Positions 1-64,000 of a stretch of DNA of 64,000 nt are shown here, piece after piece; position 1 is the stretch's first letter; the number at the start of each line of letters is the position of its first letter. Under the pieces are notes generated by a model. It did no database searches, was not told the origin of the DNA, and saw only the letters and a list, made by a program, of their open reading frames with translations. This stretch comes from Paramesorhizobium leguminum (lineage in GTDB: Bacteria > Pseudomonadota > Alphaproteobacteria > Rhizobiales > Rhizobiaceae). The translations under genes and the position numbers were made by a program. The DNA lies in assembly GCF_003217235.1 (NCBI RefSeq), contig NZ_QJTF01000013.1, positions 1-64,000 on the forward strand, given 5' to 3'.

Positions 1-95
1 AAATGAAACTCAAAGGGCTGAGCCCTGTACAATACAGGACCCAGCCCTTAAATCGTCCCAGCCTTTAAACTGTCCAACTTTACGGGGTCAGTTCA
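1..95. mobile_element. Terminal segment of an insertion sequence (probably IS3-type)
   Basis: The segment ends with a block (about 71-95) that, read in reverse complement, starts TGAACTGACCCCGTAAAG and continues GTTGGACAG, the style of end seen in IS3-family elements (family recall, not searched). A hairpin lies inside it at 15-47 (GGGCTG/CAGCCC outer arms, CCTGTA/TACAGG inner arms). Phage tail coding begins immediately afterwards, in mid-protein. No transposase is in the window, so the family assignment is inference. Confidence 0.5.
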
Positions 96-2185
96 TGGCC
101 TGGGTGACGGATTTTGCGGCCAAGACACCATACGAGTTGGATCAGGTTATGCGGAGTTTTGTTGCTCTGCGAACGATGGGGCTCGATCCAACAAACGGCT
201 TAATGCGGGACTTGGGCGATAGTGCCGCCGCGATGGGAATTCCTGTCATACAAGCGGTCGAAGCTATGAAAGACGCTGTGACTGGTGAGAACGAGCGCCT
301 CAAAGAGCTGGGCATCACAGCTTCCAAAGAAGCCGGCATGATTACGTATCACTATACAGACTCGACCGGAAAGATGATGGAGGCCTCCGTCGAGGCGACA
401 GATCGCATCGGTATTCAGGCCAAGCTGATGGAAATTTTCAACGAGAAATACGGCGGAGCAATGGAAAAGCTGTCCAGCACATGGGGCGGCATGATTTCCA
501 ACGTAGCCGACATCTGGACCCAGTTTCAGTTAGCCATCATGAGCGCCGGCCTGTTCGACTGGATGAAGGAAAAGCTGAAGATGGTATTGGATACCATCAA
601 TCAACTGAAACAGAGCGGTGAGCTTGACAGGTGGGCGGCCTCTATCGGGCAGAAAATCCAGTTTGTGCTGGAAAGCGCGTGGAATTTTGCCACCAATGTA
701 TTCAGCGTCCTGCAAAAGCTCGGCGGGTATCTCAAAATCGCCGCCGACTATGTGGGCGGATGGGAGCGCCTTGGAGTAATCCTTGCCGGCATGGCCTTCG
801 CGCCGATGCTGATTTCAACTGCTGCGGGCCTTGTCCAGATCGCCCTTGGGCTGACGATGCTCACAACCGCGCTGATGGCCAATCCGATTGTTCTGATCAT
901 TGCCGCCATAGCCATCGCAATCGCGGCAGCTGCCTATCTCATATATGCCAATTGGGACAGTATCGTCGCATTCTTCGTCAATATCTGGAACTCGATTTCT
1001 GCCGGCGCCAAGGCCGCTTGGGCGTCGATCAAGGAATGGCTTGGGTTCGATCCGGTCGCGGCATTGTCGTCAGCATGGTCCTCGATCTCGACCGTCATTT
1101 CTGATGCATGGGCTTCCCTGCCACCGCTGACATGGGACAATGTGCTCACGGCGCTCGACTGGCTTTCGTGGTTATCGCCGCTGCGCTGGCTGGATTTTGT
1201 TCCCGGCTTTTCATGGTCTGGCATCATTACCGGCACGATTGATTGGGCACAGTATATCGCGAGTTTCGAATGGTCCGATTTCCTGCCTTCGTTTTCGTGG
1301 CCGGAGATAAAGCCGCTCGATCTGCCCGAGATGCCGGATATAGCGGGCTGGATCGGCGGAATGGGCGACAAGGCCATGGCCGCGATAGAAGGCCTTTCAT
1401 CCCGCCTCGGCAGCGCCTGGTCGCGGGTCAGGTCCGCCTTTTCCTTCGGGGCAAGCGCAAAGGTCGATGTGATGGACCCGGCGACGATCCAGGCGGCGCA
1501 GGCCGCCACGGCTGCGCTCAAAGCGGATATGCAAGCTGTGGCAGCGACCGACACCACCGGCGCGATGGGACAGCTTGCGCGCCTCGATGCCGAAGCCGGG
1601 CGTATCAAACAGGCGGTCACCAACTCGGTGCAACAGGCGCAATCCTATCTGGCCGGCGTCAGCCTTTATAATCAGGGCGCGGCGCTGATGGATACGATGG
1701 CGGCGGGCATCCGCGCTCGCGCGGTGGTGGTCATCGCCGAAATCCAGAAGATGGCTCAGGCGGTGCGTGACCATCTGCCATCCTCACCGGCCAAGGTCGG
1801 CCCGCTCTCCGATATCCACCGGCTCAAATTTGGGGAAACCATCGCCTCGTCCATCCGTCCCGCGCCGATGGTGAAGGCAATGCGCGGCGCTGCAGCGGCA
1901 ACCATGGCGGCAGCAAGCATTTCTGGAACGAGTATTCCGGTCTCGGCGCAGCCCGTTGCCGGCGCGGCGGTGCGGGCTGAGGTGGCAGCGCGCAGCCAGT
2001 CGGCCTCCATCGCATCAGGGCAGACGGGCGGCGGCGTCCATATCGAGTACAAGCCGACCCTGCAACTCTCCGGCGATGCGAAGAGCGCCGAGGCGACTTT
2101 CCGGAAAGAACTGGATGCTCATGCTCGCCACATCGCCAAGCTTGTCGAGGAAGAGCGCCGGAAAAACGATAGGAAAAAGGCGTGA
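95..2185 (+). CDS. Phage tail tape measure protein, 5'-truncated
   Basis: This is the tape measure protein of a contractile phage tail, which sets tail-tube length and lies in the tube lumen. The protein is long and Ala-rich, with a strongly hydrophobic stretch around residues 225-290 followed by Trp-rich segments, and it sits directly before gpU, gpX and gpD homologues as in P2-like tails. The ATG at 95 overlaps the IS end, and the protein starts with sequence that looks internal to such proteins. The true N-terminus was therefore probably lost to, or lies beyond, the IS. The reading frame is open to base 2, so a read-through product is possible but not supported. The 3' end overlaps the next GTG start by 4 bases. 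Confidence 0.8.
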   Translation: MAWVTDFAAKTPYELDQVMRSFVALRTMGLDPTNGLMRDLGDSAAAMGIPVIQAVEAMKDAVTGENERLKELGITASKEAGMITYHYTDSTGKMMEASVEATDRIGIQAKLMEIFNEKYGGAMEKLSSTWGGMISNVADIWTQFQLAIMSAGLFDWMKEKLKMVLDTINQLKQSGELDRWAASIGQKIQFVLESAWNFATNVFSVLQKLGGYLKIAADYVGGWERLGVILAGMAFAPMLISTAAGLVQIALGLTMLTTALMANPIVLIIAAIAIAIAAAAYLIYANWDSIVAFFVNIWNSISAGAKAAWASIKEWLGFDPVAALSSAWSSISTVISDAWASLPPLTWDNVLTALDWLSWLSPLRWLDFVPGFSWSGIITGTIDWAQYIASFEWSDFLPSFSWPEIKPLDLPEMPDIAGWIGGMGDKAMAAIEGLSSRLGSAWSRVRSAFSFGASAKVDVMDPATIQAAQAATAALKADMQAVAATDTTGAMGQLARLDAEAGRIKQAVTNSVQQAQSYLAGVSLYNQGAALMDTMAAGIRARAVVVIAEIQKMAQAVRDHLPSSPAKVGPLSDIHRLKFGETIASSIRPAPMVKAMRGAAAATMAAASISGTSIPVSAQPVAGAAVRAEVAARSQSASIASGQTGGGVHIEYKPTLQLSGDAKSAEATFRKELDAHARHIAKLVEEERRKNDRKKA

Positions 2186-2658
2186 TCTATCTGCTCGGCT
2201 CCATTCCCTTGGGCATTGCGCCGCTGACCGGCCCGACGGCGCATTCTTATGAACGCGCGGCGACGTTCGCACAGCACGCGCCGACACGCGGCAAGCCCGT
2301 GCTGCAGGAGATCGGCGAGGAACTGGACACACAATCCTTCGATTTCTTCTTTTCAGAAGAGTTCTGCGATCCGGGCGAGGAGCTGGCGAAGCTGGAAGCG
2401 GCCTTCGCGTTAAAATCACCGCTTCCGCTGGTCCTCGGAAACGGCGTTTTTAACGGGAAGCGCTACGTGGTTGAAAGCCTGTCTGTGACCGTGGCCAAAA
2501 CGGATCGGGGCGGGTCGCCGGTGCGCATTGAGGCGTCGATTTCGTTGTTGGAAGACCCGATTGCGGGCGGGCTGTTCTCGCTCATCACCTCCCTCGCAAA
2601 ATCCCGCGCGCCTGCCGTTTCCAAGGGCGCGGCGCAAAATCCGCAGGTGAAAAAATGA
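2182..2658 (+). CDS. P2 gpU-like phage tail protein
   Basis: A 158-aa protein resembling the GpU family, which caps or terminates the tail tube in P2-like phages. The N-terminus has the hydrophobic LGSIPLG start and the middle has an acidic FDFFFSEEFCDPGEEL-type segment typical of the family. The start is a GTG that overlaps the tape measure stop (GTGA), so the two are translationally coupled. The next gene overlaps its stop by 4 bases. Position between tape measure and gpX supports the call. Confidence 0.8.
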   Translation: MIYLLGSIPLGIAPLTGPTAHSYERAATFAQHAPTRGKPVLQEIGEELDTQSFDFFFSEEFCDPGEELAKLEAAFALKSPLPLVLGNGVFNGKRYVVESLSVTVAKTDRGGSPVRIEASISLLEDPIAGGLFSLITSLAKSRAPAVSKGAAQNPQVKK

Positions 2659-2927
2659 CGGCGAAGCTCACCGGCGACTATTTCGAGCATGTCACCCAGA
2701 CCGGCGACCGCTGGGATTTGCTGGCCTATCGTTATTATGGCGACCAGTACAAGCAGACCGTCCTGATCGAGGCGAACCGGCACCTGTTTCTCGATGACCT
2801 GTCAGTCCCACCGCTTGTTTTGCCCTATGGCATCACGCTGAAAATCCCGGTGATCGTGGAAGAGGCTACCAACACCGACCTGCTGCCGCCGTGGAAACGG
2901 GACAATCCCGTTTATGGAGGGCGGTGA
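2655..2927 (+). CDS. P2 gpX-like tail protein (LysM-like)
   Basis: A 90-aa tail protein X homologue. The family is a short LysM-like domain thought to bind peptidoglycan or help attach baseplate and tail parts. Visible family features are the TGDRWDLLAYRYYGD segment (residues 16-30), then an Asn in EANRHL and a C-terminal LPYGITLKIP stretch. It overlaps both neighbours by a few bases, in the conserved order U-X-D. Confidence 0.85.
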   Translation: MTAKLTGDYFEHVTQTGDRWDLLAYRYYGDQYKQTVLIEANRHLFLDDLSVPPLVLPYGITLKIPVIVEEATNTDLLPPWKRDNPVYGGR

Positions 2928-3928
2928 TGGCGACGAAGCCCTATTTCCAGCTCATCTATCAGGGTGTCGATATTTCGTCGGAACTGGATCCCGAGACCAC
3001 TTCTGTCAGCTACACCGACAAGCACCATGGCGAGATGGACGAGATCAGCGTCACGGTACAGGATAAGGACGGCAAATGGAAAGGGGAATGGTGCCCGGAA
3101 CCGGGCGACACCATGTCCCTGACGATCTTCGATGGCCTCGGCGGTGTGCTGCCCTGCGGTGAATTCGAGATGGACGAGCCAGAAGCGTCCGGTGATAGCA
3201 GCGGCGATACCATGACCATGCGCGGCATCGCCGCGCCGATCAGCAAGCCACTGCGAACCGAGAAAACCCGCGCCTTCGAAAAACAGCCTTTGCGCGCGAT
3301 CGTCAGCAAGGTGGCCGGCGAAAATGGTCTTTCAGTCGAAGGCGATATCGAGAACATCAATTTCGAGCGCGTGTCCCAGCGCCGGGAACGTGATCTGGAA
3401 TTTCTAACGCGCCTTGCCGAAGATACGGGCCATTATTTTACGGTGAAGGGCAAGCGGGCGATTTTCACCTCGTTCCGCTCGATCGACGGCCGCGCCGCCG
3501 CGCTCGTCATCAACCATACCATGATCGGCACCACGCTGCTGAGCTACAGTCTCAAATTCCAGACGGCCGAAACCTATTCGAAAGCAAGCGTCAGTTATCT
3601 CGACGCCAACAAAAAAGAGCCGATAAAGGCCGAGGAAAAGGACGCCCAGGTCAAGACCGGCGACACGCTCAAGATTTCCGGGGAGCGGACAGAAAGCCCG
3701 GCCAATGCCAAGGCGCTGGCAAGGTCTCGCCTGCATTACAAGAATCGGAAAAGCCGCTCCGGCTCGATCTCGCTGGTGGGGGATGTCCGGGCGTTGGCAG
3801 GCGTCACCGTCGATATGGCGGATTTCGGGAAATATGCCGGTATCTATCTGATTGACAGTTCAACCCACAATATGAGCCGGAGCGGTTACACTACGGACGC
3901 GGAGTTGCTCGATGCGCGCGCAAAATGA
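2927..3928 (+). CDS. P2 gpD-like late control / tail hub protein
   Basis: A 333-aa GpD family protein. These proteins form the hub that joins the tail tube to the spike, and are structurally related to T4 gp27. The ATG at 2927 overlaps the gpX stop (GTGATGG) and is preferred over the in-frame ATG at 2891, which lies inside gpX. The centre carries the family-like LRAIVSKVAGENGL and RERDLEFLTRLAEDTG segments. The 3' end overlaps the gpV-like gene. Confidence 0.85.
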   Translation: MATKPYFQLIYQGVDISSELDPETTSVSYTDKHHGEMDEISVTVQDKDGKWKGEWCPEPGDTMSLTIFDGLGGVLPCGEFEMDEPEASGDSSGDTMTMRGIAAPISKPLRTEKTRAFEKQPLRAIVSKVAGENGLSVEGDIENINFERVSQRRERDLEFLTRLAEDTGHYFTVKGKRAIFTSFRSIDGRAAALVINHTMIGTTLLSYSLKFQTAETYSKASVSYLDANKKEPIKAEEKDAQVKTGDTLKISGERTESPANAKALARSRLHYKNRKSRSGSISLVGDVRALAGVTVDMADFGKYAGIYLIDSSTHNMSRSGYTTDAELLDARAK

Positions 3929-4313
3929 TTTCCAGCAGAACAGTTCTAACAAGCGTGGGATCGTGGTCGATCGCGATCCCAAAAAGATGCGCGTGAAGGT
4001 GCAGTTTCAGGACGAAGATGACACCGTTTCTTTCTGGGTTGATGTGCTGGCGCGGTCTTCGGGAACCACGAAGAGTTTCATGATGCCGGATGTGGATGAC
4101 GAAGTGTGGTGCGCCGTCGATATGAAGGGAGAAGACGGTTGCATTATCGGCTCCAAGTATAATGACAAGGATGCACCGCCTTTCGATGGCAATGACGATC
4201 TCGGCGTGACCTTTCCGGGCGGATCGATCCACATCGACCGCGCCAGTGGCGCAATCACGATCAACGTATCCGGCGAAGTCACTATCACCGGCGCAAGCGG
4301 ACATCTGAAATAA
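3912..4313 (+). CDS. Baseplate assembly protein V (spike)
   Basis: A 133-aa gpV-type protein. The N-terminal half is an OB-fold-like region (KRGIVVDRDPKKMRVKVQF) and the C-terminal half is a short beta-repeat region rich in Thr, Ile and Gly (GAITINVSGEVTITGASG), as in membrane-puncturing spikes. It overlaps gpD upstream and gives its last base to the PAAR gene start. It is shorter than P2 gpV (about 211 aa), which fits the use of a separate PAAR tip. Confidence 0.8.
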   Translation: MRAQNDFQQNSSNKRGIVVDRDPKKMRVKVQFQDEDDTVSFWVDVLARSSGTTKSFMMPDVDDEVWCAVDMKGEDGCIIGSKYNDKDAPPFDGNDDLGVTFPGGSIHIDRASGAITINVSGEVTITGASGHLK

Positions 4314-4576
4314 TGCCCCGGATCGTGCGTCTTGGTGATATTTCTTCTCATGGCGGCGTGGTGATCTCGTCCGCTTCGAAATGGCAGTGCGAAGGCTCGT
4401 TGATTGCCCGAAAAGGCGATCTTCATTCATGCCCCATTCCGGGTCATGGCGTGACGCCTATTATATCCGGATCGGGGAAATACCGCTGCGAGGGCGAGCC
4501 GATAGCGCGCGATGGGGATGCATGCGGATGTGGTGCGGTCATGATATCCGGCGCATCCAAGTGGGATTGCGACTAA
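4313..4576 (+). CDS. PAAR-domain spike tip protein
   Basis: An 87-aa PAAR protein, the sharp metal-binding tip that caps gpV/VgrG-type spikes. It has Gly/His/Cys-rich repeats (RLGDISSHGG, LHSCPIPGHGV, RDGDACGCG) that could supply His and Cys zinc ligands, plus repeated ISSASKWQCEG / ISGASKWDCD segments. No effector domain is attached. The gene follows gpV without a gap and is followed by a strong terminator. Confidence 0.85.
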   Translation: MPRIVRLGDISSHGGVVISSASKWQCEGSLIARKGDLHSCPIPGHGVTPIISGSGKYRCEGEPIARDGDACGCGAVMISGASKWDCD

Positions 4577-4633
4577 GGGGCTGGCTTGCCTTGACCGGCT
4601 TTTCCGGCTAGCCTCGGTTGCCATCTGAAGGAT

Positions 4634-4662
4634 TGACCGGAACCCAGTTCCGGTCATTTTTT
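4634..4662 (+). terminator. Rho-independent terminator inside the tail cluster
   Basis: A perfect 10-bp stem TGACCGGAAC / GTTCCGGTCA (4634-4643, 4647-4656) with a CCA loop is followed by six T residues. It lies between the PAAR gene and the gpW-like gene, in the only sizeable gap of the structural cluster. Confidence 0.85.
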
Positions 4663-4687
4663 ATGTGCCGTCCGATAGTTTGGCGGC

Positions 4688-5095
4688 ATGATCGACAAAG
4701 ACAAAATTCGCCATCGCCATTGGTCGCTCAAGGTCAGCCGCATCGACCCGGAAACGGGTATTGCCGCTGATACCTATGGCGCGATCGTCACCGCCATCGA
4801 CGATCTGCATCAGTCTATTTCCAACCTGATCATGACGCCGAAGCGCTCCGTGCCGACCGAGCCGGAAAAGGGCTGCGACATCGATGGCGCGATCGACAAG
4901 CATCCGGACATCGGCATTCCGTTGCTTACCCGCGAAATCTGGGACGCCATCACCATCTGGGAGCCGCGCGTCGTGGTCGAGAAGGTTGACGTGCTATTGG
5001 CACAGTTTTCCCATTTCAAGACACGGGTTTTCTGGCGACCGGTCGAGGGGGTGCTTGCCGATCAGTACATGACGGAGGTCCAATATCGTGCCTGA
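4688..5095 (+). CDS. GPW/gp25-family baseplate wedge protein
   Basis: A 135-aa protein of the gpW/gp25 baseplate wedge type. This lysozyme-like fold initiates sheath assembly on the baseplate. The family feature is the short region TREIWDAITIWEPRVVVEKV (residues about 80-99), matching the conserved alpha-beta core. No strong Shine-Dalgarno is visible before the ATG. The gpJ-like gene overlaps its end by 8 bases. Confidence 0.7.
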   Translation: MIDKDKIRHRHWSLKVSRIDPETGIAADTYGAIVTAIDDLHQSISNLIMTPKRSVPTEPEKGCDIDGAIDKHPDIGIPLLTREIWDAITIWEPRVVVEKVDVLLAQFSHFKTRVFWRPVEGVLADQYMTEVQYRA

Positions 5096-6221
5096 TCCCG
5101 TCAAAAGGACGATTGAGCAACTGCGGGCCAATGGCGCGCCGCAGTTTTTCGAGCGCGATCCAGCCAAGCTGAAGGCGCTGTTCAAGCAGGAGTTCGAGCG
5201 CGTTTCCGGTCGCACGCTCTATCCGGCGCAGACCGAAATGTTCTTGATCGAAACCGCTGCCTATTCGCTTTCGATATTGAACGAGGCGGCGCAGACCGCG
5301 ACCGAGCAAAACACCGCAGTGTTTGCCGAGGGCGTCCACCTTGAAAATCGCGGCTCGAATGTTTCGACCTTTCGGCTTCTGGCGCAGCGGGCCAAAACGG
5401 AGCTGCGGTTCGAGCTTAATCAGGTGCGGCTGGTCGATGTGGTGATCCCGCGCGGCACTCGTGTCGCGTCCGGTTCCGCTGTCATCTTCGCCACCGACGC
5501 CGACCTGATCATCCCGGCCGGGATGCTGGCGGCCACGGTGCGCGGCACGGCCGAGACGCCCGGCGCTGCCTTTAACGGCCTCGGCGTTGGCGCCGTGGCC
5601 GACCTGCTCGATCCGATTGCCTATGTCACCAGCGTCCGCAACGTGTCGATCGTCGAGGGCGGCACGGATGACGAGGATCTCGAGCGCTTTCGTCTTCGGG
5701 TGGTCAATGCGCTCTATACCATCGCCAAGACCGGCCCGCGTAATGGCTATCGCGAGCATGTCATGGCTGTCGATCCGGAGATTGTGGATGTCGAGCCGGT
5801 CAGGCCGGAGCCGGGCTTTATCAATATCTATCCGCTCACCAGAACAGGCCAGCCCAGTCAGGCACTGAAGGATGCCATCCTCGCCTATCTCGACCCCGAC
5901 ACATTGCGCCCCATGGGCGATGACGTGACGGTGCATGATCCCGTCCGTATTGGATTTCGCTTCACCCTGATCGTGCGTTCGCTCGAAGCGGTTGCCGGAC
6001 TGGATGCCACTGCCCGCGCGGCGGCGGAAACGGCCTTTTTCCCATGGACGCAGGAGCTTGGCGCACAGATTGCGCCATCGGCCATCATCGCCGCCGTCAA
6101 GACGATTCCCGGCGTGACCGATGTCGCCATCGGCGGGCTGGATTTCACCGATCTGCCGAAAACCCATTATGCCGGGCTCGATGAGCTAATCGTCAAACTT
6201 GAGGTCAAGGCGAATGTCTGA
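5088..6221 (+). CDS. Baseplate J-like protein
   Basis: A 377-aa gpJ-type protein that forms the baseplate wedge arms with gpI and gpW. The N-terminus carries the RTLYPAQTEMFLIETAAY segment and the middle has VVIPRGTRVASG and GGTDDEDLERFRLRV, all typical of the J family. The start is GTG, overlapping the gp25-like stop. The next ATG lies 8 bases before this stop. Confidence 0.85.
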   Translation: MPDPVKRTIEQLRANGAPQFFERDPAKLKALFKQEFERVSGRTLYPAQTEMFLIETAAYSLSILNEAAQTATEQNTAVFAEGVHLENRGSNVSTFRLLAQRAKTELRFELNQVRLVDVVIPRGTRVASGSAVIFATDADLIIPAGMLAATVRGTAETPGAAFNGLGVGAVADLLDPIAYVTSVRNVSIVEGGTDDEDLERFRLRVVNALYTIAKTGPRNGYREHVMAVDPEIVDVEPVRPEPGFINIYPLTRTGQPSQALKDAILAYLDPDTLRPMGDDVTVHDPVRIGFRFTLIVRSLEAVAGLDATARAAAETAFFPWTQELGAQIAPSAIIAAVKTIPGVTDVAIGGLDFTDLPKTHYAGLDELIVKLEVKANV

Positions 6222-6873
6222 CCCGTTCATCCCGCTTGAGCTTGTTCCGCCCGGCGTCAATGACCGCCGTTCGCGGGATTTCATCAGCGCCTTGGGCGCA
6301 TTGCTGGCTGATTTCAGGCCATCCGCCCTCATGATCCAGGACCCATGGACAGTCCAGTCATCGCTGTTGCCGATCATGATCGTCGAGGCCGGTCTATCCG
6401 AATTCGTTTCGCCCAATATGCGCGAGGATTTGGTGCGATCGCTGATCGCCCATGCGCCTGAAATCCATGCCCGCACCGGCACGGTGCGTGGCGTCAAGCT
6501 GGCGTTAGAGGCCATAGGCGTATCCGCCCGCTGGACGCAATGGTGGGAAGAGACGCCCAAGGCGCATCACGATACACACAGGGTTGTGCTTTTCCTCTCC
6601 GACACGGTGATCGACGGCCATGCGCCGCTCGATCTCGCCAATCAGCGCGCCGCCGCCCGCATCATCGCCGCCACCAAACGCCACAGCCAGGACATTGCCA
6701 TCCAGTACGGCCTGCGCGGCCTTTCTAACGTCTACGCTGGCGCTGCCTCGCGACGTGGCCGCACGGTGCGTATCAACGCGCCGCAGCTCGGCGATGAAAG
6801 CTTCTCTACACCTTCCTACGCAGGGACAGGCGCGCGCGTCGTCCGTGACATCCGCATCAACGCAAAGGTCTGA
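6214..6873 (+). CDS. Phage tail protein I
   Basis: A 219-aa gpI-type baseplate protein. The N-terminal SDPFIPLELVPPGVNDRRSR leads into a family-like helical region, and the middle has HAPEIHARTGTVRGVKLALE, resembling the conserved IGT-x-GAV region of gpI. The ATG at 6214 overlaps the gpJ stop and is preferred over the ATG at 6199. It is followed after 2 bases by the fibre gene, as in P2-like clusters (J-I-H order). Confidence 0.8.
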   Translation: MSDPFIPLELVPPGVNDRRSRDFISALGALLADFRPSALMIQDPWTVQSSLLPIMIVEAGLSEFVSPNMREDLVRSLIAHAPEIHARTGTVRGVKLALEAIGVSARWTQWWEETPKAHHDTHRVVLFLSDTVIDGHAPLDLANQRAAARIIAATKRHSQDIAIQYGLRGLSNVYAGAASRRGRTVRINAPQLGDESFSTPSYAGTGARVVRDIRINAKV

Positions 6874-6875
6874 CC

Positions 6876-8972
6876 ATGGCGCAAAACTACTTTTCCATCG
6901 TTACGAATGTAGGCCGTAACAAGCTGGCGCTCAGCGCAGCCGGCGGCGAAGAGGTGACGATCACGCATTTCGCGATTGGCGATGGCAACGGTGCAGAGGT
7001 CAACCCGACCGCCGCTAGCACGGCATTGGTGCGCGAGGTCTGGCGGACGCAGGTTGAAAGCGTTGAAATCGACCCGCTCAACCCATCTGCGGTACTGGTG
7101 ACCGCGATCATTCCGACCAATGTCGGTGGTTGGTGGATGCGTGAGTTCGGCATTTTTGACCGTGCCGGCGACATGATCGCGGTGGCGAAGCCCGTCTCGC
7201 AATATAAGTCAACCGCGCTTGAAGGGCAGCTTGAAGATATCCGCTACGAATTCCAGATCATCATAGGCGAGACAGCCAACGTCACGATGCTGGTCGATCC
7301 GTCAGTCTTGCTGGCGAGCCGGGATTTCGTCGAGAAGCGCAAAGTGCCTGTGGCGCAGCTCTCCCTCACGCCGTGGGTGCCGGTAAAATCCATGACCGTC
7401 ACCGCGCCGCCCGCAAATGCTGCCGCGTGGGATACCTACGTCATCCCCAACGGCGCGACGGGGGCATGGGCTGGGAAGGCTGGCGGTGTCGCGGAGTGGA
7501 CCGGCGCGGCCTGGAATATCTTTGTTCCGAAGGACGGTCACGGTATAGGCCTGCCGGATGGGCGCGTCTTTTTGCGCGTGGCCGGCACTTATATCGAGTG
7601 GCTCGCCAGCCGCGAATGGGTGACCTCCCGGAAGACACCGGTGGAGCGGCTCAATAGTCTGCCTTGGCTCTCCGTGCAGAGCGTTACGCTGACCGCTCCG
7701 CCTGCGGCGCCAGCAGCGGGGGACATTTATCTGATCCCAGCGGGGAGTATCGGTAAATGGGCGGGACAGGCCGGGAAGCTCGCGGAATGGTCGGGCACGG
7801 ATTGGACGTTTATTGCGCCTCGCGACGGCCATGGCGTCAGCCTGCCGGATGGACGGGTGTTTGAGCGCATCGGTGGCGCATATGTCGAAAAAATTGCCCA
7901 GGATGTACAGTCAGGCAGGTGGGTATATGTCGAGGACGCAAGCCCGGATGTTAACCGGGTGGTCGTGAGCCCGACGCCTGCCCTCACGGCGTTAACCGCG
8001 GGCCTCGGACTACGCGTTAAAGCCAAGAACTCCAGCACCGGTAAATCGGTGATGGCGGTTTCCGGTTTACCGGACAAGGAGCTTGTGCGGCTTGACGGGT
8101 CGACCCTCTACGACAGCGATATCGTGGCGGGCGGCATTTACGACTTCATTTATGATGGAGCCAAGTTCCGGGTTTTAAGCGCGCTATCCACTCCCCAATT
8201 GCGCCGGCCCATCACGCTCCATGTCAATGCCGCGATCGGTAATGATGCAAACGATGGCTCCGCCAATGACGCCGCCCACGCGATCGCCTCCATTCAGGGG
8301 GCGGTAGACCAGGCATTCGCGTATGGCCCTGGTCCCTACACGGTGACCATCCGTGTCGCTGCCGCTACCTACGGACGCGTCAGGATACCCGAGAGGGTCG
8401 GGCCGACCCTGTCCATTATCGGCGATGTCGCTACACCTGGCAACGTTGTGATCAATGGTGGCGCCGGCGCGGATACCTTCTCGGTTTATGGATCGAATGT
8501 CGTATCGGTTTCCGGTGTGCGAGCGCAGATGATTCAATCCGGCACGGAGCGCAGTGGCTTTATTTCCTACGGGCAGTCCACGCTTAACGTTGATCGCTGT
8601 GAGACCGGCGCTATCGATGGGGCATCCCTGCAGGCCTATGGCGGCGGTGTGATCAACGTCTCCAATCATCGCTTCACCAGCAGTTCCAGGTTCATGTACC
8701 GCGCCAATGTCGGCGGGCGGATTAGTATTGCAGGCACACAAACGCTGGTAGGCGTGGTCCCCCTCGGCAGCGCCGCCGCCCAGGCTGATAATGGCGGTGT
8801 AATTGTCGCCTCTCCTTCCAATCCAGTCACTTTCGTTAACCGAGAGAACCTCGCCGCAGGCGCGCGTTATCGCGTGATTATGAATGGTTTGATCGACACG
8901 GTGGGCGGCGGCCCCAATTTCTTCCCCGGCGTCGGTGATGGCGCCACCTCGACAGGAGGCCAATATGTATGA
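6876..8972 (+). CDS. Phage tail fibre protein with duplicated modules and beta-helix-like C-terminus
   Basis: A 698-aa tail fibre. Residues about 1-145 match the DUF3751-type tail-collar fibre N-terminus that anchors to the baseplate (YFSIVTNVGRNKLALS, THFAIGDGNG, GGWWMREFGIFD). Residues 148-243 and 245-340 are two tandem copies of one module, each ending DGHG-[IV]-x-LPDGRVF. From about residue 440 a Gly/Asn/Ser-rich region (NAAIGNDANDGSAND, then short repeating beta strands) looks like a right-handed beta-helix receptor-binding domain. It has no obvious hydrolase motif. Host-receptor specificity is expected to lie in this part. Confidence 0.8.
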   Translation: MAQNYFSIVTNVGRNKLALSAAGGEEVTITHFAIGDGNGAEVNPTAASTALVREVWRTQVESVEIDPLNPSAVLVTAIIPTNVGGWWMREFGIFDRAGDMIAVAKPVSQYKSTALEGQLEDIRYEFQIIIGETANVTMLVDPSVLLASRDFVEKRKVPVAQLSLTPWVPVKSMTVTAPPANAAAWDTYVIPNGATGAWAGKAGGVAEWTGAAWNIFVPKDGHGIGLPDGRVFLRVAGTYIEWLASREWVTSRKTPVERLNSLPWLSVQSVTLTAPPAAPAAGDIYLIPAGSIGKWAGQAGKLAEWSGTDWTFIAPRDGHGVSLPDGRVFERIGGAYVEKIAQDVQSGRWVYVEDASPDVNRVVVSPTPALTALTAGLGLRVKAKNSSTGKSVMAVSGLPDKELVRLDGSTLYDSDIVAGGIYDFIYDGAKFRVLSALSTPQLRRPITLHVNAAIGNDANDGSANDAAHAIASIQGAVDQAFAYGPGPYTVTIRVAAATYGRVRIPERVGPTLSIIGDVATPGNVVINGGAGADTFSVYGSNVVSVSGVRAQMIQSGTERSGFISYGQSTLNVDRCETGAIDGASLQAYGGGVINVSNHRFTSSSRFMYRANVGGRISIAGTQTLVGVVPLGSAAAQADNGGVIVASPSNPVTFVNRENLAAGARYRVIMNGLIDTVGGGPNFFPGVGDGATSTGGQYV

Positions 8973-9576
8973 TCCCTATGACTGGTATTGGCGCGCTGAT
9001 GATGGACGCGTCTTTTCTTCGGCCCGGCAAGCGATTGTTGACGCCGACGATGAGGAATACCTCGGATGGCGCAATGACGCGCGCCAGCCGACGCCGTGGC
9101 CGCTGGATGATGCCGGACAGCAAACCGATGCGGCCTTGCAGGCTGTCCTGACGCCCTTTGGCCTCTATGTCGGGCTTGCGGAGGCCAAGGCCGGGCATAA
9201 GGCTGCGGTCGATCAGGCGGCGGAGCGTGAGCGGAAAAAATACATCACGCCCGGCGAAGGGCAGGCAATGGAGTATCAGCAGGCGGCAACCGAGGCGATC
9301 GCTTATCTGGCCGCGCTTGAGGCCGATCCGAAATATGAGCCCGAACCGGGCGCATACCCGATGCTGGAGGCGTCGATCGGCATTGATGGCGATACGCTTG
9401 CGGAGGTGGCAACGACCGTGGCTGCGATGCACACGCAATGGCAGATGATAGGCTCCGCTATCCGCACCGTTCGGCTCGCCGCAAAAGCGGCAGTCGGCGC
9501 GGCGGAGAGCGTCGAGGCCGCGCAGGCAGTACTGGATGGAATCAAATGGCCCACGCCGCAAGAGGTGGCGCGCTAG
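8965..9576 (+). CDS. Tail fibre assembly-type protein (DUF4376-like C-terminus)
   Basis: A 203-aa protein directly after the fibre gene, the usual place of a fibre assembly chaperone. The N-terminus (MYDPYDWYWRADDGRVF) resembles phage tail assembly chaperones that read fibre-associated residues. The C-terminal half (DTLAEVATTVAAMHTQW) resembles DUF4376. A clean Shine-Dalgarno (AGGAGG) sits 5 bases before the ATG at 8965, deciding it over 8935. It overlaps the fibre stop. Confidence 0.65.
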   Translation: MYDPYDWYWRADDGRVFSSARQAIVDADDEEYLGWRNDARQPTPWPLDDAGQQTDAALQAVLTPFGLYVGLAEAKAGHKAAVDQAAERERKKYITPGEGQAMEYQQAATEAIAYLAALEADPKYEPEPGAYPMLEASIGIDGDTLAEVATTVAAMHTQWQMIGSAIRTVRLAAKAAVGAAESVEAAQAVLDGIKWPTPQEVAR

Positions 9577-9709
9577 TCAAGGACGGCCACGTCAATTCGT
9601 GGCGGCGGGGTATCCGGCAAGAAGACCCGCCCGACAGCAGGGGTAGATAACCGTCGCGTCCGCGCCCTTTCGGGCAAGCGGCTTGTGACCGATTCTTGAG
9701 TATGAGTAT

Positions 9710-10516
9710 ATGACCTTCCAGCCTAACCACATCGCCGTCGATCCGGTTTCGCCGCCCGCTGCTTACATTGGCGGCAAGCGCCAGCTCTCGCGCCGCATCT
9801 GCGAGTGCATCGCAGCGGTGCCCCATTCGCTTTATGCGGAGCCTTTTGTCGGCATGGGCGGCGTGTTCTTTAAACGGTCATCTGCCCCACGTACCGAGGT
9901 GATCAACGACCGCTCCGGCGATGTGGTCAACCTGTTCCGCATTTTGCAGCGGCACTATCCATACTTCATGGACATGCTGAAATTCCAGATCACGAGCCGC
10001 CGCGAGTTCGAGCGGCTCAAGGCGAGCAATCCGGTCACTCTGACTGATCTCGAGCGAGCGGCTCGGTTCCTGTATCTTCAGCGTCTGACCTTCGGCGGAA
10101 AAGTGGCCGGCCGGACTTTTGGCGTCCAGCGCGCTGGCTCAGCCCGTTTCAATCTCACGCGCCTCGCACCCATCTTAGATGATATCCACGAACGGCTTAC
10201 GGGCGTAGTGATTGAAAACCTCGACTGGCTAGACTTTATCGACCGCTACGATCAGCCAGAAACGCTGTTCTACCTCGATCCGCCCTATTGGGGATCTGAG
10301 GATTATTACGGCAAGGAACTGTTCAGCCGGGACCAGTACGAGGTAATGGCCGGGCGTCTCGCCCGCATCAAGGGCCGCTTCCTGCTCTCCATCAACGACG
10401 TGCCGGACATTCGCTCGATCTTCTCCGCCTTCGACATCGAGGACGTGTCGCTGACCTACACTGCCAGTGGCGGCCGGGGGAAAGCGGTGCGGGAATTGAT
10501 CATCAGTAACGGATGA
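9710..10516 (+). CDS. dam: D12-class DNA adenine N6-methyltransferase (Dam-like)
   Basis: A 268-aa type II (D12) adenine methyltransferase that transfers a methyl group from AdoMet to N6 of adenine in duplex DNA. Visible motifs are YIGGKR (residues 19-24), PFVGMGG (45-51, AdoMet binding) and the catalytic DPPY (190-193). The target site cannot be read from sequence. It stands alone, 133 bases after the tail genes and with no restriction enzyme partner, so an anti-restriction or epigenetic role for the prophage is more likely than a restriction system. A 12-bp inverted repeat follows. Confidence 0.85.
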   Translation: MTFQPNHIAVDPVSPPAAYIGGKRQLSRRICECIAAVPHSLYAEPFVGMGGVFFKRSSAPRTEVINDRSGDVVNLFRILQRHYPYFMDMLKFQITSRREFERLKASNPVTLTDLERAARFLYLQRLTFGGKVAGRTFGVQRAGSARFNLTRLAPILDDIHERLTGVVIENLDWLDFIDRYDQPETLFYLDPPYWGSEDYYGKELFSRDQYEVMAGRLARIKGRFLLSINDVPDIRSIFSAFDIEDVSLTYTASGGRGKAVRELIISNG

Positions 10517-10523
10517 TCCGATG

Positions 10524-10569
10524 ATCGGCGTTAGCGTTTTTGGTTTTTTGTGCCAAAGCTAACGCCGAT
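10524..10569 (+). repeat. Inverted repeat after the methylase, possible terminator
   Basis: A perfect 12-bp inverted repeat ATCGGCGTTAGC / GCTAACGCCGAT (10524-10535, 10558-10569) encloses a T-rich 22-base loop. The sequence TTGTGCCAAAG occurs at 10549-10559 and again at 10570-10580. It lies 8 bases after the methylase stop, at what may be the right end of the prophage module. Confidence 0.5.
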
Positions 10570-10857
10570 TTGTGCCAAAGGTCGCGCCGCGCCACACCGT
10601 CATTCCTGTGCTTGTCACAGGAATCCATGCCTCAACCTATCCATTCACGACAACGGCGCAAATACGTACCTTTCCTCCCGCATTGCGCAGATGATGTGGA
10701 ACACGCTTGGCATTCCAAGACTATATGCAGGAGACAAGTATTGAGGCGCAGAGAAAACAAGCGAAAGCTAATATATTAAAAGAGTAAGGAAATCTCAAGC
10801 ACCCATGTTGCACTGCAACAAAAGCTGGTGTTAGCTGAGCCAAATTGGGGAAATCGT
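10570..10857. other. Non-coding stretch between prophage cluster and FAD oxidoreductase
   Basis: No convincing gene. It holds the hairpin ATTCCTGTGC..CACAGGAAT (about 10603-10623). An open frame ending at 10744 has a last part (residues resembling NTYLSSRIAQMMWNTLGIPR) that looks like the tail of a real protein, so a gene remnant is possible but unidentified. The segment just before 10858 is AT-rich compared with its surroundings. Confidence 0.4.
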
Positions 10858-12555
10858 ATGTATCGAACCGCAAAGTTGCTCAGCGCCGCGCTGCTGTCGT
10901 CGTCCGTCTCTCATGCCGCGCCTGCATCCGATCTGCGCGCGCAGATCGTCATCTACGGGTGCACGCCGGCGGGGATCACTGCCGCAATCGCGGCGAAGCG
11001 GCGCGAGCATGATGTCGCGCTTGCCTGCCGCGACGGCTGGATCGGCGGCTTGAGCACCAACGGGCTCGGCTATGCCGATGCGGGCAATCATCATGCGATT
11101 GGCGGCCTTGCGTTGCAGTTCTATAAGGACGTCAAATCCTATTATGCCGAACGGGGTATTACCGACATCCCCGCGGCGCAGGCCCACCCCGGCTCACCCA
11201 ACGACGTTCCCGGCACGCAATGGGTGTTCGAGCCACATGTCGCAGAGGCGATCTATCAGCGCTGGCTCGACCAGCACGGCATCGTGCCGATCTATAATTT
11301 CAAGCTTCGGCTCGACCAGGGCGGTGTCGTCTCGCAGGATGGCAAAGTCCGGGAAATGGTCGCGGAAGACGGCCGAAAGATCACGGGCGACATGTTCATC
11401 GACGCCAGCTACGAAGGCGACCTAATGGCGATGGCAGGCGTGTCCTTCACGACAGGCCGCGAAGCCAATGCCCAATATGGCGAAACGCTCAACGGCAACC
11501 AGCCGCTCAATTCGGTCTCGCACAATTTTACCGCAGACGTGGATCCGTATATCGTTCCCGGAAAGCCCGAGAGCGGGCTGCTGCCGCGGATCGAGCCCGG
11601 TCCCGCCGGCGTGGAGGGCGCGGGAGACAAGCGCATCCAGGCCTATACCTATCGCCTGTGCATGACGAAGCGGCCAGACATCCGGGCGCCGTTTCCGAAG
11701 CCCGCCAACTACGATCCGCTTCAATACGAGCTGCTTGCCCGCTATTACGACACCGGCTGGCGCGACCCCTTTACCAAATACGACGCCATTCCGAACGGCA
11801 AGACCGATACCAACAATTTCGGCGCCTTCTCCTTCGATAATATCGGCATGAATTATGGCTATCCGACGGGCTCCTATGCCGAGCGCGAGCGCATCGTCGC
11901 GGAACATCGCGACTATCAGCAGGGGCTGTTGTGGTTCATGCAGAACGACCCCCGCGTTCCCGCCGACGTGCGCGCCGCGATGGCGCCGTGGGGGCTGTGC
12001 GGCGACGAATTCAAGGATAACGGCCACTGGCCACGGGAGATCTACATGCGCGAAGCGCGCAGGATGGTCTCCGATTTCGTGATGGCGGAGAAACACCTTC
12101 GCGGGCTGGAGCCGACGCCGCAATCGGTCGGGCTCGGCTCGTACAACATGGATTCGCACAATGTGCGACGCTATGTCGACGCCCGCGGCTTTGCTCGCAA
12201 CGAAGGCAATATCGAAGTGAGCCCGGGCCGCGATTATGAGATCAGCTACCTCTCGCTGGTGCCCCGCCGGAACGAGGCGCGCAACCTTCTGGTGCCTGCG
12301 GCGATCTCCGCATCGCACATTGCCTATGGCTCAATTCGCATGGAACCGGTCTTCATGATTCTGGGAGAGTCTGCCGGCACCGCTGCAAGCCTGGCGCTCC
12401 GGTCTAACAGCGACGTTCAGGATGTACGCTACGACGCGCTCGAACCCGAACTGGTCACGGCGGGCCAGGTACTCCATCCGGATAGCACCGTCGCCCGCTA
12501 TTACAAGAAAATCAGGAGGAAGCTTGCCTCTATATATGCAGGCTTGACTGATTAG
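10858..12555 (+). CDS. Secreted FAD-dependent oxidoreductase (FAD_oxidored type)
   Basis: A 565-aa flavoprotein with an N-terminal signal-like segment (MYRTAKLLSAALLSSSVSHA) and a dinucleotide-binding fold just after it (IVIYGCTPAGITAAIAAKRR), followed by GGLSTNGLGYADAG. This pattern matches the PF12831-type FAD oxidoreductases often found with polysaccharide-degrading enzymes; the substrate is unknown. The ATG at 10858 is preferred over the GTG at 10828 because it places the signal segment at the N-terminus. It stands as a single gene between phage genes and core genes and may be acquired. Confidence 0.7.
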   Translation: MYRTAKLLSAALLSSSVSHAAPASDLRAQIVIYGCTPAGITAAIAAKRREHDVALACRDGWIGGLSTNGLGYADAGNHHAIGGLALQFYKDVKSYYAERGITDIPAAQAHPGSPNDVPGTQWVFEPHVAEAIYQRWLDQHGIVPIYNFKLRLDQGGVVSQDGKVREMVAEDGRKITGDMFIDASYEGDLMAMAGVSFTTGREANAQYGETLNGNQPLNSVSHNFTADVDPYIVPGKPESGLLPRIEPGPAGVEGAGDKRIQAYTYRLCMTKRPDIRAPFPKPANYDPLQYELLARYYDTGWRDPFTKYDAIPNGKTDTNNFGAFSFDNIGMNYGYPTGSYAERERIVAEHRDYQQGLLWFMQNDPRVPADVRAAMAPWGLCGDEFKDNGHWPREIYMREARRMVSDFVMAEKHLRGLEPTPQSVGLGSYNMDSHNVRRYVDARGFARNEGNIEVSPGRDYEISYLSLVPRRNEARNLLVPAAISASHIAYGSIRMEPVFMILGESAGTAASLALRSNSDVQDVRYDALEPELVTAGQVLHPDSTVARYYKKIRRKLASIYAGLTD

Positions 12556-12650
12556 AAACGCTGCCGGGATAAAATAGGCGCCTTTTCATTACGGAACCTT
12601 TCACCGAAGCGGGGCGTTGTGCCGGACCGTTTCACCGGCTGAGGGGCTCC

Positions 12651-13397
12651 ATGTCGTTCGATTTTTTCTCATACGATTTCTTCCTATTCGTTCTCATCGG
12701 CTTTTGCGCGCAGATCGTTGATGGCGCGCTCGGCATGGCGTTCGGCGTGCTGTCCACAACCAGCCTTCTTGCCATCGGGATGCCGCCGGCGACGGCGAGT
12801 GCGATGACGCATGTGGCGGAAATGTTCACCACCGCCGCGTCGGGCGCTTCCCATGCTTATCATCGCAATGTGAACTGGCATTTCGTCGCGCGGCTGGCGC
12901 CTGCGGGGATCGCGGGCGGCATCATCGGCGCCTATGTCCTCACCCAAATCGACGGCAAGGCGATCGAGCCGTTCGTCTCGGCCTATCTGGTGGCCGTCGG
13001 GCTCTATATCCTGTTCAAGGCCTTGCGCCCGCTCTGGCCGCGCGATGTGCGCGACTGGATCATCCCTTATGTGGGCTTTTGCGGCGGCCTTCTCGATGCG
13101 GCGGGCGGTGGCGGTTGGGGGCCGATTGTCACGACATCGCTCGTCGGGCGCGGCCATGATCCGAAAAAGGTGATCGGCTCCACCAACCTGACCGAATTCC
13201 TGGTGACGGTGTCGATCTCCGTCACCTTCGTGCTGACGCTCGGCTGGTCCGAATTGCACGCGGCCATAGGGCTGATCATCGGCGGCGTCCTCGCCGCGCC
13301 CATCGGCGCTTATGTGGTCAAGCGCGTGCCGGTACGCCCGCTGATGGTGGCGGTTGCGCTCATCATCATCGCCACCTCGGCCATCCGGATATTTTAA
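12651..13397 (+). CDS. Sulfite exporter TauE/SafE family membrane protein
   Basis: A 248-aa polytopic inner-membrane protein with about eight hydrophobic segments. The N-terminal FVLIGFCAQIVDGALGMAFG and the central GFCGGLLDAAGGGGWGPIVT are the paired Gly-rich motifs of the TauE/SafE (DUF81) family, which exports small sulfur or organic anions. The substrate is not evident. It is the only gene on this stretch; the sulfate assimilation cluster lies about 37 kb away. Confidence 0.85.
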   Translation: MSFDFFSYDFFLFVLIGFCAQIVDGALGMAFGVLSTTSLLAIGMPPATASAMTHVAEMFTTAASGASHAYHRNVNWHFVARLAPAGIAGGIIGAYVLTQIDGKAIEPFVSAYLVAVGLYILFKALRPLWPRDVRDWIIPYVGFCGGLLDAAGGGGWGPIVTTSLVGRGHDPKKVIGSTNLTEFLVTVSISVTFVLTLGWSELHAAIGLIIGGVLAAPIGAYVVKRVPVRPLMVAVALIIIATSAIRIF

Positions 13398-13520
13398 GGA
13401 ACTTCACACTTCCAACGCCGCGAAACTTGCGCCATCCGACCGGCAATGACTATCTTACGGTGCTATTCCCGGTTGCCGGCGGGCGAAATGCCGTCCGGCA
13501 GACACGAAAGGCAGGCGTTA

Positions 13521-14375
13521 GTGCGAAGAAAGCCGAAAGACAGGAAGCTCTCCGCAGACATTCTCAGGGTCATCCGCAACCGGCCTGGCCACAGGCCGCA
13601 TTCCGCCAACAGAGGGGCGGGAGATACGGTTATCGCCTCCTACAACGTGCATAAATGCATCGGCGTGGACAAGAAATTCGATCCTGAACGCACCGCGCAG
13701 GTCATTGCTGAAATCGATGCGGATGTGATCGCCATTCAGGAAGCGGACAAGCGCTTCGGGCGCCGCTCGGGACTGCTCGATCTCGATTGGCTGGAGCGGA
13801 CAAGCGGGCTTGTGCCCGTGCCGATCGACGCCATGTCGCCCACCGGCCATGGCTGGCATGGCAATCTGATTTTGCTGCGCAGGGGCACGGTGCTTCGCGT
13901 TCGCCAGCTCAAGCTGCCCGGCGTCGAGCCCCGCGGCGCGCTGGTGGCGGATATCGATTTTGCCATCGGCCATCTGAGGATCATCGCGGCGCATCTGGGG
14001 CTGCTCAGGCGCTCGCGCGAGCAGCAGGCGGAGGCGATCATGGCCGCTTTCGAGGCGGAGGAGGCGCGCCCTACCCTGCTTATCGGCGATCTCAACGAAT
14101 GGCGCGTCGGCAAGCGCTCCTCGCTCGCCTCGCTGCTTCCCATTTTCGACCCGTCATCAGGCGCGGTGCCCAGCTTCCCCTCGCGCTTTCCGGTGCTGGC
14201 GCTCGACCGGGTGCTCGGCCATCCGCACGATCTGGTGACAATGCTGGAAGTGCACAACACGCCGCTGGCGCGCATCGCCTCCGATCATTTGCCGATCAAG
14301 GCGCATATCGATCTGGAGGCGGCGCTTCTATCCACGAGGGAACCGCTTACAGATAGGGTGAGCCGAGCCATATGA
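13521..14375 (+). CDS. Endonuclease/exonuclease/phosphatase (EEP) family hydrolase
   Basis: A 284-aa EEP-fold, Mg-dependent phosphohydrolase. Motifs in order are ASYNVHKCIG (Asn metal site), DVIAIQEAD (catalytic Glu), HGNLILLRRG, IIAAHLGL, LLIGDLNEW (Asp/Asn pair) and ASDHLPIKAHI (catalytic His). The GTG at 13521 has an upstream AGGCAG-like site and removes an odd Arg-rich leader; an ATG at 13446 is the alternative. The 3' end overlaps the opposite-strand cardiolipin synthase by 29 bases. This pairing suggests a phospholipid-related role (inference). Confidence 0.75.
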   Translation: MRRKPKDRKLSADILRVIRNRPGHRPHSANRGAGDTVIASYNVHKCIGVDKKFDPERTAQVIAEIDADVIAIQEADKRFGRRSGLLDLDWLERTSGLVPVPIDAMSPTGHGWHGNLILLRRGTVLRVRQLKLPGVEPRGALVADIDFAIGHLRIIAAHLGLLRRSREQQAEAIMAAFEAEEARPTLLIGDLNEWRVGKRSSLASLLPIFDPSSGAVPSFPSRFPVLALDRVLGHPHDLVTMLEVHNTPLARIASDHLPIKAHIDLEAALLSTREPLTDRVSRAI

Positions 14376-15807
14376 TACGCTCCATCAGTCGACGAAGGAA
14401 CGGCCGGGCGCGCAATTCCTGCAGGATAACCGGCTTGGCGCCTTTCATCGCGGCGCGGATGCGAGTGTCCACCTTCCTCGCGAAACGCTTGTCGAACACT
14501 TCCAGATCCACCTCGAAATTCAGCCGCAGCGAGCGCGGATCGAGATTGGAAGAGCCGACATAGGCCCAGAGGCCATCCACCACCATCAGCTTGGAATGAT
14601 CAAAATGGCCGGCCGCGCGCCAGATGCGGCAGCCATCCTTGAGCAGTTGGTCGAACTGCGCCGTCATCGCATGATCGACAAGCTTCAGATTGTTCACGCC
14701 CGGCACGAGGATATCTACCACGACGCCGCGACGCGCCGCGGTGACGAGCGCGGTGATCAACTCGCGGTCGGGCAGGAAGTAAGGCGACATGATGCGGATA
14801 TAATCCTTGGCGACGGAGAACGCGCCCATCATAATGCGGTGATTGGTTTCAAGGCTCTTATCCGGCCCGGAAGGCACGACGCGCGCCATGGTGCCGGCGC
14901 CGAAAGGCGCCTTGGGCGAGACGACCGCCCAGGCGGGGCCTGAAAGCAGCTCGCCCGTGGTGAAAAGCCAATCCTCCAGCGCCGTGTGAAACAGATCCGT
15001 GACGATGGGCCCGGTGACGCGGAAATGCGTGTCACCCGAGACGCCGTTCCCCACGATGGCGGCGGCGAAACCGGCACGGATGTTCATGCCGCCGGTAAAA
15101 GCGGTCTCGCCATCGATGATCAATATCTTGCGGTGGGTGCGCAGATTGGCATAGGGCAGCCTAAGGCCCATGATGATGTTACCGTTGAACACATCGACCG
15201 GCACGCCGCGCCGCTTCAAATAGCCGACGATGCTGGGAATGGAATAGCGGGCGCCGACGGCGTCAATCAGCACACGAACCTCGACACCTCGCCGGATGGC
15301 CTTCGCCAGCGCATCGGCAAATCGGATGCCGACGACATCCCTGTCGAAGATATAGGTTTCCAAGAGGATGCTGCGTTGCGCCGCTTCCATGCCCGCGAGC
15401 ATCGCGGCATAGGCGTCGTCGCCGCTCTCCAGAACGGCAATGCTGTTGCCGGAGGTAAGCTTGTAGCGGCTGACGCGATCGCCGAGCCGCTTCATGGCGG
15501 TTAGCGCGTTACCAAAACGCCGCTCCATCGTATTGCCGGTCACGTCATATTCGGCGAGGTGATACCGTTCGACCTTGGGCATTCCGGCGCGTTGCAGCGT
15601 CAACGTCGACCGGCGGATGCGGTTGATACCTGCGACCGCGTAGATCAGCGCGCCTATGATGGGCGACAGAACGATGACGCCGACCCAACCGATCGCCGCG
15701 CGGACCTCTTCCTTCGTCATCGTCGCATGGATGGCCGCGGCCGCCCCCATGACAACCGAGACGACGGCGAAGATTTGCGCCCAATGGGTGGAAATGACTT
15801 CAAGCAT
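14347..15807 (-). CDS. cls: Cardiolipin synthase (phospholipase D type)
   Basis: A 486-aa membrane enzyme that joins phosphatidylglycerol molecules into cardiolipin. The N-terminus has two hydrophobic helices (IFAVVSVVMGAAAAIHATM, then GVIVLSPIIGALIYAVAG). It has two HKD motifs, THRKILIIDGETAFTGGMN and DHSKLMVVDGLWAYVGSSN, the paired catalytic sites of the PLD superfamily. Length matches bacterial ClsA. It converges with and overlaps the EEP hydrolase gene. Confidence 0.9.
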   Translation of the reverse strand: MLEVISTHWAQIFAVVSVVMGAAAAIHATMTKEEVRAAIGWVGVIVLSPIIGALIYAVAGINRIRRSTLTLQRAGMPKVERYHLAEYDVTGNTMERRFGNALTAMKRLGDRVSRYKLTSGNSIAVLESGDDAYAAMLAGMEAAQRSILLETYIFDRDVVGIRFADALAKAIRRGVEVRVLIDAVGARYSIPSIVGYLKRRGVPVDVFNGNIIMGLRLPYANLRTHRKILIIDGETAFTGGMNIRAGFAAAIVGNGVSGDTHFRVTGPIVTDLFHTALEDWLFTTGELLSGPAWAVVSPKAPFGAGTMARVVPSGPDKSLETNHRIMMGAFSVAKDYIRIMSPYFLPDRELITALVTAARRGVVVDILVPGVNNLKLVDHAMTAQFDQLLKDGCRIWRAAGHFDHSKLMVVDGLWAYVGSSNLDPRSLRLNFEVDLEVFDKRFARKVDTRIRAAMKGAKPVILQELRARPFLRRLMERIIWLGSPYL

Positions 15808-16078
15808 GACAGCCCGACTGTTTTCTTGAACGCATGATCTTATCCAAAAACCTGCAACCTTTTGCTGACGCGGGCGTTCGGTTCGGGATCTGCTTTATCC
15901 GCGAAACCGGAGACTTTGGAAAGAGCACCCCGGCAATATGGATGAAGCAATCAACAAAAGCGCAGAAGAAATAGGCCCCTTCGGCCAATAGAAATCCAAA
16001 GTATTACTTGAAGTATTTCCTTAGTAAAACGCGCGTATAAGAAAATTAACTTAACCATATTCATCCTGGAGAACTGCA
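15808..16078. other. Divergent intergenic region between cls and the HdeD-like gene
   Basis: No gene seen. The part next to the HdeD-like gene is AT-rich (about 16000-16070), as expected for promoters, and a GGAG site lies before its ATG. No specific operator is recognised. Confidence 0.4.
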
Positions 16079-16795
16079 ATGGCGAAGATTGTGAAAACTA
16101 TTCCCAATACCAACATCCCAGATATGGCCAATGTTCAGCAAATGCTGCACAGCAAATGGTCATGGTTCGTCGGGATCGGCATCCTGCTCTTGCTGCTGGG
16201 CGGCCTCGCGCTCGGCAATATGATCGCCGCGACGGTGGCGTCGGTCTATTTCATCGGGTTGCTGATGCTTCTGGGCGGCATCATCGAGATCGTCCATGCC
16301 TTCGGCGTGCAGGGCTGGAAGAGCTTCCTGTTCTGGCTTCTCAGCGGGCTGCTCTATGCCGCCGCCGGCATCGTCGCTTTCCTCAATCCGCTTCTCGCCT
16401 CGGCGGTGTTCACCTTTCTGCTGGCAGCGGCGCTTCTCGCGGTCGGCATCATTCGCATATGGACCGGCTTCGAGACCAGGCATACCACGACGGGCTGGGG
16501 CTGGATCGTGGCGACGGGCGTATTGACCGCGCTTGCGGGCCTCATCATCGCGCTCGGCTGGCCGATCAACAGCCTGTGGGTGCTCGGCGCGTTCCTTGCC
16601 ATAGACCTGATCTTCCAGGGCTGGTCGTTCATCGCGTTCGGCCTCGGCCTCAAGGGTTACGGCACGCCTGCGCCAATCGCCGCCGCCGTCAAGACCACTG
16701 CTTCCCGGTCCACCACGCGAGCAAAACCGGCGACAAGAGCGAAAACAGCCACCTCACGGGCGAGAACGACCGCCGCCAAGGCGAAATCGAAATAA
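16079..16795 (+). CDS. HdeD family membrane protein with basic C-terminal tail
   Basis: A 238-aa inner-membrane protein with six or so hydrophobic segments (GIGILLLLLGGLALGNM, VYFIGLLMLLGGIIEIVHAF and others) in the DUF308/HdeD pattern, a family linked to acid resistance in enterobacteria. Residues after about 200 form a Lys/Arg/Ala/Thr-rich tail (TTRAKPATRAKTATSRARTT) resembling histone-like tails, which could bind nucleic acid or lipid headgroups; its role is unknown. A GGAG ribosome site precedes the ATG. A second membrane gene follows on the same strand. Confidence 0.8.
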   Translation: MAKIVKTIPNTNIPDMANVQQMLHSKWSWFVGIGILLLLLGGLALGNMIAATVASVYFIGLLMLLGGIIEIVHAFGVQGWKSFLFWLLSGLLYAAAGIVAFLNPLLASAVFTFLLAAALLAVGIIRIWTGFETRHTTTGWGWIVATGVLTALAGLIIALGWPINSLWVLGAFLAIDLIFQGWSFIAFGLGLKGYGTPAPIAAAVKTTASRSTTRAKPATRAKTATSRARTTAAKAKSK

Positions 16796-16830
16796 AGACG
16801 TGCTGACGTTACGATCCGGAGAGAGCCGTC

Positions 16831-17337
16831 ATGTCCTTCGCCACGATCATTGCCCACACCCCCATTTGGGTGTGGTTTCTTTTAGCCTACCTGCTCTATG
16901 GCGGCATCAAGGCCTTGCAGCCAAGGGAGATGACCTGGCTGCGGATGCTTCTCCTGCCAATTCTTTTCCTCGTCTGGGGGCTTTATGACATTGTAACGGT
17001 GCTGCACCATCCCATCCTCGCCCTTGTCGCCTTTGCGGGCGGGATCGTCATCGGCGGCGCCATCGGCTGGCTTCTGGCCGCGCATCAGGATGCGGCATGG
17101 ATCGACCCGGCGAGCCGGCTCATCCATCGCCCCGGAACGCCCGTGACGCTGATCTTGATCCTCATCGGTTTCATCTGCAAATATGCGCTTTCCGTCGCCC
17201 TGGCATATCATGCCGACCTTGCCGCCAGCCCCGACTATAATGTGCTCTCCGGCGCCATTGCGGGCGCGGTGGATGGCGTGTTCTGGGGCATGACTGGTCG
17301 CCAGCTTAATCAGGCGTTCGGCGGGAAGACTACGTAA
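16831..17337 (+). CDS. Conserved membrane protein (DUF6622-like)
   Basis: A 168-aa protein with about five hydrophobic segments, starting FATIIAHTPIWVWFLLAYLL and including LMLLLPILFLVWGLYDIV-like stretches. It resembles small uncharacterised proteobacterial membrane proteins (DUF6622 by memory); no function is known. A GGAGAGAG site lies before the ATG, 35 bases after the HdeD-like gene, so the two are probably co-transcribed. Confidence 0.6.
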   Translation: MSFATIIAHTPIWVWFLLAYLLYGGIKALQPREMTWLRMLLLPILFLVWGLYDIVTVLHHPILALVAFAGGIVIGGAIGWLLAAHQDAAWIDPASRLIHRPGTPVTLILILIGFICKYALSVALAYHADLAASPDYNVLSGAIAGAVDGVFWGMTGRQLNQAFGGKTT

Positions 17338-17343
17338 CCGCAC

Positions 17344-17523
17344 ACGCCTTCACCCTCGTGGTTCGAGGCTCGCTACCCTCGCACCTCACCATGAGGGTGA
17401 AGGGGCCGCGGTTTCAGAAGCCCTCATGGTGAGGTGCGACCCTGGCCCGGATCGTGAGCTTGTCGAACGGTCCGGGTCAGGGGAGCCTCGAACCACGAGG
17501 GCGCTTGGCACCCTCCATCAAAA
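17344..17523. repeat. Palindromic intergenic repeat (type C, copy 1)
   Basis: A large imperfect inverted repeat. The left arm has CCTCGTGGTTCGAGGCTCGC then CTCGCACCTCACCATGAGGG; the right arm has CCCTCATGGTGAGGTGCGA then GAGCCTCGAACCACGAGGG. The right boundary contains CCATCAAAAC, matching the GTTTTGATGG boundary seen at other repeats here. A related copy lies at 60955-61164. It falls between a membrane gene and prfC. Confidence 0.85.
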
Positions 17524-17580
17524 CAGGTCGACGGGCGGCCCTTAGGCTGGTAGAAGCCCGCAGTTCCCGATCTTTCGAAA

Positions 17581-19182
17581 ATGAGCTTGCCAAGTATGTC
17601 CGCCGCAGCCGACCATCCCGTTTCCAGACGCCGCACCTTCGCGATCATCGCCCACCCGGACGCCGGCAAGACGACGCTGACGGAGAAGCTGCTGCTGTTC
17701 GGCGGCGCGATCCAGCTGGCCGGCGAGGTGAAGGCCAAGAAGGACCGCATCCAGACGCGTTCGGACTGGATGAAGATCGAGCGCGAGCGCGGCATCTCCG
17801 TCGTCACCTCGGTCATGACGTTCGAATACAAGGATTGCGTCTTCAACCTGCTCGATACGCCGGGCCACGAGGACTTCGCCGACGACACCTATCGCACGCT
17901 GACGGCGGTGGACTCGGCGGTCATGGTCATCGACGCGGCCAAGGGCATCGAGCCGCGCACGTTGAAGCTCTTCGAAGTCTGCCGGATGCGCGACATTCCG
18001 ATCATCACCTTCATCAACAAGATGGATCGCGAGGCCCGCGACCCGCTGGAAATCCTCGACGAGATCGAGGAAAAGCTGGCGCTCGACACCGCGCCGATCA
18101 CCTGGCCGATCGGCTCCGGCAAGAGCTTTGCCGGGACGTACGATCTCCACAACAATACGCTGCGCCAGAAGGACGCCGAGGAACAGCCGGTCAAGGTCAA
18201 CGGCCCCGAGGACGCGGCGAAGCTGCTGCCTGAAAACGAGCGTCAGGCGTGGATCGACGGGCTGGAGCTGGCGCAAGGCGTCTGCCGTCCTTTCGATCTC
18301 CAAGCCTTCCGCGAGGGCCACATGACGCCGGTCTATTTCGGTTCGGCGTTGAAGAATTACGGTGTGCGCGACCTGATCGAAGCGTTCTGCGATTTCGGGC
18401 CAAGCCCGCGCGCGCAGGATGCCGACACGCGCAGGGTGGAGGCGACGGAGGAGCGGATGACCGGCTTCGTATTCAAGATCCAGGCCAATATGGACCCCAA
18501 CCACCGCGACCGCATCGCCTTCCTGCGCGTCTGCTCGGGCAAGCTGGCGCGGGGGATGAAAGCCAAGCTGGTGCGCACCGGCAAGCCGATGAGCCTTTCG
18601 GCGCCGCAATTCTTTTTCGCCCGCACGAGGCAGATCGCCGACGAGGCCTTTGCAGGCGATGTGGTCGGCATACCGAACCATGGCACGCTGCGCATCGGCG
18701 ATACGCTGACCGAGGGCGAGGACATATTGTTCCGCGGCGTGCCGAATTTCGCGCCGGAAATTCTCCGCCGCGTTCGGCTCGACGATGCGATGAAGGCGAA
18801 GAAGCTGAAGGAAGCGCTGCAGCAAATGGCCGAGGAAGGCGTGGTGCAATTGTTCCTGCCCGATGACGGCTCGCCGGCCATCGTCGGCGTCGTCGGCGCA
18901 CTGCAGATCGATGTTTTGACCGAGCGGCTGAAGGTGGAATATTCTCTCCCCGTGGGCTTCGAGCAATCGCGCTTTTCGGTCTGCCGCTGGATTTCGGCTG
19001 ATGACCCAGCGGAGCTCGCCCGCTTTATTGCGACGCACCGCGCCGATATCGCCCACGATCTCGACAACGATCCGGTCTATCTCGCGCAGAACGGCTTCTC
19101 GTTGAACTACGAGGCCGAACGCTGGAAGGGGATCCGCTTTGCGACGATCAAGGATTATCAGGTGCGGGAGAAAGCGGCTTAG
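17581..19182 (+). CDS. prfC: Peptide chain release factor 3
   Basis: A 533-aa translational GTPase that recycles RF1/RF2 after peptide release. GTPase motifs are AHPDAGKT (24-31), DTPGHEDF and NKMDREARDP, and the effector-region MKIERERGISVVTSVMTFEY is characteristic of RF3. The length matches E. coli PrfC (529 aa). A slightly extended N-terminus precedes the G domain. It is a single gene followed by a type A repeat that separates it from the convergent sigma-factor operon. Confidence 0.95.
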   Translation: MSLPSMSAAADHPVSRRRTFAIIAHPDAGKTTLTEKLLLFGGAIQLAGEVKAKKDRIQTRSDWMKIERERGISVVTSVMTFEYKDCVFNLLDTPGHEDFADDTYRTLTAVDSAVMVIDAAKGIEPRTLKLFEVCRMRDIPIITFINKMDREARDPLEILDEIEEKLALDTAPITWPIGSGKSFAGTYDLHNNTLRQKDAEEQPVKVNGPEDAAKLLPENERQAWIDGLELAQGVCRPFDLQAFREGHMTPVYFGSALKNYGVRDLIEAFCDFGPSPRAQDADTRRVEATEERMTGFVFKIQANMDPNHRDRIAFLRVCSGKLARGMKAKLVRTGKPMSLSAPQFFFARTRQIADEAFAGDVVGIPNHGTLRIGDTLTEGEDILFRGVPNFAPEILRRVRLDDAMKAKKLKEALQQMAEEGVVQLFLPDDGSPAIVGVVGALQIDVLTERLKVEYSLPVGFEQSRFSVCRWISADDPAELARFIATHRADIAHDLDNDPVYLAQNGFSLNYEAERWKGIRFATIKDYQVREKAA

Positions 19183-19218
19183 GGCCGTGCCTGGTTAATA
19201 GAATCGCTAGACGATCCT

Positions 19219-19378
19219 ACCCCCCTCTGGCTTGCCAGCCATCTCCCCCTCAAGGGGGGAGATTACGCCTTCATAGGCATGCGGCACCAATCGCAGACGT
19301 TACAGAAGGGTGCGGAGGGTTGTGTCAGCCAATCTCCCCCCTTGAGGGGGAGATGCCCGGCAGGGCAGAGGGGGGTAG
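19219..19378 (+). repeat. Type A palindromic element, copy a
   Basis: A 160-bp element. End arms start CCCCCTCTG, contain a 4-bp hairpin (left GGCT/AGCC, right-arm complement GCCC/GGGC) and the ATCTCCCCC/GGGGGAGAT palindrome. The interior runs ATTACGCCTTCAT to TGTCAGCCAAT. In this copy the inverted repeat continues outside the core for about 30 bases on each side (19190-19407). It lies between convergent prfC and the sigma-factor gene. Confidence 0.95.
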
Positions 19379-19413
19379 GATCGTCAAGCGATTCTATTAA
19401 ACTAGGAGCCACT

Positions 19414-20277
19414 CTAAACCATCAGATGCCGCAGTTTGTCCGGGTTGCGCATGATATAGATCGCGGTGATCAACCCCTCCTTTATATCGAGCGTCACGGT
19501 CTGCGGCAGATCGTCAGCTTCGATGGTAATAATGCCCGGCAGCCCGTTGATATTTTCAATGCGATGGACTGGAGGCATCCCGGCCTTTTCGGCAATACCG
19601 ACGAAGAACCGCACCGTCTTATCCCGTCCGTATATCGGGTTGAGCGCGGCACTCCTGATACCGCCGCCATCGGAATAGATGATGACATCCTCCGCAAGCA
19701 GGCTTTGCAAAGCCGTCGGATCGCCACTGCGCGAGGCCTGGAAGAAAGCTTCCGCGATGCTGCGCCCACGGTCTTCGGGAACAGGATAACGCGGGCGGCT
19801 TTCACGCACATGATCCCGCGCGCGGCTGGCAAGTTTGCGGCAAGAGGCCGGATCGCGATCCAGAATGCTGGCCACTTCCTCGAAATTCACATCGAACACA
19901 TCGTGCAGGAGAAAGGCGGCGCGCTCCAGTGGCGATAGGCGCTCCAGCGCCATCATCAGCGTCAGCGTGAGATCGTCATCCTCATCTTCCACAAGCTCGA
20001 CGACAGGCTCGGGAAGCCAGGTGCCGGGATAGGTTTCCCGGCGCACCCGTGCCGATTTCATGTGATCGAGGCAGAGCCGCGTGACGATGCGCGCGAGAAA
20101 CGCCTTCGGATCGCGCACAGAGGCCCGGTCCTTGGCTGTCCAGCGCAGCCAGGCATCCTGTACGATATCCTCCGCCTCCGCGACCGATCCGAGCATGCGA
20201 TAGGCAATGCGGATCAGGCGCGGGCGGAGCGTCTCGAAAGCCGCTCCGAGATCGACGACGGCATTATGCGACGGCAT
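19414..20277 (-). CDS. ECF41-type RNA polymerase sigma factor (SigJ-like)
   Basis: A 287-aa extracytoplasmic-function sigma factor with fused SnoaL-like C-terminal domain, the ECF41 architecture. Region 2 reads RIAYRMLGSVAEAEDIVQDA; region 4 includes LSPLERAAFLLHDVFDVNF. The three ECF41 hallmark motifs are present: WLPEP between the sigma regions, DGGG in the SnoaL part, and NPDK near the C-terminus. The C-terminal domain is known to modulate activity in place of an anti-sigma factor. The upstream AhpD-like gene overlaps its start by 14 bases, the typical partner of this family. Confidence 0.92.
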   Translation of the reverse strand: MPSHNAVVDLGAAFETLRPRLIRIAYRMLGSVAEAEDIVQDAWLRWTAKDRASVRDPKAFLARIVTRLCLDHMKSARVRRETYPGTWLPEPVVELVEDEDDDLTLTLMMALERLSPLERAAFLLHDVFDVNFEEVASILDRDPASCRKLASRARDHVRESRPRYPVPEDRGRSIAEAFFQASRSGDPTALQSLLAEDVIIYSDGGGIRSAALNPIYGRDKTVRFFVGIAEKAGMPPVHRIENINGLPGIITIEADDLPQTVTLDIKEGLITAIYIMRNPDKLRHLMV

Positions 20278-20725
20278 GAACCGCTTTCACCGGATGGATC
20301 GAGCGGAAGCCGACAGAGATACGGTTCCACGCGTTGATGGTGGTGATCACGAGGGTCAGCTTGACGATTTCCTCCTCGCTGAACTGGGCTTTCAGCGCTT
20401 CATAATCCGCATCGGGCGCCCGCGTCTCGGCAACCAGCGTCAGCGCCTCGGTCCAACCCAGCGCGGCCCGCTCGCGGTCGGTGTAAAGCGGCGATTCCCG
20501 CCAGCCGTCGAGCAGGTAAATCCGCTCCTCCGTCTCGCCATGGGCGCGGGCTTCGCCGGTGTGCATATGGATGCAATAGGCGCAGCCATTGATCTGCGAG
20601 GCGCGAATTTTGACCAGATGCCGGATGGTTTCATCGAGCCCGCTGTGTGCCACCTTGTTTTCCATGTCGAGCATGGCCTGCATAAGCTGCGGCGCGACGG
20701 CGAAGGAGTTCATTCTCGGTTTCAT
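20264..20725 (-). CDS. Carboxymuconolactone decarboxylase / AhpD-like protein
   Basis: A 153-aa AhpD-fold protein of the COG2128 type, the usual target gene of ECF41 sigma factors. The CxxC plus His motif (CAYCIHMHTGEARAHGE) is the thiol active site of alkylhydroperoxidase-like members; the true substrate is unknown. The start at 20725 is set by a GGAG site and by family length; a longer frame upstream is repeat sequence. A consensus-like ECF41 promoter lies 35-61 bases upstream. Confidence 0.9.
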   Translation of the reverse strand: MKPRMNSFAVAPQLMQAMLDMENKVAHSGLDETIRHLVKIRASQINGCAYCIHMHTGEARAHGETEERIYLLDGWRESPLYTDRERAALGWTEALTLVAETRAPDADYEALKAQFSEEEIVKLTLVITTINAWNRISVGFRSIHPVKAVHAVA

Positions 20726-20759
20726 CGGATAGCTCCATGATTTGGTTATGCGATGTCTA

Positions 20760-20786
20760 GACGAGATGGGGGGTGGGAGTGTGACA
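20760..20786 (-). promoter_or_regulatory. ECF41-type promoter driving the AhpD-like/sigma operon
   Basis: On the minus strand TGTCACA (20786-20780) and CGTC (20763-20760) are separated by exactly 16 bases. This matches the published ECF41 promoter form TGTCACA-N16-CGTC as remembered. It lies just upstream of the start at 20725, implying autoregulation by the sigma factor encoded downstream. Confidence 0.85.
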
Positions 20787-20821
20787 TGGGGGACGATTTT
20801 TTTAGGTGCAGCGCGTGTGAG

Positions 20822-21079
20822 TCCCCCTCTGCCTTGCCAGGCACCCCCACCCCAGTCGTCATCCTCGGGCTTGACCCGAGGATCCACGGCAAGGGGGCGG
20901 AAGCAGTACTATCGTCCGGGACGGCATCATGAAAATTCAGCCCGGATATCGACCGCACGCGCTTTTTGGAACGCGTCGATGCCATGGCGAGATCAGCGCC
21001 CCTCAGCCATGGATCCTCGGGTCAAGCCCGAGGATGACGACTGGAAACGGGGGAGATGCCTGGCAAGGCAGAGGGGGGT
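20822..21079 (+). repeat. Type B palindromic element, copy 1
   Basis: A 258-bp element. Its outer ends are the same arms as type A (GCCT/AGGC hairpin on both sides), and inside is a second inverted pair ATCCTCGGGCTTGACCCGAG / CTCGGGTCAAGCCCGAGGAT. The interior is homologous, in the opposite orientation, to the copy at 49968-50226. Its right part forms the last roughly 20 codons and stop of coaBC. Confidence 0.9.
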
Positions 21080-22500
21080 GACAGCGCCTCCGCAATCTTT
21101 TCGGCCAGACGGGAAGCCACCTCTTCCTTGCTCATATCCGGCCAATCCTCGACACCCCGTTTCGAGACGATGCGCACCGTGTTGCGGTCGCCGCCCATGA
21201 CGCCACTTGTATGCGAGACATCGTTGGCGACGATCCAGTCCGCACCCTTCCTCTCCAGCTTTCGCTTTGCATTGGCGAGAAGATCCTGCGTTTCGGCGGC
21301 GAAGCCGACGACAAGGCGCGGGCGTTTGGCGTGATGGCCGACGCCGGCGAGAATGTCGGGGTTTTCCACCATGCGCAGCGTCGGCGGCGCGCCGCCCGGG
21401 CTCTTCTTGAGTTTCTGCGCCCATTCGCTCTCCACCCGCCAGTCGGCGACGGCGGCGACCATGACCGCCGCATCGGCGGGCAGGAGGGATTCGACCGCGC
21501 TCTTCATCTGCTGCGCCGTCTCGACATGAATGAGCGAAACGCCTTCGGGGTCGGGGATCGAGACCGGGCCGGAAACGAGGCGCACCGTAGCGCCGAGCCG
21601 GGCAAGGGCCGCGGCGATAGCATGGCCCTGTTTGCCCGAGGAGCGGTTGGCGATATAGCGGACCGGATCGATCGGCTCGACGGTTGGGCCGGATGTCACG
21701 ATGATGGTTTTGCCGGCTAACGGCAGATAGGCCGATTTGAAGAACGCCTCGATGCTGGCGACGATTTCGAGCGGTTCGGCCATGCGGCCAATGCCCGCCT
21801 CGCGGCTTTCCGCCATCTCGCCCCCGTTAGGGCCGACGAAGCGGATGCCATCCCGCGCCAGCGTTGCGCGGTTGCGGCGCGTCGCAGGATGATCCCACAT
21901 CAGCGGGTTCATGGCCGGAGCGATGAGCACCGGCGCGGTGGTGGCCAGCAGCACGGCCGTGGCGAGATCGTCGGCAAGACCGTTAGCCATCTTGGCCATC
22001 AGATCGGCGGTGGCTGGCGCGGCCACGATCAGATCCGCCTCGCGCGACAGCCGGATATGGCCGACATCCTGCTCGTCCTCGCGGGAGAAGAGATCGGTGA
22101 AGACATGATCGGCGGCCAGCGCGCCGACCGACAGCGGCGTGACGAATTCCTGCGCCGCCTTGGTCATGATGGGGCGTACGGAAGCGCCGCGCTCGCGCAG
22201 GCGGCGGATGAGATCGAGGCATTTATAGGCTGCTATGCCGCCGCCGATGATGAGGAGAAGCCGCTTTCCGGCCAATGTTTGACCCGGGGGGGAATGCCCC
22301 TCACCCTTACCCTCTCCCCGCAAGCGGGGCGAGGGGGGCATCAGCGTTGACGTCTCTTCCTTCTCCCCGCTGGCGGGGAGTTCCAGATGGCTCAGGAGCA
22401 CCCTCGCCTCCTCTTCCATGGAGCGGCCGTTGCGGGCGGCGCGCTGGCGCAGGCGTTCCTTGGCTGCGTCGTCGAGATTGCGGATGGTGATGCTGGCCAT
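21022..22500 (-). CDS. coaBC: CoaBC (phosphopantothenoylcysteine synthase/decarboxylase) fused to an N-terminal ribbon-helix-helix domain
   Basis: A 492-aa bifunctional coenzyme A enzyme. Residues 1-39 are a FitA-like ribbon-helix-helix antitoxin domain (MASITIRNLDDAAKERLRQR, GRSMEEEARVLL). Residues about 40-76 are a linker encoded by a palindromic repeat. CoaC follows, with the flavin site GGGIAAYK, catalytic His in GHIRLS (148) and PAMNPLMW (195-202). CoaB begins near 262 (SGPTVEPIDPVRYIANRSSG). The flap region reads GEMAESREAGIGRM, without the Cys found in E. coli (ACGDIGPGRM). The last 20 or so residues come from a type B repeat. A GGAGGG site 10 bases before 22500 fixes the start; a start at 22341 would drop the extra domain. 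Confidence 0.9.
   Translation of the reverse strand: MASITIRNLDDAAKERLRQRAARNGRSMEEEARVLLSHLELPASGEKEETSTLMPPSPRLRGEGKGEGHSPPGQTLAGKRLLLIIGGGIAAYKCLDLIRRLRERGASVRPIMTKAAQEFVTPLSVGALAADHVFTDLFSREDEQDVGHIRLSREADLIVAAPATADLMAKMANGLADDLATAVLLATTAPVLIAPAMNPLMWDHPATRRNRATLARDGIRFVGPNGGEMAESREAGIGRMAEPLEIVASIEAFFKSAYLPLAGKTIIVTSGPTVEPIDPVRYIANRSSGKQGHAIAAALARLGATVRLVSGPVSIPDPEGVSLIHVETAQQMKSAVESLLPADAAVMVAAVADWRVESEWAQKLKKSPGGAPPTLRMVENPDILAGVGHHAKRPRLVVGFAAETQDLLANAKRKLERKGADWIVANDVSHTSGVMGGDRNTVRIVSKRGVEDWPDMSKEEVASRLAEKIAEALSPPSALPGISPVSSRHPRA
22293..22382. repeat. Palindromic repeat inside the coaBC coding sequence
   Basis: Two GC-rich hairpins: an outer palindrome from ATGCCCCTC (22293) to GAGGGGGGCAT (ending 22341) with core CCCCGCAAGCGGGG, then CTCCCCGCTGGCGGGGAG (22365-22382). 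Sequences of this look are common intergenic repeats in the order (recall). Here they are in frame and encode the Pro/Arg/Gly-rich linker between the ribbon-helix-helix and CoaC domains. Confidence 0.8.
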
Positions 22501-22567
22501 TTGATTGCAACCCTCCAAATGAAATCGCGCATAGCGCAATCATTGCAATCACTTTAGGCCATTTTCC

Positions 22568-24145
22568 CTATAAATGGAAGCCGAATGCGAGGCCGACGAC
22601 GGCGAGTGCAATCAATGCCAGCGCAACCCGGCCCCAGCGTGAAGCGCGCGCCGCAGCCCTCCCGATGGCTTCCGTCGTTTCCAGATCGTAGCGCAGGCCG
22701 TTTTCCGCCATCCGGTCCAGCTCAAAGGAAATTCGTTCGAAACGCTTGGCGAGATCGGGCGTCTGGCGCAGCAGGTGTAGGAGCGCGAAGGCGCTTTCGC
22801 GCGCATCGGTGACGATGCCAACCGGGCCGAGATTCTGCCTGATATAGTCGCTGACCACCGGCTCGGACGCCTTCCACATGTTGAAATGCGGATCGAGCGT
22901 ACGCGCCACGCCTTCGACCACCACCATGGTCTTCTGAAGCATCAGCAGCTCCGGGCGGGCCTGCATGTCGAAGAGTTCTGTCACTTCGAAAAGCAGGGTT
23001 AGCAGCTTGGCCATGGAGATGGTTTCCGCCGACTGGCCATGGATCGGCTCGCCTATCGCGCGGATCGCCTGGGCGAAGCTCGCGGCATCGTGGCGGTGCG
23101 GTACATAGCCGGCTTCGAAATGCACGTCGGCGACGCGGCGATAATCGCGCGTGATGAAACCATAGAGGATTTCGGCGAGGAAGCGGCGCTCCTTCTTGCC
23201 CAGCCGTCCGGTGATGCCGAAATCGACGGCGACGATGATGCCCTGAGGATCGACGAAGAGATTGCCGGGGTGCATATCGGCATGGAAAAAGCCGTCGCGC
23301 AGCGTGTGGCGCAGGAAGGACTGGATGAGCGTTTCGGCAAGCCGCACCAGATCGTAGCCGGCGGCGCTCAATGCCTCCACATCGGACATCTTGATGCCGT
23401 CGATCCATTCGAGCGTCAGCACATCGCGGCCCGTGCGCTCCCAATCCACGGCGGGTACGCGGAAGCCGGGATCGTCCTTCACATTTTCGGCGATTTCCGA
23501 GAGGGCGGCGGCTTCGAGCCGCAGATCCATCTCGATACGCGTGGTCTGGGCGAGCGTTTCGGTGATCTGGACCGGGCGCAGGCGGCGCGTGGCCGGCACA
23601 TGGCGCTCTTGCAACCGCGCCAACATGAAGAAGCTTTCGAGATCGCGGGCGAAGCGCTGGCGGACGCCGGGGCGGATGACCTTGACGGCGACCTTGTGCG
23701 GGACACCGTCACGGAGAACCTCCGCCGGATGGACCTGGGCAATGGACGCCGCGGCTATGGGAGAGCCGAAGCGGACGTAGAGATCATCGATGTGGCGGCC
23801 AAGCGAACCCTCTATCCCCTTGATCGCGGCCTCACGCGGGAAATAATCGAGCTTGTCCTGCAGGAGCGCCAGATCGAGCGCCACGTCACGCCCGACGATA
23901 TCGGGCCGTGTCGCCAGGAACTGACCAAGCTTGACATAGGAGGGACCCAGCCGGTTCATCGCGCGCGACATGCGCTCGGAACGCTGGGCCATGCGGCTGC
24001 GACGGCGCGCCAGCAGCCCGGCGATGCGGTGGCCGAAGGCGGGCAGCCCGGTCAGCCCATCGGCAGGCAGCGCGGAAATGACGCCCTCGCGCGTCATGAT
24101 CCACCCGGCATGGATCAGCCTGAAGGCGGCGGCGAGACTGCTCAT
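22568..24145 (-). CDS. ubiB: UbiB, ABC1/AarF-type atypical kinase for ubiquinone biosynthesis
   Basis: A 525-aa UbiB family protein, an atypical kinase/ATPase needed for ubiquinone synthesis. The diagnostic KxGQ motif is seen in SYVKLGQFLATRPDIV, the Ala-rich loop in SPIAAASIAQVHPA, the Lys in HKVAVKVIRPGV, and the catalytic segment in DMHPGNLFVDPQG then VAVDFGITGRL. The C-terminus has a hydrophobic helix (VALALIALAVVGLAFGF), a membrane anchor. It lies between ubiE and coaBC on the same strand; a type A repeat separates it from ubiE. Confidence 0.93.
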   Translation of the reverse strand: MSSLAAAFRLIHAGWIMTREGVISALPADGLTGLPAFGHRIAGLLARRRSRMAQRSERMSRAMNRLGPSYVKLGQFLATRPDIVGRDVALDLALLQDKLDYFPREAAIKGIEGSLGRHIDDLYVRFGSPIAAASIAQVHPAEVLRDGVPHKVAVKVIRPGVRQRFARDLESFFMLARLQERHVPATRRLRPVQITETLAQTTRIEMDLRLEAAALSEIAENVKDDPGFRVPAVDWERTGRDVLTLEWIDGIKMSDVEALSAAGYDLVRLAETLIQSFLRHTLRDGFFHADMHPGNLFVDPQGIIVAVDFGITGRLGKKERRFLAEILYGFITRDYRRVADVHFEAGYVPHRHDAASFAQAIRAIGEPIHGQSAETISMAKLLTLLFEVTELFDMQARPELLMLQKTMVVVEGVARTLDPHFNMWKASEPVVSDYIRQNLGPVGIVTDARESAFALLHLLRQTPDLAKRFERISFELDRMAENGLRYDLETTEAIGRAAARASRWGRVALALIALAVVGLAFGFHL

Positions 24146-24196
24146 GCGGGGGTACTCATATCTCGTGAGACGGGATGGATCAGCCCTCTATGAAAC

Positions 24197-24354
24197 ACCC
24201 CCCTCTGCCTTGCCAGGCATCTCCCCCTCAAGGGGGGAGATTGGCTGACATGAACCTCGGCATTCTTTCTGCAACGTCTGCGATTGGAACCGCGCTTGAT
24301 GAAGGCGTAATCTCCCCCCTTGAGGGGGAGATGGCTGGCAAGCCAGAGGGGGGT
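24197..24354 (-). repeat. Type A palindromic element, copy b
   Basis: A 158-bp copy in reverse orientation, between ubiE and ubiB (both minus strand). Plus-strand left arm hairpin GCCT/AGGC; other arm GGCT/AGCC on its own strand. The interior, reverse complemented, starts ATTACGCCTTCATC. Confidence 0.95.
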
Positions 24355-24386
24355 AACTCGTTGAACGCAAACAGTTTCCATCTGGA

Positions 24387-25178
24387 CTAAAGCTTCCAGC
24401 CGGAATGAAGCGCGGCGATGCCGCCGGAATAGTCGCGCCAGGTCACGCGCTCGAAGCCGGCGGTGCGGATCATCGCGGCGAAATCGGCCTGGCGGGGGAA
24501 TTTGCGGATGGATTCGACGAGATAACGATAGGAATCGCCGTCGCCGGCGACTATCTGGCCGATGCGGGGAATGGCGTTAAACGACCAGCCATCATAGATG
24601 CGATCAAGCAGCGGCATTTGAACTTCGGAAAATTCGAGGCAGAGGAAGCGTCCGCCCGGCTTCAGCACCCGGTAGGCTTCCGACAGCGCCCGGTCGATAT
24701 GCGGAACGTTGCGGATGCCGAAGGCGATGGTGTAGGCGTCGAAGCGGCAGGCCTCGAAAGGCAGCTCCTCGGCATTGGCCTCGACGAATTCGATATTGTC
24801 GGCAAGTCCCTTCTTCACCGCCCGGTCATGGCCGACGGCAAGCATGGAGCCGTTGATATCGAGAACGGTGGCCTGCGCCTTGCGCCCGGAAGCCTCCAGA
24901 ATGCGGAAAGCGATATCGCCGGTGCCCCCCGCGACATCGAGCACCTGCCAGCCCTCGCGCTTCGGCGGTGAAAGCCAGTTCACCATCGCATCCTTCCAGA
25001 CGCGGTGCAGCCCGGCGGACATCAGGTCGTTCATGAGATCGTAGCGGGAGGCGACGCGGTGGAACACCTCGTTGACCAGCCCCTGCTTCTCATCCTCGCC
25101 GACCTTGCGGAAGCCGAAGGAATTCTCCATGCCGCCTCTGGCACCGACGCGGTCCGAACTGCCCTGTTCCTGGCTCAT
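24387..25178 (-). CDS. ubiE: UbiE, ubiquinone/menaquinone C-methyltransferase
   Basis: A 263-aa AdoMet-dependent methyltransferase that C-methylates demethylated benzoquinol and naphthoquinol intermediates. AdoMet motif I is [14 protein letters not shown]; the family signatures [20 protein letters not shown] and a later [16 protein letters not shown] are both present. The N-terminal 16 residues before MENSFGF form a short extension, as I recall for Brucella-type UbiE. It is the first gene of the ubiE-ubiB-coaBC group and is divergent from upp. Confidence 0.93.
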
Positions 25179-25294
25179 ACCGTCACCTATCCGCTCTTCG
25201 ATCCGCTGTTATGACACCGATATAAAGCTTGCATCGGGCGATACAAGCAGGCACGACGATGTTTAGAGTTTTGTTTTACCGCAATGAGATACCC

Positions 25295-25921
25295 ATGGGC
25301 ATTACCGTCATCGATCATCCGCTTGTCCAGCACAAGCTCACCATCATGCGCAAGAAGGAGACCTCGACGGCGACTTTCCGGCGGCTGCTGAAGGAGATAT
25401 CGCTGCTGCTTTGCTACGAGGTGACGCGCGATCTGGAACTGACGACGATACGCATCGAAACGCCGCTGACGGAAATGGACGCGCCGACGCTGGAAGGCAA
25501 GAAGCTGGTCTTCGCCTCCATCCTGCGCGCCGGCAACGGACTGCTTGAGGGGATGCTCGATCTGGTGCCCGCGGCGCGCGTCGCCCATATCGGGCTCTAC
25601 CGTGACCACGAGACGCTGCAGCCGATCGAATATTATTTCAAGGCGCCGGAGGATATCGTCAACCGGCTCATCATCGTGGTCGACCCGATGCTCGCCACCG
25701 CCAATTCGGCCATCGCGGCCATCGACAAGCTGAAGGAGCGCGGCGCGAGCAACATCCGCTTCCTCTGCCTCCTCGCCGCGCCAGAAGGCATCGAGCGCTT
25801 CACCAAGGCCCACCCGGACGTGCCGGTATTCACGGCGGCTATCGATAGCCATTTGAACGAGAAGGGCTATATCGTGCCGGGGCTGGGCGATGCGGGTGAT
25901 CGGATGTACGGGACGAAATAG
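25295..25921 (+). CDS. upp: Uracil phosphoribosyltransferase
   Basis: A 208-aa enzyme converting uracil and PRPP to UMP in pyrimidine salvage. The start [20 protein letters not shown] matches the family N-terminus and gives the E. coli length (208 aa), deciding it over in-frame ATGs at 25229 and 25259. The PRPP loop is [12 protein letters not shown], and the C-terminal [17 protein letters not shown] is the uracil-binding family end. It is divergent from ubiE. Confidence 0.93.
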
Positions 25922-26034
25922 GGCTGCACTGCACCAGTCGCGGCGATAGTATAGAGGGCGTCTGCCAGCACCCCCATTAAACCATGACTAATTCTAAAGT
26001 GTTTCACTTTCAGATGGAAGCGCGCTGCGATCTC

Positions 26035-26193
26035 ACCCCTCTGGCTTGCCAGCCATCTCCCCCTCAAGGGGGGAGATTACGCTTTCATGAACGCTCGCGC
26101 ACCAATCGCAAGCGTTGCAGAATAAGCACCGAGCGTTGCGTCAGCCAATCTCCCCCCTTGAGGGGGAGATTGGCTGGCAAGGCAGAGGGGGGT
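26035..26193 (+). repeat. Type A palindromic element, copy c
   Basis: A 159-bp copy between convergent upp and the small VapB-like gene. Left arm hairpin GGCT/AGCC is intact. The right arm carries a mismatch in its small hairpin (GCCT with AGCC) and GATTGG in place of GATGG, so this arm looks decayed. Confidence 0.93.
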
Positions 26194-26245
26194 GAGAACA
26201 CGAACGATTCCGTCAAAATAAGCACCGCTCACAGCTAGCCTGCCA

Positions 26246-26416
26246 TCAAATCGGAATTCCGTGCTCGTCATAGCCGATGATCTCATCAGCGCTGCGATCA
26301 TCGAGGATAGGCAGTTGGGCCCAGCGCTCACGCATTTCGCGCAATTCATCAAGCAGGCGCTCCTGTTCCGGAGTGCTTGGGGCGGTCGTTTCCGGTTTTT
26401 TGCTATCAGGGAACAT
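26246..26416 (-). CDS. Small orphan protein resembling the C-terminal half of a VapB antitoxin
   Basis: A 56-aa protein ending in DDRSADEIIGYDEHGIPI, which closely resembles the toxin-binding tail of VapB-type antitoxins (RSxDEILGYDExGLP). No DNA-binding N-terminal domain and no VapC PIN-domain gene is next to it. A clean GGAGGA site 7 bases before 26416 suggests it is translated; the in-frame ATG at 26434 is less likely. It could be a remnant or a free-standing toxin-neutralising peptide. It is divergent from metH. Confidence 0.6.
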   Translation of the reverse strand: MFPDSKKPETTAPSTPEQERLLDELREMRERWAQLPILDDRSADEIIGYDEHGIPI

Positions 26417-26497
26417 CGGTTGTCCTCCATTCACATATATAGGATTTCACCTTAACTTCTGCCCGTTGTCAAAACGGCTAAGTCTTACTCGCTCTAA

Positions 26498-26526
26498 TTG
26501 ACATAAACATATCTTTATGTCATTAA
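26498..26526 (+). promoter_or_regulatory. metH promoter overlapped by a 24-bp palindrome (operator candidate)
   Basis: TTGACA (26498-26503), a 17-base spacer and CATTAA (26521-26526) form a promoter-like pair. A palindrome with arms TGACATAAA (26499-26507) and TTTATGTCA (26514-26522) around CATATC covers the spacer; 22 of 24 positions are symmetric. The position implies repression. An ArsR-type SAH/SAM-responsive regulator of methionine genes is a plausible binder (inference). No B12 riboswitch fits in this short leader. Confidence 0.65.
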
Positions 26527-26562
26527 ATCCCACCAGCAGGGCACAGCAGGTAATTTGGCATT

Positions 26563-29500
26563 ATGAGTTCTCTTGACGATCTCTTCGGACCCCAAGCACC
26601 AAAGCCGGACGGTTCGGAAGTGCTGGCTGCGCTGACCAAGGCGGCGCGGGAGCGCATCCTCATTCTCGATGGGGCGATGGGGACGCAGATCCAGGGGTTG
26701 GGCTTCCACGAGGAACATTTTCGCGGCGAGCGTTTCAGCGCCTGCGAGTGCCATCTGCAGGGCAACAACGATCTCCTCACGCTGACCCAGCCGGCGGCCA
26801 TCGAGGACATCCACTACGCCTATGCCATGGCCGGGGCGGATATCCTCGAAACCAATACCTTTTCCTCTACCTCCATCGCGCAGGCCGATTACGGCATGGA
26901 GGAGATGGTCTATGAATTGAACCGTGACGGTGCGCGCCTTGCCCGCCGCGCCGCGCTGCGGGCTGAGCAGGCGGATGGCCGCCGCCGCTTCGTTGCCGGC
27001 GCGCTGGGGCCGACCAACCGCACCGCGTCCATCTCGCCCGATGTCAACAATCCGGGCTTCCGCGCCGTCTCCTTCGATGATCTGCGTATCGCCTATGCGG
27101 AGCAGCTGCGCGGCCTGATCGATGGCGGCGCCGATATCATCCTCGTCGAAACCATCTTCGACACGCTGAACGCCAAGGCGGCGGTCTTCGCCTGCGAGGA
27201 AATCTTTGCCGAGAAAGGCGTCCGCCTGCCGGTGATGATATCGGGCACGATCACCGATCTCTCCGGCCGCACGCTTTCCGGGCAGACGCCAACGGCGTTC
27301 TGGTATTCTCTGCGCCACGCCCAGCCCTTCACCATCGGGCTCAATTGCGCGCTGGGGGCCAACGCCATGCGCGCCCATCTGGCGGAGATATCAGGCGTTG
27401 CGGATACATTCGTCTGCGCTTATCCCAATGCCGGCCTGCCCAATGAATTCGGCCAGTATGACGAGAGCCCGGAGGCGATGGCGGCGCAGATCGAGACCTT
27501 TGCCCGTGAGGGGCTGGTCAATGTGGTCGGCGGCTGCTGCGGCTCGACGCCGGATCATATCCGCGCCATCGCCGAGGCCGTCTCCCGGCACAAGCCCCGC
27601 GCCATTCCAGAAATTCCGCCGCTGATGCGGCTTTCCGGTCTTGAGCCGTTCACGCTGACCAAGGATATCCCCTTCGTCAATATCGGCGAGCGCACCAATG
27701 TCACCGGCTCCGCCAAATTCCGCAAGCTGATCACGGCAGGCGATTTCGCCGCCGCGCTCGATGTCGCCCGCGACCAGGTGGAGAACGGCGCGCAAATCAT
27801 CGACGTCAACATGGATGAGGGCCTGATCGATTCTCAGAAGGCGATGACCGAGTTCCTCAACCTCGTCGCCGCAGAGCCGGATATCGCGCGCGTTCCCGTG
27901 ATGATCGATTCCTCCAAATGGGAGATCATCGAGGCAGGTCTGAAATGCGTTCAGGGCAAGCCGCTGGTCAATTCCATCTCGATGAAGGAGGGTGAGGAGG
28001 CCTTCCTGCATCACGCGAGGCTCTGCCGCGCCTATGGCGCCGCCGTCGTCGTCATGGCCTTCGACGAGCAGGGGCAGGCGGACACGAAAGAGCGCAAGGT
28101 CGAGATCTGCACCCGCGCCTATAAGCTCCTGACCGAGCAGGCGGGCTTCCCGCCGGAAGACATCATCTTCGATCCCAACATCTTCGCGGTGGCGACGGGC
28201 ATCGAGGAGCACAACAATTACGGCGTCGATTTCATTGAGGCGACGCGCGAGATCATCGCGACGCTGCCCCATGTCCATATCTCCGGCGGCGTGTCGAACC
28301 TCTCCTTCTCGTTCCGCGGTAATGAACCGGTGCGCGAGGCGATGCATGCGGTGTTCCTCTACCACGCCATCCAGGCGGGCATGGACATGGGCATCGTCAA
28401 TGCGGGCCAGCTCGCCGTCTATGAATCCATAGAGCCGGACTTGCGCGAGGCCTGCGAGGACGTGGTGCTCAACCGCCGTGCGGATTCGACCGAACGCCTG
28501 CTGGAGCTTGCCGAGCGCTTCAAGGGCGCCGCCGGCAAGGAAGCCAAGGAGCGGGATCTGAAATGGCGCGAATGGCCGGTGGAAAAGCGGCTGGAGCACG
28601 CGCTGGTCAACGGCATCACCGAATATATCGAGGCCGACACCGAGGAAGCGAGGCTCGCCGCCAAACGTCCGCTGCATGTCATCGAGGGGCCGCTGATGGC
28701 CGGGATGAATGTCGTCGGCGATCTCTTCGGCTCGGGCAAAATGTTCCTGCCGCAGGTGGTGAAATCCGCTCGCGTCATGAAGCAGGCCGTGGCGGTCCTC
28801 CTGCCCTATATGGAGGAGGAGAAGCGCCTCAATGGCGGCGGCAGCGAGCGCCAGAGCGCCGGGAAGGTGCTGATGGCGACCGTCAAGGGCGACGTGCACG
28901 ATATCGGCAAGAACATCGTCGGCGTCGTTCTCGCCTGCAACAATTATGAGATCATCGATCTCGGCGTCATGGTGCCGGCGACGAAGATATTGCAGACAGC
29001 GCGCGAGGAAAACGTCGATATCATCGGCCTTTCCGGCCTGATCACCCCATCGCTCGACGAAATGGCGCATGTGGCGGCGGAGATGGAGCGCGAGGGCTTC
29101 GATATCCCGCTCCTCATCGGCGGCGCCACGACGAGCCGGGTGCACACGGCGGTGAAGATTCATCCGCGCTATGAACGGGGCCAGACGGTCTATGTCGTCG
29201 ATGCCAGCCGCGCCGTCGGCGTCGTCTCCAGCCTTCTATCGCCGGACGGCAAGCAAACCTATATCGATGGCGTGCGCACCGAATACGCCAAGGTGGCCGC
29301 CGCCCATGCGCGCAACGAGGCGGAAAAGCAGCGCCTGCCGCTCGCCCGCGCCCGCGCCAATGCGCAAAAGATCGACTGGGACGCCTACACGCCACCCAAG
29401 CCCGCATTTCTGGGAACCCGCACCTTCGAGAATTGGGATCTGGAGGAGCTATCCCGCTATATCGACTGGACGCCCTTCTTCCAGACCTGGGAGCTGAAGG

Positions 29501-30345
29501 GCCGCTATCCGGCGATTCTCGAAGACGAAAAGCAGGGCGAGGCCGCCCGCCAGCTTTACGCTGATGCGCAAGCGATGCTGAAGAAAATCATCGACGAGAA
29601 ATGGTTCCAGCCAAGGGCGGTTATCGGCTTCTGGCCGGCCAATAGCGTCGGCGACGATATAAGGCTGTTCACCGACGAGAAGCGTAGCGGAGAACTCGCG
29701 ACCTTCTTCACCCTGCGCCAGCAGCTTTCCAAGCGCGACGGCAGGCCGAACGTGGCGCTGTCCGATTTCGTCGCGCCGGTTGGGACCCGCAAGCCGGATT
29801 ATGTCGGCGGTTTCGTGGTGACGGCGGGCATCGAGGAGGTGGCGATTGCCGAACGCTTCGAGCGCGCCAATGACGATTATTCCTCGATCCTCGTGAAAGC
29901 GCTCGCCGACCGTTTTGCCGAGGCCTTCGCCGAATTGATGCATGAGCGCGTACGCAAGGAATTCTGGGGCTACGCGGCGGAGGAAAAGCTGACGCCGGAA
30001 GAGCTGATCTCCGAATCGTATCACGGCATCCGCCCCGCGCCGGGCTATCCCGCCCAGCCCGATCATACCGAGAAGACGACGCTTTTCCGCCTGCTCGATG
30101 CGGAAAAGGCGACGGGCGTAGAGCTTACCGAAAGCTATGCGATGTGGCCGGGCTCGTCCGTCTCCGGCCTCTATCTAGCACATCCCGAAAGCTATTATTT
30201 CGGTGTCGCCAAGGTCGAGCGCGACCAGGTCGAGGACTATGCCGCCCGCAAGAATATGAGCGTGGCGGAGGTCGAGCGCTGGCTCGGGCCCATCCTCAAC
30301 TATGTGCCTGATAATCGGCCCGCATCGGCGGAGGCGGCGGCATAA
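26563..30345 (+). CDS. metH: Cobalamin-dependent methionine synthase
   Basis: A 1260-aa enzyme that methylates homocysteine with 5-methyltetrahydrofolate through cobalamin. Domains in order: homocysteine-binding ([10 protein letters not shown] near residue 37; zinc site with NCALGANAM and GGCCGST), pterin-binding ([18 protein letters not shown]), cobalamin cap, B12-binding ([14 protein letters not shown] with the axial His, then [10 protein letters not shown] and LIGGATTS), and the reactivation domain ([12 protein letters not shown]; the usual Cys of PACPDH is Gln here). Length matches full MetH. It is a single gene under a palindrome-overlapped promoter. Confidence 0.96.
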
Positions 30346-30349
30346 CGCT

Positions 30350-30530
30350 GACGCCCTCCTTCCCCCTTGCGGGGAAGGTGCCCGCGGAGCGGGCGGATGG
30401 GGGTGGTGACGGGTGTGCTCTCTTTTGAACCACCCCCACCCGGCCCGGAGCCCGTCCTGGGCTTGCCGAAGGCAAGACCCGGGAGGCCACCCTCCCCGCA
30501 AGGGGGAGGGAAGGCGGCCCCTTCACATTA
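30350..30530. repeat. Palindromic intergenic repeat after metH
   Basis: GC-rich inverted arms: CCTTCCCCCTTGCGGGGAAGG with CGGATGGGGGTGG on the left, and CCACCCCCACCCGG with CCTCCCCGCAAGGGGGAGGG on the right, around an AT-rich centre. The arm details differ from types A-C. It fills most of the 300-base gap between metH and the RcnB-like gene. Confidence 0.8.
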
Positions 30531-30644
30531 CCGCGATTTAACCCTGCCATTCACATTCCATTCACGCCCTTGGGACCATGTTGTGCGCGTGAAATTCATC
30601 CCCCCAATCAATGAATTTCCTCGCCTCAATGAAAAGGAATCAAG

Positions 30645-31013
30645 ATGAAAAGTCTTGTCATCGCCGTCACCGCGTTTTCCATCCTCGCCCCCACGGCGGC
30701 TCTCGCTCAGTATCAGCCGAAGCACGGCTATGAGCGTCCGGTGGAGCAATCCTATGGCAAGCGTCACGACGATCGCCGCGACATGCGCCGCCATGACGAC
30801 CGCCGTGACATGCGCCGTCACGATGACAGGCGTGAGCGTTGGTCGCGAGGCAGAGAGTTGCCGCGCAGCTATCGCAGCCATGTCGTGCGCGACTATGGCC
30901 GCTATCGCCTGAGCAGGCCGCCGCGCGGACACCAATGGGTGCGGGTGGATAACGACTATTTGCTGATCAGCATCGCCAGCGGCGTGATCTCCTCCATCGT
31001 CGCGGGCCGGTAA
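30645..31013 (+). CDS. RcnB family periplasmic protein
   Basis: A 122-aa secreted protein. Residues 1-21 are a signal peptide (MKSLVIAVTAFSILAPTAALA). The middle carries a tandem repeat built on HDDRRDMRR (three rounds, about residues 40-62), which could bind metal or polyanions. The C-terminus (GYERP.., SRPPRGHQWVRVDNDYLLISIASGVI) is the RcnB-like fold, a family named for nickel/cobalt homeostasis in E. coli, although most members have unknown roles. It has its own terminator downstream. Confidence 0.8.
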   Translation: MKSLVIAVTAFSILAPTAALAQYQPKHGYERPVEQSYGKRHDDRRDMRRHDDRRDMRRHDDRRERWSRGRELPRSYRSHVVRDYGRYRLSRPPRGHQWVRVDNDYLLISIASGVISSIVAGR

Positions 31014-31040
31014 ATCGGCCTTGATCCGGCTATAGGAATG

Positions 31041-31067
31041 AAAGGCGGCTCCGAAGGCCGCCTTTTT
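31041..31067 (+). terminator. Rho-independent terminator of the RcnB-like gene
   Basis: Stem AAAGGCGGC / GCCGCCTTT (31041-31049, 31057-31065), 7-base loop, and a T-run at 31063-31067, 28 bases after the stop codon. Confidence 0.88.
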
Positions 31068-31107
31068 CGTTTTGAGCGGTTCATGTTTTGATGGAATCGC
31101 GAGGCAT

Positions 31108-31266
31108 ACCCCCCTCTGGCTTGCCAGCCATCTCCCCCTCAAGGGGGGAGATTACGCTATCATTGCCGTTTCCGCCAATCGTCAACATTCCCAGGATAAG
31201 TGCCGTCATCGATGCAGGCCAATCTCCCCCCTTGAGGGGGAGATGGCTGGCAAGCCAGAGGGGGGT
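31108..31266 (+). repeat. Type A palindromic element, copy d
   Basis: A 159-bp copy between the convergent RcnB-like and Stealth genes. Both arms carry the GGCT/AGCC hairpin. It sits in an outer frame: GTTTTGATGGAATCGC begins 21 bases before it, and TTCCATCTGAATATGAAATG follows about 20 bases after it. Confidence 0.95.
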
Positions 31267-31311
31267 ATACTGTCCCGCCAGCATTTCCATCTGAATATGA
31301 AATGCTCTAGC

Positions 31312-32343
31312 CTATGCGGCCTGTGACAAATCCTCACGAGCATGGTTCTGGGCCATCGCCTGTTTGATCGCTATCGGCAGCACATCGGCGAACTTGGCGG
31401 CAAGCACACCGTGGATCGTCGCGCGATCATTCGGCTCGAACAGCTCAAAGCCCTGTACGCAGCCATAGGGCGTGGCGCCGATTCTGATTTCCTCCAGCGC
31501 CGCCAAGGCCTTTTTTCCCTTCACCGCATCTACATAGGCGAGTCCCATCGGCTCCGAGACGGCAACGCCATGCCGCGTTATTTCGAGATGATTGGCAAGC
31601 GACACGGTATCGAACTGAGCGATATCGCGGTACCGAAAGGAAATTTGCCGGTTGAGCACATCCGGGTGCTCCGAGAAAAAAAGCTGCAAGGTTGAGCGGC
31701 GCAAGGGGTGCGGATAATGATGGACATTCAGAAACCGGCCGCTCATGCCCGCGAGAACCGCGCCCTTCCATTGCGCCAGACGATATCTTGGCAAATTATG
31801 TTGGTATCCGGGAATTTTCCCGAGAAGCTGTCGGAATTTATACTTCCAGCGCGTATTTTCAGGCACGTCCCAGACGCCATGCAGCAGGGGTAGCTCATCC
31901 CTGTAGAAATCTGCCGGCTGCAATGGTGCATTCAGGAAAAAATCGTCATTAGCATAGATGAAATGTTCCGACAGGCTTGGGATTCGCCAAAGCGCGGCCG
32001 CGATGGTCCGGGCGTTGAAATTGGGACGAACGGCGTTCAATCCAGCGAAAATATCATCATGCGACACGATCTTGAGAAATGACGGATCGCATTTTCCTTC
32101 CGTGATGAAGGAATCGAGATGCTCAGGCTTTTGATTGTCGGTGACGATGAGAATCCGGCGGATGAACGGCGCATATTTTATCACCGATGCGATGTGATAA
32201 TAGATCTCGCCGTTGTCGGTATAGCGCTCACTGGTCGTCGCCTCGAAATGGGTCGTGCCGGAAACCGGGGCGAATTCCTGGCGCGCCGCGATGTGTTTCG
32301 GGTCCTGCCCATCCACCCAGGCGATGACGTAATCGATCTTCAA
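31312..32343 (-). CDS. Stealth family polysaccharide phosphotransferase
   Basis: A 343-aa protein of the Stealth family, hexose-1-phosphate transferases that build phosphodiester-linked capsular or cell-wall polysaccharides. Conserved regions are visible in order: CR1 IDYVIAWVDGQDP at the N-terminus, CR2 with RYTDNGEIYYHIASVIKYAP and SEHFIYANDDFFLNAPLQ (Asn-Asp-Asp), and a CR3-like NVHHYPHPLRRSTLQLFF. No signal peptide or membrane segment is seen, consistent with cytoplasmic synthesis. It stands alone, without other capsule genes nearby. Confidence 0.85.
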   Translation of the reverse strand: MKIDYVIAWVDGQDPKHIAARQEFAPVSGTTHFEATTSERYTDNGEIYYHIASVIKYAPFIRRILIVTDNQKPEHLDSFITEGKCDPSFLKIVSHDDIFAGLNAVRPNFNARTIAAALWRIPSLSEHFIYANDDFFLNAPLQPADFYRDELPLLHGVWDVPENTRWKYKFRQLLGKIPGYQHNLPRYRLAQWKGAVLAGMSGRFLNVHHYPHPLRRSTLQLFFSEHPDVLNRQISFRYRDIAQFDTVSLANHLEITRHGVAVSEPMGLAYVDAVKGKKALAALEEIRIGATPYGCVQGFELFEPNDRATIHGVLAAKFADVLPIAIKQAMAQNHAREDLSQAA

Positions 32344-32443
32344 AACGATCCCCTCTGCGACGCGCTGTTACAAAACCGTAACAATTTCGTCACGTGGGGG
32401 CAACGGGTAGCCGGCTGATAATCCCAGGGAAAAACAGGCGCGC

Positions 32444-33352
32444 TCAAGACGCGATTTTCCGGTCCTCCGGCTCCCGCTCGACGCCCAGACGCTTCATCAG
32501 CGCCATGGCATCGGCAGGGGCGCGAACCTTCGCGTCATTGTCGAAATAGACATAGACATCTCGCCCGCTCTGCAGTGGTCTGGTCGGATCGAGCACCCGC
32601 TCGGCATTATCAGGCTCGCGGCCATGCGCCCAGGCGCGCACACGCTCGGCCCAGCGGTCGAGCGACTTGTCATCGTAGCCGCTGGTATAAAGCTCCTGCG
32701 AACCGTGCAGGCGGCAATAGACGAAGTCGGCGGTGAGGTCCATCAACAGCGGCCATTCCACCGTATCGGCGCAGACCAGCGCCACGCGATGGCGGCGCAG
32801 CAGCGCGATGAATTCGGGCGAGCGGAAACTGTCATGACGGATTTCGACGGCGTGGCGGATGGAGCGTTTCGCATCGCTTTGTGTAAAGGCGCGCCCCTCC
32901 AGCCGGGCATCGTGATGTCGGGCGATTTCGGAAGCCTGCCGGGTATCGTGCGGCAGAAGGCTGAGAAAGGCATCGAACAGTTCCGCGTCGAATTTCAGGT
33001 TCGGCGGAAATTGCCAGAGAATCGGCCCGAGTTTGCTACCCAGCCGAAGGAGGCCCGAGGCCATGAAATTGGCAAGCGGCGTTTCCACGTCCCGCAGCCG
33101 CTTGAGATGGGTGATGTAGCGCGAGCCCTTGATGGCGAAGACGAAATCATCGGGCGTGCTCTCGCTCCACCGGGCGAAGCTTTCGGGCCGCTGCAGGCTG
33201 TAGAACGTGCCATTGACTTCGATCGAGGGAAAATGCTCCGCGGCGTATGTCAGTTCCAGCCGCTGCGGCAGCCTTTCTGGATAGAACACCCCGCGCCAGC
33301 GCGCATAGGTCCATCCCGATATGCCGATGCGGATCGTTCCAGCCCTCGCCAT
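32444..33352 (-). CDS. DUF72 (YecE-like) family protein
   Basis: A 302-aa protein of the DUF72 TIM-barrel family; its biochemical role is not established. Family features are IRIGISGWTYARWRGVFYP at the N-terminus, AEHFPSIEVNGTFYSLQRPE, the central LGPILWQFPPNLKFD, and VYVYFDNDAK near the C-terminus. The ATG at 33352 (MARAGTIRIG) gives the usual family start; the longer frame to 33418 adds atypical sequence. Confidence 0.85.
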   Translation of the reverse strand: MARAGTIRIGISGWTYARWRGVFYPERLPQRLELTYAAEHFPSIEVNGTFYSLQRPESFARWSESTPDDFVFAIKGSRYITHLKRLRDVETPLANFMASGLLRLGSKLGPILWQFPPNLKFDAELFDAFLSLLPHDTRQASEIARHHDARLEGRAFTQSDAKRSIRHAVEIRHDSFRSPEFIALLRRHRVALVCADTVEWPLLMDLTADFVYCRLHGSQELYTSGYDDKSLDRWAERVRAWAHGREPDNAERVLDPTRPLQSGRDVYVYFDNDAKVRAPADAMALMKRLGVEREPEDRKIAS

Positions 33353-33449
33353 CGTTTTCGCCTGTGCCTGAATGGGTCGATGAGCGGAAAACGCAGGGGT
33401 CGCCCATATCGTTCCCATGGCGTGGCCACGCCATTATTCGGTGGAGCTA

Positions 33450-33854
33450 TTACCGTCTTTTACTGAGGAACTGCTCGGCCTCTTCTGTCGCATTGGCTAA
33501 TGCCCGGATATCGCCGCTCCGCAACGCGACAACCAACTGCTCAAGAAGCCGGGTAGCTCGCACCGTATCGGCTCCCTCAATGCCCGTTTCATCTGTTAGG
33601 CCAGGCAGCATGAGCCAGACAAGATCAACTCCAAAGGCCTTGCTGTATTTCAACGCAACGTCGGCGTCGAATGTGTTCTTGCCGATCTCGTGAGCGCGAT
33701 AGGTGTCTTCGATTATCCCGGATTTCTTGGCCGCGGCGCGCAAAGTCTTGAACCCGGCGGCAATCCTCGCCTGGCGAAGTCGGGCTGCACGCGCGGCAAT
33801 GAGCTTCTCTCGGTCGTCCGCTGGATGCGGCGGATTTGGTGAAGGTTGCGGCAT
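33450..33854 (-). CDS. XRE-family helix-turn-helix regulator
   Basis: A 134-aa cytoplasmic DNA-binding protein. Residues about 18-77 form a Cro/CI-type helix-turn-helix (ARLRQARIAAGFKTLRAAAK, then TYRAHEIGKNTFDADVALKY). The C-terminal part (about 95-134) is helical and may dimerise. It is downstream of a second XRE gene on the same strand, 7 bases apart, so likely one operon. Typical of phage-like or toxin-antitoxin regulation; the target is unknown. Confidence 0.78.
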   Translation of the reverse strand: MPQPSPNPPHPADDREKLIAARAARLRQARIAAGFKTLRAAAKKSGIIEDTYRAHEIGKNTFDADVALKYSKAFGVDLVWLMLPGLTDETGIEGADTVRATRLLEQLVVALRSGDIRALANATEEAEQFLSKRR

Positions 33855-33861
33855 AATGGCC

Positions 33862-34128
33862 TTACGGGACCCGCAATCTCACGCCAGGGCCACCGCCGTT
33901 TTCAGGGATGAACTCGATTCCGACCGCTTCGAATGCCGCGACAAGGCTGGCGAGATTATTGGAAATCGGCATGCGCGCACCGCGTTCGAAATCTGCGATT
34001 GTCTGCCGGGAAACATTTGCAGCCTCAGCCAATTCTGCCTGACTCCAACCGAGCATACCTCGTGCACCACGGCACTGTTCCGGTGTCAGGCTTTTCATAC
34101 GTCGTACTTTCTGATTGACATCAATCAT
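33862..34128 (-). CDS. Small XRE-family regulator
   Basis: An 88-aa protein: short N-terminal segment, then a complete helix-turn-helix (GMLGWSQAELAEAANVSRQT, IADFERGARMPISNNLASLV) and the terminal IEFIPENGGGPGVRLR motif common to a large group of small rhizobial XRE proteins. It starts a two-gene operon with the larger XRE gene. The 184-base divergent gap to the small gene at 34313 should hold its operator. Confidence 0.82.
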   Translation of the reverse strand: MIDVNQKVRRMKSLTPEQCRGARGMLGWSQAELAEAANVSRQTIADFERGARMPISNNLASLVAAFEAVGIEFIPENGGGPGVRLRVP

Positions 34129-34312
34129 TTTGTAGGTAGCTTGTTATGGAAAATGCAGCCGAGCGAGATGTTTGAGCCATCTTGCCCGGCCTGACCAAAA
34201 TCAAGCTGGTGAGAGCTCGGATCGTGGCTGATTCTGAGGATAGCAGAACTTTGCCTGCCGTCACCCGTCCGAAATTGTTGATTATCTCAATTAAGCAATC
34301 ATGCGGGGAAAA

Positions 34313-34483
34313 ATGACATTACAAACAGAAGATGTTTCGACCTCAACCGATAAGCCGACTCCGCAAGAAGGCCTGAAACTCGTTCAAGCCTTCCTTCAAA
34401 TTTCAGACCCGGCAAAAAGGCGGGAAGCGCTGGCATTGGTGCAAGCGCTCGCGGAAGGTCAGCCGGAAACGGACGCATCGTAG
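34313..34483 (+). CDS. Small hypothetical protein
   Basis: A 56-aa protein with a polar N-terminus and the helix LKLVQAFLQISDPAKRREAL, a pattern also seen at the C-terminal end of some XRE regulators. A GGGGAAAA ribosome site precedes the ATG at 34313. It is divergent from the XRE operon. It may be an accessory factor or a regulator fragment; no function is assigned. Confidence 0.5.
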   Translation: MTLQTEDVSTSTDKPTPQEGLKLVQAFLQISDPAKRREALALVQALAEGQPETDAS

Positions 34484-34487
34484 CCCG

Positions 34488-34592
34488 ATGCTCGATCTCA
34501 TCAACGGCCTGCTGTCAGCCGTATCTATTGTGCTGACCGTCGCTACCGTGGCCGTCTGGCTCGATGCGCTGCGATCGGACGGCCCGTCCTGA
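34488..34592 (+). CDS. Tiny single-span membrane peptide (candidate)
   Basis: A 34-aa ORF beginning 4 bases after the preceding stop, so it could be translated by coupling. Residues about 6-24 are hydrophobic (NGLLSAVSIVLTVATVAVWL) and followed by a charged tail (DALRSDGPS). It could be a small membrane peptide or toxin, or chance. No strong ribosome site is visible. Confidence 0.35.
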   Translation: MLDLINGLLSAVSIVLTVATVAVWLDALRSDGPS

Positions 34593-34654
34593 CCTACCGC
34601 GCCGGGGTCTGCGGCACGACCGAACAAGGTGGATTGCCGCTAGAATTGGCGCGG

Positions 34655-34806
34655 GGAAAAAAGCCCGTGAGTACCATCTCTTTGCCTTGAACGCTTTGAT
34701 GCCGACCGCCGCATTTGCCGAGGCAAACGGCATTCCGGCCTATAATGTCTGCAATGGCGCCTTGCGCAGGATCGTGCAATTCACGCTGCGCTCTTACGCG
34801 ACCCAG
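34655..34806 (+). pseudogene. Gene remnant resembling the C-terminal end of an alginate lyase
   Basis: The frame encodes REYHLFALNALMPTAAFAEA followed by NGIPAYNVCNGALRRIVQFT, which resembles the C-terminal helices of AlgL-type alginate lyases (a Y/FALxPLV..AE..xxNG pattern with a terminal GALxRL). No start or upstream domain is present, and the frame then runs into unrelated sequence. Identification is from pattern recall only. Confidence 0.3.
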
Positions 34807-34934
34807 CGGCCATCGCCGCCGCTGCGGGCAAAGCGCAGGGCTCGCCCATATCGGTTCCCCGAAGGCGGAAGCTTCAATATATTGCGCTTGAATGATACGG
34901 CATTTTGCCGTATAAAAACGGAAAGGAATGTGTC

Positions 34935-35225
34935 ATGCCCAAACCCATTGTCGAAAACGATACCGCCCGGCTCGAAGCGCGCATTCCGGCCCAGGTCTAC
35001 GATCAAATGCAACGCGCGGCGCGCCTGCGCGGCATGACACTGACGGGCTATCTTATCGCCACCGCAGGCGAGGACGCCCGGCGCGTTGTCGAACAGGCCG
35101 AAATCATGCGCCTTGCGCGCGCCGATCAAATCCGCTTCGCGGAGGCGTTGATCGATCCGCCCAAGCCGAATGAGCGGCTGGCCCGCGCCGCCAAGCGGCA
35201 CGCCGAACTGATCGAGCGCCGGTGA
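34935..35225 (+). CDS. DUF1778 (TacA-type) antitoxin
   Basis: A 96-aa antitoxin. The N-terminus is a ribbon-helix-helix domain (TARLEARIPAQVYDQMQRAA, GMTLTGYLIATA) and the C-terminus (RLARADQIRFAEALIDPPKP) is the toxin-blocking segment of DUF1778 proteins. The ATG at 34935 follows a GGAAAGGA site. It overlaps the start of the GNAT toxin gene by 4 bases, the standard operon order. It should repress its own promoter together with the toxin. Confidence 0.9.
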   Translation: MPKPIVENDTARLEARIPAQVYDQMQRAARLRGMTLTGYLIATAGEDARRVVEQAEIMRLARADQIRFAEALIDPPKPNERLARAAKRHAELIERR

Positions 35226-35731
35226 GCGCCCGCTTCATCATCGAGCCGCTGGACAAGAAGCACAAGCGAACAGACTTCTCTTGTGGCAACGAGCGTATCG
35301 ATACCTATTTCCGCGAAATAGTATCGCAGGACGTGAAGCGCAAATATGCGACCTGCTTCGTAGCAAGGGAGATTGCGACGGATCGTGTTTCCGGATTCTA
35401 TACCCTGTCTTCCAGCAACGTGCCTCTGAATGAAGTTCCCGAGTCCCTGGCGAAAAAGCTGCCGCGCTATCCTTCCGTCCCGGCAGTGCTGATCGGCTGG
35501 CTCGGTCGCCATGGCGACTATGCCGGGCAAGGGCTTGGGGAGGTTTTGCTGTTCGATGCGATCAAGACTGTCGCAACCTCGTCCATCGGAGCACATGCCA
35601 TCTTCGCCGACGCCATCGACGACAAGGCCGCATCATTCTACGCGAGCTTTGGGTTCATACCTTTGATCGAGCGACCGCGTACGCTTTATCTATCGGTGAC
35701 GACGGCATTGAGCTTGATCGGGCAGAACTGA
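35222..35731 (+). CDS. GNAT-type toxin (TacT-like aminoacyl-tRNA acetyltransferase)
   Basis: A 169-aa GNAT acetyltransferase of the type paired with DUF1778 antitoxins. Known members block translation by acetylating aminoacyl-tRNA. Visible features are FSCGNERIDTYFRE at the N-terminus, the acetyl-CoA loop DYAGQGLGEVLL, and the C-terminal SFYASFGFIPL with the family Tyr. The start is GTG, overlapping the antitoxin stop. The gene ends next to the tRNA-Ser gene. Confidence 0.9.
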   Translation: MSARFIIEPLDKKHKRTDFSCGNERIDTYFREIVSQDVKRKYATCFVAREIATDRVSGFYTLSSSNVPLNEVPESLAKKLPRYPSVPAVLIGWLGRHGDYAGQGLGEVLLFDAIKTVATSSIGAHAIFADAIDDKAASFYASFGFIPLIERPRTLYLSVTTALSLIGQN

Positions 35732-35733
35732 AC

Positions 35734-35823
35734 TGGCGGAGAGAGCGGGATTCGAACCCGCGATACGGTTTCCCGTATACACACTTTCCAGGCGTGCGCC
35801 TTCAACCACTCGGCCACCTCTCC
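35734..35823 (-). tRNA. tRNA-Ser(GGA)
   Basis: On the minus strand the sequence folds as a class II tRNA: acceptor GGAGAGG / CTCTCC, D arm GTGGCCGAGTGG, anticodon loop CTGGAAA (anticodon GGA, reading UCC/UCU), long variable arm (TACGGGAAACCGTA), T arm GGGTTCGAATCCC, and encoded CCA at 35736-35734. The 3' end faces the toxin-antitoxin genes. Confidence 0.96.
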
Positions 35824-36065
35824 GTCCGTCTGTTCCCGCAAATTTGAGGCGGGGAACAGATAAATAAATGCACCGAACATTCGATGGCGTTGGTTAGGCG
35901 CCAACCATCCGGTGCGGCGCGGACTATAGTCAGAAAAGCCGCGCGTTCAACCGCTATTTCGCATGAATCCGAAAAGAATCTGATCTCGCCCGGCGGCGAT
36001 TGCGCCGTGCATCGTCGCGCTCTAAAATTCGGGACGGCTGATTGCCAAATTCACAGAGTGTACCC

Positions 36066-36389
36066 ATGTTCCGTTTTCTGTTTCGCGTATTCGCCATCGC
36101 CGCGCTGGCGCTCTCCGTCATCCTCGCCGTACTCGATGCCGCGCGCTCCGTGGGCGCGTCGAGAATGGTCGCTACACCTTTGGCGGATATCTGGGCCGCC
36201 GCCTCCCCGCAAACCTTTGCCGATGCAAAAACGCTGGTGACGCATTATATCGGACCTATCGGCTGGGACCCGGTGCTGGTCTGGGTGCTGGATTGTCCCG
36301 CCTGGGCTGTCTTCGCGAGTATGGCGCTGCTCTTTTATGCCATGGGATATCGCCGCGAAGCCAGGTTTGGCCATTTGGTCGTTGACTGA
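36066..36389 (+). CDS. Conserved small membrane protein
   Basis: A 107-aa protein with an N-terminal membrane segment (FVFAIAALALSVILAVLD-like, residues 5-25) and a second one near the C-terminus (VFASMALLFYAMGY). Between them is a soluble part ending in IGPIGWDPVLVWVLDCPAW. I recall similar proteins in other rhizobial genomes but no function. The ATG at 36066 is chosen because the membrane segment starts there. It precedes msrA with a repeat cluster between them. Confidence 0.6.
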   Translation: MFRFLFRVFAIAALALSVILAVLDAARSVGASRMVATPLADIWAAASPQTFADAKTLVTHYIGPIGWDPVLVWVLDCPAWAVFASMALLFYAMGYRREARFGHLVVD

Positions 36390-36553
36390 GCATGATCCCG
36401 AAAAGTTGCAGACTTTTCGGATAAGATCATGCGGCTAGGTAAGCGGCATGATCCCGAAAAGTTGCAGACTTTTTGGATAAGATCATGCGGCCAGGCAAGC
36501 GGCATGATCCCGAAAAGTTGGCTAGCTTTTCGGACAAGATCATGCGGCTGAAA
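36388..36553. repeat. Three tandem copies of a ~52-base palindromic repeat
   Basis: Three consecutive units of the form GCATGATCCCGAAAAGTTG .. CTTTTCGGATAAGATCATGC, each itself a hairpin (CCGAAAAG/CTTTTCGG). The third unit has a changed loop (GGCTAG). A single related unit lies at 38969-39017. They fall between the small membrane gene and msrA. Confidence 0.9.
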
Positions 36554-36578
36554 CGAAATTGACCATAGGAGAAAGCGG

Positions 36579-37226
36579 ATGTCGCTGATTGAAAAACTGA
36601 GCCGGAAAACGCGGATGCCGGCGCTGGAAGAGGCACTCCCGGGCCGGGCCGCTTCGATCCCGACGGCCCTCACGCATTTCATCACGGGAAGACCGCTCAA
36701 GGGGCCGTGGCCCGGCAACATGAAGAAGATCATGTTCGGCATGGGCTGCTTCTGGGGCGTGGAGCGGCTGTTCTGGCAGATGCCGGGCGTCCATGCGACG
36801 GCGGCAGGCTATGCCGGCGGCATCACGCCGAACCCGACCTATGAGGAAACCTGCACCGGCCTGACCGGACACAACGAAGTGGTTCTGGTGGTCTATGATC
36901 CGGCGATCGTCAATCTTGCCGATCTCCTTAAAACCTTCTGGGAAGAGCATGACCCGACGCAGGGCATGCGGCAGGGCAACGATATCGGCACCACTTATCG
37001 CTCCGGCATCTATACATTTTCGCCCGAGGATCGGCGCGTTGCCGAGGACAGTCGCGAAGCGTATCAGAAGGCGCTGGATGCGCGAGGGCTCGGTGAAATC
37101 ACCACCGAAATCCTGGACGCGCCGGAATTCTATTACGCCGAGGATTACCACCAGCAATATCTTGCCAAGAACCCCGGCGGCTATTGCGGCCTGAAAGGTA
37201 CGGGCGTCGCCTGTGTCGCGTCCTGA
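36579..37226 (+). CDS. msrA: Peptide methionine (S)-S-oxide reductase
   Basis: A 215-aa repair enzyme reducing methionine-S-sulfoxide in proteins. The catalytic motif is GMGCFWGVE (the nucleophilic Cys near residue 53). Other family segments are [34 protein letters not shown] and the C-terminal [17 protein letters not shown] with a resolving Cys. The N-terminal 47 residues are the MsrA extension seen in rhizobial and enterobacterial forms. An AGGAG site lies 8 bases before the ATG. Confidence 0.95.
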
Positions 37227-37327
37227 CGACAACTGTGGGGAGTTTCCCGGCGCCTAAGATTCCGCGTGAAATTCGTTTGCCGGCATGCCAGATTGAAGCT
37301 CAAGTGTGCGGGTGGGTCTGCGCGCTG

Positions 37328-37333
37328 TATAAT
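37328..37333 (+). promoter_or_regulatory. Consensus -10 box before the BMP gene
   Basis: TATAAT lies 31 bases before the BMP start codon. No good -35 hexamer stands at the expected distance, so activation or an extended -10 type is possible. A GAGGG ribosome site follows. Confidence 0.5.
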
Positions 37334-37363
37334 CTGTATAGAGTGATCCAGAGGGTTTAGAAA

Positions 37364-38368
37364 ATGAAACAGATTGTCCTTGGCCTGATGGCCGCGACCG
37401 CCCTTTCCGTGGGCGGCATGTCGGCCGGCGCTTGGGCGGCCGAGCCGGCTGTCGTCTACGATCTTGGCGGAAAATTCGACAAATCGTTCAACGAAGCGGC
37501 CTATGATGGCGCCGAGAAATACAAGAAGGACACCGGCATCGCCTATCGCGAGTTCGAGATCCAGAATGAGGCGCAGCGCGAGCAGGCATTGCGCAAATTT
37601 GCCGAAGACGGCAATTCGCCCATCGTCATCGCCGGCTTCACCGCAACGGCGGCCATCGAAAAAGTGGCGACCGAATTCCCCGACACCCAATTCGTCATCA
37701 TCGATGCGGTGGTAGAGAACAAGCCGAATGTCCGCTCCGTCGTCTTCAAGGAAGAGGAAGGCTCCTATCTCGTCGGCCTCCTGGGCGCCATGGCCTCCAA
37801 GTCCGGCACGGTCGGCTTTGTGGGCGGCATGGATGTGCCGCTGATCCGCAAGTTCGCCTGCGGCTATGTCGCCGGCGTCAAGGCCACCAGCAAGGACGCC
37901 AAAGTCATCCAGAACATGACCGGCGACACGCCTTCGGCATGGAACGATCCGGCCAAGGGCGCCGAGATCGCCAAATCGCAGATGGACCAGGGCGCGGATG
38001 TGATCTACCACGCGGCCGGCGGCACCGGCATCGGCGTGCTCCAGGCGGTTGCCGACGCCGGCAAGCTCGGCATCGGCGTCGATTCAAATCAGGATGGCCT
38101 GCATCCCGGCCATGTGCTGACGTCCATGGTCAAGCGCGTCGATACTGCCGTCTACAACGCCTTCAAGGATGCGGCTGATGGCAAGTTCACCGCCGGCACT
38201 CAGAATTTGGGCCTGAAGGAAAATGGCGTCGATTATTCTGTCGATGAATACAACGAAAAGCTGATCAGCCCGGAAATGAAAAAGGCTGTCGAAACAGCCA
38301 AGGCCGATATCATCGCCGGCAAGATCACCGTTCATGACTACATGACGGACAACAAGTGCCCTTATTGA
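37364..38368 (+). CDS. BMP family ABC transporter substrate-binding protein (nucleoside type)
   Basis: A 334-aa periplasmic binding protein. Residues 1-25 are a signal peptide (MKQIVLGLMAATALSVGGMS..AWA) without a lipobox Cys. The start of the mature part, VVYDLGGKFDKSFNEAAYDG, and later GFVGGMDVPLIRKFACGYVA and VIYHAAGGTGIGVLQAVADA are BMP/PnrA features, a family that binds purine nucleosides. It precedes the matching ATPase and permeases and has its own terminator, which can allow higher expression of the binding protein. Confidence 0.92.
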   Translation: MKQIVLGLMAATALSVGGMSAGAWAAEPAVVYDLGGKFDKSFNEAAYDGAEKYKKDTGIAYREFEIQNEAQREQALRKFAEDGNSPIVIAGFTATAAIEKVATEFPDTQFVIIDAVVENKPNVRSVVFKEEEGSYLVGLLGAMASKSGTVGFVGGMDVPLIRKFACGYVAGVKATSKDAKVIQNMTGDTPSAWNDPAKGAEIAKSQMDQGADVIYHAAGGTGIGVLQAVADAGKLGIGVDSNQDGLHPGHVLTSMVKRVDTAVYNAFKDAADGKFTAGTQNLGLKENGVDYSVDEYNEKLISPEMKKAVETAKADIIAGKITVHDYMTDNKCPY

Positions 38369-38393
38369 TCGGGCGGCCTGTGGATTGAATGCG

Positions 38394-38423
38394 AAACCGC
38401 CGGGTGATGAGCCCGGCGGTTTT
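38394..38423 (+). terminator. Terminator after the BMP gene
   Basis: An 11-bp stem AAACCGCCGGG / CCCGGCGGTTT (38394-38404, 38412-38422) with a 7-base loop, ending in a short T-run; 26 bases after the BMP stop. Confidence 0.85.
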
Positions 38424-38450
38424 GTATTGAAAAACGCTGGTTCCAGGCAT

Positions 38451-38606
38451 ACCCCCCTGGCTTGCCAGCCATCTCCCCCTCAAGGGGGGAGATTACGCCT
38501 TCATGAACGGTCAGCGCCAATCGCCGACATTGTAGAAGAGGGTAGCAGTCGATGCCAGCCAATCTCCCCCCTTGAGGGGGAGATGCCTGGCAAGGCAGAG
38601 GGGGGT
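38451..38606 (+). repeat. Type A palindromic element, copy e
   Basis: A 156-bp copy between the convergent BMP and slyX genes. Left arm hairpin GGCT/AGCC (with a 2-base loss of CT before it), right arm GCCT/AGGC on its own strand. The interior starts ATTACGCCTTCATGAACGG. Confidence 0.95.
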
Positions 38607-38633
38607 GTGAGGAAGCGCACAGACATTTCACCC

Positions 38634-38846
38634 TCACCAATGCGGCGGCTTCGTCACCGGAATATCCGGCGCGGCCTGTTCCTCCAGCACGAGAAACCGA
38701 TCCGTCAGCGCATCGAGCTTTTTACGCATCGCTTCGATGGTCTTCCACTGCTCGGTGATCTGCCCGGAGAGTTCCTCGATCGTCTTCTCCTGCTCCGCGA
38801 TGCGGATTTCCAGTTCCACGATACGCTCCGCGTCGGTGCCGTTCAT
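38634..38846 (-). CDS. slyX: SlyX family protein
   Basis: A 70-aa SlyX homologue, a short coiled-coil protein of unknown role. The heptad-rich ERIVELEIRIAEQEKTIEEL start and the terminal TKPPHW are family features. It lies on the opposite strand between the BMP gene and its transporter genes, splitting what would otherwise be one operon. Confidence 0.85.
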   Translation of the reverse strand: MNGTDAERIVELEIRIAEQEKTIEELSGQITEQWKTIEAMRKKLDALTDRFLVLEEQAAPDIPVTKPPHW

Positions 38847-38968
38847 CGTTGTCTCCGTCCGATATCAAAGGGTAACCCTGCCAGAAACGGTCCGATCAAT
38901 CCACCGCTTGAGGCGTCTTTCGGACTCTTTGGTGTTGACACGGGCGGCGTCCTTGGATGATTCGTGCT

Positions 38969-39017
38969 AAAAAGCATGGCCCCGAAAAGTTGCAGACTTT
39001 TCGGATAAGATTATGCG
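38969..39017. repeat. Single unit of the CCGAAAAG..CTTTTCGG repeat
   Basis: One unit of the repeat that is tandem at 36388-36553: GCATGGCCCCGAAAAGTTG then CTTTTCGGATAAGATTATGC. It is in the divergent gap between slyX and the ABC ATPase gene. Confidence 0.85.
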
Positions 39018-39076
39018 TTTAAAGGACTGGCTGGCGGTTTGACCATCCGGGAATGAAGATCACCAATGGATGGGAT

Positions 39077-40609
39077 ATGGCGCGGGCTGCAATCGAACTC
39101 ATCGGCATCGACAAGCGTTTCGGGTTGGTCCATGCCAACCGCGATATCAATTTGGCGATAGAACGGGGTACCATTCACGGCATCATCGGCGAGAACGGCG
39201 CGGGCAAGTCGACGCTGATGTCTATCCTCTACGGCTTCTATCAGGCCGATCGCGGCGAGATCCGCGTCAATGGCAAAAAGGTCGCCATCATCGATCCCAA
39301 TGCGGCCATCGCCGCCGGCATCGGCATGGTGCACCAGCATTTCATGCTGGTGGAAAACTTCACTGTGCTGGAAAATATCATGCTCGGCGTCGAGGGCGCG
39401 CCGCTGCTCTCCAAGGGCATCGCCAAAGTTCGCGCGACATTGCGACGGCTGGAGGAAGAATATGGCCTCGAAGTCGATCCCGACGCGCTGATCGAGGATT
39501 TGCCGCTTGGCCTGCAGCAGCGCGTGGAAATCCTGAAAGCACTCTATCGCGGCGCCGATATTCTGATCCTCGACGAGCCGACGGGCGTGCTCACCCCCGC
39601 GGAGGCCGACCATCTTTTCCGCATCTTGAGGAAACTCAAAGAGCAGGGAAAGACCATCGTCCTCATCACCCACAAGCTGCGTGAGATCAAGGCCGTCACC
39701 GATAACGTCTCGGTCATGAGGCAGGGGGAGATCGTCGCGACGCTGAAGACTAAGGATGCAAGCGTCGAGGAATTGGCGGAGCTGATGGTCGGAAGGCGTG
39801 TGCTCCTGCGTGTCGACAAAGGCGCGGCGAAGCCCGGCGAGGTCAAGCTTGCGGTCGAGAATTTGACCGTACGCGACAACCGGGGGTGTGTCGTTGTCGA
39901 AAACGTCTCCTTCAATGTTCGCGCCGGCGAGATTGTCGGCATCGCCGGCGTGGCGGGCAATGGTCAGTCGGAGCTGATCGAGGCGATTGCCGGCATTCGC
40001 CGCGCGGTTTCGGGAAAGGTGACGCTCGATGGCCGGCCGGTCGATGTCACCGGCAGGGCCAACCCGGCGGAACTCAGGCAACGCGGGCTCGCTCATGTGC
40101 CGGAGGATCGGCACCACATGGGGCTGGTGCTTCCTTTCGAGGAAAGCGAGAACGCCATTCTCGGCTATCACGACGATCCGCGCTATCTCAAGGGGCCGTT
40201 CCTTGACATCGAGGCGATACGCGCGGACGCGCAGAAGAAGATCGCGCAATACGATATCCGCCCCGCCGACGCCCGCCTGAAGACCGCCAATTTTTCCGGC
40301 GGCAACCAGCAGAAAATCGTGCTCGCGCGTGAGATCGAGCGCGATCCATCAGTTCTCATCGTCGCCCAGCCGACACGCGGGGTCGATGTCGGCGCCATCG
40401 AGTTCATCCACCGCCGCATCATCGAGATGCGCGATGCCGGCAAGGCCGTGTTGCTCGTCTCCGTCGAATTGGATGAAATCCGCTCGCTCTCCGACCGCAT
40501 CCTGGTGATGTTCGCCGGCCGCATCGCCGGCGAATGCGGCCCAGAGGCAAGCGAAGGCGAAATCGGCCTGCTGATGGCGGGCGTGGAAAAGAAAGCGGCA
40601 GCGGAATGA
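39077..40609 (+). CDS. ABC transporter ATP-binding protein (nucleoside/BMP system)
   Basis: A 510-aa ATPase with two fused nucleotide-binding domains, as in sugar and nucleoside importers of the RbsA/YufO type. First domain: Walker A GENGAGKST (38-46), LPLGLQQRVEILKAL and LILDEPTG. Second domain: GVAGNGQSEL as a degenerate Walker A, FSGGNQQKIVLAREI signature and VAQPTRGVDVG. The ATG at 39077 has a GGATGGG site; the in-frame ATG at 39053 is the alternative. It overlaps the next gene by 4 bases. Confidence 0.92.
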   Translation: MARAAIELIGIDKRFGLVHANRDINLAIERGTIHGIIGENGAGKSTLMSILYGFYQADRGEIRVNGKKVAIIDPNAAIAAGIGMVHQHFMLVENFTVLENIMLGVEGAPLLSKGIAKVRATLRRLEEEYGLEVDPDALIEDLPLGLQQRVEILKALYRGADILILDEPTGVLTPAEADHLFRILRKLKEQGKTIVLITHKLREIKAVTDNVSVMRQGEIVATLKTKDASVEELAELMVGRRVLLRVDKGAAKPGEVKLAVENLTVRDNRGCVVVENVSFNVRAGEIVGIAGVAGNGQSELIEAIAGIRRAVSGKVTLDGRPVDVTGRANPAELRQRGLAHVPEDRHHMGLVLPFEESENAILGYHDDPRYLKGPFLDIEAIRADAQKKIAQYDIRPADARLKTANFSGGNQQKIVLAREIERDPSVLIVAQPTRGVDVGAIEFIHRRIIEMRDAGKAVLLVSVELDEIRSLSDRILVMFAGRIAGECGPEASEGEIGLLMAGVEKKAAAE

Positions 40610-41160
40610 TTGCGACACAGGCACTCATGATTATCGATGTGCAGAATGCGATCGATGATCCGAAATGGGGCAGACGTGGCCAGCCCGGAGCAGAGGCGGC
40701 CATCGCGCAATTGCTCGCCGCGTGGCGCGAACGCCGCCTGCCGGTGATCCATATCCGCCACGATTCCACCGATCCGGATTCGCCCTACCGTCCCGGCACC
40801 AGCGGCAATGAGTTCAAGGCGGAAGTAGCGCCGCAGCCGGGCGAGCCTGTTGTTGATAAACGCACCAACAATGCCTTCATCGGCACCGATCTGATGGATG
40901 TGCTCGACGAGTTGCAAATCGGCAGCCTTGTCGTTACCGGCGTTCTCCTTGAAAACTCCGTCGATGCGACCGTGCGGATGGCTGCCAATCTCGGCTTCGA
41001 GGTCACCATCGCCGAAGATGCGGTGGCAAGCGTCAACCGCACGGACCATAACGGCAAGACGTGGGCAGCCGAAGATGTCCATGCCCTCACCCTGTCCATC
41101 CTCGATGGCGAATACGCGCGTATCTCCAATTCAAAAGCCATTATCGAGGCCCTGCCATGA
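40606..41160 (+). CDS. Isochorismatase-fold cysteine hydrolase
   Basis: A 184-aa hydrolase of the isochorismatase superfamily. The catalytic Asp is in ALMIIDVQNAI, a Lys in EPVVDKRTNNAFIGTDL, and the usual Cys position reads VTGVLLENSVDATVRMA, where Leu-Glu-Asn replaces the typical T..CV; the nucleophilic Cys is therefore apparently absent. It may hydrolyse an amide or nucleobase-derived compound, or be non-catalytic. It overlaps the ATPase stop and the permease start (ATGA on both sides), so it is firmly in the transporter operon. Confidence 0.8.
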   Translation: MIATQALMIIDVQNAIDDPKWGRRGQPGAEAAIAQLLAAWRERRLPVIHIRHDSTDPDSPYRPGTSGNEFKAEVAPQPGEPVVDKRTNNAFIGTDLMDVLDELQIGSLVVTGVLLENSVDATVRMAANLGFEVTIAEDAVASVNRTDHNGKTWAAEDVHALTLSILDGEYARISNSKAIIEALP

Positions 41161-42299
41161 GCCAACCTTTCGCCAAGCTCCCCGCCTGGGCGGATTACGG
41201 CCTGATCCCGCTCGTCAATCTGATCGTCGCCTTTCTCGTCGCGGGGCTGGTGGTTCTGCTCGTCGGGGAAAATCCGCTGCAGGCGGCGGTGCTGATGGTC
41301 AAGGGCGCGTTCGGCTCCGGACAGGGCATCGGTTATACGCTCTATTACGCCACGAACTTCATTTTCACCGGCCTTTGCGTGGCGGTAGCCTTCCATTGCG
41401 GCCTCTTCAATATCGGCGGTGAAGGGCAGGCCTATCTCGGCGGCCTGGGCGTCTCGCTGGTCTGTCTTGCCGTCGGCAATCTCCTGCCATGGTGGCTGAC
41501 CTTTCCGCTCGCCATTCTGGGCGCGGCGCTTGCGGGTGCGCTATGGGCGCTCATTCCGGCCTGGCTGCAGGCGCGGCGCGGCTCGCATATCGTCATCACC
41601 ACCATCATGTTCAATTTCATCGCCGCCAGCCTCATGGTTTACCTGCTGGTCGGCGTCCTGAAACCCGCCGCGTCCCAAGCGCCGGAAACCGCCGTTTTCG
41701 GGCCGGGCGGGCAGTTGCCGCAATTGGGCTGGCTGTTGCAGATGTTTGGCCTCAAGGTCCGCTCCGCCCCATTCAATGTCTCGTTTCTGCTGGCGCTTCT
41801 CTCTGCCTTCCTCGTCTGGGTGCTGATCTGGCGCACGCGCCTTGGCTATGAAATCCGCACCTTGGGCCTAAGCCCCCGCGCCGCCGATTATGCCGGCATC
41901 AGCCAGACGAAAATAATCATCATCACCATGATGATTTCGGGCGCATTGGCAGGCATGATGGCGCTCAACCCGATCATGGGCGCGCAGCATCGCATGCAGC
42001 TTGATTTCGTCTCCGGCGCGGGCTTCGTCGGCATCGCCGTGGCGCTGATGGGCCGCTCGCATCCTCTGGGCATCGTGCTGGCGGCGATCCTTTTCGGCAT
42101 GCTCTATCAGGGCGGCGCGGAAATCGCCTTCGACATGCCCAATATCTCGCGCGACATGATCGTCATCATTCAGGGCCTGGTGATCCTCTTCGCCGGCGCG
42201 CTTGAGCATATGTTCCGCCCGGCGCTCCAGCGCCTGTTCGGGCGCATTGCCGGGTCTGCCTTACGCGCCGCGCCCGTCACCACCGGGGAGAGCCACTGA
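41157..42299 (+). CDS. ABC transporter permease (nucleoside/BMP system, first subunit)
   Basis: A 380-aa permease with about ten hydrophobic segments in the BPD_transp_2 pattern (YufP/NupP type). Family segments include FHCGLFNIGGEGQAYLGGL, ALIPAWLQARRGSHIVITTI and LDFVSGAGFVGIAVALMGRS. The ATG at 41157 overlaps the preceding stop. It pairs with the next permease to form the channel. Confidence 0.92.
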   Translation: MSQPFAKLPAWADYGLIPLVNLIVAFLVAGLVVLLVGENPLQAAVLMVKGAFGSGQGIGYTLYYATNFIFTGLCVAVAFHCGLFNIGGEGQAYLGGLGVSLVCLAVGNLLPWWLTFPLAILGAALAGALWALIPAWLQARRGSHIVITTIMFNFIAASLMVYLLVGVLKPAASQAPETAVFGPGGQLPQLGWLLQMFGLKVRSAPFNVSFLLALLSAFLVWVLIWRTRLGYEIRTLGLSPRAADYAGISQTKIIIITMMISGALAGMMALNPIMGAQHRMQLDFVSGAGFVGIAVALMGRSHPLGIVLAAILFGMLYQGGAEIAFDMPNISRDMIVIIQGLVILFAGALEHMFRPALQRLFGRIAGSALRAAPVTTGESH

Positions 42300-43270
42300 T
42301 GGACGCTTACGTCACGCTCATCCAGCTTCTGGATTCCACCATCCGCCTTTCCGTGCCGCTGCTCTTTGCCTGCCTCGCCGGGCTCTATTCCGAGCGGTCA
42401 GGCATTTTCGATATCGGCCTTGAAGGCAAGATGCTGGCCGGCGCTTTCGCCGCCGGCACCGCCGCCTATCTCACGGACTCGGCAATGGCGGGCCTTCTCG
42501 CCGCCGTTCTGGTTTCGGTGCTGCTGGGGCTGGTGCACGGCTTCGCCTCGATCACCCATCGCGGCAACCAGATCGTCTCCGGCGTCGCCATCAATTTCAT
42601 TGCGGCGGGCACCACGGTCATCTTGGGTCAAGCCTGGTTCCGGCAAGGCGGGCGCACGCCGTCGCTGCCTGCAGCTGCGCGTTTCGGCGATCTGCAATTG
42701 CCCGGCGCGGAGGCCTTGAGGGATGTACCGGTCATCGGCTATATCTATTCCGAGCTCATCTCCGGCCATTCCATCCTGGTCTATCTCGCCTTCCTCATGG
42801 TGCCGTTCACCTGGTGGGTGCTCCAGCGCACACGCTTCGGCCTTCGCTTGAGGGCGGTGGGTGAAAACCCGGCGGCGGTGGATACGGCGGGTATCTCCGT
42901 CCCATGGCTGCGTTATCGGGCCGTGATCTGCTGCGGCATCCTCTGCGGCTTGGCAGGGAGCTACCTTGCCCAGGCGCAAGGCGCGGGCTTCGTCAAGGAC
43001 ATGACGGCCGGCAAGGGCTATATCGCGCTCGCGGCGCTGATCTTCGCCAAATGGCGTCCGGTCAACGCCATGTTCGCCTGCCTGCTGTTCGGCTTCCTCG
43101 ATGCGCTGGCGATCCGCATGCAGGGTCACCCGCTGCCGTTGATTGGCGAGGTGCCGGTGCAGTTCATGCAGGCGCTGCCCTATGTGCTCACCGTCGTCCT
43201 GCTCGCGGGCTTCATCGGCAAGGCCATCCCCCCAAGGGCGGGCGGGGTACCCTATGTCAAGGAACGCTAA
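42299..43270 (+). CDS. ABC transporter permease (nucleoside/BMP system, second subunit)
   Basis: A 323-aa permease of the YufQ/NupQ type, about eight hydrophobic segments. Family segments are LFACLAGLYSERSGIFDIGL, GLVHGFASITHRGNQIVSGV and FGLRLRAVGENPAAVDTAGI. It overlaps the first permease by one base and is followed 20 bases later by cdd. Confidence 0.92.
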   Translation: MDAYVTLIQLLDSTIRLSVPLLFACLAGLYSERSGIFDIGLEGKMLAGAFAAGTAAYLTDSAMAGLLAAVLVSVLLGLVHGFASITHRGNQIVSGVAINFIAAGTTVILGQAWFRQGGRTPSLPAAARFGDLQLPGAEALRDVPVIGYIYSELISGHSILVYLAFLMVPFTWWVLQRTRFGLRLRAVGENPAAVDTAGISVPWLRYRAVICCGILCGLAGSYLAQAQGAGFVKDMTAGKGYIALAALIFAKWRPVNAMFACLLFGFLDALAIRMQGHPLPLIGEVPVQFMQALPYVLTVVLLAGFIGKAIPPRAGGVPYVKER

Positions 43271-43290
43271 CCATATCGAGGGGAAAGCCC

Positions 43291-43686
43291 ATGTCCAAGG
43301 ACTTGTTTGATGCGGCCCATGCCGCAATGCAGAAATGCCATGCGCCTTATTCGAAATTTCCGGTGGGCGCGGCATTGCGCACAAGGGACGGGCGCATCTA
43401 TGCTGGCTGCAATGTCGAAGTGATTTCTTTCCCGGAAGGCTGGTGCGCGGAGACGACCGCGCTTGGCGCTTTCGTCATGGGAGGGGGTGGGGAAATTTCC
43501 GAAATTCTCGTCCTCGCCGAGAAGCTTGAGAAATGCCCGCCTTGCGGCGGCTGCCGCCAGCGTCTGGCCGAATTCGCCGGGCCGGAAACGCCGCTGCATT
43601 TGTGTGACAACACCGGCGTGATGGAAACCGTGCTGCTGGGCGACCTGCTCCCGCGCGGCTTCAAGACGGATGTGATTGGGGGATAG
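43291..43686 (+). CDS. cdd: Cytidine deaminase
   Basis: A 131-aa zinc enzyme converting cytidine and deoxycytidine to uridine forms. The catalytic CAE motif is in GWCAETTALGAF, the other zinc ligands in CPPCGGCRQRL, and the substrate segment is YSKFPVGAALRTRDGRIYAG then CNVE. The length matches small tetrameric CDAs. It follows the permeases directly, so imported cytidine can be deaminated at once. Confidence 0.93.
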   Translation: MSKDLFDAAHAAMQKCHAPYSKFPVGAALRTRDGRIYAGCNVEVISFPEGWCAETTALGAFVMGGGGEISEILVLAEKLEKCPPCGGCRQRLAEFAGPETPLHLCDNTGVMETVLLGDLLPRGFKTDVIGG

Positions 43687-43717
43687 AGGAATTTTTGTTT
43701 TGATGGAAACGCTGTTC

Positions 43718-43876
43718 ACCCCCCTCTGCCCTACCGGGCATCTCCCCCTCAAGGGGGGAGATTACGCCCTCATTAACGTGCGGCGCCAATCGCCAACATT
43801 GCAGAATAAAGGCGGATGGCGGTGTCAGCCAATCTCCCCCCTTGAGGGGGAGATGCCCGGCAGGGCAGAGGGGGGT
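43718..43876 (+). repeat. Type A palindromic element, copy f
   Basis: A 159-bp copy between cdd and punA, both plus strand. Left arm hairpin GCCC/GGGC with a TACC loop, right arm GCCC/GGGC on its own strand. The right end (AGAGGGGGGT) stops 8 bases before the punA ATG and provides its only purine-rich ribosome-binding sequence. Confidence 0.95.
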
Positions 43877-43884
43877 GTTTCAAA
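43867..43884 (+). promoter_or_regulatory. punA: Repeat-derived ribosome binding site of punA
   Basis: AGAGGGGGG, the end of type A copy f, is followed by TGTTTCAAA and then the ATG at 43885. No other Shine-Dalgarno-like sequence is present. The same bases pair with the CCCCCC at the element's left end or within its hairpins, so folding could hide the site. Confidence 0.6.
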
Positions 43885-44688
43885 ATGAACGAAGCAGCAA
43901 ACCTGATCGCCGCACGGCTCGAAGAGACCAAGCTCGCTCCAAAAGTCGCCATCGTGCTCGGTTCCGGCCTCGGTCCCCTCGTGGATAGCATCGAGGATGC
44001 GGTGCGCTTCTCCTATGCCGATCTGCCCGGCTTTCCGCCAAGCGGTGTTTCCGGCCATGCGGGCGAGCTGGTGGCCGGGCGGCTTTCGGGCAAGCCGGTG
44101 CTCGTTCTCTCTGGCCGGGCGCACTATTACGAGCATGGCAATGCCGCCGCCATGCGTCCCGTTCTGGAGACGCTTAAAAGCCTTGGCATCGACACGCTGA
44201 TCCTCACCAATGCCGCAGGCTCGGTGCGTGAAGATCTGGCGCCCGGCAGCGTCATGCTGATCGATGATCATATCAACTATTCCGGTCTCAACCCGCTCAT
44301 CGGCGAGCCCTCCGATGCGCGTTTCGTCGGCATGACGTCCGCCTATGATTCCGGTCTCAAACAGGCTTTCGAAGCCGCCGCCCTCAAGGCCGGCGAGGCG
44401 TTGCCGCGCGGCGTCTATATGTGGTTCTCCGGCCCGTCTTTTGAGACGCCGGCGGAAATCCGCATGGCGCGGGTTCTGGGCGCGGATGCGGTGGGCATGT
44501 CCACCGTGCCGGAAGTCATCCTCGCCCGTTTTCTGGGTCTGCGTATTGCCGCCTGCTCGGTCATCACCAATTTCGGCGCGGGTATGACCGGAGCGGAACT
44601 GTCGCATCAGGAAACCAAGGACATGGCGCCCATCGGCGGTCGCCGCTTGCAGGCTATCTTAAAAAATCTGGTGGGAGAAATCGCATGA
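43885..44688 (+). CDS. punA: Purine nucleoside phosphorylase
   Basis: A 267-aa trimeric-type phosphorylase splitting inosine and guanosine (and deoxy forms) into base and (deoxy)ribose-1-phosphate. Phosphate site GSGLGPLVD, SGRAHYYEHG; substrate segment FSGPSFETPAEIRMARVLGA with VGMSTVPEVILAR; and VITNFGAGM. It overlaps deoC by 4 bases and is separated from cdd only by type A copy f. Confidence 0.93.
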   Translation: MNEAANLIAARLEETKLAPKVAIVLGSGLGPLVDSIEDAVRFSYADLPGFPPSGVSGHAGELVAGRLSGKPVLVLSGRAHYYEHGNAAAMRPVLETLKSLGIDTLILTNAAGSVREDLAPGSVMLIDDHINYSGLNPLIGEPSDARFVGMTSAYDSGLKQAFEAAALKAGEALPRGVYMWFSGPSFETPAEIRMARVLGADAVGMSTVPEVILARFLGLRIAACSVITNFGAGMTGAELSHQETKDMAPIGGRRLQAILKNLVGEIA

Positions 44689-45455
44689 CCGCAGACGACC
44701 GCAGATCGCTGGCGCTTCGCGTGCTGTCCTTGATCGACCTGACCGACCTTGACGACAATTCCACGGCGCAAGGCGTGGCAGAACTGAGCGCCCGCGCGAT
44801 AACCCCGCATGGCCATACGGCGGCGATCTGCATATGGCCCCGTTTCATCGAGACGGCAAAGGCGCTTCTGCACGGAACCGGGGTGCGGGTCGCGACGGTC
44901 GTCAATTTCCCCCATGGCGGCACCGATATCGATGGCGTGCTGGCCGAGACGCGGCGGGCAATAAGCGATGGCGCCGACGAGATCGATCTCGTTCTGCCCT
45001 ATCGCGATTTCGCCGCCAATGGCGCGGCCCTTTCCCGGCAGATGATCGGCTCCGTGAAAAAGCTCTGCGGCCGCAAGGTGAAGCTCAAGGTCATTCTGGA
45101 GACAGGCAAGCTCGCCGATGAAGCCGCAATCGAGTCCGCTTCGGAAGTGGCGCTGGAAGAGGGCGCGGACTTCATCAAGACCTCGACCGGCAAGGTGGAA
45201 ATCAATGCCACGCCGGCGGCGTTGCGCATCATGCTGGAAGCGATCCGCGAGTCGGGCAGCGCAGCCGGGGTGAAGCCCGCCGGCGGCATCCGCACGCTCG
45301 ACGATGCCGCGCAATATCTCGATTTCGCCGATGCGATCATGGGCGAAGGCTGGGTAAAACCGGAAACCTTCCGCTTCGGCGCGTCAAAGCTTCTCGACGA
45401 TGTGCTTGGCCAGCTGGGCAGCGGCGCGAGCAGCACGGCGTCATCGGGCTATTGA
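44685..45455 (+). CDS. deoC: Deoxyribose-phosphate aldolase
   Basis: A 256-aa class I aldolase splitting 2-deoxyribose-5-phosphate into acetaldehyde and glyceraldehyde-3-phosphate. The Schiff-base Lys lies in FIKTSTGKVEINAT, and the second catalytic Lys in AGVKPAGGIRTL; GADEIDLVLPYRDF is also typical. It overlaps punA upstream and leads into deoA after 5 bases. Confidence 0.94.
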   Translation: MTADDRRSLALRVLSLIDLTDLDDNSTAQGVAELSARAITPHGHTAAICIWPRFIETAKALLHGTGVRVATVVNFPHGGTDIDGVLAETRRAISDGADEIDLVLPYRDFAANGAALSRQMIGSVKKLCGRKVKLKVILETGKLADEAAIESASEVALEEGADFIKTSTGKVEINATPAALRIMLEAIRESGSAAGVKPAGGIRTLDDAAQYLDFADAIMGEGWVKPETFRFGASKLLDDVLGQLGSGASSTASSGY

Positions 45456-45460
45456 TCCCC

Positions 45461-46774
45461 ATGCTGCCGCAAGAAATCATCCGCGCCAAGCGCGACGGAA
45501 AGGTGCTGCATCCAGACCAGATCGCCTTTTTCGCCAGAAGCATCGCCACCGGCGCTGTCAGTGAAGGCCAGATAGCCGCCTTCGCCATGGCGGTCTTCTT
45601 CAACGGCATGAGCCGCGATGAGGCGGTAGGGCTGACGCTCGCCATGCGCGATTCCGGCGATGTGCTCGATTGGTCGTCGCTCGATGGCCCGGTGGTGGAC
45701 AAGCATTCGACCGGCGGCGTCGGCGACAATGTCTCGCTGATGCTGGCACCCATCGTCGCCGCCTGTGGCGCCTATGTGCCGATGATTTCCGGTCGCGGTC
45801 TCGGCCATACCGGCGGCACACTCGACAAGATGGATGCGATTCCCGGCTATATCAGCCAGCCCGACAAGGCGCGCTTCGAGACGACGGTGCGCGAGGCCGG
45901 CTGCGCCATCATCGGCCAGACCGCCGATCTGGCGCCCGCCGACAAGCGCTTCTATGCGATCCGCGACGTGACGGCGACGGTCGAATCCATCCCGCTCATC
46001 ACCGCCTCGATTCTGTCGAAGAAGCTCGCCGCCGGTTTACAAGGGCTGGTGCTGGACGTGAAATTCGGCAATGGCGCGTTTATGACGAAAAGCCGCGATG
46101 CGACGGCGCTTGCCGAAAGCCTCGTCGCGGTCGCCAATGGTGCGGGCCTTCCCACCACGGCGCTCCTCACCGACATGGACCAGCCCCTGGCGCTCGCCGC
46201 GGGCAATGCCGTCGAGGTTAAGAATGCCGTCGACTTCCTCACCGGCGACCGGCGCGATGCGCGGCTCCTTGAGGTGACGCTGGCGCTCGCCGCCGAAATG
46301 CTCGTCACCGCCCGCTTGGCGCAAACGCCGCGTGAAGCGATGGAACAGGCGCAAGCAGCGCTGACAAGTGGCAAGGCGGCTGAAACATTCGGGCGGATGG
46401 TGGCGCTTCTCGGCGGACCCAGCGATTTCATATCGCGCCCCGCGCATTATCTCCCCGCCGCGCCTGTTATCCGCCAAGTGCCGTCGCCGCAAAAGGGCTT
46501 TGTCGGCTCCATTGAAACCCGCGCGCTGGGCTTGGCCGTCGTCGCGTTTGGAGGCGGACGCACGCGCCCCGAGGATAAGATCGATCACGCAGTCGGCCTC
46601 ACCGCCCTGCAGCCGATTGGCGCTGAAATGAACGCGGGCGACCCGCTCGCGATGGTCCACGCCCGCGACGAGGCGGCAGCGGAGGCGGCGGTTCGCGCTG
46701 TCCAGGCCGCCTACGGTTTCGTGCCATTACGCCCGCGCGCCAGTCATCCGGTCAAGCGCCGGATTGCAGGATAA
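45461..46774 (+). CDS. deoA: Thymidine phosphorylase
   Basis: A 437-aa enzyme releasing thymine and deoxyribose-1-phosphate from thymidine. Family motifs are the phosphate-binding KHSTGGVGDNVSLMLAPIVA, SGRGLGHTGGTLDKMDAIPG (the PS00647-like signature), and a C-terminal domain ending FVPLRPRASHPVKRRIAG. The ATG at 45461 is preferred to the TTG at 45452. A degenerate second copy of its 3' end lies downstream at 46958-47104. Confidence 0.94.
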   Translation: MLPQEIIRAKRDGKVLHPDQIAFFARSIATGAVSEGQIAAFAMAVFFNGMSRDEAVGLTLAMRDSGDVLDWSSLDGPVVDKHSTGGVGDNVSLMLAPIVAACGAYVPMISGRGLGHTGGTLDKMDAIPGYISQPDKARFETTVREAGCAIIGQTADLAPADKRFYAIRDVTATVESIPLITASILSKKLAAGLQGLVLDVKFGNGAFMTKSRDATALAESLVAVANGAGLPTTALLTDMDQPLALAAGNAVEVKNAVDFLTGDRRDARLLEVTLALAAEMLVTARLAQTPREAMEQAQAALTSGKAAETFGRMVALLGGPSDFISRPAHYLPAAPVIRQVPSPQKGFVGSIETRALGLAVVAFGGGRTRPEDKIDHAVGLTALQPIGAEMNAGDPLAMVHARDEAAAEAAVRAVQAAYGFVPLRPRASHPVKRRIAG

Positions 46775-46780
46775 AGAATA

Positions 46781-46942
46781 GAATTTTATGTGCTGGCCCT
46801 GCCCACGGAAGGAAAGGCGCTGGCGAAAAGTCTCGGCGCGAAATTTGTCGAAATCCCCGGCGGCCACGGCAGCCCAATCGAGCAGCCGCAGCGCCTTGCG
46901 CGGATTCTTACGGCGTTTCTGCAGAACGCGTCGAGCGGATAG
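46781..46942 (+). pseudogene. Alpha/beta-hydrolase-like C-terminal fragment
   Basis: A 53-residue open segment without a start: LALPTEGKALAKSLGAKFVE, then IPGGHGSPIEQPQRLARILT, ending AFLQNASSG. The GGHGSPIEQP..LARIL pattern matches the His-containing end of alpha/beta hydrolases. It lies right after deoA and just before a deoA tail duplication, so this is a scar of a rearrangement. Confidence 0.55.
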
Positions 46943-46957
46943 CTGGTTATATCAGGC

Positions 46958-47104
46958 GGATCGGCGCGGAGATGGACGTGGGTGATCCGCCAGCGTTTGT
47001 CCAGGCCCGCAACGAGGCGGCGGGTGGGTGGTCCAGGCCGCTTGCGGCTTTACCCAACTCAAACCCTGCGCCATCTGCCCGGTCAAGCGCCGCATCGCGG
47101 GGGT
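46958..47104 (+). pseudogene. Degenerate duplicate of the deoA 3' end
   Basis: The translation reads RIGAEMDVGDPPAFVQARNE and, after a frame change, VQAACGFTQL..CPVKRRIAG. This mirrors the deoA terminus PIGAEMNAGDPLAMVHARDE .. VQAAYGFVPL..HPVKRRIAG. A frameshift near 47022-47030 separates the halves. It shows that a second deoA-like gene or a duplication once lay here. Confidence 0.8.
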
Positions 47105-47142
47105 GACATTCTTGCCGGTTTGGAGAATATGCGAAAAACGCC

Positions 47143-47388
47143 TTACATCACATAGGCGGCAATCGAAGCGCCTGTCAGCACGACCGCCAATGCAATCATG
47201 ATGCCATAAAAGCGCGGCCGGTCGAACAGCACCGCGAAAGCAGAGAACCATGCAACGATGGCCGCGCCGAGCGCGAAGAGGAACCCGGGCTTGTCGCCGA
47301 TCGTGATGTTGACGGCCATCAGTCCGCCGATGATGAGCGCGCCGAATACAATCAGCAGCCCGGTGGCGTATCTTTCGTAATCGTCCAT
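47143..47388 (-). CDS. Small hypothetical membrane protein
   Basis: An 81-aa protein with three hydrophobic segments (GLLIVFGALIIGGLMAVNI, FLFALGAAIVAWFSAFAVLF, IMIALAVVLTGASIAAYVM). The start at 47388 (MDDYERY) is preferred to the ATG two codons earlier. Function unknown; it is convergent with the deoA scar and divergent from the MGMT gene. Confidence 0.55.
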   Translation of the reverse strand: MDDYERYATGLLIVFGALIIGGLMAVNITIGDKPGFLFALGAAIVAWFSAFAVLFDRPRFYGIMIALAVVLTGASIAAYVM

Positions 47389-47494
47389 TTGCATTCCTCG
47401 ATCAGGCGCGGATGCCCTTATTATTCGCTTCTAGGCATAACATATTATCCCTCGTCTCCAACAGCAAATCAGGATTTCGGATAGGATCAACGCC

Positions 47495-48070
47495 ATGGAA
47501 TCGCTTGGGATAATTTCCTTCGAAACGGCCATAGGCTCCTGCGCCATCTCCTGGGGCGAGCGGGGCATTGTTGGTGTGCAGCTGCCGGAGGCGAGCGCGG
47601 CGGCGACGCTGGCGAGGCTGCGGAAGCGGTTTCCGCCGGCGCAAGAGATGCCCGCGCCTGCTCCTGTGCGGGAGGTTATAGACGGCATCGTTGCCCTCCT
47701 CGAAGGCGAGAAGGCCGATCTTTCAAAGGCTCCGCTCGATATGGAAGGGCTACCGGCGCTTCATCGGCAAGTTTATGAGATCGCGCTCCAGATACCGCCC
47801 GGCGAAACCCTGACCTATGGCGCGATCGCGAGGCGGATCGGCGGTGTCAGCCTTTCGCAAGCCGTGGGGCAGGCGCTTGGCAAGAACCCCTTCCCCATCA
47901 TCGTTCCCTGCCATCGCGTGCTCGGCACCGGCGGCAAGACGGGCGGCTTTTCGGCCAATGGCGGTGCTGAGACGAAGTTGCGGATGCTGACCGTCGAGGG
48001 GGCGAGGACGAGCGATGAGCCTGACCTCTTCGGCAATCTGCCGCTTGCGATGAAGCCGGGGCGCGGCTGA
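47495..48070 (+). CDS. ogt: Methylated-DNA-protein cysteine methyltransferase
   Basis: A 191-aa suicide repair protein that removes alkyl groups from O6-alkylguanine. The acceptor Cys is in FPIIVPCHRVLGTGGKTGGF, preceded by the helix-turn-helix region PPGETLTYGAIARRIGGV. The N-terminal part is the Ada/Ogt-type ribonuclease-H-like domain. No AdaA domain is attached. It stands alone. Confidence 0.93.
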   Translation: MESLGIISFETAIGSCAISWGERGIVGVQLPEASAAATLARLRKRFPPAQEMPAPAPVREVIDGIVALLEGEKADLSKAPLDMEGLPALHRQVYEIALQIPPGETLTYGAIARRIGGVSLSQAVGQALGKNPFPIIVPCHRVLGTGGKTGGFSANGGAETKLRMLTVEGARTSDEPDLFGNLPLAMKPGRG

Positions 48071-48072
48071 AT

Positions 48073-48366
48073 TCAGCGGAGCTTCGAAACAACATCCGCC
48101 GAAAAGCGCAATTCGCGCATGGGGCGTACATGCCTGGTGGTCTCGCTATAGGTAGGGTGGGCCTTGTAAGCCGCCAGCGCCGCCTCGTCGGCGAATTCGG
48201 CATAGACGACGAGATCGATCCTGTCGCAGAGCGGATCGACCTTGGTGTTGTCAAGAACCTCGAACAGATCGCAGTAGGGGATCGTCCCCAATTGCTCCAG
48301 CCCTGTACGCATCTCGTCTAGAGACTGTCCTTCCTTGGCGCTGAAAAAAACGATGTGCCGGATCAA
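48073..48366 (-). CDS. Dabb-domain (stress-responsive alpha/beta barrel) protein
   Basis: A 97-aa dimeric alpha-beta barrel protein. The family start LIRHIVFFSAKEGQSLDEM and the C-terminal AAYKAHPTYSETTRHVRPMR are typical of the Dabb family; the substrate is unknown. A strong AAAGGAG site stands 6 bases before a TTG at 48366, making this the probable start rather than the ATG at 48387. It is tail-to-tail with the MGMT gene, 2 bases apart. Confidence 0.8.
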   Translation of the reverse strand: MIRHIVFFSAKEGQSLDEMRTGLEQLGTIPYCDLFEVLDNTKVDPLCDRIDLVVYAEFADEAALAAYKAHPTYSETTRHVRPMRELRFSADVVSKLR

Positions 48367-48402
48367 GGCGGACTCCTTTTCATCCAAGTTGGAAATTGGA
48401 GA

Positions 48403-48530
48403 AAGGCAATAAGGCAGTAGGGCAGTAAGGCAATAGGGAATTGGAGATTACAGGCAGAAAATGGCAGCAAGGCTGGTAACAAAAAGTTTGTCTTTTCCTA
48501 CTGCCCTACTGCCTTATTGCCCTAATGTCT
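48403..48530. repeat. Inverted pair of octanucleotide repeat arrays
   Basis: Left array of four CARTARGG octamers (48407-48438: CAATAAGG, CAGTAGGG, CAGTAAGG, CAATAGGG). The right array (48497-48528) is the same unit on the other strand. They pair over at least 23 bases when shifted by one octamer, around a 58-base loop. It lies between the Dabb start and the ferredoxin stop, so it may terminate the ferredoxin transcript. Confidence 0.85.
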
Positions 48531-48878
48531 TCATGCGGCCGCGCGGCCCTTTTCCGTGCCGGGGGCCAGCGTCACTTTGAGGCCGTTCAGTTCCGGCGTC
48601 ATGATGAGCTGGCAGGAAAGGCGGGAGTTGTTCTCAACGTGGAAGGTCTGGTCGAGCTGGTCCTGCTCCTCGTCGAGCGGCTCGTAGAGCTTGTCGCGCC
48701 AGCCCTCGTCCACATAGACATGGCAGGTGCCGCAGGCGCAGGCGCCGCCGCACTCGGCCTTGATGTCCAGCCCCCAGTCGCGGATGATCTCCATCACGCG
48801 GAAGCCTTCGAGCGCCTCCAGCGTATGGCGTTCGCCATTCTGGTCGGTAACGTGGATGAGAAGCGTATCGGAACTCAC
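48531..48878 (-). CDS. 2Fe-2S ferredoxin
   Basis: A 115-aa plant/adrenodoxin-type ferredoxin. Cluster ligands follow CGGACACGTCHVYV, with the fourth Cys in SRLSCQLIM. The N-terminus IHVTDQNGERHTLEALEG is the beta-grasp start. The start is GTG at 48878, 5 bases after the reductase gene on the same strand, so reductase and ferredoxin form one operon and probably one electron-transfer pair. The order behind the cys cluster suggests electrons for sulfite reduction (inference). Confidence 0.88.
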   Translation of the reverse strand: MSSDTLLIHVTDQNGERHTLEALEGFRVMEIIRDWGLDIKAECGGACACGTCHVYVDEGWRDKLYEPLDEEQDQLDQTFHVENNSRLSCQLIMTPELNGLKVTLAPGTEKGRAAA

Positions 48879-48883
48879 TATGA

Positions 48884-50226
<1,343 letters not shown>

Positions 50227-50247
50227 ATCTGGCGCTTCCATCCCACT

Positions 50248-50778
50248 TCAAGCCACCGGCATCCGCCGCCAGCTATAACTGCCAGCCTGCGCCGATCCAC
50301 GCCCCGGCTGGTAATAGCCCGGCGTGTCGTGCAGATCGCGTCCCTTCAGGCGTTCCAGCGCTATCCGGTTGGTCACCTGCAAGGTGTCGAAACCGGCGCG
50401 AAGCATGAACACCACCTGATCGATCAGCACATCACCCACCGCTCGCAACTCTCCACTAAATCCGTGGCGGCCTTTCAGCAGTTCGGCTTTCGAATAGGAC
50501 CGGCCATCGTTGAAAGCCGGGAACTGAAGCGCGATCAGCGGGATCGTGTCCAGCTTTTCGAGCAGCGGGTCGATATCCTCGCCCGGCGCAACGGCAACGC
50601 CGATCCGGCGATTGCTGGTGCGCCTGACATCGTCATCTAGCCCAAGCCATGCGGCCAGCGGCAGGATGACGGCAGGCGCATCGCCCGCTGCGTCCAGGCT
50701 TTCCGCCTCGATATAGGGATCGTCGCGGAAACCTTCACGGCCCCACAGTTGTTTTTGGTTCTGCTCGGCTGCACTCAT
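50248..50778 (-). CDS. DUF934 protein of the sulfite reduction cluster
   Basis: A 176-aa DUF934 family protein, found with sulfite reductase and APS reductase genes and presumed to help that pathway; its reaction is not known. Family segments are LDTIPLIALQFPAFNDGRSY and the C-terminal GYYQPGRGSAQAGSYSWRRM. The ATG at 50778 overlaps the cysH stop by 4 bases. Confidence 0.85.
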   Translation of the reverse strand: MSAAEQNQKQLWGREGFRDDPYIEAESLDAAGDAPAVILPLAAWLGLDDDVRRTSNRRIGVAVAPGEDIDPLLEKLDTIPLIALQFPAFNDGRSYSKAELLKGRHGFSGELRAVGDVLIDQVVFMLRAGFDTLQVTNRIALERLKGRDLHDTPGYYQPGRGSAQAGSYSWRRMPVA

Positions 50779-51545
50779 GAATTCGTTCCTGTCGGCGATA
50801 GATTGGACAGCGTGTCGGTCAGGCCCGTGAGATGGATGCCGCATTCCGTCTTGTCCGAACCGGCCCAGCGCCCGGCGCGCTGGTCTTCTCCGTCCGCGAC
50901 CGGCCTGGTGCAGGGCATGCAGCCGATGGAGCGGTAGCCCTTCTCGACAAGCGGATGGGCGGACAGGCCATGCGCGACCATATAGGCCTGCAGATCCGTC
51001 GTTTGCCAGCGGGCCAGCGGGTTGATGCGAATGCGCGGGCCGACCGCCTCGAACACAGGAAGCTCTGCGCGGGTCGAGGCCTGGAACTGCTTGCGGCCCG
51101 TCATCCAGGCGCGGTATGGCGCGACGGCGCGGGCCATCGGCTCGACCTTGCGGATATGGCAGCAGCGGTCCTTGTCGGTCATGGACAGGGCGCCGAAGGG
51201 GTCTTTTTCTTTAAGCGAAACCGGCAGGGGATAGACGTTGCGAACATCCGTCAGGCCAAACTCCTCAACCAACCGGTCGCGATGCGCGAGCGTCGCGCTG
51301 AAATGCTTGCCCGTATCGAGGAAGATGACGGGCGTCGAATGGTCGACCTCTGAAATCAAGTGCAGCAGCACGGCGGATTCCGCGCCGAAGGAGGAGACCA
51401 CCGCGATCTCCTCGTTGAAGAGATGATCCACCGCGAGTTCGATGATGAGCCGCGAATCAAGCCCGCCATAGCGCGCTTCCAGCGCGCGCGCCTCGTCGGC
51501 TATGGCTTTTTCATCGATATCAGGCAGCACGGCTGATTTCACCAT
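50775..51545 (-). CDS. cysH: Phosphoadenylyl/adenylyl-sulfate reductase
   Basis: A 256-aa reductase forming sulfite from activated sulfate. The substrate motif SSFGAESAVLLHLI, the paired cysteines DRCCHIRKVEP and GCMPCTRPV (4Fe-4S ligands), and the C-terminal ECGIHL catalytic Cys are all present. The cluster ligands indicate the APS-reducing, assimilatory type. The ATG at 51545 lies inside the cysI end (26-base overlap), and the stop overlaps DUF934. Confidence 0.93.
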   Translation of the reverse strand: MVKSAVLPDIDEKAIADEARALEARYGGLDSRLIIELAVDHLFNEEIAVVSSFGAESAVLLHLISEVDHSTPVIFLDTGKHFSATLAHRDRLVEEFGLTDVRNVYPLPVSLKEKDPFGALSMTDKDRCCHIRKVEPMARAVAPYRAWMTGRKQFQASTRAELPVFEAVGPRIRINPLARWQTTDLQAYMVAHGLSAHPLVEKGYRSIGCMPCTRPVADGEDQRAGRWAGSDKTECGIHLTGLTDTLSNLSPTGTNS

Positions 51546-53190
51546 AGAGCGCCTCCTTGAACGGAGCCGCGCCCACGCGCCTGTAGGCGGCGAGGAAGGT
51601 TTCGTCCTTGCTGGCGCGCAGACCGAGATAGGTATCGACGATCTTTTCGATGGCATCGACCACCTCTTCCGAGGAGAAGCCGCGACCAGTGATTTCGCCG
51701 ACCGTGGTGATCTCATCGGCCGAACCGCCAAGCGTGATCTGATAAAGCTCCTCGCCCTTTTTCTCGACGCCGAGAATGCCGATATGGCCGACATGGTGAT
51801 GGCCGCAGGCATTGATGCAGCCGGAAATCTTGATCTTCAATTCGCCGATTTCCGACTGGCGCTCCGCCGCGCCGAAGCGTACGGAAATGCGCTGTGCCAC
51901 CGGAATGGAGCGAGCATTGGCGAGCGCGCAATAATCGAGGCCCGGGCACGCGATGATATCGGTGATCAATCCGGCATTGGCGGTGGCGAGACCGTCGGTC
52001 AGAAGCAGTTCATAGACCATATGCAGATCGGCAAGCGCCACAGAGGGGAGCACCAGATTCTGCTCGTGGCTGACGCGGATTTCGTCCTGGCTGAACTTCT
52101 CGGCGATATCGGCAACCAGTTCCATCTGCTCGGCGCTGGCATCTCCGGGGATGCCGCCGATGGGTTTCAGCGAAATGGTGACGACGCCGTAATCCGGGTT
52201 CTTGTGCGGCGTGACGTTCTGGTCGACCCAGGCGGCAAAACCGGCATCCGCCTTCTTCGCGGCAGCAAGCGCCGCCCAGCCTTCCGGCCGCGCGAGCAGT
52301 GCCGGGGGGCGGAAATAGCTGTCGATGGCGGCGATATCGCCCTGCGGCAGCTTGAGGTCGCTCTCCTTCAGCGCCTGCCATTCGGCTTCGATCTGGCGGG
52401 TCAGTTCCTCCGTGCCGGTCTCATGAACGAGTATCTTGATGCGCGCCTTGTACTTGTTGTCGCGGCGGCCATGCAGATTGTAAACGCGGACGATGGCCGT
52501 GGTGTAGGACAGCAGGTCCTCGACGGGCAGGAAATCGCGGATCATCTTGGCGACCATCGGCGTGCGGCCCTGACCGCCGCCGACATAGACCGCGAAGCCC
52601 AGTTCGCCAGCCTCGTTCTTCTTCAGATGCAGGCCGATATCGTGGACCTGGATTGCCGCGCGGTCATGCTCGGCGCCGGTGACTGATATCTTGAACTTGC
52701 GCGGCAGATAAGAGAATTCCGGATGCAACGAGGACCATTGCCGCAAGATTTCGCCGAAGGGGCGCGGATCGGCCACCTCGTCGGCGGCGACGCCGGCGAA
52801 ATGATCCGCCGTGACATTGCGGATGCAATTGCCTGATGTCTGCATGGCATGCATCTCGACTTCCGCCAGTTCGTCGAGAATCGCCGGAATGTCGCCAAGC
52901 GCCGGCCAGTTGTACTGGATGTTCTGCCGCGTGGTGAAATGGCCGTAGCCGCGATCATAAGTGCGGGCGATATGGCCAAGCTTGCGCATCTGGCGGCTCG
53001 ACAGCGTACCGTAGGGTACGGCAACGCGCAGCATATAGGCATGAAGCTGGAGATAGACGCCATTCATCAGGCGCAGCGGGCGGAACTGCTCCTCGGTCAG
53101 TTCGCCTGATAGACGGCGCTGGACCTGATCCTTGAACTGCTCGACGCGGGCCGCGACAAAGGCATGGTCGAATTCGTCATAACGATACAT
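51520..53190 (-). CDS. cysI: Sulfite (nitrite/sulfite) reductase hemoprotein
   Basis: A 556-aa siroheme and 4Fe-4S enzyme reducing sulfite to sulfide. The cluster and siroheme ligands are CPGLDYCALANARSI and KISGCINACGHHHVGHIG, with the N-terminal half carrying YGHFTTRQNIQYNWPAL. Context with APS reductase and siroheme synthesis supports sulfite over nitrite. It starts 3 bases after DUF2849 and overlaps cysH. Confidence 0.92.
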   Translation of the reverse strand: MYRYDEFDHAFVAARVEQFKDQVQRRLSGELTEEQFRPLRLMNGVYLQLHAYMLRVAVPYGTLSSRQMRKLGHIARTYDRGYGHFTTRQNIQYNWPALGDIPAILDELAEVEMHAMQTSGNCIRNVTADHFAGVAADEVADPRPFGEILRQWSSLHPEFSYLPRKFKISVTGAEHDRAAIQVHDIGLHLKKNEAGELGFAVYVGGGQGRTPMVAKMIRDFLPVEDLLSYTTAIVRVYNLHGRRDNKYKARIKILVHETGTEELTRQIEAEWQALKESDLKLPQGDIAAIDSYFRPPALLARPEGWAALAAAKKADAGFAAWVDQNVTPHKNPDYGVVTISLKPIGGIPGDASAEQMELVADIAEKFSQDEIRVSHEQNLVLPSVALADLHMVYELLLTDGLATANAGLITDIIACPGLDYCALANARSIPVAQRISVRFGAAERQSEIGELKIKISGCINACGHHHVGHIGILGVEKKGEELYQITLGGSADEITTVGEITGRGFSSEEVVDAIEKIVDTYLGLRASKDETFLAAYRRVGAAPFKEALYGEISRAA

Positions 53191-53193
53191 GGC

Positions 53194-53493
53194 TTACAAA
53201 TTCCCGGATAGGTTACGCGGTACGAAATCGATGGTCGGGCCGGAGATGCGGATGCGCTCGCGCAGGCGCAGCGGGTAGAGCGTACCGCCGCGTTCCTCGA
53301 CATCGATCAGATTGACATCGACTACCAGATTGGCGCGGATCGCCGCCTTGCCGATGGCTTCCAGCGCCGCTTCCGCTTCGGCGTTCCGTGCAATGGACAC
53401 CCCTTCGATCGTGGGACGCCATTCACCGTCGGCCCCATACCAGACGACTTCGCCATCGATGAGGCGGTTGGCGGTCAGAACCTTTGATGTCAT
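53194..53493 (-). CDS. DUF2849 protein of the sulfite reduction cluster
   Basis: A 99-aa DUF2849 protein, regularly found just before cysI in Alphaproteobacteria; role unknown. It starts KVLTANRLIDGEVVWYGADG and ends in a basic PLRLRERIRISGPTIDF stretch. It overlaps cysG by 4 bases (ATGA) and precedes cysI by 3. Confidence 0.82.
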   Translation of the reverse strand: MTSKVLTANRLIDGEVVWYGADGEWRPTIEGVSIARNAEAEAALEAIGKAAIRANLVVDVNLIDVEERGGTLYPLRLRERIRISGPTIDFVPRNLSGNL

Positions 53494-54581
53494 GGGTTAA
53501 GTCCTTCAACTTCAGGCGAGCGTTTCATGGCAGTTTCCGCCTTGGGGGACAGGGAAGCGGGCGTAAACGCCAGGGAGATGCCCGGCACGATCTCGGCGCC
53601 GATGCCGGCATCGCGGAGCGTCGCCATCTCCTCGCCCGCGCGGCTGGAGAGGAACAGATCACCGGATTTGAGCCGCGCCACGCGCTTGCCCTCCTGGGCC
53701 AGTTGCACAAGCAGCGCACCGGCCTCGCGGCTCCTCGCACGGCATCCCTTGCGATTGCCGACAGCAATGCGCTCCGCATCGCGGCGGCCCATGGCGATGA
53801 TGGCCTCGGAAACGCCCGTATCATGGACAATCACATCCGCTTCCATCAGCACGCGCTGGGCGCGCAGCGTCAGGAGATCCTCAGCGCCCGGACCCGCGCC
53901 GACGAGCCAGACATAGCCCTGCGGCGCGTCATGATGCTCAAGAAGCGCCTTCGCGGCGGCATGGGCGGCGGCCTCGTCGCCGCGCTCAACGCTCCGCGCC
54001 ACAGTCCCGGAAAAGAAGGCGCGCCAGAACAGCCGGCGGGCGACGCCTTTGGCCAAAAATTTCTCGACGGCGGGACGATAAGCCTCCGCCAGCCGGGCGA
54101 GATCACCCAGACGGGGGATCAACGCCGCATCGATGCGGGCGCGGATCATCTGGGTCAGCACCGGGCCGGTGCCTTCAGAGCCGATGGCGATGGCAACCGG
54201 CGCGCGGTTGACGATGGCCGGGGTTAGAAAATCGCAAAGCTCGGGACGGTCCACCACATTGACGGGAATGCGCTGGCGACGCGCCTCGGCGGCGATTGCC
54301 GCTTCCATTCCTTCCTCGCCGGTGGCGACGAAAACCAGCTTTGCGCCGCCAAGATGGGCGGGAGCGAAGGGCTCGGCCACATGTTCCAGCCCGTGCTCCG
54401 CGATGTAACGCGCCAGCACCGGCGCCGGCTCCGGCGACACGATACGGACAACAGCGCTTGTCTCAGCCAAAAGCCGCACCTTGTTGAGCGCTTCCTCGCC
54501 GTCACCCACGACGACCACCACTTCGTTCCGGATACGGAAGAAGGCGGGGAAGACCGACAGGGAGGCTGGATTGGACGCCAC
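53490..54581 (-). CDS. cysG: Siroheme synthase CysG with shortened methyltransferase domain
   Basis: A 363-aa protein. The N-terminal about 210 residues are the precorrin-2 dehydrogenase/ferrochelatase part (VVVVVGDGEEALNKVRLLAE, then VNVVDRPELCDFLTPAIV). The C-terminal uroporphyrinogen methyltransferase domain begins well (VWLVGAGPGAEDLLTLRAQR) but the GDPF-type loop is LKSGDLFLSSRAGEEM and it ends about 25 residues after VPGIS, far short of the usual roughly 457-aa CysG. The methyltransferase activity may be lost, with a separate cobA supplying it. GTG start with AAGGA site. Confidence 0.85.
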   Translation of the reverse strand: MASNPASLSVFPAFFRIRNEVVVVVGDGEEALNKVRLLAETSAVVRIVSPEPAPVLARYIAEHGLEHVAEPFAPAHLGGAKLVFVATGEEGMEAAIAAEARRQRIPVNVVDRPELCDFLTPAIVNRAPVAIAIGSEGTGPVLTQMIRARIDAALIPRLGDLARLAEAYRPAVEKFLAKGVARRLFWRAFFSGTVARSVERGDEAAAHAAAKALLEHHDAPQGYVWLVGAGPGAEDLLTLRAQRVLMEADVIVHDTGVSEAIIAMGRRDAERIAVGNRKGCRARSREAGALLVQLAQEGKRVARLKSGDLFLSSRAGEEMATLRDAGIGAEIVPGISLAFTPASLSPKAETAMKRSPEVEGLNP

Positions 54582-54863
54582 GGGATATCCTTTTCGATAG
54601 GCCTGGATTATCGGCCATTCGCCAAGGATTTATAAGGAACAGACTTGCGCTTGAATATGGCGCGAAGCACCGTTTTTTTCTTAAACTGTGACGCCACCAG
54701 AATTTTCGTTCCCCTCACGAAGGGAATGAAAATCCCACAATTCTTATGGGATTTACCAATCAACACAAGTATTTAGAGTTGGCAGAACCAGCTTGAAATA
54801 GCCCTCTCGGGTTAAACCCGAGGACTGAGAATGGCGGCAGGACAAGGAGCATCGTTCCTACCT
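54582..54863. other. Intergenic region between yraN and cysG
   Basis: No gene seen. It contains the inverted repeat AATCCCA..TGGGATT (near 54732-54754) and a 17-base palindrome CTCGGGTTAAACCCGAG (near 54807-54823). Upstream of cysG, on the minus strand, TATAAA lies near 54630. The cys cluster promoter should be here. Confidence 0.4.
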
Positions 54864-55235
54864 CTAATTTCCAGCCATAAACGCAGCGGGGACGTGCAGC
54901 GGCCAGCGCCATGGCAACACAGCGACGAGATCGAACCGCAATGACAGCCGCGTCCGGTCCGGCTGGCGCGCCAGCCAGAGGTCGGCGGCGGCTTCGATGC
55001 GGCGCATGGCGGTGTGGTTGACCGCCTCCATCGCCGCTTCGAGCGATGAACGGGCTTTGACCTCGACGATGAGGATCAAATCACCGCGCCTAGCGATGAG
55101 GTCGATTTCGCCAAGCCGGGTCTTGTAACGGCGCTGAACGATGCGGAAGCCTTTCAGCATCAAGGCAAGCGAGGCCAGCCGTTCCGCCGAATGGCCGCGA
55201 AAGAACGCCTTGCGCTTGCGGTCGAGCGCCGTCAT
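54864..55235 (-). CDS. yraN: YraN family protein (UPF0102)
   Basis: A 123-aa protein with the nuclease-like fold of the UPF0102 family; function not established. Family motifs: [40 protein letters not shown] with Glu/Asp, and [11 protein letters not shown] (the E-x-K of PD-(D/E)xK nucleases). It overlaps rsmI by 4 bases, a common order in the class. Confidence 0.9.
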
Positions 55236-56128
55236 CCCTTCTTCAGCTCGATGAGCCGCTGATAAAGCTCGCCTTTCTGCCCGCCGGTCATCTTCGCGGC
55301 TTCCCCCGCCGCTTTCGCCGGAGACATTTCGGCGGAAAGCGACAGGAGCAGGCGGTCGATATCCTCCGCGCTTGCCGGAGCGCGTGTCTCTTCGGGCGGG
55401 CCTACCAGCAGGACAACCTCTCCGCGCAGACGGTCCTCGCCGTCGAACTGGCGGGAGAGTTCACCCAGCGGCGCGGTCACCACCGTCTCATAGGCCTTGG
55501 TCAACTCGCGGCAGAGCGCGCCCTTGCGGGTCTCGCCGAAGACCGCCGCCATATCCGCCAAAGTGGCGGCGGTGCGGTTGGGGGATTCGAAGAAAACGAG
55601 CGTCGCGTCGATGCGCTGCAGCGCCTCGAGCCTCGCGCGGCGCTGCCCCTGCTTGACCGGCAGGAAACCGGCGAAGAGAAAACTATCCGTCGGCAGGCCC
55701 GATGCCGTGAGCGCCGCCAGCACGGCGGATGCGCCGGGGATGGGCACGACGCGGATGCCGGCGGCCTTCGCTTCCCCCACCAGCCGGTAGCCGGGATCGG
55801 AGACGAGCGGCGTTCCCGCATCGGAGACGAGCGCGACGCTCTTGCCCTCTTTAAGTGCGGCGATCAGCTTCGGCCCCGCCTCCGCCGCGTTGTGCTCGTG
55901 ATAGGCGACGGGACGCCTGGTGATGCCGAAGCGATCGAGCAGGACGCGGGTGACACGGGTGTCCTCGCAGGCGAGGACATCGGCGCCCGCGAGGGTTTCG
56001 AGGCCGCGGACGGTCATGTCGCCGAGGTTGCCGATGGGTGTTGCGACGATATAGAGCGCGGGTTCAAGCGGGCGGGCATGGAACCGGGCCTGGCCGATGA
56101 GGTAGTCGCGGGAGGGGGTTTCGGTCAA
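55232..56128 (-). CDS. rsmI: 16S rRNA (cytidine-1402-2'-O)-methyltransferase
   Basis: A 298-aa AdoMet-dependent tetrapyrrole-methylase-fold enzyme that 2'-O-methylates C1402 of 16S rRNA. Motifs are [56 protein letters not shown] and [20 protein letters not shown]. It precedes yraN in an overlapping pair. Type A copy g lies just upstream. Confidence 0.94.
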
Positions 56129-56163
56129 AGAGAGCGCTCCTGTTTGCGTGGAAGCGCTATAGC

Positions 56164-56322
56164 ACCCCCCTCTGTCCTGCCGGACATCTCCCCCTCAAGG
56201 GGGGAGATTGGCTGACACCACCCTCTGCCTTCCTTCCGCAAGGCTGGCGATTGGTGCCGAACGCCAATGAAGGCGTAATCTCCCCCCTTGAGGGGGAGAT
56301 GTCCGGCAGGACAGAGGGGGGT
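56164..56322 (-). repeat. Type A palindromic element, copy g
   Basis: A 159-bp copy in reverse orientation, between hemW and rsmI (both minus strand). Both arms carry the GTCC/GGAC hairpin, a fourth pairing version. The reverse-complement interior starts ATTACGCCTTCATTGGCG. Confidence 0.95.
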
Positions 56323-56403
56323 GCTCGACGGTAAATGCATGGACACCGGCTTCATCTGAAAAGGTGACCCCACCCTATGCCACAAATCATCCGCTGCAAA
56401 ACA

Positions 56404-57558
56404 TCAAGCCGCCAGATCAGCCACAACCGCATCCAGCAGCAGCGCTCCATCAGGTGTGGCGCGGATGTGGGTGGCGTCCATCGGCTCGATCAGGCGCTGG
56501 CCGACGAGGCTTTCGAGCCTGCCCGGATCGATATCGTGGCCGGTCAGGCGGCGATAGCGCGCCAGATCCACGCCCTCGACAAGCCGCAGGCCCATCATGA
56601 GGAATTCGTCGCCTTCCTGATCGGGCGTCAGATATTCCTCTTCCACGATGCCATGGCCCTGGCTCTCGGCTTTTTCCAGCCAGGTTTCGGGATGGCGTTC
56701 GGTCATGGTGACGGTGCGGATGCCGTTTTCGACGAAGCGGCCATGGGCGCCGGGGCCGATGCCGGCATATTCGCCATAGCGCCAATAGACGAGATTATGC
56801 CGCGACTCCGCCCCCGGCGCGGCATGGTTGGAAATCTCATAGGCCGGAAGGCCGTGCGCCACCGTTACGGCCTGCGTTTCGAGATAGAGCGCGGCGGCAT
56901 GGTCGCCATCGGGCGTCACCAGCTTTCCCGCCTTCCAGAGATTGTAGAAGGGCGTGCCTTCCTCGATGGTCAATTGATAGAGCGAGAGATGATCGGCGGC
57001 GAGCGCGATGGCCTGTTCCAGTTCCGCGCGCCATTCGGCGATCGACTGGTCGGGCCGGGCATAGATCAGATCGAAGGACAGGCGGGGGAAGATTTCGCGC
57101 GCGAGGCCGATTGCCGTCAATGCTTCCTCGACATTGTGCAGGCGGCCAAGCCGTTTCAGGTCCCGGTCGTTGAGAGCCTGTACGCCGAGCGAGACGCGGT
57201 TGACGCCCGCCGCGCGATAGCCGCGAAAACGCTCCGCCTCGACGCTCGACGGGTTGGCCTCCAGCGTCACCTCGACGCCATCGGCGATGCTCCAATTGGC
57301 GGCGATCTCGTCCAGCAGCCGTTCCACCGTAGCGGGCTGCATCAGCGATGGCGTACCGCCGCCCAGGAAGATGCTTGTGACGACGCGAGGACCTGTTCGC
57401 TGCCGTATCGTTCGCATCTCCCGCGCGAAGGCGGAAGCAAAGCGCGCCTGATCGACCGGCTGATGGCGGACATGGCTATTGAAATCGCAATAAGGGCACT
57501 TGGCCGCGCAGAACGGCCAATGCACATAGACGCCGAAGGTGTTTTCACCCTCGGTCAT
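56404..57558 (-). CDS. hemW: Radical SAM heme chaperone HemW
   Basis: A 384-aa radical-SAM protein that binds heme and delivers it to target proteins (formerly called a coproporphyrinogen oxidase homologue). The cluster motif is VHWPFCAAKCPYCDFNSH (CxxxCxxC), followed by FLGGGTPSLM and a HemN-type C-terminal domain. The ATG at 57558 starts MTEGENTFGVYVHWP; the longer upstream frame overlaps rdgB and is rejected. It begins 1 base after the rdgB stop. Confidence 0.93.
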   Translation of the reverse strand: MTEGENTFGVYVHWPFCAAKCPYCDFNSHVRHQPVDQARFASAFAREMRTIRQRTGPRVVTSIFLGGGTPSLMQPATVERLLDEIAANWSIADGVEVTLEANPSSVEAERFRGYRAAGVNRVSLGVQALNDRDLKRLGRLHNVEEALTAIGLAREIFPRLSFDLIYARPDQSIAEWRAELEQAIALAADHLSLYQLTIEEGTPFYNLWKAGKLVTPDGDHAAALYLETQAVTVAHGLPAYEISNHAAPGAESRHNLVYWRYGEYAGIGPGAHGRFVENGIRTVTMTERHPETWLEKAESQGHGIVEEEYLTPDQEGDEFLMMGLRLVEGVDLARYRRLTGHDIDPGRLESLVGQRLIEPMDATHIRATPDGALLLDAVVADLAA

Positions 57559-57559
57559 G

Positions 57560-58207
57560 CTATTCAATACCCAGCGCATCGCGGGCGAAAAGCTGGAAGG
57601 CCCGGGCGCGATGCGAAAGCGCTTCCGCCATGCCGGGCTTCCAGCCATGCTTTTCTTCCGCTTCCATTTCGCCGAACGTTCTTTCGTGACCGTCGGGGAG
57701 GAACATCGGGTCGTAGCCGAAGCCTTGGCTCCCGCGCGGCGGCCAGACGAGCGCGCCTTCCACTTCGCCGCGATAGAAATCCGTATGGCCATCCGGCCAG
57801 GCGATGCAGATGACCGAGACGAACCGGGCGGTACGCTTATCCGGCGTCAGCGCGCCCTTCTCCCGCAGGGCATTCTCTACCCGGTGCATGCCATAGACGA
57901 AATCGCGCGTACCATCAGGAGTTTCCGCCCAGTTGGCGGTGTAGACGCCGGGCGCGCCGTCAAGAGCGTCAACGGCAACGCCTGAGTCGTCCGACAGCGC
58001 AGGCAAGCCCGTCGCCTTCGCCGCTGCCAGTGCCTTGATGGCAGCGTTTTCCTCAAACGTCGTGCCGGTCTCTTCCGGCTCGGGCAAGCCAAGCTCGGCT
58101 GCCGATTGCGTCTCGAAACCGAACGGCCCGATCAGGTCATGAATTTCCTGGAGCTTGCCCTTGTTATGGGTTGCGACGATGAGCCGGCCCTTTTCAAGCT
58201 TCCGCAT
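57560..58207 (-). CDS. rdgB: XTP/dITP pyrophosphatase
   Basis: A 215-aa Ham1-type house-cleaning enzyme that hydrolyses XTP, ITP and dITP to monophosphates. Motifs are [45 protein letters not shown] and [10 protein letters not shown]; the C-terminus has SHRARAF. It begins 2 bases after the rph stop and leads into hemW. Confidence 0.94.
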
Positions 58208-58209
58208 GG

Positions 58210-58926
58210 TCAAGCAACCGCCATCTTCTGCAATGAAACCAGCCTGATAATGCCAACCCGCGCGAGCGCCATCAGCGAGGCGAATTCCTCTTCCGAGAAG
58301 GGCGCGCCTTCGGCGGTGCCCTGGATCTCGACGATGCCGCCCTTGCCGGTCATGACGAAATTGGCGTCCGTCCCGGCGGTTGAATCCTCGGCATAATCGA
58401 GATCGATGACCGGCGCGCCATCGACGATGCCGCAGGAGATGGCGGCGACATGGTCTTTCAGCACCTTGTCGAGCTTGACCATCTGGCGGGTTTCCATCCA
58501 GCGCAGGCACTCGTGCAGCGCCACCCAACCGCCGGTGATCGCGGCGGTGCGGGTGCCGCCATCGGCCTGGATAACATCGCAATCCACCGTTATCTGCTGC
58601 TCGCCCAGCGCCTGCAGGTCGACCACGGCGCGCAAGGAACGTCCTATGAGGCGTTGAATTTCCAGCGTCCGCCCGCCTTGCTTGCCGGAGGAGGCCTCGC
58701 GGCGCATGCGATCGCCGGTGGAGCGCGGCAGCATGCCATATTCCGCCGTCACCCAGCCCTTGCCGGAATTGCGCATCCAGCCCGGCACTTTTTCCTCCAG
58801 GCTCGCCGTGCAGAGCACATGCGTATCGCCGAAGCGGACCAGGCAGGAGCCCTCGGCATGTTTGGAAACGCCGCGCTCGAAGGAGACGGCGCGCATTTCG
58901 TCGGCGGCGCGCTTGGATGGACGCAT
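58210..58926 (-). CDS. rph: Ribonuclease PH
   Basis: A 238-aa phosphorolytic exoribonuclease that trims tRNA 3' ends. Family segments are [60 protein letters not shown] and [19 protein letters not shown]. The length matches the E. coli enzyme (238 aa). It heads the rph-rdgB-hemW group and is divergent from hrcA, a common rhizobial arrangement. Confidence 0.95.
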
Positions 58927-59084
58927 GGGATGAACCTCGATTCACAAAACTTAAAAAAGGGCTTTTAGGCTGCAAAAGCAGAAATAGAAAGGGAGTTACC
59001 GCCTGCCCGGCTTTGATCCCCGGAAAGTCCGTCATATATAATCATGTTCACCCGCTTCAGGGCAAAGGAGTCCATGCAACGGAC

Positions 59085-60158
59085 ATGATGAAAGCAGTGG
59101 TTCCCGAAACGCTCGCGGCCCTCGACCAGCGCTCGCGCGATATTTTCCGGCGCATCGTCGAGAGCTATCTGGGCGATGGCGAGCCGGTCGGCTCACGCAA
59201 TCTTTCCCGCCTGCTGCCGCTGGCGCTTTCACCGGCGACGATCCGCAATGTGATGAGCGATCTGGAGCAGCTGGGCCTCATCTATGCGCCGCACGTTTCG
59301 GCGGGGCGCCTGCCGACGCAGATTGGTTTGCGCTTCTTCGTCGATGCGTTTCTGGAAATCGGCGATTTGCCGCCGGAGGAACGCAAGTCCATCGAAACAC
59401 AGGTGCGCGCCGCAGGCGGCGCCCATTCGATGGAGAAGGTGCTGACCGAGGCGAGCCAGATCCTTTCCGGCCTGTCGCGCGGCGCGGGACTAGTGCTTGC
59501 CACCAAGGCGGAAGGCGGTGCGCTCAAACATATTGAATTCGTGCGGCTGGAGCCGACGCGGGCGCTCGCCGTTCTCGTCACCCAGAGCGGGGATGTGGAA
59601 AACCGCGTCCTCGACCTTCCGCCCGGTGTGACGGCCTCGCAGCTCATCGAGGCATCGAACTTTCTCAACGCGCATATCCAGGGCCGCACCCTCTCGGAAG
59701 CGCGCAGCGAACTGGCGCGGCTGAAGGACGAAACGAAGCAGGCGCTCGACACGCTGTCGCAGCATCTGGTCGAGCAGGGGCTCGCCATATGGAGCGGCGG
59801 CGGCAACGACCAGCCGACGCGGCTCATTGTGCGCGGGCGGGCCAATCTCCTGGAAAACCTCCACGCACAGGAGGATATCGAGCGGCTGCGGCACCTTTTC
59901 GACGATCTGGAAACCAAGGAAGGCATGATCCAGCTTCTCGAACTGGCGGAAGCCGGATCGGGCGTGCGCATCTTCATCGGCTCGGAAAACAAGCTCTTCT
60001 CGCTGTCCGGCTCCTCGCTCATCGTCGCGCCCTATCGCGACGCGGAGCAGCGGGTTGTCGGAGCGCTCGGTGTTATCGGCCCGACACGGCTCAATTATGC
60101 CCGCATCGTGCCGATGGTGGATTATACCGCGCAGATCGTTTCGCGACTCTTGCGTTGA
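59085..60158 (+). CDS. hrcA: Heat-inducible transcription repressor HrcA
   Basis: A 357-aa repressor that binds CIRCE operators at chaperone genes. The winged-helix N-terminus includes [36 protein letters not shown] and [20 protein letters not shown]. The ATG at 59085 ([10 protein letters not shown]) fits the family length; an AAGGAG site lies 14 bases upstream, a wide spacing. It is followed by grpE. No CIRCE copy is visible before it, so HrcA does not seem to repress itself here. Confidence 0.94.
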
Positions 60159-60249
60159 CGCTCGAGATTATGCATCTCTTCAAGCACTTGATTTTCAAGG
60201 TTTGAAGCTCGATATCCGGGCACGATGATTTCAGAACGGAAGAAGAGAA

Positions 60250-60954
60250 ATGGCTGACGAAAAGCATAAGGGCGAGACGCCAGACCTGCATCAACGCGAC
60301 ATTAACAATCCCAGGGATCGCGATGCGCTGAAGCGCGCGGCCGACGATTTCCTTAAAAGCCGCAAGGCCGAGGCCCGCGCCGAAGCCGTGGAAGACGAGG
60401 CGGAAGCGCAAGACGCCGATCCGGTGGCGGAGCTTCAGGCCGAAAACGGCGAATTGAAGGACCAGCTCCTGCGGCTTGCCGCGGAGATGGAGAATTTGCG
60501 CAAGCGCACCGCCCGCGACGTGCAGGACGCCAAGACCTATGCGGTCGCCAATTTCGCCCGCGACATGCTGGCGGTTTCGGACAATCTGGCCCGCGCCCTC
60601 GAAGCCATTCCCGCCGAAGCGTTGGAAAAAGGCGACACCGGCCTCAAGGCGCTTGCCGAAGGCGTGGAGATGACCGAACGCGCCATGCTTTCCACGCTGG
60701 AACGCCACGGCGTGAAGAAAATCGAGCCTGAGGGCCAAAAATTCGACCCGCATTTCCATCAGGCGATGTTCGAAATTCCGAATAGCGATGTGCCGAACAA
60801 TACCGTGCTGCAGGTGATGCAGCCCGGCTACGTCATCGGCGACCGCATGTTGCGCCCGGCACTCGTCGGCGTATCGCGCGGCGGACCGAAGCAGGCGGCA
60901 ACCGCCGAAACGGCTGCGGAACCGGTCGATCCGCAGGCTGAGAAGGACGCTTGA
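60250..60954 (+). CDS. grpE: GrpE, nucleotide exchange factor for DnaK
   Basis: A 234-aa co-chaperone that releases ADP from DnaK. An acidic N-terminal region leads into a long coiled coil ([20 protein letters not shown]), then the signature-like [11 protein letters not shown] and [20 protein letters not shown]. It follows hrcA by 91 bases. The C-terminal 25 residues are Ala/Glu-rich and variable in the family. Confidence 0.94.
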
Positions 60955-61164
60955 GCATTTTATAGGCGGTTCATGTTTTGATGGAATCGCCAAGCGCCCT
61001 CGCCCTTCGAGGCTTCGTTCCGCTTCGCTTCACTACGCACCTCAGGATGAGGGCTACTGCGGCGCTGCAACCCTTCACCCTCATGGTGAGGTGCGAGCGT
61101 AGCGAGCCTCGAACCACGGGGTGAAGGGCGCACCGTTGCTTCCATCTAAAAATGAAATGCTCTA
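60955..61164. repeat. Palindromic intergenic repeat (type C, copy 2) in an outer frame
   Basis: Outer ends: GAGCATTTTATAGGCGGTTC with GTTTTGATGGAATCGC on the left, and GCTTCCATCT with AAAATGAAATGCTCT on the right, an inverted pair. The core has GCCCTTCGAGGCTTCG and TACGCACCTCAGGATGAGGG against CCCTCATGGTGAGGTGCGAG and GAGCCTCGAACCACGGGG. The core is related to 17344-17523; the outer frame also surrounds type A copy d at 31108-31266. Confidence 0.85.
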
Positions 61165-62741
61165 AGTGGGTAGCTTGTGGGTTAACTGGCTACTCACGTT
61201 GCCTAAACCACGCTCCCGGAAATAATTTTCCAGCGTGGCGGCATCCGCTGATGGTTCGGCGACCGCGACATAGGTGTCGGGCCGCAGCAGATAGGCGGCG
61301 TCGCGCTGCAGTCCCGCCTCAGCGTATCGCTCGTTCCAGCCGAATACGCGCAACACAACACCGCGCTTTTCGCACCAGGCCGCCAGTTCCGGTTTGGCTT
61401 CACCATAGACGTGGAGCTGCCAGCCGATCTTCGGGAGCGGTTCGAAATTGTCTGTTCCGTCATTGTCTGTCCCGTCGAGCCGCACGAATGGCAGGCGATC
61501 GCCGCCGCTGACTTTCCCGGCGGTTCCGACGCTGAGCGGGCTTTCCGGGTAACTGATCATGGTTTGCGAGACGATGCGGAACATCATCTCACGGGCGGCT
61601 TCGAAGCTGTATACGACCTTCATGAAGAGCGGAGCGATTCGTGTGCGCACGAATTCGGCAAAACTGCCCTGCGCGGTGACGAAGGTGAAGGCGCGGTCAG
61701 TAGTCTCCACCAGCTTGCGGGCGAAGGCGGGGCGCTCCGCCTCGTAACTGTCGAGCAGGCTGTCAGGAGCATCCCCCTTGATGACATCAGCGAGTTTCCA
61801 CGCCAGATTGATGGCGTCCCCAATGCCGGTGTTCATCCCCTGCCCGCCCGCCGGACTGTGCACATGGGCGGCATCGCCAAGCAGAAATACATTTCCATGG
61901 CGGAAGCGGTCGGTAACGCGGTGGTGGACGCGATGGTCGAGAACCAGTTCACAGCTCTGACCTGAAGACCCAGCGCGCGCACCGCCTCCTGTCCGACATC
62001 GTCGAAGGCAAGCGTCTCAGCGCTGCCCACCCGGTTTTCGCGCACGGTTCCGACGAAACGCAGCTTGCCCGGCTCACCGTAGGGCATGATCAGAACGAAA
62101 TCCGGTCCCTCGAAACTGATGGTGACCTCGCCGCTGATCGTATGCGTTCCAGCGTCTACCTCGACATCGGCAACATAAAAGAGCTGCTCGTAGGTGCCGC
62201 CCTCGAAACTGGCGCCAAGGTTCTTACGCACCGTTGAGCGCGCGCCGTCGCAGCCGGCCAGATAGCGCGCCCGGCATTCCGCCTTGCTTCCGTCGGGCAG
62301 CTGCAGCTGCGCCTCGACGCCCGTTCCGTCATCCAGGAAATCAAGAAGCTCGGTCCGGCGCTCGACAACAATCCCCCGCATCCGAAGGCGCTCGACCAGG
62401 AAGCTTTCATGGAGATCCTGCGGATAGATCAGAACGTATGGATAGGGTGTGATATCTGCGCCGAAATCCGAGAAATTGAGATGCGCCCTTCTCTTGCCGA
62501 GGGTCCAGATCTCAATGCCTTCGGCCTTGTTGCCGGCGGCAACGACCGCATCCGCCAGACCGAGCTGTCGATAAAGCTCCAGCGTCCGGGCGTGGACCGC
62601 CAGCGCGCGTGAAGTTGTGCCGGGTCCCTCCGATTTGTCGATGATCCGGACACGCGCACCCTGCGCATCGAGCCACAGAGCGAGGACAAGGCCGGTCGGC
62701 CCTGCGCCAACGATCAAAACATCTGTCTGCGTCATTGCCAT
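61162..62741 (-). pseudogene. FAD-dependent aromatic monooxygenase, frameshifted
   Basis: A PheA/TfdB-type flavoprotein hydroxylase split by a one-base change. The first frame (62741 to about 61934) has the FAD fold TDVLIVGAGPTGLVLALWLD and the YLAGCDGARSTVRKNLG motif. The second frame continues with RVHHRVTDRFRHGNVFLLGD, AAHVHSPAGGQGMNTGIGDA and the thioredoxin-like C-terminal domain. The expected junction WFST-YRVHHR reads ACCATCGC where ACCTATCGC would restore frame, so one T appears lost near 61932-61937. This is a real frameshift or a sequence error. Confidence 0.82.
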
Positions 62742-62835
62742 CTCCTTTTAGATTCCTCGGATTGAAGAACCAGAAGGCACTTATTCGCTGGGCGGACGAT
62801 CAGGGTTCGCTAACAGGTCCCGACACCCAAAGCCT

Positions 62836-63843
62836 CTATCCTTCAACCATCTGCAACAGCCCGCTCTGTTCGGCGATATCCCGCAGGCTCGACTGCGGGC
62901 GCGGGCCCATTTGCTGGATGACGATGCCTGCCGTCAGCGAACCGAGGCGGGCGCTGTCTTCCAGCGAGAAGCCATGGGTATAGCCATAGAGAAAGCCCGA
63001 GGCATAGAGATCGCCCGCGCCGGTCGTATCCACCAGCTCGCGGAGTTCGATGGCCGGGACGGCGACCGTTTCGTCGCCCGATACGATGATCGAGCCTTTC
63101 TCCGAGCGCGTCACCGCGGCGAGCTTGCAATCCTGGCGGATCGCCTCCAGCCCGGCCTCGAAGGATTCGGTCTGGTAGAGCGATTTCAGCTCCGCCTCAT
63201 TGGCGAAGACGATATCAACCGTACCGGAGCGCATCAGCTCCAGGAATTCGTCACGGTAACGGTCGACGCAGAAAGGGTCGGAGAGTGTCATCGCCACTTC
63301 GCGCCCGTGCTCGTGCGCGATCTTGGCCGAAAGCCTGATCGCTTCCTTAGCGCGCGGCGGATCCCAGAGATATCCTTCGAAATAGGTGACCTTGGCTTCC
63401 GCGACCTTCGAGCTTTCCACATCTTCGGGTCCGAGCTCGACGCAGGCGCCGAGATAAGTGTTCATGGAGCGCTCGCCATCCGGCGTCACGAAGATCATCG
63501 AGCGGGCGGTGGGCACGCCGTTTTCCAGCGGACGGGTATCGAACACCACGCCCTGCGCGCGGATATCATGGGTGAAGATGCGGCCCAGATGATCCGCCGC
63601 GACCTTGCCGAAATAGGCGGCGCGACCGCCAAGGCTGGCGACCCCTGCCGCCGTGTTGCCGGCGCTGCCGCCCGACATCTCGATTGCCGGTCCCATGCGG
63701 TCATAAAGCAGTTCGGCCCGTGTCGTGTCGATCAGGTTCATCGCGCCCTTGATGATGACGTTCTTCACCAGAAACGCATCATCCGTGCGCGCGATAATAT
63801 CGACAATCGCGTTGCCGATGCACAGAACATCGAATTTGGACAT
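62836..63843 (-). CDS. PfkB-family sugar kinase, probable adenosine kinase
   Basis: A 335-aa ribokinase-fold kinase. The N-terminus FDVLCIGNAIVDIIARTDD, the MSGGSAGNTAAGVASLGG substrate motif and the C-terminal ELVDTTGAGDLYASGFLYG (GAGD anion hole and catalytic Asp) are the PfkB signatures. Overall pattern resembles the alphaproteobacterial group annotated as adenosine kinase; other sugar or nucleoside substrates are possible. It stands alone in the window. Confidence 0.85.
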   Translation of the reverse strand: MSKFDVLCIGNAIVDIIARTDDAFLVKNVIIKGAMNLIDTTRAELLYDRMGPAIEMSGGSAGNTAAGVASLGGRAAYFGKVAADHLGRIFTHDIRAQGVVFDTRPLENGVPTARSMIFVTPDGERSMNTYLGACVELGPEDVESSKVAEAKVTYFEGYLWDPPRAKEAIRLSAKIAHEHGREVAMTLSDPFCVDRYRDEFLELMRSGTVDIVFANEAELKSLYQTESFEAGLEAIRQDCKLAAVTRSEKGSIIVSGDETVAVPAIELRELVDTTGAGDLYASGFLYGYTHGFSLEDSARLGSLTAGIVIQQMGPRPQSSLRDIAEQSGLLQMVEG

Positions 63844-63996
63844 GGAAATCGCGTGGGCCCCAACAATTGACGATCATTGCGGTGTACCGTTTTGCGCCGT
63901 CTTTGGCTAGCCTGCACGATGCATGGCCTTTTCCAATGCGCGCCGGCATCCTATGTCTTGGGACATCGCGCATCGCGCCGGACGGAAGGGAAAACG

Positions 63997-64000
63997 ATGA
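63997..64000 (+). CDS. Possible start of the next gene, running off the window
   Basis: An ATG at 63997 follows a GGAAGGGAAAACG sequence, a good ribosome site, and lies divergent from the kinase gene. Only one codon is visible, so the product cannot be named. Confidence 0.3.

Follow-up and report, generated by a model that had tools for sequence, protein, structure and literature searches.

Orphan or anti-addiction antitoxins such as the chromosomal CcdA and the phage protein Dmd consist of an antitoxin part without a toxin gene, and neutralisation has been shown for both; the sections of PMC7354431 that deal with them describe many orphan antitoxins as looking like remnants of degraded systems and some as genuine, and present the proposal that they act as anti-addiction modules. 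The same sections tie cross-talk of VapB antitoxins to their last 30 residues and describe the VapBs of Mycobacterium tuberculosis as specific for their own VapCs, with non-cognate VapCs not neutralised (PMC7354431). One of these mycobacterial proteins, VapB30 (Rv0623; PDB 4xgq/4xgr), is the closest solved protein to the open reading frame (ORF) described here. According to PMC10945364, VapB10 of S. meliloti is similar to VapB30 and its gene overlaps the toxin gene by one nucleotide, and a published VapB30 peptide is credited in PMC10526153 to helix 1 and not to the tail. Our literature searches, whose narrow terms make an empty result weak evidence of absence, returned no tail-only VapB neutraliser and no phage antitoxin against VapC.

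The ORF lies on the minus strand at positions 26246-26416 of the window, the 64,000-nucleotide stretch of DNA analysed here, begins with ATG and encodes 56 amino acid residues. Its residues 21-55 align with residues 49-83 of the 84 residues of VapB30, its C-terminus (E 5.9e-8); VapB30 has an N-terminal half and a cognate VapC30, whereas the ORF has neither. The match to the Pfam family PSK_trans_fac (PF07704, Rv0623-like; E 1.6e-7, 32.6 bits against a curated cut-off of 28.3) covers ORF residues 17-55 and profile positions 44-82 of 82. The C-terminal toxin-binding tail of a VapB is present in full, with all 10 invariant columns of a 12-tail alignment kept, and the N-terminal DNA-binding and dimerising half, profile positions 1-43, is absent. 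Lacking the ribbon-helix-helix half, the ORF protein should not bind DNA or autoregulate. The ORF had no match in NCBIfam, and a DUF2508 match below cut-off (E 0.0067) and weak PHROG matches were taken as chance. Residues 1-16 show no recognised similarity to VapB: 44 of 54 relatives' loci align from residue 17 or later, and the remaining 10 (L025, L031, L035, L038, L045, L047, L053, L061, L071 and L075) align from residues 3-15, none from 1 or 2. These ten alignments extend into other pre-tail sequence, and none of them copies the N-terminus of the ORF (L038 was read in part).

No vapC (PIN) gene follows the ORF directly; only the TGATGG junction is left, and the frame opened by its ATG reads ATG GCA GGC TAG, with a stop as the fourth codon. 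When VapB and VapC proteins of nine relatives, two of them identical, were used as queries, they matched solely the ORF tail, and no N-terminal VapB match was found elsewhere in the window (the next best match, at 62461 with E 0.009 and 27% identity, was taken as chance). A Shine-Dalgarno sequence GGAGGA lies on the minus strand at 26428-26423, 6 nt before the ATG; a 6-nt match at usable spacing precedes 11 of 2360 ATGs in the window, counted on both strands and including the ATG of the ORF and other gene starts. The initial annotation had described a VapB tail without its DNA-binding part, with no toxin neighbour and with a clear GGAGGA site, and these features are all borne out. In the terms used for orphan antitoxins, the toxin-binding part is present and its own toxin is absent, as in CcdA and Dmd; unlike these, the ORF is known from its sequence alone, and its DNA-binding half is also gone. 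The ORF is not classed as a VapB, since the N-terminal half and the toxin gene were both searched for and are both absent; its product could work like the toxin-binding end of one.

The vapBC loci of Rhizobiaceae and relatives, for example L022, L023, L106 and L115, share 74-76% protein identity with the ORF over 38 residues and 76-78% DNA identity over 122-123 nt. Unlike the ORF, they have full VapB frames with the VapC start overlapping by TGATG, although the VapC of L023 is itself broken. At the DNA level, similarity to vapBC operons forms a single block of at most about 123-135 nt (26243-26365, minus strand), comprising the vapB tail codons, the stop and the overlapping vapC start TGATGG at 26248-26243, where it mostly ends. 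Among 73 alignments of the region with vapB loci, the end falls exactly on 26243 in 40, a base beyond it in one and before it in 32; 21 start at 26366-26363, two at 26377 (11-12 nt further out) and 50 further in. Position 26243 lies 3 nt beyond the ORF stop, and in complete loci these 3 nt finish the TGATGG in which vapB stop and vapC start overlap. Of 89 complete-looking vapB-PIN loci, 44 have TGATGG, which would arise after a TGA by chance alone about once in 64 cases. Similarity that runs into TGATGG and usually ends there points to a broken vapBC operon. With a single block of similarity, and VapB and VapC queries that match the tail alone, the best reading is a vapBC fragment truncated at either end, and it is close to certain that the ORF derives from a vapBC operon. 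The stand-alone neutraliser proposed initially is favoured by the intact tail, but the DNA block points instead to a broken operon. Broken vapB or vapBC pieces also occur elsewhere, namely on contig C26 of the same genome (with an internal stop) and at L031, L061, L131 and L204.

The fragment lies in a rearranged region. We refer to its neighbours as upp and deoA, putative assignments from their sequences, and as metH, the name given in the initial annotation. In each of five genus mates, one contig carries metH and upp in convergent orientation at a distance of 19-41 kb; the window has them in tandem, separated by 0.64 kb. In four of the five genus mates deoA follows upp, directly or past a small gene or repeat, and the fifth (G003) differs; in the window deoA is found at 45452-46774 (45.5-46.8 kb), with the order flipped. 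By gene order, the metH-deoA segment (26563-46774) is inverted in the window relative to the genus mates. The left breakpoint interval extends from just after upp to the start of the pre-metH similarity (25922-26497) and contains the ORF. The sequence preceding metH in G003 is found at 47142-47897 of the window, which places the right breakpoint within 46775-47142, an interval with a partial repeat of the deoA 3' end. It also holds a fragment that we take to resemble the C-terminus of a hydrolase and that G003 has near upp. No piece of vapBC was found in the right interval, and a vapBC split by the inversion with its other half there was rejected for this reason.

A full vapBC at this place in relatives had been named initially as the sign of a decaying remnant. 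None was found in the 1.5 kb before metH in any of the five genus mates (frames of at least 75 codons and two motif strings), and the place itself is a rearrangement unseen in them. After upp, G003 has what we presume to be a different module, a Phd-like antitoxin and a PIN-like ORF. Conservation of the ORF in relatives, which the initial annotation had proposed to check, did not emerge: no tail-only copy was found in the five genus mates, and the similarity found between their DNA and 26201-26490 nowhere exceeded about 30 bp. Between upp and the ORF lies a dispersed palindromic repeat (26036-26194) whose predicted hairpin is very stable (z -10.9 for window positions 26020-26260). A one-arm repeat query had 80 matches in the strain's own genome, 79 of them within the first 95 bases of the query, on the repeat side. 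A second palindrome, TGACATAAACATATCTTTATGTCA, stands before metH at 26499-26522, and its core precedes metH in 22 of 23 relatives by pattern count, including all five genus mates (L091 is without it). This palindrome, whose region the ORF was suggested to share, is real; it lies about 80 bp upstream of the ORF start and goes with metH. It is possibly a putative methionine-regulon operator of the SahR type; the SahR motif is given in PMC4239095 as a 20-bp palindrome, with SahR regulons in 11 of 15 Rhizobiales genomes.

Taken together, the ORF is probably a leftover fragment of a mobile vapBC operon of the Rv0623/VapB30 type, situated at an inversion breakpoint and without a selected function today. 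A rearrangement would have left between upp and metH about 123 bp that begin in the vapB tail and end with the vapC start codon. The fragment would have landed at the breakpoint of the inverted metH-deoA segment, preceded by an open stretch that supplies a good ribosome site, and may have arrived or been cut in the same event as the inversion. The 56-residue frame would be translated, and its product, having no selected function at present, would at most bind a VapC of its subfamily. The observations behind this reading are the similarity and its ends, the TGATGG junction, the inverted gene order and the lack of copies in five genus mates; against it stand the undecayed tail and the strong in-phase ribosome site, which is unusual for debris. 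We consider it improbable that the frame is a chance opening from which no protein is produced. Its position within an inversion breakpoint, the lack of conservation in genus mates and the lack of a promoter-like match (scans of window positions 25900-26700 found neither a sigma-70 promoter nor a terminator) would all agree with an accidental frame; a 6-nt Shine-Dalgarno sequence at a spacing found for so few ATGs of the window and a complete tail in frame argue against one.

The state of the tail was assessed with a profile of other tails. The ORF tail scores 83.2 bits and outscores all 89 tails of complete-looking VapBs (21.4-81.9 bits, median 65.9); some of the 10 typed tails behind the profile belong to the comparison set too, a bias that favours the set and not the ORF. 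The 89 were obtained from 111 distinct tail-bearing frames by a length rule and a crude VapC-start pattern. Six of the 22 frames dropped have fewer than 36 pre-tail residues (L131, L048, L062, L064, L053 and L204; L062 begins at a contig edge, so that its N-terminus cannot be judged), and the others have no recognised VapC or run into an edge, among them L168, the phage protein described below. Each of the last 40 residues of the ORF is present at the same position in at least one of 83 tails. The dN/dS of the ORF against 17 relatives is 0.11-0.26 over 38 codons. Among these relatives themselves the median is 0.07 (range 0.01-0.40; the 93 of 136 pairs with more than 15 differences and a defined dS), so the value for the ORF is low, yet on the high side of its relatives. 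An undecayed tail fits selection as well as a recent origin from an unsampled vapBC branch, and 38 codons cannot separate the two.

With the protein query, matches were obtained in 11 of 61 relatives (E up to 0.1), in three of six genus genomes, the strain's own included, and in 54 of 394 genomes sampled from the family; the tail-alignment query matched in 33 of 397 genomes sampled from the order. Most frames at 54 relatives' loci are full-length VapBs, most of those read being followed by a VapC-like start; broken or unusual frames were seen on reading at L031, L048, L053, L061, L062 and L064. None of the 58 matches listed for the family has a shorter frame than the window, with its 66 codons from stop to stop; the next have 70 (G293) and 74 codons (G203), both broken vapBs on reading. 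The same is true of the 42 matches listed for the order, where the next has 77 codons (G616). Tail-only copies are therefore rare. A 55-codon frame in G029 (E 0.08) was set aside as chance, as it lacks a GYDE tail and overlaps a longer open frame in a different reading phase. Two scans of viral contigs revealed no relative of the ORF.

The initial annotation had also envisaged a VapC encoded elsewhere in the strain as the target. In the strain genome (67 contigs, 99.85% complete), a search at E up to 0.01 gave 14 PIN matches, and all 14 genes have an antitoxin-like ORF directly upstream; the types of these ORFs are presumed, except for the PF07704 proteins, which were identified by domain search. 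One PIN protein, L137 on contig C2, shows 33-37% identity to all eight query VapCs of the tail's family (E down to 7e-21) and is distantly related to that family. It is paired with a PSK_trans_fac VapB of its own, which ends in a quite different tail, and the other 13 PIN proteins match those queries no better than E 0.049. Neutralisation of a VapC from the same genome, for which L137 offers the one distantly related candidate, is very improbable, given an upstream antitoxin-like ORF at each PIN gene and the different tail of L137's VapB. A VapC that fits the tail closely would need to be brought in from elsewhere or to lie in sequence missing from the assembly. A partner within the strain is not evident, and what remains of the neutraliser idea is mainly a defence against elements that enter the cell. 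No second copy of the ORF was found in this genome (next match E 1.18). PF07704 matches number six: the ORF, one complete protein on C2, one match on C4, two overlapping ones on C26 and a weak one on C12. The pair on C26 lies around the internal stop of a second broken vapB (G000:C26:24880-25119, L174), and the PIN search of the genome had no match on that contig.

Mobile elements of the same group do carry matching toxins. Block-like DNA is present on 33 of 72,556 plasmid records, 19 of them predicted to be conjugative. Of the 15 plasmid records listed, several are annotated with VapB and with VapC beside the block, and others are without annotation or match over 63-72 nt only; none of the 15 covers more than 47% of the 290-base query. 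We find it possible but rather unlikely that the ORF encodes a stand-alone anti-addiction peptide, which would neutralise the VapC that plasmids or phages bring in and so allow the cell to lose these elements, and which the missing DNA-binding half would free from vapBC autoregulation. Judging from its sequence, the intact tail could yet neutralise a toxin that a plasmid brings in. The strong ribosome site and the plasmid records speak for such a role, as do the proposal of this function for orphan antitoxins and the link between VapB cross-talk and the last 30 residues in the sections of PMC7354431 cited above. The missing copies in five genus mates, the rarity of tail-only frames among the matches listed for 394 family and 397 order genomes, the absence of a promoter-like site in the sigma-70 scan and the M. 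tuberculosis VapBs that spare non-cognate VapCs (PMC7354431) speak against it. A passive anti-addiction role, though possible, is unproven, and we rank it below a leftover of a vapBC operon.

Among 50,697 phage records, one has the tail at a convincing score. In RHph_X2_30 (MW980061.1; L168:3701-4084; host Sinorhizobium americanum), a 127-residue protein, QXV73627.1, carries it at about residues 87-123, with 86.5% identity to the tail consensus over 37 positions and a PSK_trans_fac match limited to profile positions 42-82. No other phage record matches its first 85 residues at E 0.1; one plasmid record gives a weak match to them. The neighbours are a 49-residue hypothetical protein and then a short hypothetical protein on the opposite strand, with no VapC in the adjacent genes. 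Like the ORF, QXV73627.1 has the tail without an adjacent VapC; unlike the ORF, it has it on an unrelated N-terminus in a phage genome. It is a possible phage-borne VapC neutraliser, which adds to the case for an anti-addiction peptide, and its tail is presumably an independent capture. Still broader, and in our estimate doubtful, is the idea that the VapB tail is an autonomous, reusable toxin-binding piece captured by hosts and phages in the absence of the toxin and the DNA-binding half. Such captures would yield VapC neutralisers exempt from autoregulation, one chromosomal here and one in RHph_X2_30. Should the tail by itself neutralise VapC in cells, it would amount to a natural minimal antitoxin that has lost its link to autoregulation. 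Rhizobial plasmids carry vapBC modules of this kind, and the tail would then allow the anti-addiction idea to be tested cleanly for chromosomal orphan antitoxins in rhizobia; otherwise the locus is an ordinary record of vapBC operons breaking at rearrangements.

Two further short frames were seen among the relatives' loci. At L048:4974-5249, in an Acidobacteriia MAG, a VapB-tail frame has a very short N-terminus and no VapC was seen downstream; a second stretch after it resembles, as we assume, the C-terminus of another antitoxin. At L064, in Caenispirillum salinarum, a short VapB-like tail frame, apparently without the DNA-binding helices, lies within about 500 bases before position 4989 and precedes a second vapB with a broken frame and a VapC-like frame.
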